Source of the DNA: an uncultured bacterium
Lineage (GTDB): Bacteria > Krumholzibacteriota > Krumholzibacteriia > LZORAL124-64-63
Direction of reading: 5' to 3'
Length of the DNA stretch: 33,324 bases
Assembly (NCBI GenBank): GCA_937910695.1
Contig: CALEMW010000066.1
Location: 1 to 33,324, forward strand
Below, piece after piece: positions 1-33,324 of this stretch. Position numbers and translations under genes: made by a program. Below the pieces are notes generated by a model, which made no database searches, had not been told where the DNA came from, and saw only the letters and a list, made by a program, of their open reading frames with translations. The stretch's first letter is position 1. Each line of letters starts with the position of its first letter.

Positions 1-946
1 CGTCGAGCTGGACGAGTGTGAAGTCGGAGGTGCTGTGGCCGGCGCGGAATGTCGAACCGGTCTGGAACATGGTCAGCGGGCCGCCCGATAGGTCGCCGCA
101 GTTGACGCTGTGGAAGTTCCAGTACACGACAAGGGAAGAATCGTTGCCGGAACCGATGCCGCAGTGGTAGGCCGTAAGGAAGTACGGCGTTCCGTCGTTG
201 CTCGTGTTGTTGATCATCGCACCGGTGCAGAAGATGCTGCCGCCGGTTGAGTAGGCCGCAACGGTCTGGATGTCTTCGCGCCAGCCGTCGCCCTCGGGGC
301 AGACGACGTCGTTGTTGCAGGTGCCCTGCTTGAGGCCGGCCTCGGGGGCGAGGTTTCCGAACTCCTTGTAGCCCACGTTCAGGCTCGTGAGTTCGAGCTC
401 GAGGTCCCAGCGCGCCTTGGTGGGCACGACCACCTCGATCATCATGTCGCCGGTCTCGAGGATGGGGGTCCACAGTTCGCCGTGGTCCTTGTTGTCGGCG
501 GCGGTGAACGTGACCGGTTCGCGGGTACCGTCTATGGGATAGATGGACAAGTAGCCGCCGGCGGGCATCATGTAGCGCGTGAAGCCGAGGTTCAGCGAGA
601 CGGCGTCGAGAGACGTGATGCGCAGGCGCCAGGCCATAAGGCTGCCGGGCAACTCTTCCCAGGTGCCGTGAGTGTCGGGGGCGATAAACACGCTCTGGGG
701 TAAGGCGAAGCGCACGGGGAGCCCTTCGCGCTCACGCTGCACATCTTCGGCGTAAAGAGACGGTGCGTCCACGCGGTCGGCGCGGAACAGAGCCACGTCG
801 TCGACAGCAACGACATCGTAGATGGAGTGGGCGGGCTGCATGGTAATCCTCGCGGCGGCGACGCCGGAGAAGATCGCGGTCGCCAAAACCGCAGCAGTCA
901 TCATGAGCCAGAGTTGCTTTTGGGAGCTACGATGATCAAAACGCAT
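1..946 (-). CDS. Lysyl-endopeptidase-like trypsin-fold serine protease, exported (3' end cut by window edge)
   Basis: I translated this frame directly from the minus strand; 315 codons are visible and the C-terminus lies beyond the left edge. It opens with a signal peptide (hydrophobic residues about 11-32, ending in AAA). After a poorly conserved region of about 200 residues comes a chymotrypsin-fold catalytic domain. The catalytic His is H261 in LTAYHCG and the catalytic Asp is D308 in SDFTLVQL. Both motifs are characteristic of the Achromobacter protease I / lysyl endopeptidase group of family S1. Cysteines at about 210, 216, 240, 262 and 283 suit a disulfide-bonded extracellular enzyme. 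The catalytic Ser is not in the window. The ATG has an AAGGA ribosome binding site about 10 nt upstream and an extended -10 promoter about 100 nt upstream. Family assignment is firm; Lys specificity is inferred only from family resemblance. Confidence 0.88.
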   Translation of the reverse strand, partial: MRFDHRSSQKQLWLMMTAAVLATAIFSGVAAARITMQPAHSIYDVVAVDDVALFRADRVDAPSLYAEDVQREREGLPVRFALPQSVFIAPDTHGTWEELPGSLMAWRLRITSLDAVSLNLGFTRYMMPAGGYLSIYPIDGTREPVTFTAADNKDHGELWTPILETGDMMIEVVVPTKARWDLELELTSLNVGYKEFGNLAPEAGLKQGTCNNDVVCPEGDGWREDIQTVAAYSTGGSIFCTGAMINNTSNDGTPYFLTAYHCGIGSGNDSSLVVYWNFHSVNCGDLSGGPLTMFQTGSTFRAGHSTSDFTLVQLD

Positions 947-1041
947 AAGTAAACCATCCTTCACGACGATGAACAACGACGCGCAAGCGAGAATGGGGAT
1001 CCCGAGATTGGCGGGTGAGTATCAGGGAGGCCCGAGGCTTC

Positions 1042-1050
1042 ATTATAGCA
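1042..1050 (-). promoter_or_regulatory. Extended -10 promoter for the left-edge protease
   Basis: The minus strand reads TGCTATAAT, a perfect TATAAT preceded by the TGn extension. The region that would hold a -35 element is inside the preceding terminator and has no good match, as expected of extended -10 promoters. Predicted transcription would start near 1035, giving a leader of about 90 nt before the ATG at 946. Confidence 0.55.
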
Positions 1051-1062
1051 TAGAAACAAGAC

Positions 1063-1096
1063 AAAAGGCCCCCCTCTTTTAGAGGAGAGCCCTTTT
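1063..1096 (-). terminator. Intrinsic terminator after the sugar transferase gene
   Basis: An inverted repeat lies 19 nt downstream of the stop codon. On the minus strand AAAAGGGC... pairs with ...GGCCTTTT around an inner perfect CCTCT/AGAGG stem with an AAA loop. The mid-stem is imperfect. It is followed by the T-rich GTCTTGTTTC. The next gene's extended -10 promoter starts immediately after it. Confidence 0.65.
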
Positions 1097-1114
1097 GGAA
1101 TATCGATTCAGTGG

Positions 1115-1897
1115 TCAGCGGGCACCGTCACCGGTCAAAACGACCCGAACTGTCGAGAGCAGGATCTGCAGATCCACCCAAAAGCCTGCTTCGCGCATGT
1201 AACAGCGGTCCAGAGCTACCTTGCGCTTCACCGAGAGGATATCCTCGTCATAACCGTTGCGGACCTGGGCGAGTCCGGTGATCCCGGGCAGAACGCCGAG
1301 ACGTCGTGTGTAGCCGGGAATCAAGGCTTCATACTGGTGGATGAAGTGCAGACGCTCGGGACGGGGGCCGATGAGACTCATTTCGCCCGTCAGCACGTTC
1401 CAGAACTGAGGCACCTCGTCGAGGCGAGTTGTGCGCAAGAAACGACCCACGCGAGTGATCCGGTCATCGTTGGCGCCAGCGAGCTGGGGGCCGTCGCGTT
1501 CGGCGTCGCTGCGCATTGTCCGCAGCTTATAGATCGTGAACAGCTTGCCGGGATAGATGATCTTACGGCGCTCGTCGTCGAGTGCCGTCCGCTGAGCGCG
1601 TCTGCGGTCCTGGCTGCGGCGGTTCAGACCCACTCGATTTTGAGCGTAGAAGATAGGACCGGGTGAGTCTAAACGGATGATCAAGGCGATGAGTGGCAAC
1701 AAAGCGCCGAAGAGGCTCAGGGCCAGGCTCGCAGAGACGATGTCGAGGCTGCGGCGCAACACGGAATAAACGCGTGATCGCGAATGCAGCGATCCGGATC
1801 GAAACCGCGATGTTGCCTGGCCGGATACCCGAGGACGTTCGTGTCCCAGATTTCTTTGTGGCGACTTCGCCTGATGATGACGAGAAGTCAGTTCCAA
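1115..1897 (-). CDS. Phosphoglycosyl transferase of the bacterial sugar transferase family (WcaJ/WbaP type, single membrane domain)
   Basis: A 260-residue protein of the monotopic family that transfers a sugar-1-phosphate from a UDP-sugar to undecaprenyl phosphate, the first step of exopolysaccharide or O-antigen assembly at the inner membrane. A basic, low-complexity N-terminus (1-45) precedes one re-entrant or membrane hydrophobic segment (about 52-74). The catalytic region follows: YKLRTM (123-128), the Asp-Glu dyad D160-E161 in RLDEVPQFWNVL, MSLIGPRPE (173-181) and PGITGLAQV (204-212). Between RVGLNRR and KLFTIYKLRTM there are about 23 extra, charged residues that family members usually lack. 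No polymerase, flippase or other glycosyltransferase lies nearby, so it looks like an orphan initiating enzyme. The start is a TTG with GGGGGAG about 6 nt upstream; no ATG or GTG exists before the in-frame stop. Confidence 0.9.
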   Translation of the reverse strand: MELTSRHHQAKSPQRNLGHERPRVSGQATSRFRSGSLHSRSRVYSVLRRSLDIVSASLALSLFGALLPLIALIIRLDSPGPIFYAQNRVGLNRRSQDRRRAQRTALDDERRKIIYPGKLFTIYKLRTMRSDAERDGPQLAGANDDRITRVGRFLRTTRLDEVPQFWNVLTGEMSLIGPRPERLHFIHQYEALIPGYTRRLGVLPGITGLAQVRNGYDEDILSVKRKVALDRCYMREAGFWVDLQILLSTVRVVLTGDGAR

Positions 1898-1992
1898 GAT
1901 GTGCTCCCCCCGTAGACCGCCGTTCCATCACTGTGGATTCCTCGCTATCGCGAGGTACGGTCTCTCCGTTGTTCTTCAGTTGATCGTCTTAC

Positions 1993-2012
1993 ATTTTAGA
2001 TCATGTTAGATC
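1993..2012 (-). promoter_or_regulatory. Tandem 10-bp repeat with -10-like elements upstream of the sugar transferase
   Basis: On the minus strand two adjacent decamers, GATCTAACAT and GATCTAAAAT, differ at one base. The downstream copy contains TAAAAT, a 5/6 match to a -10 box; no clear -35 was found. The tract 1981-2040 is about one third G+C, far below its surroundings. The intergenic stretch 1898-2155 otherwise holds a perfect CCTCGC/GCGAGG hairpin at 1940-1955 in the presumed leader and the inverted repeat at 2074-2100. Promoter or operator function is inference. Confidence 0.35.
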
Positions 2013-2073
2013 GCGATGCTATTAAGATGATGGTAATAGTTATCTTTTTCACCCCTGTTTTGCAAATGATAAG

Positions 2074-2100
2074 ATCAAGGAACGAAACGTGTTCCTTGAT
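2074..2100 (-). terminator. Perfect 10-bp inverted repeat after the PD40 lipoprotein gene (terminator or operator)
   Basis: ATCAAGGAAC and GTTCCTTGAT form a perfect 10-bp stem around a 7-nt loop, 55 nt downstream of the lipoprotein stop. On the minus strand it is followed by CTTATCATTTG, only loosely T-rich, so termination would be inefficient. Its perfect symmetry and AT-rich setting also fit a protein binding site controlling the sugar transferase gene. Confidence 0.45.
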
Positions 2101-2155
2101 GCGCCGGAACGATAGGTGTCGGCCTGTTTCTTGTCAACATATGCGGGTTAAATTC

Positions 2156-3166
2156 TCACGACTCATCAATGCCGAACCCTGGCAACCGTTGCGTCGGAAT
2201 CCACCAAATCCCTGTTTGTCCCGTTCCGGGCGAATTGTGGAGATCACGGAGCCTTGCGGGAGTGAGGTGGGCTCCGGTGACGAGGGCCGTATCGGGGCGG
2301 TCGCTCATGAAGAAGAGGTAGGCGCCGTCCGGACTTAGGGATGTGGACCATTCCTGGCGAGAAACCGTGTTCATTTCGCCGCCCAGGTGGACGGGGTCGT
2401 GCCAGGTGTCGTCGGGGTTGCGACGGACCAGGTAGTAGTCCACGCCGCCGAGGGAATCGTCGAGACCGAAGATGGGCACGATGAGGTAACTCTCGTCCGG
2501 AGCGATCATGGCGTTGAAGCGGGTCCGTCCGGCGTTGACCTGCGAGGGTAGGAGTTCAGCTGTAGCGTAGCCGTCGCCTTCGGGTCGGCAGCGATAGATG
2601 ACGCTGGTGCCGTCGGGCTGGTCGCGGGTGATGTAGAGAGACCCGTCGCGGGTGGGCGAAGGGAAGAATGTGTCGCCGTCGTTGACTTCGTCGGGCAGTC
2701 GACGAGGGGAGCCCCAGTCGTCGCCATTGTGATCGACCGCCCAGACGGCGTGGTGGTCCTCGGCGTCACCATGGCCGTCGGCGGGACGATTCGAGGCGAA
2801 ATACAGAGTGTGACCATCGGGAGCCACGGCAGGCTCGATATCCTGCCAGCGTGGGTCGCCACTGAAGGGAGCCGTTTCCGGCTCGGACCACGAACCGTTG
2901 ATGCGCAGGCTGCGCAAGATCACGCTGTGGCGGAAATTGCCGATCTGTTCGCACCAGAGGATTTCATCGCCATCGGGATGGATCGCCAGATCGCGACAGG
3001 GAAGACCGCGGTTCACGGTGCCGGGTGCGAAAAGAACGGCGCCATCGGTCGGCAGCGGTTGGCCGAGGAATTCGCCGCTGAGGATCGGGGCGGGATCAGT
3101 CTCTTTCTGCTGACAGCCGCAGACGGTAAAGATGAGGCCCAGGACGACGAATAGGCGGATCGACAT
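2156..3166 (-). CDS. PD40 (WD40-like) beta-propeller lipoprotein
   Basis: A 336-residue exported lipoprotein. The start at 3166 is chosen because it begins a lipoprotein signal (hydrophobic 5-15, lipobox VCGC with Cys18) and has GAGGAG 6 nt upstream; the frame stays open further upstream, but that part lacks export features. At least five propeller-blade motifs of the TolB/PD40 type recur, each with P/DG followed by a short beta strand: IHPDGDEILW, VAPDGHTLYFASN, PTRDGSLYI, IAPDESYLIV and LSPDGAYLFFMSD. The blades fill most of the protein. Such free-standing propellers usually bind proteins or glycans at the envelope; no catalytic motif is seen and the partner is unknown. It diverges from the small lipoprotein gene at 3298. 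Confidence 0.85.
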   Translation of the reverse strand: MSIRLFVVLGLIFTVCGCQQKETDPAPILSGEFLGQPLPTDGAVLFAPGTVNRGLPCRDLAIHPDGDEILWCEQIGNFRHSVILRSLRINGSWSEPETAPFSGDPRWQDIEPAVAPDGHTLYFASNRPADGHGDAEDHHAVWAVDHNGDDWGSPRRLPDEVNDGDTFFPSPTRDGSLYITRDQPDGTSVIYRCRPEGDGYATAELLPSQVNAGRTRFNAMIAPDESYLIVPIFGLDDSLGGVDYYLVRRNPDDTWHDPVHLGGEMNTVSRQEWSTSLSPDGAYLFFMSDRPDTALVTGAHLTPARLRDLHNSPGTGQTGIWWIPTQRLPGFGIDES

Positions 3167-3232
3167 GGCGGCTCCTCGGTTTGATGGTGTCGTGAGCGTA
3201 CGAGTTCGGCAGATCGTCGTCACGGGGAAAGG

Positions 3233-3262
3233 TTGCACCAGCCGGAGCAAAGTGATTATCTG
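3233..3262 (+). promoter_or_regulatory. Candidate sigma70-type promoter for the small lipoprotein
   Basis: TTGCAC (3233-3238) and TATCTG (3257-3262) are separated by 18 nt, each a 4/6 match to consensus, placing a start about 30 nt before the ATG at 3298. It sits in the 131-nt divergent region; no equally good promoter was seen for the PD40 gene on the other strand. Confidence 0.35.
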
Positions 3263-3297
3263 ATACAGGGCGTAGATCGAATCCGAAAGGATCCATC

Positions 3298-3699
3298 ATG
3301 TTGAAGATTCGTATGCTCAGCCTGTTTCTGCTGCTCGTGTTGACGATCGGTTGCGCCGGCGGTGGTCCCGACCTGGTAGGGAGCTGGCAGTTGGTTTCCA
3401 CCGCTGGGCGGTCCGTCGACCACGAGACCGCGACAGTGAAAAGCCTCACCGACACCCACTTCGCATTCGGCCATCAAACCGATGACGGACTGTTCGGCGG
3501 CGGCGGCACCTGGAGCTTGGAGGACGGCGCCTATGTGGAGACCGTTCAGTGGCACTCGCTCGACTTCCTCGTCGGACATGCCATCACGTTCGACATGAAA
3601 GTGGAGGACGGTCGCTGGTACCATACGGCAGATTTTGTCGTGGACGGAGAGCGGTTCCACATCGAAGAGGTGTGGGAGCGGATCGAGAAGAATCGCTAG
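3298..3699 (+). CDS. Small lipoprotein with a lipocalin-like beta-barrel fold (function unknown)
   Basis: A 133-residue protein with a clear lipoprotein signal: basic N-terminus, hydrophobic 6-17, lipobox TIGC with Cys19. The mature part starts with LVGSWQLVS, a G-x-W signature common at the first strand of lipocalin-like domains, and continues as alternating beta strands with paired motifs such as GGTWSLEDGAYVE. A good AAAGGA ribosome binding site lies 7 nt before the ATG. A strong shared hairpin follows the gene. No enzymatic residues are recognised; ligand binding is a guess from the fold resemblance. It is the only plus-strand gene in the first 9 kb. Confidence 0.8.
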   Translation: MLKIRMLSLFLLLVLTIGCAGGGPDLVGSWQLVSTAGRSVDHETATVKSLTDTHFAFGHQTDDGLFGGGGTWSLEDGAYVETVQWHSLDFLVGHAITFDMKVEDGRWYHTADFVVDGERFHIEEVWERIEKNR

Positions 3700-3725
3700 C
3701 GCGACATGTGTCGACGATCGATCGG

Positions 3726-3757
3726 GAAGCCGGCGCCCCAGATGGGGTGCCGGCTTC
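3726..3757. terminator. Bidirectional hairpin terminator between convergent genes
   Basis: GAAGCCGGCGCCCC pairs with GGGGTGCCGGCTTC (14 bp with one G-T pair) around AGAT. It lies 26 nt after the small lipoprotein stop and 5 nt past the cupin stop on the other strand. The T tracts are short on both sides, but the stem is very stable. Confidence 0.7.
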
Positions 3758-3761
3758 TTGC

Positions 3762-4109
3762 CTATTCGTATTGTTTGGGCACGGCGCAGATGAAGCGGAA
3801 CGGTTCGTCGCCGGCGTTGCGGAACTGATGCAGTTCGTTGGGAGCCACGAAGGCGAAGTCGCCGGCGGCGAGAGAACGCTCGACGCCTTCGGGATCCACC
3901 AGTACGCCCTGTCCCGAGATCACGTAGTTGAGATGCTCCGACGTGTGGTGGTGCTGAGGCGTGTGACCGCCGACCTCCAGGGTGAAGACCCGGAGCGAGA
4001 AGTTTGGCACGCCGTCGGGCGAACCGAGCACGAGCTGACGCGAGGCGCCGAGCACGCCCTCCATCTCAACGATCTGCGACGGGACTTGGTCGAGCTTCTT
4101 GACAATCAT
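3762..4109 (-). CDS. Single-domain cupin, probable metal-binding small protein
   Basis: A 115-residue cupin. Motif 1 is visible as HHHTSEHLNYVISG (residues 53-66), giving the usual two His plus Glu plus a later His of motif 2, GDFAFVAPNELHQFRN (83-98). These would coordinate one divalent metal in the barrel. The ATG overlaps the TGA of the upstream VOC gene by 4 nt (ATGA), so translation is coupled and the two products probably act in the same process. The frame runs open upstream, but only this start fits the cupin length. The substrate is unknown; both sensing or storage roles and dioxygenase or isomerase activity are possible for such small cupins. Confidence 0.85.
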   Translation of the reverse strand: MIVKKLDQVPSQIVEMEGVLGASRQLVLGSPDGVPNFSLRVFTLEVGGHTPQHHHTSEHLNYVISGQGVLVDPEGVERSLAAGDFAFVAPNELHQFRNAGDEPFRFICAVPKQYE

Positions 4110-4897
4110 GCTTTTCCCTCGGCGTGAGTGAACAGTGCGATCATGCCGCCCTGAGGGTCCTGGATCACACAGAAGCGTCCGGTGTCGGGGATGTCGGTGC
4201 AGGGGCAGAGAACCGCGCCGCCGAGGGCGACGGTTCGTTCTGCCGAGACATCGACATCGTCCACGTTCACGTAGCAGAGCCAATGGGTCCGGGCTCCCTG
4301 CTCGATCGCGGGTGCCGGCAGGTCGAGGGCGCCGCCGTGGTGCTCGTCGCCCAGGTGGAAGAGGCGGTAGGCCATATCCACGCCGCCCACGTTCATCTGC
4401 TGGAGCTCGAGGCGCCATCCGAAGAGATCCGTATAGTAGGCGGCGGTCGCATCTGCGTCGGTGCTCATGCACTCGTGCCAGCAAAAGACGCCCGGCGTTC
4501 CTTTGTCGGGTTCCGGCCGGGAGGTGTCCTTGGACTGCCAGACGGAGAAGAATCCGCCTTGGGGATCGTTGACCACGGCGAAGATTCCGGGTCCGACGTC
4601 CGTGGGGGGGACGCACACGCCACCACCGAGTTCGGCGACCCTGGTGCAGGCGTCTTCGATGGCGTCGACGGCGATGTAGGGCATCCAGTGAGAGGGGATG
4701 CCCTGCTCGGGATCGAGAGGCACGATGCCGCCGATCGGATGTTCACCGGCGCAGAGCATGCTGTAGCCGTGATCCGGAGCCGCATCGAAGGATTTCAGGG
4801 TCCAGCCGAATAGCTCGCCGTAAAAGGCCAGGGAAGCATCGGGGTCGGTGCTCATCAGATCGTGCCAACAGAAGCGTCCGTGGTCGGGCGAGTTCAT
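4106..4897 (-). CDS. Two-domain VOC superfamily protein (glyoxalase/dioxygenase fold)
   Basis: 263 residues made of two tandem vicinal-oxygen-chelate domains, about 8-121 and 137-257. Each domain opens with the same signature, F.WH(D/E).MSTD (9-18 and 138-147), followed by FYGELFGW or YYTDLFGW and ending in DPQGG. The repeats show an internal duplication. The layout matches the hydroxylase-type VOC proteins related to the mycobacterial 27-30 kDa antigen Cfp30B. The ATG is preceded by AAGGGGA; it was chosen over longer frames because the first VOC strand starts right after it. The stop overlaps the cupin start. The reaction cannot be told from sequence. Confidence 0.87.
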   Translation of the reverse strand: MNSPDHGRFCWHDLMSTDPDASLAFYGELFGWTLKSFDAAPDHGYSMLCAGEHPIGGIVPLDPEQGIPSHWMPYIAVDAIEDACTRVAELGGGVCVPPTDVGPGIFAVVNDPQGGFFSVWQSKDTSRPEPDKGTPGVFCWHECMSTDADATAAYYTDLFGWRLELQQMNVGGVDMAYRLFHLGDEHHGGALDLPAPAIEQGARTHWLCYVNVDDVDVSAERTVALGGAVLCPCTDIPDTGRFCVIQDPQGGMIALFTHAEGKA

Positions 4898-4982
4898 GGT
4901 CGTCCCCTTGGGTTGAAGTCGAAGGATACCGGGACAGTCTATCAGCAGAGCGGAGCATCGGCCACGGTTCCCCATGAAACGA

Positions 4983-5010
4983 GGGCGGGACGGCCCGTAC
5001 CGTCCCGCCC
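4983..5010 (-). terminator. Strong terminator after the subtilase gene
   Basis: GGGCGGGACGG and CCGTCCCGCCC form a perfect 11-bp stem with a 6-nt loop, 20 nt beyond the subtilase stop. On the minus strand it is followed by TCGTTTC. It lies in the gap before the VOC gene, which should therefore have its own promoter; I could not pick one out. Confidence 0.75.
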
Positions 5011-5030
5011 TGCTCCAGTGTTCCGCCCGA

Positions 5031-8000
5031 TCAGCGCAGCAGCTGGAGCTTGCGTGCGTCGCGGGTCGCCGCTGCGACGAGACGCAGGAGGTATGTGCCC
5101 GAGGGAAGGTCTCTGCCGCGGTCATCGCGGCCGTCCCAGCGTAGAGTGCTGACGCCTGCGGGCAGATGTCCGTCATGAAGCAGTCTGACGGTGCGGCCGA
5201 GAGCGTCGAAGATCCGCAGAGAGGCATCGCCGCCGCCGAGGGGCATGAGCAGTTCCACGGTCGTGGCGGGATTGAAGGGGTTCGGTGTGGCGAGCCCGAG
5301 ACGGGGGCGGTCGGTCGTCTCGTCGTCCACGCTCACGACCGGCATCACCCACAGATCGATCAAGACGGGTAAGGTGCCCCAATCGGGATCGTTGGTCGAG
5401 AGCGTGACGGACGCCTGATACTGACCGGGAGGGAGGGTCGACGCGTCGAGTTCGAGTCTCAAGGTTGCGTCAGCCCCCGACGAGAGCACGCCGCTGTTGG
5501 GCAGCACGCGCAGCCAGCGCTCCGCCGGCTGGCGGCGTTCGATAAGGAAGGCTTTGCCGTCGTGAAGGTAGGGCACGTTGCGCAGGATCAGCAGGCCCAC
5601 GCTGCCGTCTACGTTCTCGATGCCGATGGTGTGAGCCGTATTATCTGCCACGCGGGCGTACTGGAAGACGATGCGTCCGTCGCGGTGGAGGATCGTCTGG
5701 AATGTCTCAGGGGAGCCTTCCGGGTAGTGAGGGATCTCGACCCAGGAGACCACGAAACGGTCGCCGTCGGCATCGAACCAAGCGCGGATCGTGCCGCCGG
5801 CATCGGGATTCAGGTCGGTCCAGAACGGAGCGATCAGGGCGTTCGGCTCCTGGGAATTGGGCATGCCGGCCCCGAGGTATGAGGTGGCTGTCGAGGTGAA
5901 CGACAGCCAGCCGTTGCTGCATACGTGGACCCGGTCGTACTGCTGGCCGTAGAACGGGAAACGGAAGCCCAGGGACAGCGGACCCGTGTTCTCGTCGTCG
6001 CCGGGGGTCAGGGTCAGGGCGTCTTCAGGTGGATCGAGCCAAGCGAAGACAGGGCCGTCGGGTTCGATGTCGTCGACCCAGACGTAGCCGTAGGGGTCGG
6101 GAGGGGCGGTGGTCTTGTCGGCGCCGAGGCCGGGGGAGGTGTCGCGCCGGCCCTTGGCGAGATCCAGCTGCGGTTCGCTTGCGACGGGATGACCGGACGA
6201 TGCGACGGCCTGCCAGACCAGATCTCCTTCACCGTTGTTGTCGAGGGACAGCTCCACAGTTCCGGTGCCACCGGCGGCCACGGTCAGGCCCGCCGTCATC
6301 GGTGTGATGCTCAGCGCCGGTGTTCTCGGCGTGCCGATCGAGGGGAAGGTGATCTCGTCGATCCACACCGTGTCTTCACCGCGGGAAACGGATCCGTCCT
6401 TGATGTAGATCCAGGTGAAGGTGTGCAGTCCGATGTCGACCTGATAGGAGGCGTCGCGCCAATCAATGATGTCCGACCATAAATCCTCGAGATGGCCGTC
6501 GATCTCGAAGCGCAAGTGATCGTAGTAGCGTTCCATGGACGTCAGAACCCGGAACGAGACGACCCCGGCGGCGACGACATCGAGGGTCACGCTCAGGACG
6601 CTGCTCTGGAGGTTGCCGATATCGCCGGCGCGCACGCTGAAGGTGCCGTGGCTTGCCTGGGCGTTGTCGATCAACCAGTCGACGTCGCCGCTCGTGACCC
6701 AGGGATAGCTGGCGAGGTGGCCGAGTTCGAAGTCGTCGAACTCGAGCAGGGGCAGGTCGAAGTCGACGACGCGGTCGGCGTCGATGTACAGGGAGCGCTG
6801 GTCGGCACCCATGCCGGTCGTTCGAGCCTGAACGACATAGGAGGTCCGGACGGGGACCTCGATCGCGAACCGTCCCGCGGCGTCCGTGAGGACCGGTGCC
6901 ATGGGTGTTCCCATGACGAGGACCTCGGCCGAGGTGACCGGCAGGGTGCCGAGCGTAGTCACGTTTCCACTGATCTCGGCCGTGGCGAGGGGTCTCAGGT
7001 AGGTGCCGACGACGGCCTCTGCCCCTTCGACGATTTCGACTTCGGCTTCACGGTCCTGGTAACCGAAGGCGCTCCATACCAATGGGCGGGCACCTGTGGG
7101 CAGCATCAATCGATAGCGGCCGTCTTGATCGGTACGGGAGATCTGTGCTCCGTCGGGGGGCGAGACGGACGCGCCGACGATAGGGGCGCCTGTACTCATA
7201 TCGCGCACGATGCCGCTCACGGGAAAATAGCCCGTCATGGAGGCGAGCACAGCATCGTAGGCGTTGATCATGCCGTGGCCGTAAACGCCGTCTTCGCCTG
7301 CGGGGCCCACATCCTTGGCCGTGTCGATGAGGATCTGTTTGACAGTCTCTACGTCCAGCTCGGGGTTGGCCGAACGCATCAGTGCCACGACGCCCGCAAC
7401 GTGGGGGCCGGACATGGATGTGCCGCTGAGGTATGCATAATCCCCACCTGGAAGCGAGCTGATGACGTCGACGCCCGGCGCCACGACTTCAGGCTTGATG
7501 TCGAAGGGGCCTCCGCAGCGGGACGGACCACGGCTAGAAAACACGGCCGCGGTCAGGGGGATATCGCCGCCCACCGCTCCGACACTGAAGCAGCTCAGGG
7601 GTGTGTCGGCCCGGTCGGCCGGACTGCGCAGCGTGCCCTCGTTGGGGCCCTCGTTGCCGGCCGACCAGATCAGCACTACGCCGGTGGCCTCGCAGTTGTC
7701 GATGGCGTCCCACCAGCGGCTGTCGCAGTCCACATAGCCGGGAAAGAGTTCGAACACGCCCCAGCTGTTCTGCACCACGTCGGGCACGTCGTCGGAGGTG
7801 GCGGGATCGCCGTCGGGGTCGGACATGAATTCCAGGGAGCGCAGGATGTCGCTGTCGTACTCGGGGCCGGTGTCCTGAGCCAGCACGTTGCTGGCGATCC
7901 AGCGGGCGCCTGGTGCGACGCCGATGCTGTCGCCCGGCGCCGATCCGCAGATGGTGCCCATCACGTGGGTGCCGTGGAAGTAGTGGTCCTCGGGATACAG

Positions 8001-8720
8001 GGGTTCGCCCTGGTTCGAGGCGTCGAGCCAGCATTCCGCGGCGGGAGCGAAGTTGCCGCGCCAGCGCTCGGTCAATGCGGGATGGTGACCGTCGACACCG
8101 CTGTCGAGGCTGCCCACCAGGGCGCCGGTGCCGTCGATGCCGAGTTCGCGCCAGACGCGGTCGGCCCAGATGGCGCGGATCCCGGCGGTCGTACCGATGC
8201 TGCCGGCGTCCCGGGCCTTCGACTCCGGCGGGGTCACGGGACGGATGAGTTCGACGGTGAGGTCGGGCTCGATGCGCGCCACACCCGGTCGTGCGGCCAG
8301 TCGGCGGATGACGTCCGGCGTCGCGCCGATCACGATCCCGTTGACCAGCCAATGCGGGTGGAGGGAACGGATGGCGCCGGCGGCTTTCAGAGACGCCAAC
8401 TCGGCGCGCAATCCGGCCTGGCTCCTGGTCGCCGTCGTCTGCAGGGCCTCGACCACGGTCTGGTGACGTTGTTGACGGTTGGCGCCGGCCAGTTTCAGGT
8501 CTGCTCGAAGGGATTTCGTGTCGACCTGCTCCTCCATGACGACCAGCACACGAAGGGGGAGGTCGGGAGCAGCGGTGGCGAGGAGGCGTTCGAGGCCGGG
8601 AGCGATCTCGCCGGCGGCTGCGGAGGTCGGATTCAGGAACGTTACAAGGCCGACCGTGCAGATGAGCAGCGCGGCCGGGAGCGGAATCCTCTGTCGGGAC
8701 AAAATGATTGTGCTGAGCAT
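5031..8720 (-). CDS. Large secreted subtilisin-family (S8) protease with adhesive C-terminal modules and a FlgD-like end domain
   Basis: 1229 residues. A signal peptide (hydrophobic 13-36) is followed by an I9-type propeptide (about 54-158). The S8 catalytic domain has D206 (DSGVD), H249 (HGTHVMG), oxyanion N356 (SAGNEGP) and S435 (GTSMSGPHVAG), so it should be active. Then come two carboxypeptidase-regulatory-like Ig folds (about 498-575 and 580-655, each with TD..GR(Y/F)), a jelly-roll-like module (660-795) and an Ig-like stretch (800-845). A module with FPFYGQQYD and CSNGWLSF (about 878-1030) and another Ig-like domain precede a FlgD/Ig end domain (1135-1229) with NPFNP, WDGRDD and SGTYLLRL. 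Such end domains are often linked to secretion or surface sorting in FCB-type bacteria. Its role is extracellular protein degradation; it has its own terminator and a long upstream gap. Confidence 0.93.
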   Translation of the reverse strand: MLSTIILSRQRIPLPAALLICTVGLVTFLNPTSAAAGEIAPGLERLLATAAPDLPLRVLVVMEEQVDTKSLRADLKLAGANRQQRHQTVVEALQTTATRSQAGLRAELASLKAAGAIRSLHPHWLVNGIVIGATPDVIRRLAARPGVARIEPDLTVELIRPVTPPESKARDAGSIGTTAGIRAIWADRVWRELGIDGTGALVGSLDSGVDGHHPALTERWRGNFAPAAECWLDASNQGEPLYPEDHYFHGTHVMGTICGSAPGDSIGVAPGARWIASNVLAQDTGPEYDSDILRSLEFMSDPDGDPATSDDVPDVVQNSWGVFELFPGYVDCDSRWWDAIDNCEATGVVLIWSAGNEGPNEGTLRSPADRADTPLSCFSVGAVGGDIPLTAAVFSSRGPSRCGGPFDIKPEVVAPGVDVISSLPGGDYAYLSGTSMSGPHVAGVVALMRSANPELDVETVKQILIDTAKDVGPAGEDGVYGHGMINAYDAVLASMTGYFPVSGIVRDMSTGAPIVGASVSPPDGAQISRTDQDGRYRLMLPTGARPLVWSAFGYQDREAEVEIVEGAEAVVGTYLRPLATAEISGNVTTLGTLPVTSAEVLVMGTPMAPVLTDAAGRFAIEVPVRTSYVVQARTTGMGADQRSLYIDADRVVDFDLPLLEFDDFELGHLASYPWVTSGDVDWLIDNAQASHGTFSVRAGDIGNLQSSVLSVTLDVVAAGVVSFRVLTSMERYYDHLRFEIDGHLEDLWSDIIDWRDASYQVDIGLHTFTWIYIKDGSVSRGEDTVWIDEITFPSIGTPRTPALSITPMTAGLTVAAGGTGTVELSLDNNGEGDLVWQAVASSGHPVASEPQLDLAKGRRDTSPGLGADKTTAPPDPYGYVWVDDIEPDGPVFAWLDPPEDALTLTPGDDENTGPLSLGFRFPFYGQQYDRVHVCSNGWLSFTSTATSYLGAGMPNSQEPNALIAPFWTDLNPDAGGTIRAWFDADGDRFVVSWVEIPHYPEGSPETFQTILHRDGRIVFQYARVADNTAHTIGIENVDGSVGLLILRNVPYLHDGKAFLIERRQPAERWLRVLPNSGVLSSGADATLRLELDASTLPPGQYQASVTLSTNDPDWGTLPVLIDLWVMPVVSVDDETTDRPRLGLATPNPFNPATTVELLMPLGGGDASLRIFDALGRTVRLLHDGHLPAGVSTLRWDGRDDRGRDLPSGTYLLRLVAAATRDARKLQLLR

Positions 8721-9023
8721 GGACGCCCCCGGTTGACGAACGGGACACCAGCGAAGGCGATTCCTCGAGCGGCGCGTGATCGGTAGGGGGCGACCGTTGT
8801 TTGAGAGGCGCTGAACCCGAGGCGCTGATGTTCTGGGAGTAGCTTACGGAAATCGCTCATGGAGAGCCAGTCCGCAATTGGGATCAATTTGCTCCAGGAC
8901 AACATCGGCAATCGTCGATGATCCTCTTTCACGTCCTTCTGATCGCGTGTAATCTGTCTTATCACCGCTTGTTGCCGGCTTCGTGGATCTTCCGGCATCG
9001 GCTAGTCTGCAATGGGGAGCACT
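8721..9023. other. Divergent intergenic region between subtilase and photolyase
   Basis: 303 nt with no gene seen. It holds the ribosome binding sites of both flanking genes, a direct repeat GAGGCGCTGA at 8805-8814 and 8819-8828 (14-nt period), an inverted repeat AATTG-4-CAATT at 8876-8889, and an inverted repeat TGCCGG-13-CCGGCA at 8973-8997. These may be operators. No convincing -35/-10 pair was found for either gene; TTCACG and TAATCT near 8930-8956 are a weak plus-strand candidate. Confidence 0.4.
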
Positions 9024-10460
9024 ATGCGCACCCTGGTCTGGTTCCGCTCCGATCTGCGCCGCGCCGACAACGTGGCCCTAGCCGACGCCTGCATCTCGGG
9101 CGACGAGGGAGTGGTGGGCCTGTTTCTCACAGCCCCCCTGCAGTGGCGCGATCACGGTTGGGGCGCGCCTCGGGTGGATCATGTGCTGCGGAGCGTGGCG
9201 GTCTTATCCGAGCGCCTGGAGGCCTGGAGCGTACCCCTGCTGGTGCGTCGGGCGGATCGCTTTGCCGAGGCGGCCCAGGCCGTCGTCGCGGCTGCGCGCG
9301 AAACGGGTTGCGGCGAAGTGATCTACAACCGCGAGTGCGGCGAAGACGAAATGCAGCGCGACCGCGAGGTCGAGGCCGCCTGCCGAGAAGCGGGCCTGCG
9401 CGTTACGTCCTACAACGAGCGAACCGTCGTGCCGCCTGGATTGGTCTTGACCCAGGAACGGGCCAAACCCTATACGGTTTTCACGCCCTTCTACCGCGCC
9501 TGGACGACCTGGCTCGACGCTCACGGCTGGCCGATGCCCCAAGGTGATCCACGGCGCCCCCGCTTGGCTCACGGCGTGCAGTCCGAACCCGTTCCCGAAA
9601 CCTTGCCGGGCTTCGAGAAACCGATGTGCGCCGCACGGTGGCCGGCCGGGGAGCTCGAGGCCGGACGCCGTCTGGCCCAGTTCGTAGACAAGAAGGTCAG
9701 CGGATACGACGCTGATCGTTCCCGCCACGACCGCGAAGGCACCAGCACCCTGTCGCCCTATCTCGCCTGTGGTTCGATTGCGCCGGCACGCTGCGTGGCT
9801 GCGATTCATCCCCTCACCGAACGCATCACGCCGTACCGTGAAGGTGCCCGCGCCTGGCTCGAACAGATTGTCTGGCGGGAATTCCTTGCTCATGTCCTGG
9901 TCGGATACCCCCAGGTCGGAAGGGGGGAGGCGTTCCGGCAGGCCGGCGACGCTCTGCCATGGCGGGATGACGAAGATGGTTTCGAGCGCTGGTGCCGCGG
10001 TGAGACAGGCTATCCGGTGGTGGATGCCGCCATGCGTCAGCTCGCGGCCGAGGGCTGGATGCACAACAGACTGCGTATGATCGTGGCCATGTTCCTGTGC
10101 AAGGATCTGTTGATCGACTGGCGGCGCGGGGAGCGGTTTTTCATGGAACACCTTGTGGACGCCGACTTCGCCTGCAACAACGGCGGCTGGCAGTGGGTGT
10201 CGGGCACGGGCACCGACGCTGTGGCCTTTCCGCGCATGTTCAATCCCGAAACCCAATCGCGCCGTTTCGACCCCGACGGGGCTTACCTCCGGAGCTGGCT
10301 GCCTGAACTGGACTCGTTGAACGCCAAGGACATCCACGCGCCCTGGACCGTTCCCGACGAACCACGGTTGCGGCTGGATTATCCCGAACGGATGGTCCAC
10401 CATGCATCGGTACGGAGGCGTTTCCTGATCGCCGTCCGTGACGCCCGCCTGATCTCCTGA
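9024..10460 (+). CDS. phrB: Class I deoxyribodipyrimidine photolyase (CPD photolyase)
   Basis: 478 residues, close to the usual length of about 470. It repairs UV-induced cyclobutane pyrimidine dimers using blue light, with FAD as the catalytic cofactor. The N-terminal alpha/beta antenna domain starts at LVWFRSDLR. The C-terminal FAD domain shows TSTLSPYL (240-247), VWREFLAH, TGYPVVDAAMRQL, GWMHNRLRM (344-352) and NNGGWQW. Three Trp residues, W313, W366 and W389, have the 53- and 23-residue spacing of the electron-transfer triad of the E. coli enzyme (W306, W359, W382), so photoreduction should be intact. The second ATG is chosen because GGGGAG lies 4 nt before it; the first, at 9012, has no ribosome binding site. 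The antenna chromophore is not decidable. The gene appears to stand alone. Confidence 0.96.
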   Translation: MRTLVWFRSDLRRADNVALADACISGDEGVVGLFLTAPLQWRDHGWGAPRVDHVLRSVAVLSERLEAWSVPLLVRRADRFAEAAQAVVAAARETGCGEVIYNRECGEDEMQRDREVEAACREAGLRVTSYNERTVVPPGLVLTQERAKPYTVFTPFYRAWTTWLDAHGWPMPQGDPRRPRLAHGVQSEPVPETLPGFEKPMCAARWPAGELEAGRRLAQFVDKKVSGYDADRSRHDREGTSTLSPYLACGSIAPARCVAAIHPLTERITPYREGARAWLEQIVWREFLAHVLVGYPQVGRGEAFRQAGDALPWRDDEDGFERWCRGETGYPVVDAAMRQLAAEGWMHNRLRMIVAMFLCKDLLIDWRRGERFFMEHLVDADFACNNGGWQWVSGTGTDAVAFPRMFNPETQSRRFDPDGAYLRSWLPELDSLNAKDIHAPWTVPDEPRLRLDYPERMVHHASVRRRFLIAVRDARLIS

Positions 10461-10572
10461 CCCGCCCGGCCTCTGCACCTCTTCTTCCGGCCATGCAACC
10501 TTTCCGTCCGGCCCTGCGTCTTGGCACTCCGTGACCCCGGAACAAAACCCGCTGACTTGGAAGGTCGTCGTG

Positions 10573-11790
10573 ATGAGCCTGAGCAAAAAGACATTCGGTT
10601 GGACCGCCCTGATCGTCGTTCTCGTCGCCGTGATCGGCGCCGGCGTTCTCTGGAAGATGGATAAGCTGCCTCTGGGCGGCTCGACAAGCGGCGACGTTGT
10701 CGCGGCAGGCGCCGACTCTACGGCCGTCGACGGGGATAAGAAGGACGAAGACGAGAAGGATCCCAAGGACGTCTCCGTCCCTGTTCAGCTGGCCCGCGCC
10801 GAGCGTCGCGGCATCGACGCCTACTACAAGGCCGCTTCCGTGGTCGAAGCGGACCGTCTGGTCGATCTCGTCACCAAGATGCAGGGACGCGTAAGCAGTG
10901 TGAACGTCGAGGAGGGAGATTGGGTCTCCTCCGGCCAGATCCTCGCCGAGCTCGAGAACGGACGCGAACGCGTGCAGCTGCGTCAGGCCGACTTGAAGCT
11001 GGAAGACCAGAAGCGTTTGCTGGAGCGCAACCAGGCCATGCTGGAGGAAAACCTCATCAGCGAGCAGGAGTTCGATGTGGCCCGCTCCGCTCATGATCTG
11101 GCAGAAGCGGAGCGCGACCTGGCCCGCATCACCTTTGAAGAGACGACGCTCCGCGCACCGTTCGCCGGTCAGGTGACCGAGCGCAAGATCGTAGCCGGGC
11201 AGCTGGTCAACGTATCGGAGGCGTTGTTTACCCTGGCCGACTTCTCGCCCCTGCGTGTGCGCGTGTATCTGCCCGAAAACGTGGCGAGCAAGGTCAGCGC
11301 CGGCCAACGTGTTCTGGTGACCCCGGACGCCCTGGGTGTGAGCCTGGAGGCGAAGGTCGAACGTGTTTCGCCGGTGGTGGACCCCGTGACCAGCACCGTG
11401 CGCGTGACCCTGCGACTCGACGACGGCGACGCCCTGGCCCGCGTCGGCGGCTTCGTGAAGGTCCGCATCACCACCGATTCCCACACCGACGCCCTCGCCG
11501 TGCCCAAGCTGGCCCTGGTCGAGGAGGGCGGCCTGCGCAGCCTGTTCGTCGCCGAAGCCGATTCTGTCCGCAAGGTCGAAATCCGCACCGGACTCTACGA
11601 TGAAGACTTCGTCGAGATCCTCGACGGCGTCGAGGAAGGCTGGTTCGTGGTCGAGGTCGGACAAGGCGGCCTGCGCGACGGCACCCGCATCGAGCCCATC
11701 AACGGCGCCGAAGTGGGCTGGGACGCGTTGTTCCAGGAGGATTCCGTCGCCAAGGCCGAGGCCGAGAGCGTTCTCGCCCGCGCCGAATAA
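10573..11790 (+). CDS. RND efflux membrane fusion protein (HlyD/AcrA family)
   Basis: 405 residues. It has an N-terminal membrane anchor (8-27), then an acidic/lysine-rich linker rich in D, E and K (about 50-66). The barrel-sandwich hybrid halves are GRVSSVNVEEGDWVSSGQIL (105-124) and LRAPFAGQVTERKIVAGQLV (193-212). A coiled-coil hairpin (about 130-185) lies between them, followed by beta-barrel and membrane-proximal domains. It links the inner-membrane RND pump to an outer-membrane channel in the periplasm. It is first in an operon with two permeases 39 and 1 nt apart. The internal ATG is chosen because it begins the membrane segment and has GGAAGG upstream. No TolC-type channel gene is in the window, so the pump must borrow one. 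Confidence 0.93.
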   Translation: MSLSKKTFGWTALIVVLVAVIGAGVLWKMDKLPLGGSTSGDVVAAGADSTAVDGDKKDEDEKDPKDVSVPVQLARAERRGIDAYYKAASVVEADRLVDLVTKMQGRVSSVNVEEGDWVSSGQILAELENGRERVQLRQADLKLEDQKRLLERNQAMLEENLISEQEFDVARSAHDLAEAERDLARITFEETTLRAPFAGQVTERKIVAGQLVNVSEALFTLADFSPLRVRVYLPENVASKVSAGQRVLVTPDALGVSLEAKVERVSPVVDPVTSTVRVTLRLDDGDALARVGGFVKVRITTDSHTDALAVPKLALVEEGGLRSLFVAEADSVRKVEIRTGLYDEDFVEILDGVEEGWFVVEVGQGGLRDGTRIEPINGAEVGWDALFQEDSVAKAEAESVLARAE

Positions 11791-11829
11791 CCGTCGCTCT
11801 TCCCAGGACCCGGACCAGGAGCCGCTCCC

Positions 11830-14800
11830 GTGAAAGTTATCCGTTTCGCAGTGACCCATCCCGTGACCGTGTGGATGGCGACCGTGGCCGCCGTCGTGTT
11901 CGGCCTGGTGGCCCTCGGCCGCCTGGATATGAGGCTGTTGCCCGAGATCCGCTATCCCAGCGTCACGGTTCAGACCGAGTATCTGAACACTGCGCCGGTC
12001 GACGTGGAAAACCTCGTTACCCGGCCCCTCGAAGAAGCTGTGGGCGTGGTGCCCGGCCTGCGCCGTGTGCATTCGATCAGTCAGGCGGGTCTCTCGCAGA
12101 TCACCCTGGAGTTCGGCTGGAACACGGACATGGATTTCGCTTCCCTGGACGTGCGTGAGAAGATCGACCTGCTGCAGCTGCCCCAGGAAGTGCGCCAGCC
12201 GGTGCTGTTGAAGTACGACCCGGCCCTCGATCCCGTCTTGCGCATCGGCTTGTGGGGAGACGTGCCGGACGTCCAACTGCGCCACATCGCCGAAGACGTG
12301 CTCAAGCGCGACATCGAATCCCTGGAGGGCGTGGCGGCGGCCAAGGTGGCCGGCGGTCTCGAGGAGGAAATCCGGGTCGAAGTGGACGAAGCCAAGCTGT
12401 CGGCTCTGGGCATTTCCATCACGCGGGTCAACGAGGTGCTGGGGCAGGAGAACGTCAACGCTTCGGGCGGTCGTCTGCGCGACCGCAACGCCGAGTACAT
12501 CGTGCGTACACTGAGCCGGTTCGAGAACCTCGAGGATATCGGCGAGGTGACCGTGCAGGTGGTGGCGGGACGGCCCATCAAGCTGCGCGACATCGCCACG
12601 ATCACGCGCACCCATCGCGAACGTTCGACCATCACCCACGTGGACGGGCGCGAAAGCGTTGAGATCGCCGTCTACAAAGAGGGCGACGCCAACATCGTGG
12701 ACCTTGCTGATCGCGTGAAGGCCCACATCGGGTCCATGGGTGGACGACTGCCCGAGAACGTGGAGATGGAGGTTCTGTTCGACCAGTCCGTGTTCATCGC
12801 CAAGGCCGTCGACGAGGTGCGCAACAACGCCCTGCTGGGCGGTCTGCTGGCAGTGCTGGTCCTGTTCGTGTTCCTGCGCGATCTGCGCAGCACGTTGATC
12901 ATCGGTGTTTCGATCCCCATTTCGATCATCGCCACCTTCATTCTGATGTACAGCCGCGACGTATCGCTGAACGTGATGTCCCTGGGCGGCTTGGCCCTGG
13001 GCGTGGGCATGCTGGTGGACAACTCCATCGTCGTGCTTGAGGCGATTCACCGCCGGCGGGAGAAGGAAGGCGACGCAGACCACGAGCATGCCGTGGTGCT
13101 GGGCGCCGGCGAGGTAAGCGGCGCGGTAACGGCTTCGACTCTCACGACGGTGGCTGTGTTCGTGCCCATCGTGTTCGTGGTGGTGGGCGTCGCCGGCCAG
13201 ATTTTCCGGGACCAGGCCCTGACTGTGACCTTCTCCCTATTCATTTCCTTGATCGTAGCGCTGACCTTCACACCCATGGCCGTGGCCTTCGGACGGCGCA
13301 AGGAAGTTCAGGGAGCGGGCGAGACGAATGCGCCCCGCAGCCTCATGGGCTGGCGCAAGCTCGCGGATTCCCGCCGCCGACCCGTCCGCTGGCTGCAGAT
13401 CGCCGCCCTCACCTTGGTGATGGCTCTGCCGTCGTTCATCGCCTGGACGGCCATGCTGCTCGGACGCGTCCTGCGTCGGATCCTGATCGTCGTGATGACT
13501 CCGCTGACAGCGCTGTTCGAGGTGCTCTGGCCCCGCACCGAAGCGTTTTACGCCTCCCTGCTGGCGTCGTCGTTGCGGCACCGTCCCCTGGTCGTCTTCC
13601 TCGTGCTGGTTTTGGCGGCGGGCGCCGCGGTCGTGTATCCCCGACTCGGCTCCGAACTCATTCCGCCCATGGCCCAGGGCGAATTCACTCTGGCCCTGGA
13701 GCTGCCCGAAGGCACGCCCCTGAGCCGCACCGACCGTACGGTGCGCGACATCGAAACCGAACTCGCCGACGTCGAAGGCATCGTGCTGTTGGCCGCCGAC
13801 GTGGGCGTGAGCCGCGATGGCGGCACCACGGCACAGCGGCGCAAGGAGAACCGGGCCGAGCTGCACGTGAAGCTTCAGTATGCCGACAAGGAGCACGAAG
13901 AACTGGTGCTGGAATCGATCCGCCGCGTGTTGGCCGATCATCCCGATGTGGGCATGAAGATCCGGCGCCAGTCGTTGTTTTCGTTCAACGCGCCGGTCGA
14001 AGTGGACGTTTACGGCTACAACCTCGAAGACCTGCAAGCAGCTGCGGACGCCGTGGGGGCCGGTCTCGAACAGGTGGATGGACTGCGCGACGTGCGTCTG
14101 TCCATGGTGCCCGGGTCGCCCGAAGTGCGGGTCAGCTTCGACCGCGACAAGCTGAACCACTGGGGTCTGAGCCTGGCCCAGGTTTCGGAGGTCGTGCGCG
14201 GCAAGGTGCGCGGTACGGTCGCCAGCCGCATCCGCGACCGCGAACGTCACATCGACATCCGAGTGATGAACCTCGACGAGCAGCGCAGCACTCTGCAGGC
14301 GATCCGCGAACTCATCGTGTCCGAGCGCGAGGGCGTGCCGATCCCCTTGAGCGCCGTGGCGACCATGTCGATCTCGCGCGGCCCTTCGGAGATCCACCGT
14401 CTCGGCCGCCGCCGTGTGGCCGTGGTGACGGCCAACCTGGCCGGACGCGATCTCGGCAGCGTGACGCCGGACATCGAGGCACAGCTGCGCGGACTGACTC
14501 TGCCTTCGAACACAACCTGGGAGCTCGGCGGCCAGAACGAGGAGATGGCTACCTCGTACCGCTCGCTGCAGTTGGCCATCCTGCTGGCCATCTTCCTGGT
14601 CTACTTGGTGATGGCGGCTCAGTTCGAGTCGTTCCTCTATCCCTTCATCATCATGTTCACGGTGCCGTTGGCCCTCGTAGGCGTGGTGTTCGGTCTCGGC
14701 GCGACCGGGACGCCCATCAGCGTGATCGCCGTGATCGGCGCCATCATGCTCGCGGGCATCGTCGTGAACAACGGCATCGTACTTGTGGACCGCATCAATC

Positions 14801-15069
14801 AGCTGCGCCGCAACGAGAAGGATCTTTTTGCGGCGGTGCGGCTCGCCGGCGCCGAGCGCCTGCGGCCCATCGTGATGACCACCACGACCACGGTGCTGGG
14901 ACTGCTGCCCATGGCCCTGGGCCTGGGAGAAGGCGCCGAGCTGCGGACGCCTCTGGCGGTGACGGTCATCAGCGGCCTGATTCTGTCGACCTTGTTGACA
15001 CTGGTGGTCGTGCCCGTCGTCTACACCCTGATCACCCCCGGCGGCGTGCGGGCGGGAGAGGGGTCCTGA
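11830..15069 (+). CDS. RND-family efflux permease, first of two, with an unusual hydrophobic insertion
   Basis: 1079 residues of the AcrB/HAE group, a proton-driven inner-membrane exporter. Features seen are the N-terminal segment up to LDMRLLPEIRYPSV, TM4 with GVGMLVDNSIVVLE (D397, the proton-relay Asp, followed by Asn where AcrB has a second Asp), and PPMAQGEF at the start of the second porter half. Late segments include YLVMAAQFESFLYPF and GIVVNNGIVLVD. Between TM6 and TM7 (about 520-571) lie two extra hydrophobic stretches that AcrB does not have at this point. The start is GTG with AGGAG about 10 nt upstream. It is co-transcribed with the fusion protein and the second permease; the substrate is unknown. 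Confidence 0.93.
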   Translation: MKVIRFAVTHPVTVWMATVAAVVFGLVALGRLDMRLLPEIRYPSVTVQTEYLNTAPVDVENLVTRPLEEAVGVVPGLRRVHSISQAGLSQITLEFGWNTDMDFASLDVREKIDLLQLPQEVRQPVLLKYDPALDPVLRIGLWGDVPDVQLRHIAEDVLKRDIESLEGVAAAKVAGGLEEEIRVEVDEAKLSALGISITRVNEVLGQENVNASGGRLRDRNAEYIVRTLSRFENLEDIGEVTVQVVAGRPIKLRDIATITRTHRERSTITHVDGRESVEIAVYKEGDANIVDLADRVKAHIGSMGGRLPENVEMEVLFDQSVFIAKAVDEVRNNALLGGLLAVLVLFVFLRDLRSTLIIGVSIPISIIATFILMYSRDVSLNVMSLGGLALGVGMLVDNSIVVLEAIHRRREKEGDADHEHAVVLGAGEVSGAVTASTLTTVAVFVPIVFVVVGVAGQIFRDQALTVTFSLFISLIVALTFTPMAVAFGRRKEVQGAGETNAPRSLMGWRKLADSRRRPVRWLQIAALTLVMALPSFIAWTAMLLGRVLRRILIVVMTPLTALFEVLWPRTEAFYASLLASSLRHRPLVVFLVLVLAAGAAVVYPRLGSELIPPMAQGEFTLALELPEGTPLSRTDRTVRDIETELADVEGIVLLAADVGVSRDGGTTAQRRKENRAELHVKLQYADKEHEELVLESIRRVLADHPDVGMKIRRQSLFSFNAPVEVDVYGYNLEDLQAAADAVGAGLEQVDGLRDVRLSMVPGSPEVRVSFDRDKLNHWGLSLAQVSEVVRGKVRGTVASRIRDRERHIDIRVMNLDEQRSTLQAIRELIVSEREGVPIPLSAVATMSISRGPSEIHRLGRRRVAVVTANLAGRDLGSVTPDIEAQLRGLTLPSNTTWELGGQNEEMATSYRSLQLAILLAIFLVYLVMAAQFESFLYPFIIMFTVPLALVGVVFGLGATGTPISVIAVIGAIMLAGIVVNNGIVLVDRINQLRRNEKDLFAAVRLAGAERLRPIVMTTTTTVLGLLPMALGLGEGAELRTPLAVTVISGLILSTLLTLVVVPVVYTLITPGGVRAGEGS

Positions 15070-15070
15070 G

Positions 15071-18000
15071 ATGTGGCTGACCCGCATGTCCCTCCGTCGA
15101 CCCGTGACGTTGATGATGGTCCTGACGTCCATCGTCCTGCTGGGCGTGGTTTCGATCTGGAAGCTGCCCCTGGACTTCCTGCCCCGTGTCGAGATGCCCT
15201 TCATCGGCGTCCAGGTGCCCTACGCCAACGGCATTCCCAGCCAGGTGGAGCGCGAGATCGTGGCGCCCATCGAGGAGATCCTCGCCACCCTGGGCGGCGT
15301 GCGCGAAGTGAGCAGCTACAGCGACGCCGATCAGGCGTTCGTCGGCGTGGTCTTCGACTGGGGCCGCGACGTCAACCTGCTGCGCCTTGAGGTGAAGGAG
15401 AAGATCGATCAGATCCGCGGCGACCTTCCGGCCGACGTGAGGCAGATCTTCCTGCTCACCTTCAACACCAGCGACATTCCCATCATGGAAGGGCGCATCG
15501 CCGCCAAGGGCCGCGATCTCTCCGAGAGCTGGGACCTGCTCGACCAGCGCGTGATCTCCCGTCTGCAGCGCATTCCCGGTGTGGGCCAGGTGGGCATCGA
15601 CGGCGTTCTGCCCACTCAGGTGTCGGTGTTCCTGGACTTCGACAAGATCCTCGAGCACAACGTCGATGTGGGGCGCCTGTTCCAGGAGCTGGAAGCGGCC
15701 AACGTGGAGTTGACCGTCGGCGAGGTGACCGACCAGGGCATGCGCTACGGCGTGCGCACCGTCAGCGGCATCCACGGCGTGGACGAGTTGCGCGAGCTGC
15801 CCATCAACGAGCGCAGCCTGCGCCTGAAGGATGTGGCCGAAGTCGTTTACGGGGCCCCCGGCCTGTCCTACGGCCGCTACCTGAACGGCGAACCGGCCAT
15901 TGCGTTCTGGATCCAAAAGGCGTCCGGGTACAACACCGTCGACGTGTGCGAAGCCATCGATGCCGAGCTGGCCGAAATCAACGCCGATCCAGTGCTGTCG
16001 GGCATCGAGTCCATTCCCTTTTTCAACCAGGCCGACCAGATTACCGACTCGCTGCGCAGCCTTTTGCAGGGCGGCTTCTTCGGTTCGATCCTGGCCATCC
16101 TGATCCTCTACCTCTTCCTGCGACGCGTGGGCATGACCCTGGTGATTTCCATCGCCATCCCTCTGTCGATCCTCGGCACGACGATCTTCATGTACCTCAG
16201 CGGCGGCAGCCTCAACGTGCTGTCGATGATGGGGCTGATGCTCGGCGTAGGCATGCTTGTGGACAATGCCGTGGTCGTGCTCGAGTCGATCCACCGAAAA
16301 CAACGTGAAGGTTACAGTCCAGTGTCGGCGGCGGTGCGCGGCACCCGCGAGGTGGGTCGGGCCATCATCGCCTCGACGCTCACGACGGTCATCGTCTTCG
16401 CGCCGATCATCATCAGCCGTGGCGACGAGATGGCTGTGTGGCTGGGCGAGGTGGGCGTGACCATCAGCGTGACGCTGATCCTCTCGCTGCTGGTGAGCCT
16501 GACGGTGATTCCGGTGTTGTCGGTGCGCTTGACGCGCGGCGACAATTCCCAGCTTGAGAACGGCTGGCTCGAGAAGGTGCGCAAACGCTATCTGAAGATG
16601 CTGAACTGGACTTCGCTGAAGCACCCGCTGGTTTCAGGTCTGGTCATCTTTCCGCTGGTGGTCGGTCTGTCCATTTTCCTGATGGTCAAGTCCGGCGGCT
16701 TCACCATGGAGGCCATGGAAGGCGGCATGCGCCGCGAGAGCCTGTATATCGGCCTCGACTTCAGCGACAACGTCGACAAGTGGCGGGCCGAGGAAGCCGT
16801 CGTCGTGGCGACCGAGTACCTCGAGACCCGCCGCGAGGATCTGTCGGTGCGCGACATCTACTGCTACTACACGGCCGGCGCCGCCGGCGTGTCGCTGTTC
16901 TTCGAGAGCGGCGTCGTCTCGGAGGCCTTCTACAAGGCCGTGCGCGACACCGTGCGGGCCAACCTGCCGGTGCAGGCCGGCGTGCGCTACCGCTTCGGCG
17001 ACGACGAGGGCGAAGGCTCGGGTGCCAAGACCTTCGCGGTGACCGTCCAGGGCGAAGACACCGAGCTGTTGTACGAGATCGTCGAGGACGTCAAGCCCCT
17101 GCTCGCGAGCATCGAGGGCGTCAGCGACCTGCGCAGCGGCAACGAGGACGGCAACAAGGAGATCCAGATCCACGTCGACAACGACGCCGCCGGCCGCTTC
17201 GGCATCAGCGCCTCGACCATCTCCCAGATCATGGGACTGACCTACCGCGGCGTGCAGCTTCCCCGCCTCAATACGGGCGAGAAGGAAGTGGACATGGTCG
17301 TTTCGCTCGACCCCGCCGACCGCGAGTCCATCGAGAACCTGGCCATCCTCACGGTGGGTTCGGCCGAGGGCCGCCCCGTGCAGCTGCAGCAGGTGGCCGA
17401 CTTCCGCATCACCGACAGCCCGCGGCGCATCTTCCGCGAGAACCGCAAGTCCGGCGTGACGATCCGCGGCACCTACGACGGCGAGAAGCTCGACGACGCG
17501 CTGACGGGCATCCGCGTGCTCATGGACCAGGTCGAGATGCCCCTGGGCTACGGCTGGAGCTTCGGCACCCAGATCCAGCGGCAGCAGCAACAGCAGTCCG
17601 AACTGGGCATCAACATGCTGCTGGCCCTGGCCTGCGTGTTCTTCGTCATGGCGAGCCTCTTCGAGTCGCTGCTGCACCCGCTGATCGTGATGTTCTGCGT
17701 GCCCTTCGGGCTGGTGGGCGTGTTCTGGATCATGGTGCTGACCGGCTCGCCCTTCAATATGATGGCGATGATCGGTATGGTGATCCTCATCGGCATCGTC
17801 GTGAACAACGGCATCGTGCTGGTGGACCACGTGAACCATCACCGGCGGCTGGGCATGCCCATGGACGAGGCCCTGATCCGCGCCTGCGGCGAGCGCCTGC
17901 GTCCGATCCTGATGACCGCCGGCACGACGATCCTGGGTCTGTCGCCCCTGGCCATCTTCCACGGCGCCCACGTGGGCGACGCGGAATACTACCCCATGGC

Positions 18001-18145
18001 GCGAGCGATCATCGGCGGGCTCACCTCGAGCACGCTGCTGACTCTGGTGGCGCTGCCGACGTATTACCGGATTGCGAACCGGTATGCGGAGAACTTCCAG
18101 GGGACGATGAAGGGGATGGCGGGGAAGAAGTTGCACAAAGCTTGA
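15071..18145 (+). CDS. RND-family efflux permease, second of two
   Basis: 1024 residues, the usual length for the family, starting 1 nt after the stop of the first permease (TGA-G-ATG). It shows the same fold: LPLDFLPRVEMPFIGV near the N-terminus, TM4 GVGMLVDNAVVVLE with D398 as the proton-relay Asp, MASLFESLLHPLIVMF, and GIVVNNGIVLVDHVNHHR near the C-terminus. A Gln run (RQQQQQSELG) precedes the late membrane half. The two permeases are clearly divergent paralogues, so they may form a heterotrimer as MdtB and MdtC do, or serve different substrates through one fusion protein. A strong hairpin follows the gene. Confidence 0.93.
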   Translation: MWLTRMSLRRPVTLMMVLTSIVLLGVVSIWKLPLDFLPRVEMPFIGVQVPYANGIPSQVEREIVAPIEEILATLGGVREVSSYSDADQAFVGVVFDWGRDVNLLRLEVKEKIDQIRGDLPADVRQIFLLTFNTSDIPIMEGRIAAKGRDLSESWDLLDQRVISRLQRIPGVGQVGIDGVLPTQVSVFLDFDKILEHNVDVGRLFQELEAANVELTVGEVTDQGMRYGVRTVSGIHGVDELRELPINERSLRLKDVAEVVYGAPGLSYGRYLNGEPAIAFWIQKASGYNTVDVCEAIDAELAEINADPVLSGIESIPFFNQADQITDSLRSLLQGGFFGSILAILILYLFLRRVGMTLVISIAIPLSILGTTIFMYLSGGSLNVLSMMGLMLGVGMLVDNAVVVLESIHRKQREGYSPVSAAVRGTREVGRAIIASTLTTVIVFAPIIISRGDEMAVWLGEVGVTISVTLILSLLVSLTVIPVLSVRLTRGDNSQLENGWLEKVRKRYLKMLNWTSLKHPLVSGLVIFPLVVGLSIFLMVKSGGFTMEAMEGGMRRESLYIGLDFSDNVDKWRAEEAVVVATEYLETRREDLSVRDIYCYYTAGAAGVSLFFESGVVSEAFYKAVRDTVRANLPVQAGVRYRFGDDEGEGSGAKTFAVTVQGEDTELLYEIVEDVKPLLASIEGVSDLRSGNEDGNKEIQIHVDNDAAGRFGISASTISQIMGLTYRGVQLPRLNTGEKEVDMVVSLDPADRESIENLAILTVGSAEGRPVQLQQVADFRITDSPRRIFRENRKSGVTIRGTYDGEKLDDALTGIRVLMDQVEMPLGYGWSFGTQIQRQQQQQSELGINMLLALACVFFVMASLFESLLHPLIVMFCVPFGLVGVFWIMVLTGSPFNMMAMIGMVILIGIVVNNGIVLVDHVNHHRRLGMPMDEALIRACGERLRPILMTAGTTILGLSPLAIFHGAHVGDAEYYPMARAIIGGLTSSTLLTLVALPTYYRIANRYAENFQGTMKGMAGKKLHKA

Positions 18146-18160
18146 TCCAGCATCGACCGG

Positions 18161-18198
18161 AAGCGACAAGGCCCCTCAGCGGAGGGGCCTTGTCGCTT
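18161..18198. terminator. Bidirectional terminator between the RND operon and the transglutaminase-like gene
   Basis: AAGCGACAAGGCCCCTC and its exact complement form a 17-bp perfect stem with the 4-nt loop AGCG, 15 nt after the permease stop and 18 nt past the stop of the convergent gene. Only a short T run follows, but this is the most stable hairpin seen in the window. Confidence 0.8.
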
Positions 18199-18216
18199 TA
18201 CGTCGGCACGAGCTTT

Positions 18217-21200
18217 CTAACGCACGAGAGTAACCCGCGCCGTCATGGCTGAGTCTTCGAAGATCACCCGACTCAGGTACGCTCCCGAGGAGACTGCCCT
18301 CCCATTGTCGTCACGTCCGTCCCAGATCGCCTGATGGGCTCCTGAGGCGAGCCAGCCCGCCGCCAACGTACGTATGATCCTTCCCCTGAGATCGACCATG
18401 TTGACCATGGCGAATCCTGGTCTCGGTAGACTGTATGTGACCGTACACTGAGGGTTGCTCGGATTCGGCCATATCGACAGCGAGAGTCGTGGCGTAGGAA
18501 TCTCCTGCGGTCGGGGTTCTGCGGCAGCCGACACGTCCGGCACAACTACGTCCCGATCTGGCCAATCCTCCACGGTAACCTGCGAAAACGCCTGGATCTC
18601 CGAGATGCTCAGCCCGTAGCCGGCCAGGGGCAGGAAATCCAGCTTCAGCCACCTGACGTCAACCGGCGCGTCGAGGATCAGCCAGAACCCGTAGGTCAAC
18701 CGACCATCCGCCGGCAGCCCCGCGAATTCCGGCGACTGCTCGAAGCCCCAGTTCTGATGATCGCCCATGGGCGACCACACGTCGTCGTGCTGGATCACGC
18801 CAAGGCCTGTGAACGCCGCGTTGTCCGTGGAGCCCGACACGGTGATGGTGCCGGCGTGGGCGTAGTCGGCCAGGGGCTGGTGCGTGGTCACGCGTACGGC
18901 GGCCACCGTGCGGACGGCTCCCAGGTCGAGGGCGACACTCAACGGATCGTCGCCTTCCCACAGCGCCGTCTGGCCCTGCATGACGGTGGCGCCGACCCAG
19001 GTGGTGGGCGGTGCGATCACGCCGTCGGTGAGTTCGCCGCCGCCGCCGTCCCCGTTGACGAGCGACGCCGGTCGGCTGACGGTGTAGGGCCGGCCGCGGG
19101 CGACGTCGTCGTTCCAGGCGAAGGTCGTGCGCACGAGGTCGCGGCCGGCGCCGGTGCCCACGTCGACGCCGTCGGAGTAGCCGGTGGTCTCGCCGCCGTC
19201 GGCCAGGCGCAGGCGGACCCACTCCATGGTGGGTTCGCGGTACCCGCCCACGTTGATCGCCCAGGCGTCGTCGGCGGAGGTGACGATGCGGGTGTGCTCG
19301 CGGGTCACGTCGCCGTCGTTGCGGTGTTCGGTCCAGCACCAGGTTACGACCACCGGCGCGAATCCGGGGGCGCGGGGCGCGTGGTGCACGGTCATCAGTG
19401 CGTCGTTGACGCCGGTGCTGACGTAGTCCGAGCCCACAGCGCTGGACATGACGTAGCGCATCCGGATGTCGCGGACGCCGGCGCCGGGAACGAGGTCGGC
19501 GTAGATGCGGTCGTCCCAGGTCGACGCCGAGGAGGCGTCGTACACCGTGTCGGTGATGAACCCGCCGTCCTGGTACGAGTGCTGCAGCTTTACCCATTCC
19601 TGGGCGCCGCCGGTGCGGGCCAGGAAGCTGCCTCCGTACCTCACGCCGACGATGTCGGTGGGTGCTTGGATGCGCCAGGTCACCCGCCCCTCGCCGGCCG
19701 CGGCCGGCATGATCACGGCCTTGTATGTGGCGTCGGACGAGGCCAGGGCATGGATGTTGTCCCAGTCGGCGGCGCTGTCGTCGTACTGGCCGCCGTGCAG
19801 CGGGGGCCAGAGTGTCAGCGATTCCTGTTGCTCGCCCAGGGCGAACCGCGCCACATTGCGGCCGGTCGTAAACCGAGGCAGGGTGAAGGCGTTGAGCTGG
19901 GTGATCGTCTCGATGGTCACGCCGTTGAGGCCGCAGCGCTGGTCGTCGCCGTCGTCGGCGAACTCGATCCGGACGAGAAACTCGTGGGCTCCGCCGACCA
20001 GCGCGGAACCCAGATCGAAATCGAGATCGAAGCCGCCGTCGGGCGCCGACCACAACGGCGTCCAAGTGATGCCGGCGTCGCGTGAGACATAAAGCAGGAC
20101 CGCGTCGCCGGCCGGGCAGTTCCCCGTCAGGTGTACGGTCGCCGAGGTGGCGACATTGGCTGCATCGACCTTCCAGCACACCGTCGCGCCTCCCGCGCCG
20201 CCGCCGACCTGGAGCCGCGGCCCGCCGCCGCCGGTTTCGTCGCGGTGGGCGATGCCCGACTCGTCGAAGATCGCGGCCCTGTAGGCGGGAGTGTCCAGGT
20301 CGGGGGTGAAGGTCCACAGGCCGTTGCCGTGGAAGCCGGCCGCGATGGACGTGGCGTCGGGGTCCTCGCCGCCGGAGGTCGATCGGTAGTAGTCGGAGGT
20401 GTCGCCGAGGCGCGTCCAATACCGGGTGTAGGTCTGATCGGGACGCAGATGCAGACGGTAGCTCCAGCCGTAGCGCACATGGGTCCGTTCCTCTTCCGGG
20501 TAAGTGCCGGAGATGTAGGAGTCGGCGCCGTTGCGCAGAGTGCGGGTGTAGACGATGGGGTTGTCGCAGGCAGTGCGGTAGCCGCTGGGATGAGTCAGCT
20601 CGCCTGCGTGGGCCGGGTCGGGCGGGTTGGTCATGCACGGCTGGGCGGTATGGTAGAGATAGTAGTGGCCGGGTGTGTCGCCGGGATCGCCCAGGTCGCG
20701 GGAGACCTGGCACTGGGCGCTCGAGCCCAGCTCGTCGGCCGACGCCACCACGCCGTCGTGATTCAGGGCGTAGACCACCATCGAGGTGTCGAACATGTGC
20801 CAGGTGTCGCCGGCGTCCCAGCTCATCTCCATGACGGTGTGGTCGCCCAGCTCCACGTAACGGTGCCGCCAATCGCCGCCCATCCCGTCGACCATCGTGG
20901 TCATGAACGCCGCCATGAAGCCGCAGTAGGTGTTGGTGTAGCTGCTGTAGAAGTGGAACGGGTCCCAGAGGTAGCGGCCGTCTTCGCGGGTGGCATGGGT
21001 CTGCCGATGGTTGCGCGCGAGCCAGCGCCACAGGGCGATGCCCTGGTCCTGGGGATCGTTCCAGACCGGCATGGTCGAAGCGAGGAAGGACTCGCGGTCG
21101 ACCCAGTCGGGTGTGCTGTCGGTATGCAGGTGGATGTTGTAGACCGTCTGGGCCGCCGCCGGCACGACGGAGCAAACCAGGCCGACCAGAAGGGCGGCCG

Positions 21201-21261
21201 ACAACCAGGGACGGAATGAAGATGCGATGCGTCGGTCGGATGTTGCTGTGTTCATGGACAT
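18217..21261 (-). CDS. Large secreted protein with N-terminal transglutaminase-like domain, discoidin-like region and FlgD-like end domain
   Basis: 1014 residues with a signal peptide (about 19-37, ending AAA). The N-terminal part carries a Cys-His-Asp set in the order and spacing of transglutaminase-core enzymes: C113 in TYCGFMAAFM, H141 in ELGDHTVMEM and D158 in HMFDTSM. These domains include protein cross-linking enzymes, cysteine proteases and peptide:N-glycanase relatives. A long middle of beta-rich, aromatic sequence follows. About 790-860 (VALDLGAVRTVAAVRV, then TVSGSTDN) resembles F5/8 type C (discoidin) sugar-binding domains. The last 85 residues hold NPSNPQ, WDGRDD and SGAYLSRV of a FlgD-like domain, as in the subtilase. 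Two ATGs lie 6 nt apart; the outer one is taken. The triad is my reading and was not tested by profile search; the substrate is unknown. Confidence 0.8.
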   Translation of the reverse strand: MSMNTATSDRRIASSFRPWLSAALLVGLVCSVVPAAAQTVYNIHLHTDSTPDWVDRESFLASTMPVWNDPQDQGIALWRWLARNHRQTHATREDGRYLWDPFHFYSSYTNTYCGFMAAFMTTMVDGMGGDWRHRYVELGDHTVMEMSWDAGDTWHMFDTSMVVYALNHDGVVASADELGSSAQCQVSRDLGDPGDTPGHYYLYHTAQPCMTNPPDPAHAGELTHPSGYRTACDNPIVYTRTLRNGADSYISGTYPEEERTHVRYGWSYRLHLRPDQTYTRYWTRLGDTSDYYRSTSGGEDPDATSIAAGFHGNGLWTFTPDLDTPAYRAAIFDESGIAHRDETGGGGPRLQVGGGAGGATVCWKVDAANVATSATVHLTGNCPAGDAVLLYVSRDAGITWTPLWSAPDGGFDLDFDLGSALVGGAHEFLVRIEFADDGDDQRCGLNGVTIETITQLNAFTLPRFTTGRNVARFALGEQQESLTLWPPLHGGQYDDSAADWDNIHALASSDATYKAVIMPAAAGEGRVTWRIQAPTDIVGVRYGGSFLARTGGAQEWVKLQHSYQDGGFITDTVYDASSASTWDDRIYADLVPGAGVRDIRMRYVMSSAVGSDYVSTGVNDALMTVHHAPRAPGFAPVVVTWCWTEHRNDGDVTREHTRIVTSADDAWAINVGGYREPTMEWVRLRLADGGETTGYSDGVDVGTGAGRDLVRTTFAWNDDVARGRPYTVSRPASLVNGDGGGGELTDGVIAPPTTWVGATVMQGQTALWEGDDPLSVALDLGAVRTVAAVRVTTHQPLADYAHAGTITVSGSTDNAAFTGLGVIQHDDVWSPMGDHQNWGFEQSPEFAGLPADGRLTYGFWLILDAPVDVRWLKLDFLPLAGYGLSISEIQAFSQVTVEDWPDRDVVVPDVSAAAEPRPQEIPTPRLSLSIWPNPSNPQCTVTYSLPRPGFAMVNMVDLRGRIIRTLAAGWLASGAHQAIWDGRDDNGRAVSSGAYLSRVIFEDSAMTARVTLVR

Positions 21262-21347
21262 CAGAGTAATCCCGGGGCAAGACGGTGTCCACCCGATCGG
21301 ATCAGGTCGGAGGGAGAGTTCGCCGACTGGAGGCGTTGCCAGGGACG

Positions 21348-21356
21348 TGCTATCGT
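21348..21356 (+). promoter_or_regulatory. Candidate extended -10 promoter for the exported nuclease/phosphatase gene
   Basis: TGCTATCGT matches the TGn extension plus a 4/6 -10 box, 30 nt upstream of the start at 21387. No good -35 lies 17 nt upstream. It is in the 125-nt divergent region shared with the transglutaminase-like gene. Confidence 0.3.
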
Positions 21357-21386
21357 CGGGACGCCTTCAACCGAAAGCAGATCCGC

Positions 21387-22316
21387 ATGCCGCGCCGTAC
21401 GACAGTTCTTCTCGCCCTCGCCCTGGCCGCCATCGCCGCCCTTTCGGCGGCGGCCCCTCTCGAACCCGGCCGCACCCGCGTGATGAGTTTCAATATTCGG
21501 TACGGAACGGCGGAAGACGGAGACGACGTCTGGGAGAACCGACGCTTCCTGGTGCGGTTGACCATCCGCGACGCCGCTCCGGATCTGATCGGTCTGCAGG
21601 AATGCCTTGCCTTCCAGGCCGACGAACTGGATGAGGCGTTCCGCGACTTCGCCCTGGTGGGGGTTGGGCGAGACGACGGCGAACAAGGCGGAGAGATGTG
21701 CGCGATCATGTACCGCTGGTCCCGCTTCGAACTCCTCGACCAGGGCACCTTCTGGCTCAGCGAGACCCCCGAGCAGCCGGGTCGCAAGGGTTGGGACGCC
21801 GCCTGTCCCCGCATCGTCACCTGGGTGCAACTTGCCGATCGCTTCTGCGAACCCGACACGTTCGTCTTCGCCAGCACGCACCTCGATCATCTCGGGCCGC
21901 AGGCCCGCCGAGAAGGAGCGCGGCTGATCAGGAGCGGCCTCGAGGAGATCGCCGACGGGCTGCCGATCCTGCTGGCCGGCGACTTCAACGCCGGCGGCGG
22001 ACCCGGCGCTTCCGAGCCCTGGGACGTGCTGGCCGGCGATGGTGTGTGGCGCGACACGTGGCTCGAAGCCGGCGGCGAGGCCGGCCCCCTAGGCGACGGC
22101 ACCTTCCACGGCTTCGACGGCCTGCCCGACACCGGACGCATCGACTGGATCCTCTGTACGGGGGACTGGGAGGTGGAGGCGGCGGCCATCGTCCGCGCCG
22201 AACGCCGCGGCCGCTGGCCGAGCGATCATCATCCTGTGACGGCGGATTTCACGTTGGGCTGGCGGCCGGGCGTGGATGTCCTCGACGCCGTGACCGGGGC
22301 CACACCCCGCTATTGA
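21387..22316 (+). CDS. Exported endonuclease/exonuclease/phosphatase (EEP) family hydrolase
   Basis: 309 residues: signal peptide (6-23) then a complete EEP fold. The family motifs appear in order: MSFNIRYG (N36), LIGLQE (E72, metal ligand), STHLDH, AGDFNA, RIDWIL and SDHHPV (the catalytic His pair). Members cut nucleic acids, sphingomyelin or phosphoinositides; the MSFNIRYG start and short length resemble the bacterial secreted endonuclease/exonuclease/phosphatase group often found near glycan or phosphate scavenging genes. The internal ATG starts the signal peptide; its ribosome binding site (GAAAG) is weak. The last 7 nt overlap the 3' end of the CHAT gene on the opposite strand, with no terminator between them. 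Confidence 0.9.
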   Translation: MPRRTTVLLALALAAIAALSAAAPLEPGRTRVMSFNIRYGTAEDGDDVWENRRFLVRLTIRDAAPDLIGLQECLAFQADELDEAFRDFALVGVGRDDGEQGGEMCAIMYRWSRFELLDQGTFWLSETPEQPGRKGWDAACPRIVTWVQLADRFCEPDTFVFASTHLDHLGPQARREGARLIRSGLEEIADGLPILLAGDFNAGGGPGASEPWDVLAGDGVWRDTWLEAGGEAGPLGDGTFHGFDGLPDTGRIDWILCTGDWEVEAAAIVRAERRGRWPSDHHPVTADFTLGWRPGVDVLDAVTGATPRY

Positions 22317-24787
22317 CGATCGCCCGCAGCGCCGATCAGCACGAACCCCGACCAGTAGGCCGGATGGCGGAACGGCTGTCCGCCGTCCTCGTCCGTCCAC
22401 TCGCGCAGCCAGAGCCGGGAGCGGCGCAAAGCCTCGGCCGGCGTCACGTCCTCGTGCAGCAGCGTGTCGTAGAAGCGGCCCATGAGGCGCCGCGTCGCTT
22501 CGTCCTCCACCGTCCACAGACTCACCAGCAGGTTCCGGGCGCCGGCGCGCAGAAACGCGTGGGCCAGACCGATGTACCCTTCGCCTTTCGACGGCCGGCC
22601 CAGGGCGGTGCTGCAGCCGCTGAGGGTGACCAGGTCGGCGGTGATGCGCCAGTCGCGCACGATTTCGGCGGCGGTCAGCAGGCCGTCCTGTCCGCCGCCT
22701 GCGGCCAGGACCAGGGCGGAGCGGTCTGGGTTCTGGGCGTCGGCGAGGGCGTGGGTCGCAAGGTGGATCCAGCGAGTGTGTGTCAGTTCGCCTTTGGCAT
22801 TCAGGTTCGACAGTGCGGTCTCCGATGCCTCGGCTCCCAGCAGGATGGCGGCGTCGGGGAAAATGGCTGCCAGCTCGCGCACCTCGTCGCGGGCGCCGGG
22901 CAGGCTCGCCAGGCGGTTGTCGTCGACCTGGGGATCGCCCACCAGCAGTGCGCGCCCCGGGCCGGAACGACTGGGGGGCGAAGTGGCGGCGTAGCGTGCG
23001 TACAGCGAGGCCGACGGCGAGTACGATATGGCGAAACGGCTGTCGAGCAGCTCGCCGTTGCGGTCGCGGAGGGCTTCGACCGGCACGCCGAGCATCGATC
23101 CCGAAGGCAGGACGACCAGCCGGTCGACGCCGGCCAGTTCGGCGGCGAGGGGTGCGATCCATGCTTCGTGGATGCGGCGGGCCGCTTCGTCGATGCGCCC
23201 GGTGTCGTGCACGCGGAAGGGCCAGGAACCTGCATGGTCGAGGGCGTCGCGGAATTCAGCGGCGTCGCGTCGGGCGCGGACGACAGCGCCTTCGGGAATG
23301 CGTGCCCAGTGCACCGGCCCTTCGTGACGGACCACATAGACCCAGGCGGCGGCGGTCGAACGCAGTTCGATGTCGAGCCAGCCGATGATCGCCGTGTGCG
23401 GGTCCAGGGCCCTTTGGATATCGCCGATGGGCAGAGGCTGGGCGGCGCGGGATGAGTCGACTTTGTCGGCGGTGGACAGCAGGTCGGCGAGCGTGCGTCC
23501 CAGAGCCCGTTCCGTCGCTGTCCAGGCGCGTTTGTCGCGGCCCTGCAGGAGTTGGGCGGCGGCGAGGGCGCCGTAGGGAGTGACCTGGAAGTCGCTGCGC
23601 TCATAGCCGAGACCCACGTTCAAACGAGCGCGTTCGTGAACTTCACAGGCGGTTGAAAGCAGCGATTCGGCCTCCTGGAGATCGCCGGCCAGCCAGCGGG
23701 CGAGGCCGCGGTCGGCGATGACTTCGGCCACGTGGGGATGATCGTTGCCGAGGGCGTCGCGGTACAGGTGCTCGGCGTCGCGCAGCAGCGTGTCGGCGGC
23801 GGCCACGCGGCCCAGTTCGCGCTGGGCTGTACCCAGGGAATGGAGGGCGCCGGCTACGTACTGGCCCTGATCACCATAAGTGTGACGGAGGTGGGCCAGG
23901 GCTTCTCGCATGACGGGAACGGCGTCGGCCGGACGACCGGCTTCGAGCCTCGTGTTGCCGAGGTTGTGCAGGGTGAGGCCCACGTCGGGATGATCGACAC
24001 CGAGCTGCCTGCGCTGATGTTCGAGCACTTCCTCGAACAGCGATTCGGCTTCGGCGTAGTCGCCCTTGACGCTCAGGAAGATGGCCAGGTTGTGCAGGCT
24101 CGAGACGATGTCCATGGACTCGGGCTCGAGGATGCGGCGTCGCATGGCGAGAGCCTGACGGTACAAGGGTTCCGCAGCCCCGAAATCGCCGCGCAGACGT
24201 TCGACCGTGGCGAGGGTGGCCAGGGCCTTGGCCACGCGGGGATGGTCGTTGCCCAGGGTGTTGCTGAGGATCGTCAAGGCTTCGCGGATAAGGCCGCCCG
24301 CCTCTCCGTAGCGGCCGCGTTGCAGATTCAGAACTCCCAGGCGCCGCAGGCTCTCGGCGATGTCTTCGTGATCGGGGGGCAGATACGCTCGTCTGACGGC
24401 GAGCTGCCGTTCAGCGAGATCGGCGGCGCTGTCGAATTCCCCTTGGGCATAGAGGCCGAGAAGCTGCGGCGTCAGGATGTCGGCGGCGGAGAGCGCCGTC
24501 TGCACCGAGTCGGGATGCAGGATCAGCCAGTCGAGATGGATGACGGCGCGGCGGGCGTCGACGAGCTGCCAGGGGCGGGTGGTGGGATCGGTCTCGACGG
24601 CTTCGCGCCAGCCACGTGCGGTTGCGAGGGCGCCCTGCAGGTCGCCGGCCAGTCGGAGTTCGTCGACGCGCTGCCGGGCGTCGTGGTCGGGGGGCGGTGC
24701 CGCCGTTCCTTGAGTCACGACGACGAAGACGGCGACGATCAACGCCGCCGTCGCAGTTCGAAGGGCCCACCGGAGGGGGGAGGGCAT
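22310..24787 (-). CDS. TPR-CHAT protease, exported or membrane-anchored, third gene of a sigma/anti-sigma operon
   Basis: 825 residues. An N-terminal hydrophobic segment (about 8-29, then TQGTAAPPP) looks like a signal peptide or anchor. About 105-390 is a run of tetratricopeptide repeats of the kinesin-light-chain style with recurring DHP(R/D/H)VA and AE.L(Y/F)..AL motifs. The C-terminal CHAT domain (about 545-820), a caspase-like peptidase, has the expected catalytic pair H679 (IHLATHA) and C725 (LSGCSTA). The family motif RAGARNLLVSLWTVED (748-763) also matches. It should therefore be an active cysteine peptidase, probably cutting after a specific residue when TPR-bound signals arrive. GAGGAG precedes the ATG, 23 nt from the anti-sigma stop. 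The likely target is the neighbouring anti-sigma factor; that is inference from context. Confidence 0.9.
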   Translation of the reverse strand: MPSPLRWALRTATAALIVAVFVVVTQGTAAPPPDHDARQRVDELRLAGDLQGALATARGWREAVETDPTTRPWQLVDARRAVIHLDWLILHPDSVQTALSAADILTPQLLGLYAQGEFDSAADLAERQLAVRRAYLPPDHEDIAESLRRLGVLNLQRGRYGEAGGLIREALTILSNTLGNDHPRVAKALATLATVERLRGDFGAAEPLYRQALAMRRRILEPESMDIVSSLHNLAIFLSVKGDYAEAESLFEEVLEHQRRQLGVDHPDVGLTLHNLGNTRLEAGRPADAVPVMREALAHLRHTYGDQGQYVAGALHSLGTAQRELGRVAAADTLLRDAEHLYRDALGNDHPHVAEVIADRGLARWLAGDLQEAESLLSTACEVHERARLNVGLGYERSDFQVTPYGALAAAQLLQGRDKRAWTATERALGRTLADLLSTADKVDSSRAAQPLPIGDIQRALDPHTAIIGWLDIELRSTAAAWVYVVRHEGPVHWARIPEGAVVRARRDAAEFRDALDHAGSWPFRVHDTGRIDEAARRIHEAWIAPLAAELAGVDRLVVLPSGSMLGVPVEALRDRNGELLDSRFAISYSPSASLYARYAATSPPSRSGPGRALLVGDPQVDDNRLASLPGARDEVRELAAIFPDAAILLGAEASETALSNLNAKGELTHTRWIHLATHALADAQNPDRSALVLAAGGGQDGLLTAAEIVRDWRITADLVTLSGCSTALGRPSKGEGYIGLAHAFLRAGARNLLVSLWTVEDEATRRLMGRFYDTLLHEDVTPAEALRRSRLWLREWTDEDGGQPFRHPAYWSGFVLIGAAGDRQ

Positions 24788-24810
24788 GGACGAGCTCCTC
24801 GCTCAGTCGG

Positions 24811-25560
24811 TCATGGTCGGCGCTGCTGCAGCGCGTTGCGGGCGCGGTCGCCCACCTCGCCGGATTCCGTAGCCAGATCCGTCAGCAACGAATCGGCGCG
24901 GGCCTGTTCCCCGAGTTTGGCGTATGTCACGCACAAGGTCCAGCGGGCTTCGCTGCCCCAGGGATCGGGCAAGGTTCGGGCGGACAACGATTCCAGGACG
25001 TTGCGGGCGTCGGGCAAGCGACCCGCCTGGGCCAGGGCGCTGCCCAGGTAGACGTCGCGCACCGGCTGGAGCTCCGAGGCCGGGGCGGCGTCTTCGAGGA
25101 GATCGGCGGCGCGGGCGTAGTCGCCCAGAACATAGGCTTCGAATCCCGATGTCAGGACGGGATCGTCGACGGATGAGGCATCGCGCTGACGCAGTTCCAC
25201 GTCGGGAACGGGCAGGGTGTGGAAATTGAGATTCGGCTGGGACGCGTGGGGCCAGATCAAGGCGAAGGCCAGAACGGCGGCCGCGGCCAAGGGGGCGGCT
25301 GCGGTCCAGCGCAGATAACGCGACGGTAGCGGAACGGGTACGCGGTCGGCTGCCGCGGCGACGAACACTCCGGCTTCCGCGGCCGCGCGACCCTGTTCGA
25401 TGCTCAAAACGATCGATCGGAAGGAATCCTCGCATTCGGCGCAGGCCTTCAGGTGATCGAGCACGGGGGGGCGCTCGGCGTCCGGCAGCAGGTCGGCGGC
25501 CAGATCCAGCAGCATGTCTGGTGCGGGGTGTCGCCCGCTGACTCTCACGTGATCACTCAT
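24811..25560 (-). CDS. Transmembrane zinc-finger anti-sigma factor with TPR-like C-terminal tail
   Basis: 249 residues. The N-terminal cytoplasmic part carries the ZAS signature H36-x3-C40-x2-C43 of zinc-binding anti-sigma domains that clamp ECF sigma factors. A single membrane helix lies at about 84-103 and would place the C-terminal part outside the cytoplasm. That tail (135-249) has TPR-like helical pairs, such as GFEAYVLGDYARAADLLEDA and YLGSALAQAGRLPDARNVLE. Its ATG overlaps the sigma factor stop by 8 nt, tying its synthesis to that of its target. The tail is suited to interact with the TPRs of the next gene's CHAT protease. It is the expected brake on the sigma factor. Confidence 0.87.
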   Translation of the reverse strand: MSDHVRVSGRHPAPDMLLDLAADLLPDAERPPVLDHLKACAECEDSFRSIVLSIEQGRAAAEAGVFVAAAADRVPVPLPSRYLRWTAAAPLAAAAVLAFALIWPHASQPNLNFHTLPVPDVELRQRDASSVDDPVLTSGFEAYVLGDYARAADLLEDAAPASELQPVRDVYLGSALAQAGRLPDARNVLESLSARTLPDPWGSEARWTLCVTYAKLGEQARADSLLTDLATESGEVGDRARNALQQRRP

Positions 25561-26296
25561 TGCTCACCTTGTCTCGATCCCGGCGCCATCGGGCCCGGTA
25601 TCGCTCCCAGATCGCTGTGAAGGTCCCCTGCGGCATCCGTGTCGGGTCGTGGCCTTTGCGCGTCATGCATTCGGTCATGACGGCCCTGGCCCGCTGAAGG
25701 ATCACATCGACGTTTCCCGGTGTCTTGTTCACTTCGGGATGGTCGGCGATCTCCTTCGACGACATCTCCAACAGGACCCTGAAGAACCAGACGACGCGGG
25801 CGTCGTCGGTCAGTCCGTCGACGCAGTTCGCCAGGTCCCGTGCGTACTCGTCGCGTTCGGCCCCCAGGCCGGCCGGCTCGAGGTGCGCCGCCACCGGAGC
25901 GTGGCTCCGATAGGCCGGCGCATCCCAGCCGGGTCCCTCAGGGTTTGCTTCCGGGTGAACAAGACGGCCTTCCCTCCGCAACGAGTCCACGAGAGCGTTG
26001 TGCGCCGCCGTGGAAAGGAAGGACGCAAGTTCTCCGGGAGCGTGTCCGGAGATGTCCCAACGACCCGATACGATCCTCCGGAGCAAATCCAACGCTTTTT
26101 CTGATGCTAAATCTTCGAGGGTTTCCGCGGAGACAGAACCGTAGCGGGAGGCGTGCTGCCGGGAGCGGATCAGCAGGGAGGTGCGCAGCAGGGGCCAGGC
26201 CTCGGCCATCAGGGCATCACGGCGCGACTCGTCGGCATTGGCGAGCTGGCTCAGGGCGTCGTAGAGTCGTTGCGACCAAACAGGTTGCGTCGTCAT
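25553..26296 (-). CDS. ECF-type sigma-70 family RNA polymerase sigma factor
   Basis: 247 residues, longer than typical ECF factors of about 190. Region 2 is at about 28-110 (EDLASEKALDLLRRI, then ASFLSTAAHNALVDSLRREGR, the -10 recognition part). Region 4 is at about 157-212 (GLTDDARVVWFFRVLLEMSS with a helix-turn-helix to ILQRARAVMTECM, -35 recognition). The linker (111-150) and a basic C-terminal tail of about 33 residues (TAIWERYRARWRRDRDK) are longer than usual. It directs RNA polymerase to a private promoter set, probably including its own operon. It is first of the three-gene operon with anti-sigma and TPR-CHAT genes. A G-rich ribosome binding site (AAGGAGGGGGG) lies 10-14 nt before the ATG. 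The target promoters are unknown. Confidence 0.9.
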   Translation of the reverse strand: MTTQPVWSQRLYDALSQLANADESRRDALMAEAWPLLRTSLLIRSRQHASRYGSVSAETLEDLASEKALDLLRRIVSGRWDISGHAPGELASFLSTAAHNALVDSLRREGRLVHPEANPEGPGWDAPAYRSHAPVAAHLEPAGLGAERDEYARDLANCVDGLTDDARVVWFFRVLLEMSSKEIADHPEVNKTPGNVDVILQRARAVMTECMTRKGHDPTRMPQGTFTAIWERYRARWRRDRDKVSNE

Positions 26297-26348
26297 CGCG
26301 GAATATCCCCCCTCCTTCCAGCCTACCGCATCAGGGCGTTTCGGGCAA

Positions 26349-29111
26349 CTAGCCCCTCAATTCGACCTCGATGGTGGCGATTTCGTGGGGTGTGAGGGCC
26401 ACCTCGAGCCGCAGATCCCCCGACGGCAGGGATTCCAGGCGATCCTCGAGCAGGGTGGTGCGCCAGGCCGCGACCAGGGGCCGTCCGAACTCGAACACGG
26501 CGGCGGTGGCGGCGCCGGCCAGATTGACGGCCCGGATCACCAGCGTATCGCGCTGCTCGTGCTTCTTGATCGCCGTGAGGGTGACCAGGGGCGTGGGGCA
26601 GGTCACCAGCGACGCTCCGGTTTTGTGCTGATCCTCGACGCCCTGCAGGCTGATCGGCGGACGCCGCCAAGCGAGGCTCTGATGGGGGATGTCGGCGTCG
26701 GTCCAGCCGCCGGCGTAGGGCAGCACGGCGTAGTCGAACACCTGCTCGCCGAGGCATTGGGCGTCGGGCGTGGCGAGGGTGGGGCCGGCGTTGCTGCGGC
26801 GCCGCGAGGGGAAGTCGTCACGGGAAAGCCAGCCGACGGCGCGCAGGAGCGTGAGGGCCATGCCGGCGCCGCCCCGCTCGCCGGGCATCCCTTCGATCTC
26901 GGGCAGGCCGAGGCTGAACAGAGCGAGGCCGCCGCGGTCGTCCTGCACGCAGCTGAAGTCCTGCTGGGGCCAGGTGGCGGGGACGGGCTGGGCCCAGTGG
27001 TCGCCGCCGGTGCGGACCAAGGGGCGGTCGTGGACCATGAAGTGGCCGTCGCTCACGAGGCGGTCGCTGCGGTGGGGTGTGGGGAACTCGACCCGCAGGC
27101 GGTGATCTTCGGCATGGTTGTCGAACCAGGTCCGCACGTCGACGCGGGGGTCGTCGTGGCGCAGGGTCACCCGGACGCGGGCCGGGCAGCCGACGGTTTC
27201 GGCTTCGCGCCGCGTGCGGTCGGGGGTGAGCCGGATGGGCAGCTTGACGGTGAACGACGCCTCGAGGCCGGCCTGCAGGCCGCTGTTGCCGAGAGTCCTC
27301 ACCGGGCCGTCTTCGATGTGGGGATGCAAGGAGCCGGGGACCTCGGCGTCGCACCAGTCGTATTCGTCGCCGATGTCGGCGGTGTCCTGCAGGCGGTTGA
27401 GCCGCGGATAGACGAGGCCGGACCGCTTGTCCCGCAGGTCGAAGGTACCGTCGGGATGCAGCGTGACCGATACGAACGCGTTTTCCAGCACGCCGTCGCC
27501 GGCGATCACCGATCCCTCGGGAGGCACGCTCGAGGCCGAGGGTCCGACTTCGCGCAAGCGGTAGACGGCGTGGCCGCAGGCCGGCAGCTTGGCCGTGAAC
27601 TGGATGGTCCAGTAGCAGTCGTATTCCTGATTGCCGGGGCCGTCCTTGAGGATCCGCGGCCCGAAGTCGCGACGGTAGACGTCGAACTTCTCGTGCTGGG
27701 ATTCTGCGCTCAGCTCCACGCGGTAGTCGATGCCCCAGAAACGTTCTACGTACTGGGTTTCGAGCACGGCGAAGGGGACCTCGCGGTCGTTCTCGTCGAA
27801 CAGGCGCAGGCCGTCGGGGTCGCAGGTGAAGGGCTGCAGCACCACCATGCGCGTGACGACCTCACGGCGCGGCCGGGGCAGCGGGTTGGCGATGCAGAGC
27901 ATCGTCGAGCGGTCGTCGTCGGCGCGGCGGCCGAAGCAGGGCGTGAGCGACTCGAGGTGGTTCACGAGCAGGCGGTCGGCGGTGCGGGCCACGCCGGCGA
28001 AGCGGGTCTCCATGTCGCGATGCACGCCGTCGACGCTGCAGCCGCAGATCGAATCGTGGGGGTGGTTCTTCAGCAGCAGCTTCCACGCCTCGCGGATCTC
28101 GCCGGCGGGGTAGGCCTGGCCGTGCATGAAGTGGGCATACGAGGCGAGGGGTTCCAGGGTGCGGCCGAGCAGATCCTGGCAGCGGGCGTTCTGCTGCTTC
28201 AGGGGCATGCGCGCCGACCACACTCCCGAAAGGATGTGATGGTCGCGGCCGCCCAGCAGCTCGCCGGCGTGGGTGGGCAGGGCGTCGCGGTCGGTGCCCG
28301 CGGCGGCCAGGAAGGTCGGCAGGTCGGTGTGGATGAACTCTGTGTCGGGGAAGGCGGTGCGCAGTGCGGCGAGCACCGTGGAGAACTCCTGCTGGGGCGG
28401 GAAGTGGTCGCAGCCGTTGTTGAGCAGGGCCGGCTCGGCACCGGGGCGTTCGGCCATGGCGGCGAAGAGTTCTGTGACCTGTTCCACGGCGCGGCCGGTG
28501 TCGACCTCACGGCGGGTGTGGGCGTGCCAGATCTCCTGAAAACCCAAGCCGCCGGCGTTGCAGTAGCCCTTGCACTGATTGATGGCCAGCACCTCGCTGC
28601 CGTCGGGAGCGCACCAGCGCCAGCGCCAGCCCAGCTCGTCGGCTTCATTGCCCAGGCCGCGGGTGAAGATGAAGGAGTCGAGGCCGGCGCGCTTGAGGAT
28701 CTGCGGCATCTGGGCCAGGTGGCCGAAGGTGTCGGGCATGTAGCCGGCGGCGTGGGTGCGGCCGAAACGTGCGGCGGCGGCGTGGCCCAGCAGCAGGTTG
28801 CGGGCGGTGGCCTCGGCGCCCACGATGAACTCGTCGGGCAGGATGTACCAGGGGCCCACCGACAGGCGTCCGGCCGTGACCAGGGCCCGGATGCGGCCCT
28901 CTTCTTCGGGCCGCACCTCGAGGTAGTCCTCCAGCAGCACCGACTGGCCGTCGAGCAGGAAGTGGACGAAGGTCTCGTCGGTTTCCAGGGCCGTGAGCAC
29001 GCGGTCGACCACGCGCATCATGTTGACGCGGAATTCCTCGTAGGTGAGGTACCACTCGCGGTCCCAGTGGGTGTGACTGACGATGTAGGCGGTCTTCGGT
29101 GTCCAGCTCAT
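26349..29111 (-). CDS. GH38 family alpha-mannosidase
   Basis: 920 residues, full length for the family. It has the N-terminal GH38 metal-site motif SHTHWDREW (12-20; H15 and D17 as zinc ligands), and the nucleophile D127 in GYMPDTFGH. Further family motifs are AGLDSFIFTRG and the late His of NHPHDSICGCSVDGVH. The central helical domain and the beta-sandwich C-terminal part are both present. It removes alpha-linked mannose with retention of configuration. No signal peptide is seen, so it acts inside the cell on imported oligosaccharides. It starts 13 nt after the GH130 stop and has GGGAG before its ATG. With the PNGase F-like and GH130 genes it fits trimming of the mannose arms of N-glycans. 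The first gene of the sigma operon starts 52 nt further on. Confidence 0.93.
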   Translation of the reverse strand: MSWTPKTAYIVSHTHWDREWYLTYEEFRVNMMRVVDRVLTALETDETFVHFLLDGQSVLLEDYLEVRPEEEGRIRALVTAGRLSVGPWYILPDEFIVGAEATARNLLLGHAAAARFGRTHAAGYMPDTFGHLAQMPQILKRAGLDSFIFTRGLGNEADELGWRWRWCAPDGSEVLAINQCKGYCNAGGLGFQEIWHAHTRREVDTGRAVEQVTELFAAMAERPGAEPALLNNGCDHFPPQQEFSTVLAALRTAFPDTEFIHTDLPTFLAAAGTDRDALPTHAGELLGGRDHHILSGVWSARMPLKQQNARCQDLLGRTLEPLASYAHFMHGQAYPAGEIREAWKLLLKNHPHDSICGCSVDGVHRDMETRFAGVARTADRLLVNHLESLTPCFGRRADDDRSTMLCIANPLPRPRREVVTRMVVLQPFTCDPDGLRLFDENDREVPFAVLETQYVERFWGIDYRVELSAESQHEKFDVYRRDFGPRILKDGPGNQEYDCYWTIQFTAKLPACGHAVYRLREVGPSASSVPPEGSVIAGDGVLENAFVSVTLHPDGTFDLRDKRSGLVYPRLNRLQDTADIGDEYDWCDAEVPGSLHPHIEDGPVRTLGNSGLQAGLEASFTVKLPIRLTPDRTRREAETVGCPARVRVTLRHDDPRVDVRTWFDNHAEDHRLRVEFPTPHRSDRLVSDGHFMVHDRPLVRTGGDHWAQPVPATWPQQDFSCVQDDRGGLALFSLGLPEIEGMPGERGGAGMALTLLRAVGWLSRDDFPSRRRSNAGPTLATPDAQCLGEQVFDYAVLPYAGGWTDADIPHQSLAWRRPPISLQGVEDQHKTGASLVTCPTPLVTLTAIKKHEQRDTLVIRAVNLAGAATAAVFEFGRPLVAAWRTTLLEDRLESLPSGDLRLEVALTPHEIATIEVELRG

Positions 29112-29124
29112 GTCGCTCCCGGTG

Positions 29125-30096
29125 TCAGTCGTCTTGGCAGGCGCGGACGAGGTCGCCCACGGTGGTGGTGGCCAGGCCGATGCAGGTGTCGGCGGCGCCG
29201 TAGTAGAGGCGCAGGATCGCGTCGTCGGGCACGAAGCCGTCGGCGTCGTGGCGGTCGGCGGTCATCCCTGAAGGGAAGACCACGTTGGGTACCTGTCCCA
29301 CCAGCTCCCAGGATTCCCGCGGCTCGAGGATGTTGCGTCTGGTGCGGGCGATCAAGCGGGTCGGGTCGACCAGGTCGAGCAGCGCCGCGCCGGCCTGGTA
29401 GATGTTGCAGCCGGCGAAGTGCGTGGCCACGCCGTGGTAGACGAGCAGCCAGCCTGCGTAGGTCTTGATCGGGGGCGGGCCGGCACCGATGAGTTCGTCC
29501 CAGGCGCTGGGTCTTCCGGAAAACACGGGACCGACACTGTGCCAGGCGACGAGATCTTCCGACTTCGAGAGCATGATCGTGTCGCCGGTGGTGGGCCCGC
29601 CGGCCAGGGGCACGGCGTTGGGACGGTCGAGGCGCAGGTAGTGGCCGCGGAAGCGTTCGGGGAAGAGCACGCCGTTGCGGACGTCCGGCTGGTCGCAGAC
29701 GCCGATGACGTCGAGATCGCCATGCACGTCCACCGTCGTGGTCACGAGCCGGCAGCCGGCGTCGGTATCGGCGGCCAGCACGCACAGCAGGCGGCCTTCG
29801 ACCCAGGTCAGGCGCGGGTCGTAGAGGTGGAGCAGCGTGCCGGGGATCTTCTCGAGGCCGCGCACGGCGACCAGTTCGTTCTCGGGGGCGAAGACGATGC
29901 CGTCGTCGCTCCAGGCGCGCAGCAGGCCGGTCTCGCGGCCGCGTGACTGGATGCGCAGCATCAGTAACGTGCGACCACCGACCACCGCGGCTGCTGGGTT
30001 GAACACCGAGGTGGCGTCGACGAAGGCCGGGGGAATGTCCGGCAGATCGTTGCGGGTCAGGATGGGTCCGCCGTCCTGACGGATGAAGGCGCTCAT
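29125..30096 (-). CDS. GH130 family glycoside phosphorylase or hydrolase (beta-mannoside)
   Basis: 323 residues, a five-bladed beta-propeller enzyme. The family motif around the catalytic Asp is LYDPRLTW (D93). Other conserved parts are LFPERFRGHYLRLDRP, GAGPPPIKTYAGWLLVYHGV and the end motif LYYGAADTCIGLATT. Most GH130 enzymes phosphorolyse beta-1,4-mannosyl bonds, including Man-beta-1,4-GlcNAc from the N-glycan core, as in Bacteroides N-glycan pathways. No signal peptide, so cytoplasmic. Its ATG overlaps the TGA of the PNGase F-like gene (ATGA), which fixes the start and indicates coupled translation. Phosphorylase versus hydrolase and the exact disaccharide cannot be settled by eye; the neighbours favour mannosyl-GlcNAc. 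Confidence 0.9.
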   Translation of the reverse strand: MSAFIRQDGGPILTRNDLPDIPPAFVDATSVFNPAAAVVGGRTLLMLRIQSRGRETGLLRAWSDDGIVFAPENELVAVRGLEKIPGTLLHLYDPRLTWVEGRLLCVLAADTDAGCRLVTTTVDVHGDLDVIGVCDQPDVRNGVLFPERFRGHYLRLDRPNAVPLAGGPTTGDTIMLSKSEDLVAWHSVGPVFSGRPSAWDELIGAGPPPIKTYAGWLLVYHGVATHFAGCNIYQAGAALLDLVDPTRLIARTRRNILEPRESWELVGQVPNVVFPSGMTADRHDADGFVPDDAILRLYYGAADTCIGLATTTVGDLVRACQDD

Positions 30097-31079
30097 CGCC
30101 AGCCCGCCAGGTGTCCCGACAACCGCCAGTAGCCCTTGCCGTCTTCGTCTTCCGGTCGGATGTCCTCGATGCGGTAGCTGATCGTGTGTTCGCCCGGGGT
30201 CAGTTCGAGCTCGAAGACCTCGGGTTCCACCACGTCGCTCGGGCACCAGTTGCTGCGGCTGTAGTCGCTGCTCCAGGAGCCGTCGGACCAGCGGGCGCAG
30301 TAGGGGTTCATGGCGCGCAGTTCGCCGCAGTCGTCGCGCCAGGGTCGCCAGCGGTGCGCCTCGACGCCGTCGACGAGCACGACGTTGTCCTTGGTGATGA
30401 ACTCGTCGGCGTCGCGGCCGTCGGTGCAGTGGCCGGAGACCAACACGTACAGCGCGGTGCGGCGGGTGCCCTCGGGCACGGTGATCGTCTGCGACACTTC
30501 GGGAGCGACGGCGGTCAGGCCCTCCTCGGGGAACCACAGGCCCTCGACCCAGGCCGGTGTGTTCGCCTGGTGACGGGGCGCGACGACAAGTTCGAGGTCG
30601 ACGGTCCAGGCCGGGGTGACCCAGGTGTCGATGAACAGCTCGAACTCGCAGTGGCCCGTGAGCAGGGGCGCGAGGTGCGACACGTCGACCTCGTGCTCGA
30701 TGGCGCCGCCGTAGGCCGTCATGAACTTCACGATCTCCACCGGCGCCATGCCGGGCTTGATCAAACGGATGTGTCCGGCGCGGTCCCACCTGTCGACCAT
30801 GTTGCGGATGTCGGCGCGGATGGGTCGCACCCGCAGCACCGCGGTGATCGACACCGGGCCGTAGCCCGCCGGCATCTCGCGGAAGGTGGCCATCACGCGG
30901 CCGTTGTCGCGGGCCGAGGCGAAGGGCGAGTCGAAGCGCTCGGGATCTTCGGGGGTGAAGTGGACCGTCACGTTGTCGTACAGGGTGATGGTCTGCGGGG
31001 CGGGGGGGGCGACTTTTTCGCCGCAGCCGGCGAGCAGGGAGGCCAGGATCAACACGGGCAGGATAGCGAGGGCGCGCAA
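30093..31079 (-). CDS. PNGase F-like peptide:N-glycosidase lipoprotein
   Basis: 328 residues from the TTG start. The signal is typical of a lipoprotein: hydrophobic 3-17 and lipobox LAGC with Cys19. By eye alignment with Flavobacterium/Elizabethkingia PNGase F, MVDRWDR matches CDEWDR, so D99 corresponds to catalytic D60. KFMTAY and EVDVSHLAPLLTG match RFITPY and EIDVTDFKSLLSG, and FIDTW matches YTETW, so E118 is replaced by D151. DADEF matches CAEWC, so E226 corresponds to E206; SNWCP matches AGWCP. Both jelly-roll halves are present. The enzyme would cut intact N-glycans from asparagine at the cell surface. The ATGA junction couples it to GH130. The start is uncertain: a GTG at 31142 would add 21 residues, but only TTG begins the signal; its ribosome binding site (GGCGGTG) is weak. 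Confidence 0.85.
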   Translation of the reverse strand: MRALAILPVLILASLLAGCGEKVAPPAPQTITLYDNVTVHFTPEDPERFDSPFASARDNGRVMATFREMPAGYGPVSITAVLRVRPIRADIRNMVDRWDRAGHIRLIKPGMAPVEIVKFMTAYGGAIEHEVDVSHLAPLLTGHCEFELFIDTWVTPAWTVDLELVVAPRHQANTPAWVEGLWFPEEGLTAVAPEVSQTITVPEGTRRTALYVLVSGHCTDGRDADEFITKDNVVLVDGVEAHRWRPWRDDCGELRAMNPYCARWSDGSWSSDYSRSNWCPSDVVEPEVFELELTPGEHTISYRIEDIRPEDEDGKGYWRLSGHLAGWR

Positions 31080-31148
31080 GGGGTCACCGCCGGGCTCGAG
31101 GCTGGTTCGTTGGGGTCGACCGAAGCATGGGCCACGGCCCACGCCGGG

Positions 31149-31688
31149 TCAACGATCGCTTGGCGGGCGCGGCGCGAGAATGGGCAGATAGGCAGTCCAC
31201 GGACCGGCGTCTTCGCGGTAGCGGCCCGCCATGGCGCGGACGATCTGGGCGATATGGCCGAGATCGTGGGCGACCCAGGTGGACAGCAGCTGGGCGAGGG
31301 TGACGGTGCCGAAGGCGGGGTGCTTGCCCTCGCGGCGCAGGTTAGCGGGGGAGAGATCGAAGGCGTCGAAGGCCTCGAGGTTGGCGCGGCGCAGGGCGGC
31401 GAACTCGTCGAGCAGCTCGGGCAGGGTGCGGCCGACGCTGTCGTGTTCCTGGGCGAAGCGGTCGAAGGGGGCGAAGGGCTCGACGCCGCCGTCGAGGATG
31501 ATGCGGCTGCGGGGGATCCAGTCGGTCTTGTCGCCCGCGATCAGATGGCCGACGACGTCGTAGGGGGACCAGTCGCCGGGGCCGGAGGAGGCCTCGATCC
31601 AGGGGGAGGGGAGGTCGCGCAGCATGGTGTCGAGGACCGCGGGGGTGCGGGCGAGGATGGGGCGGGCTTCAGGGTAGGCGTAGATCAT
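31149..31688 (-). CDS. DinB/YfiT-like putative metal-dependent enzyme
   Basis: 179 residues, a four-helix-bundle protein of the DinB_2 type. Three His ligands of the usual metal site are visible: H48 in DVVGHLI, and H141 and H145 in WVAHDLGHIAQ. Such proteins include thiol transferases (bacillithiol or mycothiol S-transferases) and maleylpyruvate isomerases; the exact activity is unknown here. The ATG has GCGGAGG upstream and was chosen over a longer frame without a ribosome binding site. It lies between the toxin-antitoxin pair and the PNGase F-like gene, all on one strand, with 69 nt to the latter's TTG. A functional link to glycan use is not evident. Confidence 0.83.
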   Translation of the reverse strand: MIYAYPEARPILARTPAVLDTMLRDLPSPWIEASSGPGDWSPYDVVGHLIAGDKTDWIPRSRIILDGGVEPFAPFDRFAQEHDSVGRTLPELLDEFAALRRANLEAFDAFDLSPANLRREGKHPAFGTVTLAQLLSTWVAHDLGHIAQIVRAMAGRYREDAGPWTAYLPILAPRPPSDR

Positions 31689-31695
31689 GGGTGAG

Positions 31696-31709
31696 CCTCC
31701 GCTCGGAGG
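31696..31709 (-). promoter_or_regulatory. Short hairpin enclosing the DinB-like gene's ribosome binding site
   Basis: On the minus strand CCTCC pairs with GGAGG across a 4-nt loop; the GGAGG is the ribosome binding site of the next gene, 7 nt before its ATG. The hairpin also sits just after the antitoxin stop. It could reduce translation of the DinB-like gene or act as a weak pause site. No T run follows. Confidence 0.3.
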
Positions 31710-31719
31710 TTGGGTGTGA

Positions 31720-31938
31720 TCAGTTTTCCCGTTTCCATTCCAGAGCCAGGCGGCGGCTTGTCGCCGCACAGTCTCGGAGGTACAGATTGATCAACGTCTG
31801 GTATGGAATGCCCACCTCTTCGGCGAGATCCTTGAAGTAGGCGATCGTGCCCTCCTCGAGCCGGATCGTGACCTGCTTTTTGAGGCGTTTGGCGTAGGGG
31901 TTCTTTGCTCCCTCTGAGAAATCGTAGGTCTTTCGCAT
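31720..31938 (-). CDS. brnA: BrnA-type antitoxin (ribbon-helix-helix)
   Basis: 72 residues. The sequence KKQVTIRLEEGTIAYFKDLA followed by a helix (EEVGIPYQTLINLYLRDCA) is the ribbon-helix-helix DNA-binding fold of BrnA/CopG antitoxins. The N-terminal part (YDFSEGAKNPYAKRLK) is typical of antitoxins paired with BrnT. It starts 2 nt after the toxin stop (TAG-TC-ATG), in the usual BrnT-then-BrnA order. It would neutralise the toxin and repress the shared promoter. Confidence 0.88.
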   Translation of the reverse strand: MRKTYDFSEGAKNPYAKRLKKQVTIRLEEGTIAYFKDLAEEVGIPYQTLINLYLRDCAATSRRLALEWKREN

Positions 31939-31940
31939 GA

Positions 31941-32228
31941 CTACCTGGCTCCGTATTGGGCACGTTCTGATTTTGAAGCCTTGCGTGCCGAGATGATCCT
32001 GATGACAGACGAGGGTTCACGGTAACAGTGGCAAACCACCAGCAGACGGGTCGACAAGCTCATTCCGAGCAGGATGAATCGATCCTCGTCTTCGGAGTGA
32101 TCCGGGTCTGGGATCAGGCGGCCGTGCTCGTCCGAAAAGGCTGTAGCGGCCTCCTCAAAGGAAATGCCGTGTTTCTTGAAGTTTGCGGCTGCCTTGGGCG
32201 GATCCCACTCGATCTTGAGATTTGCCAT
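31941..32228 (-). CDS. brnT: BrnT-type ribonuclease toxin
   Basis: 95 residues, the typical BrnT size. The family signature IEWDPPKAAANFKKHGISFEEAATAF opens the protein (positions 6-31, quoted here only in part as EWDPPKAAANFKKHGISFEE), and the end carries the conserved IRIISARKASKSERAQY. BrnT is a small RNase of the RelE-like fold that blocks translation when its antitoxin is lost. The toxin gene precedes the antitoxin. The ATG has no clear ribosome binding site, and the predicted transcript starts near the ATG, so a leaderless message is possible. The local sequence is richer in A+T than the neighbouring glycan genes, as is common for acquired toxin-antitoxin modules. Confidence 0.9.
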   Translation of the reverse strand: MANLKIEWDPPKAAANFKKHGISFEEAATAFSDEHGRLIPDPDHSEDEDRFILLGMSLSTRLLVVCHCYREPSSVIRIISARKASKSERAQYGAR

Positions 32229-32234
32229 ATCTAT

Positions 32235-32263
32235 AGTGTACCTACGATGTAAATATAATGCAA
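32235..32263 (-). promoter_or_regulatory. Promoter of the brnT-brnA operon
   Basis: On the minus strand TTGCAT (32263-32258) and TACACT (32240-32235) are spaced by exactly 17 nt, each a 4/6 match to sigma70 boxes, within an AT-rich patch. Transcription would start near 32228, the first base of the toxin gene. BrnA autorepression is known for this family, so an operator is likely to overlap, but I see no clean palindrome. Confidence 0.5.
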
Positions 32264-32293
32264 GTCATAAAGCGGCGCCGATGGGAATGACGA

Positions 32294-33324
32294 TCACTGG
32301 GTTTCTGTCCACCAGAGTCTGCCCATCTCATCCACATGCATCACCCCCCGCCCGAACACCCGCGTCCACCCATGAAACCCCACATCATCCGAATCCAACC
32401 GCGGCGGCCAAGAAAACCAAGTCGTATCGATCCCGGTCTTCTCCTCGTCCAAACGCAGATCCAGCTCCAATGTCATCCGCGTGTATTCCCCTTCGCGCCG
32501 CCGATAGTCCTGCTCTTCGTAGTACAGATGCATGAGCGCCGCCGCCGCATGCAGCTCCCGCTCCGCCTCGTACGTCTCGCGCTCGATCCCCACCGACGAC
32601 TCCCGGAACTCCACGACGCCCCACCGCTCAGGGTAGTGCATGGCGATCAGCCCCTGGGGCGACCACACCCAGTTGTGCTCGGGCCGGTCGAGCTTCTCGT
32701 AGCGGCCGTCGACGACGCGCAGGTCCCAGTCGACGCGGGAGAAGTTCACACGCCATTGGTCGCCGTTTGCGGGGGGCACGCGGGCGGACCCGGCGCATTC
32801 GCGGAGCACGGACCAGGGGATGGCGATCTCCACGGTCCAGCCCGTGTCGGTGTCGCTCGGGGTGTTGAGGGTGCCGTCGCAGTGCACGGCGGTGCGCAGG
32901 CCGGCGATGTCCCAGGCGTTCACGGCCGGGCCGCCGTCGCGGTACGGCTTGATCAGAAGCAGGTCCCACACGGTGTTCAGGGCGTTCACTTCGAGCTCGT
33001 AGTAGAGGTGGTTGTCGCCGTCGGGGTCGAGGAACACCTCGAAGTCGTCGTCGTGGTAGATCACGGCGTCGCGGTCGACGAGGGTGGCCCACAGGTCGGG
33101 TTCGACGAGGTGGCCGGCGACGTAGAGGTGGGTGTCGTCCCAGGCCATCTTCATGCGGGTGGGCCAGGTGGGGGCGGGGCGCAGGTCGCCTTCGATGTCG
33201 ACGAACTCGGCGCTCCAGGGGGCGTCGCGCCAGGCGGTGTCGTCGAGGAGGCCGTCGATGGCCGGGGGCGTCGTCGCCTTGGGCGCGAAGTAGCCGCGGG
33301 GGGCGAAGGGGGTCTGGGGGCGGG
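32294..33324 (-). CDS. Carbohydrate-binding family 9-like protein (5' end cut by window edge)
   Basis: The frame is open to the right edge; 342 codons plus stop are visible. It is a CBM9/DOMON-like beta-sandwich: IDGLLDDTAWRDAPW, then MKMAWDDTHLYVAGHL, DDDFEVFLDPDGDNHLYYELEVN, TGWTVEIAIPW and WRVNFSRVDWD. The order of these blocks is that of the widespread carbohydrate-binding family 9-like proteins of about 350 residues. The C-terminal segment has YEAERELHAAAALMHLYYEEQ, a helical stretch, and ends with a small beta part. Whether a signal peptide precedes it cannot be seen. An apparent ATG at 33154 is internal, because the first CBM9 strands lie upstream of it. It may bind glycans, which suits the nearby N-glycan genes, though the toxin-antitoxin pair separates them. 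Confidence 0.85.
   Translation of the reverse strand, partial: RPQTPFAPRGYFAPKATTPPAIDGLLDDTAWRDAPWSAEFVDIEGDLRPAPTWPTRMKMAWDDTHLYVAGHLVEPDLWATLVDRDAVIYHDDDFEVFLDPDGDNHLYYELEVNALNTVWDLLLIKPYRDGGPAVNAWDIAGLRTAVHCDGTLNTPSDTDTGWTVEIAIPWSVLRECAGSARVPPANGDQWRVNFSRVDWDLRVVDGRYEKLDRPEHNWVWSPQGLIAMHYPERWGVVEFRESSVGIERETYEAERELHAAAALMHLYYEEQDYRRREGEYTRMTLELDLRLDEEKTGIDTTWFSWPPRLDSDDVGFHGWTRVFGRGVMHVDEMGRLWWTETQ

Follow-up and report, generated by a model that had tools for sequence, protein, structure and literature searches.

A putative sigma factor, a putative membrane anti-sigma factor and a predicted exported TPR-CHAT protein encoded side by side: a predicted case of regulated anti-sigma proteolysis in Krumholzibacteriota

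To our knowledge, the substrate has been identified for only a few bacterial CHAT proteases. Several described systems are close to the locus considered here. In the Craspase arm of type III-E CRISPR (Csx29, Csx30 and CASP-sigma), according to one account, a TPR-CHAT protease is coupled with a protein that inhibits an ECF-type sigma factor (PMC10028731), and a further report places the cuts in Csx30 at non-conserved, non-Arg sites, between A and S, L and D, and M and K (PMC11106740). In the DdvS/DdvA system of Myxococcus xanthus (PDB 8rot, 8rw5), an anti-sigma factor, a membrane segment and a TPR-CHAT fold are combined in a single chain. The DegS-RseA-RseP-sigmaE pathway is described as a succession of steps, in which an outer cut of the single-pass anti-sigma factor is followed by the action of an M50 protease and the release of the sigma factor (PMC10028731). 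Among the open-licence PMC papers listed by literature searches, no title or abstract was found on a module of a sigma factor, an anti-sigma factor and a separate exported CHAT protein.

The locus lies in a stretch of 33,324 nucleotides (contig CALEMW010000066.1 of assembly GCA_937910695.1, an uncultured bacterium of the Krumholzibacteriota), which is referred to below as the window. The source genome is rated 94% complete and contains seven CHAT matches. Three genes on the minus strand encode, in order, an ECF-like sigma factor, a likely anti-sigma factor and a TPR-CHAT protein (Table 1); the first two overlap by 8 nt and the last two are separated by 23 nt. The gene calls agree with this order and spacing as given in a preliminary description of the DNA, and the residues it had named in the zinc finger (H36, C40 and C43) and in the CHAT peptidase (H679 and C725) are present in the translations. 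Beyond the trio, positions 18217-22316 of the window encode an exported transglutaminase-like protein with a probable sorting domain at its end, and an endonuclease/phosphatase-like protein whose gene is convergent with that of the CHAT protein, the stop codons overlapping by 7 nt (both proteins were named by eye).

Table 1. Positions in the window of the three genes and of the features predicted in their products.
Feature	Positions	Strand	Basis
ECF-like sigma factor, 247 aa	25553..26296	-	sub-threshold sigma-70 matches; family alignment
Single-pass anti-sigma factor with TPR tail, 249 aa	24811..25560	-	AF2 mean pLDDT 86.7, pTM 0.61
H36-x3-C40-x2-C43 zinc-finger-like motif, anti-sigma N-terminal domain	25432..25455	-	read from sequence
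Transmembrane segment, anti-sigma residues 85-103, predicted N-in/C-out	25252..25308	-	KD19 1.84; R/K 3 on N flank, 0 on C flank
R126, nearly invariant linker Arg, candidate P1 (VELRQR/DASS, slash at the candidate cut)	25183..25185	-	conservation
TPR tail, anti-sigma residues 134-247	24820..25161	-	TPR_19 24.1 bits (cut-off 25); AF2 helices
Predicted exported TPR-CHAT caspase-like protease, 825 aa	22310..24787	-	Pfam CHAT, TPR_12; AF2 pLDDT 85.2, pTM 0.79
Export or anchor segment, CHAT protein residues 1-29	24701..24787	-	KD15 2.48; best later 19-mer 1.42
TPR superhelix, residues 33-437	23477..24691	-	TPR_12, TPR_10; AF2 helices
CHAT domain, residues 534-820	22328..23188	-	domain matches
E635, invariant acid early in CHAT domain	22883..22885	-	36/36 CHATs; candidate S1-pocket acid
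Catalytic His679	22751..22753	-	kept in 36/36 CHATs
Catalytic Cys725	22613..22615	-	kept in 36/36 CHATs

Sigma regions 2 and 4 are matched in the correct order in the first protein, both below the curated cut-offs of Pfam (Sigma70_r2, 16.2 bits against 24; Sigma70_r4_2, 21.4 against 25.7), and the score against TIGR02937 is 39.1 (cut-off 42.9). An alignment of ten members of this sigma family has 16 invariant columns. The second protein carries the HxxxCxxC motif and scores 11.0 bits against zf-HC2, for which the cut-off is 22.2; its predicted structure has no match among PDB folds below E 1e-3, the top rows being mostly TPR proteins. Since these sigma and zinc-finger matches are sub-threshold, the assignments rest on them together with the conserved gene order, and the identities proposed in the preliminary description are retained on a weaker footing than it implied. 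The first protein is probably a sigma factor that the second inhibits, the inhibitory role being suggested by the adjacency of the two genes in 22/22 loci. The zinc-finger cysteines are lost in three related anti-sigma factors (L039, L040 and L084), in which the linker arginine discussed below is retained.

The third protein is a member of the CHAT-domain peptidase family by its match to Pfam CHAT (PF12770, 230 bits against a cut-off of 24, E 4.8e-68) and its dyad, and TPR_12 is matched with E 2.6e-45. Thirty-six CHAT proteins were compared, with L085 and L151 left out as incomplete. Besides the residues in Table 1, D762 is kept in 24 of them and replaced by Gly in 12, which belong to the second family described below. 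In Arg-specific enzymes of clan CD, the S1 acid is reported to follow strand 1 or to lie on helix 1, as with gingipain D163 and MALT1 D365 (PMC4626109), and from its place in the CHAT domain E635 may be the corresponding acid. The acid that binds the P1 Arg in separase is given as D2151, with K670 as its equivalent in Csx29 (PMC9729208). This position aligns to residue 766 of the window protein and is acidic in 0/36 CHATs, which counts against Arg at P1 and against the proposed role of E635.

Loci of this type were collected with the sigma protein, and 22 strong ones were found in 18 of 132 genomes from three phylum-level groups. A search of the own phylum gave ten full-length loci in 8/80 genomes; the E values then jump from 3e-27 to 1.5e-7, and the matches on the weak side of this gap were set aside. 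Profile searches (E <= 1e-20) gave nine loci in 8/47 genomes of the Eisenbacteria-record group and three in 2/5 genomes of the group of isolate M3-44_Bin_119. The module is thus patchy, 114/132 genomes being without such a sigma factor at the thresholds used. An anti-sigma gene adjoins the sigma gene at every one of the 22 loci, the match being weak in L043, and an adjacent CHAT gene that reaches the domain end is present at 19. The other three are cut by contig ends, which fall inside an exported TPR protein in L077 and L085 and inside the anti-sigma gene in L046; a contig of the same genome, L166, has a matching anti-sigma tail and a CHAT gene and is likely the continuation of L046. The CHAT gene follows the anti-sigma gene on the same strand in 10/19 loci (window, L057, L075, L076, L078-L083), is divergent from the sigma gene in 5/19 (L038, L039, L040, L042, L084) and is convergent with the anti-sigma gene in 4/19 (L041, L043, L044, L045). 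Because adjacency persists through these rearranged orientations, a functional link is better supported than it would be by a frozen operon, and chance adjacency can be ruled out. The co-occurrence in relatives, set beforehand as a test of the preliminary description, was accordingly borne out.

In the most divergent triad (L043:6858-12382), the anti-sigma tail does not resemble the TPR tails and looks fibronectin-like by eye, while the CHAT protein is of lipoprotein type. Around 17 of the loci, 101 flanking proteins of up to 1200 aa were collected and 82 scanned. PADLOC returned scattered matches to 12 models (E <= 1e-10), including RtcR- and Csa3-type regulators, and no defence enrichment was seen among these 82 proteins; nor did their top Pfam families point to a common function, except for FlgD_ig (11/82).

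The anti-sigma profile search also finds a second family of more distant anti-sigma factors with TPR tails. In the 22 best-scoring loci of this family (E of at most about 7e-11, together with one in L083/L168), CHAT is adjacent in 15, of which 12 are divergent. The upstream genes are mostly unmatched by the sigma profile of the first family; two were scanned, in L049 and L163, and both have sub-threshold Sigma70_r2 matches. L147 and L148 have a contig edge where the divergent CHAT would be, with the start of an exported protein visible there in L148; in L151 the CHAT gene is about 5 kb away, and in L158, L162, L164 and L165 no CHAT was found nearby within the stretches read. The genome of the window has a second-family module of its own on contig C54 (L049), as well as a sigma/anti-sigma-like pair near a CHAT gene on contig C139 (L050). 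On its contig C55 (L047:2335-7056), a further operon encodes an exported CHAT protein, then an ECF sigma factor, then a membrane protein that ends in a DUF4384 tail; this last protein may represent a third type of anti-sigma-like partner of CHAT. An extra gene beside the anti-sigma gene in L049:5532-6272, L147:2305-3144 and L148:3044-3751 encodes a small exported protein; the three have similar C-terminal ends (W, then a Lys, then LYR), and a related ending adjoins another CHAT in L052.

Where the two partners are located was approached by hydropathy. The anti-sigma factors have one predicted membrane segment whose N side is the more positively charged in 20/21, so the TPR tail would be outside. 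CHAT N-termini have a single hydrophobic export segment, and a lipobox pattern was flagged in 6/20. A membrane segment in the anti-sigma factor and an export segment in its CHAT partner occur together in 34/36 pairs, with thresholds set afterwards (KD19 1.5, KD15 1.4), on predicted gene starts, and with an N-terminal range that was extended, in five long frames, to 260 residues; L168b, in which the anti-sigma factor passes the membrane threshold and the CHAT protein reaches 1.27, was left out of the 34. Both the CHAT protein and the anti-sigma tail are therefore predicted to lie outside the inner membrane, and the same-side placement suggested in the preliminary description agrees with these topologies, as far as hydropathy goes. 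One operon of sigma, anti-sigma and CHAT genes (L163:3763-7824) encodes an anti-sigma factor without the membrane segment and a CHAT protein without the export segment, the linker Arg-Gly being retained by eye. L163 is possibly a cytosolic version of the module, and the joint loss matches what a partnership within one compartment would predict, though one case proves little. A search for further soluble pairs of this kind returned only partial matches.

R126 of the anti-sigma factor lies in the linker that joins its membrane segment to its TPRs, in a block (residues 121-130) with a mean pLDDT of 64, flanked by blocks at 90 and 88; the AF2 model has a short helix at 121-126. The column is Arg in 42/43 non-redundant anti-sigma factors, and no other column there is more conserved, Y143 and P198 being tied with it. 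In the second family it is Arg in 47/49 non-redundant members, and 13 columns exceed it in conservation. Three of the searches were capped at about 8000 scored candidates each, and both counts are taken among the matches listed. The 43 rows comprise 20 from the loci read and 23 database proteins, and the 49 rows comprise 14 and 35, the CHAT context of the database proteins being unseen in each case. Near-duplicates of more than 80% identity were removed (five from the first set, nine from the second), P0090 was dropped from the 45 matches of one database search, and L043, in which the aligned residue is Arg, was left out of the 43 for its different tail. The exceptions are L078 in the first family, which has an Arg two residues on, and P0087 and P0088 in the second, both with Leu; Lys never occurs at this column in either family. 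The Arg column is followed by S, A, G or D in 36/43 rows and, in the second family, by A, G, S or T in 47/49. Of eight clan CD rows considered from a review, five give Arg at P1, separase among them (PMC4357240), and the separase consensus is given as D/ExxR (PMC4626109). R126, which the preliminary description had not named, is proposed as a candidate P1 because it is a conserved Arg, lies in the linker, and has this precedent in clan CD. The non-conserved, non-Arg sites cut by Csx29 enzymes (PMC11106740) speak against it.

We put a probability of roughly 0.6 on the reading that the trio is one signalling unit, in which the CHAT protein cuts the anti-sigma factor, most likely at the conserved Arg, and so releases the sigma factor. 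A trigger, presumably sensed by the TPR parts, would activate the exported TPR-CHAT protein, which as the site-1 protease would cleave the anti-sigma factor outside the membrane, at R126. An M50 (RseP-like) protease of the genome would then remove the membrane stub, and the sigma factor would be set free. Such a protease is encoded (PF02163, E 2.3e-62) and is also found in all 14 control genomes, so its presence is not specific.

It is rather unlikely, in our judgement, that the TPR-CHAT protein instead works as a ligand sensor or scaffold on the TPR tail of the anti-sigma factor, altering its grip on the sigma factor without cutting, the pair being a split DdvA and the Arg structural. DdvA does have a TPR-CHAT fold within the anti-sigma chain, and TPRs occur in both proteins here. 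The Arg is moreover retained in anti-sigma factors without an adjacent CHAT (L162 by alignment; L158, L164 and L165 by eye) and may therefore be structural or the target of a CHAT protein acting in trans, and the spacing from an upstream Pro to the Arg, constant in most rows of both families, also fits a structural role. What speaks against this alternative is that His, Cys and E635 are present in 36/36 CHATs despite identities of 26-58% to the window protein (two alignments), which argues for retained catalysis.

In another alternative, the CHAT protein would be an output and not an input, an exported protease switched on by the sigma factor to act on other envelope proteins, with shared regulation keeping the genes together. 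We consider this unlikely. The head-to-head arrangement of CHAT and sigma genes in 5/19 loci would suit sigma-driven CHAT expression, but in the convergent loci (4/19) the two genes have no promoter region in common, and no common promoter motif was seen by eye in nine regions upstream of sigma genes; L039 and L040 have the stretch ATATGCGATA in common there (by eye). Across 19 triads, distance matrices correlate most strongly between anti-sigma and CHAT proteins (r 0.81), followed by sigma/CHAT (0.74) and sigma/anti-sigma (0.73), a level reached in 0/2000 permutations each, and this order, like the joint absence of membrane and export segments in L163, runs counter to a mere output. Organism phylogeny alone can yield much of such a mirror-tree correlation, but for none of the three proteins do the three modules of genome G007 have one another as closest relatives.

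The preliminary description had regarded the trio as a possible CRISPR-free relative of the Craspase arm, and the analogy of parts holds. As a member of the Csx29-Csx30-CASP-sigma lineage the trio is very improbable, and membership was rejected as unproven, given a score of 22.2 bits for the window CHAT against NCBIfam Csx29 (cut-off 300), a search for Cas1 alone that found none in the 94% complete genome (the control search was positive in 9/14 genomes), and the predicted location on the outer side.

Substrate, site and read-out (sigma activity) are all predicted here from conservation. If cleavage as outlined above is right, caspase-type proteolysis would feed into bacterial transcription in a setting other than CRISPR, and DdvA and Craspase would be comparable cases of a single theme. 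A wider proposal, which we advance tentatively and think somewhat more apt to be wrong than right, is that an exported family of caspase/separase type, each member with its own membrane anti-sigma factor, drives transcriptional signalling across the membrane by cutting an invariant Arg, and that the DdvA fusion and the sigma arm of Craspase are later rearrangements of this caspase-to-sigma circuit.

Among solved proteins, the nearest to the window CHAT domain by sequence is the Myxococcus anti-sigma factor DdvA rather than Csx29, while by fold Csx29 scores somewhat higher than DdvA. A homologous TPR-CHAT outer domain is common to DdvA and the trio, but in the window and the relatives counted the anti-sigma factor and the exported CHAT protein are encoded by two genes and not as a single polypeptide. 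Separase is related by fold only and is not among the sequence-search matches listed; it is eukaryotic and has cohesin as its substrate, and none of the CHATs compared has an acid where separase has its P1-binding Asp. The predicted logic of the trio is the same as that of DegS-RseA-RseP-sigmaE. DegS, however, is a serine PDZ protease, whereas the first cut here would fall to a cysteine protease of clan CD whose gene adjoins that of its target. As is proposed for the trio, the Craspase arm joins a TPR-CHAT protein to an inhibitor of an ECF sigma factor; unlike it, that arm is RNA-guided, and its non-conserved cut sites in Csx30 differ from the single conserved Arg in the anti-sigma linker. We know of no export or membrane part in the Craspase arm. 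The trio may thus be best described as a variant form of the regulated proteolysis of anti-sigma factors, one that parallels the Craspase arm without belonging to it.
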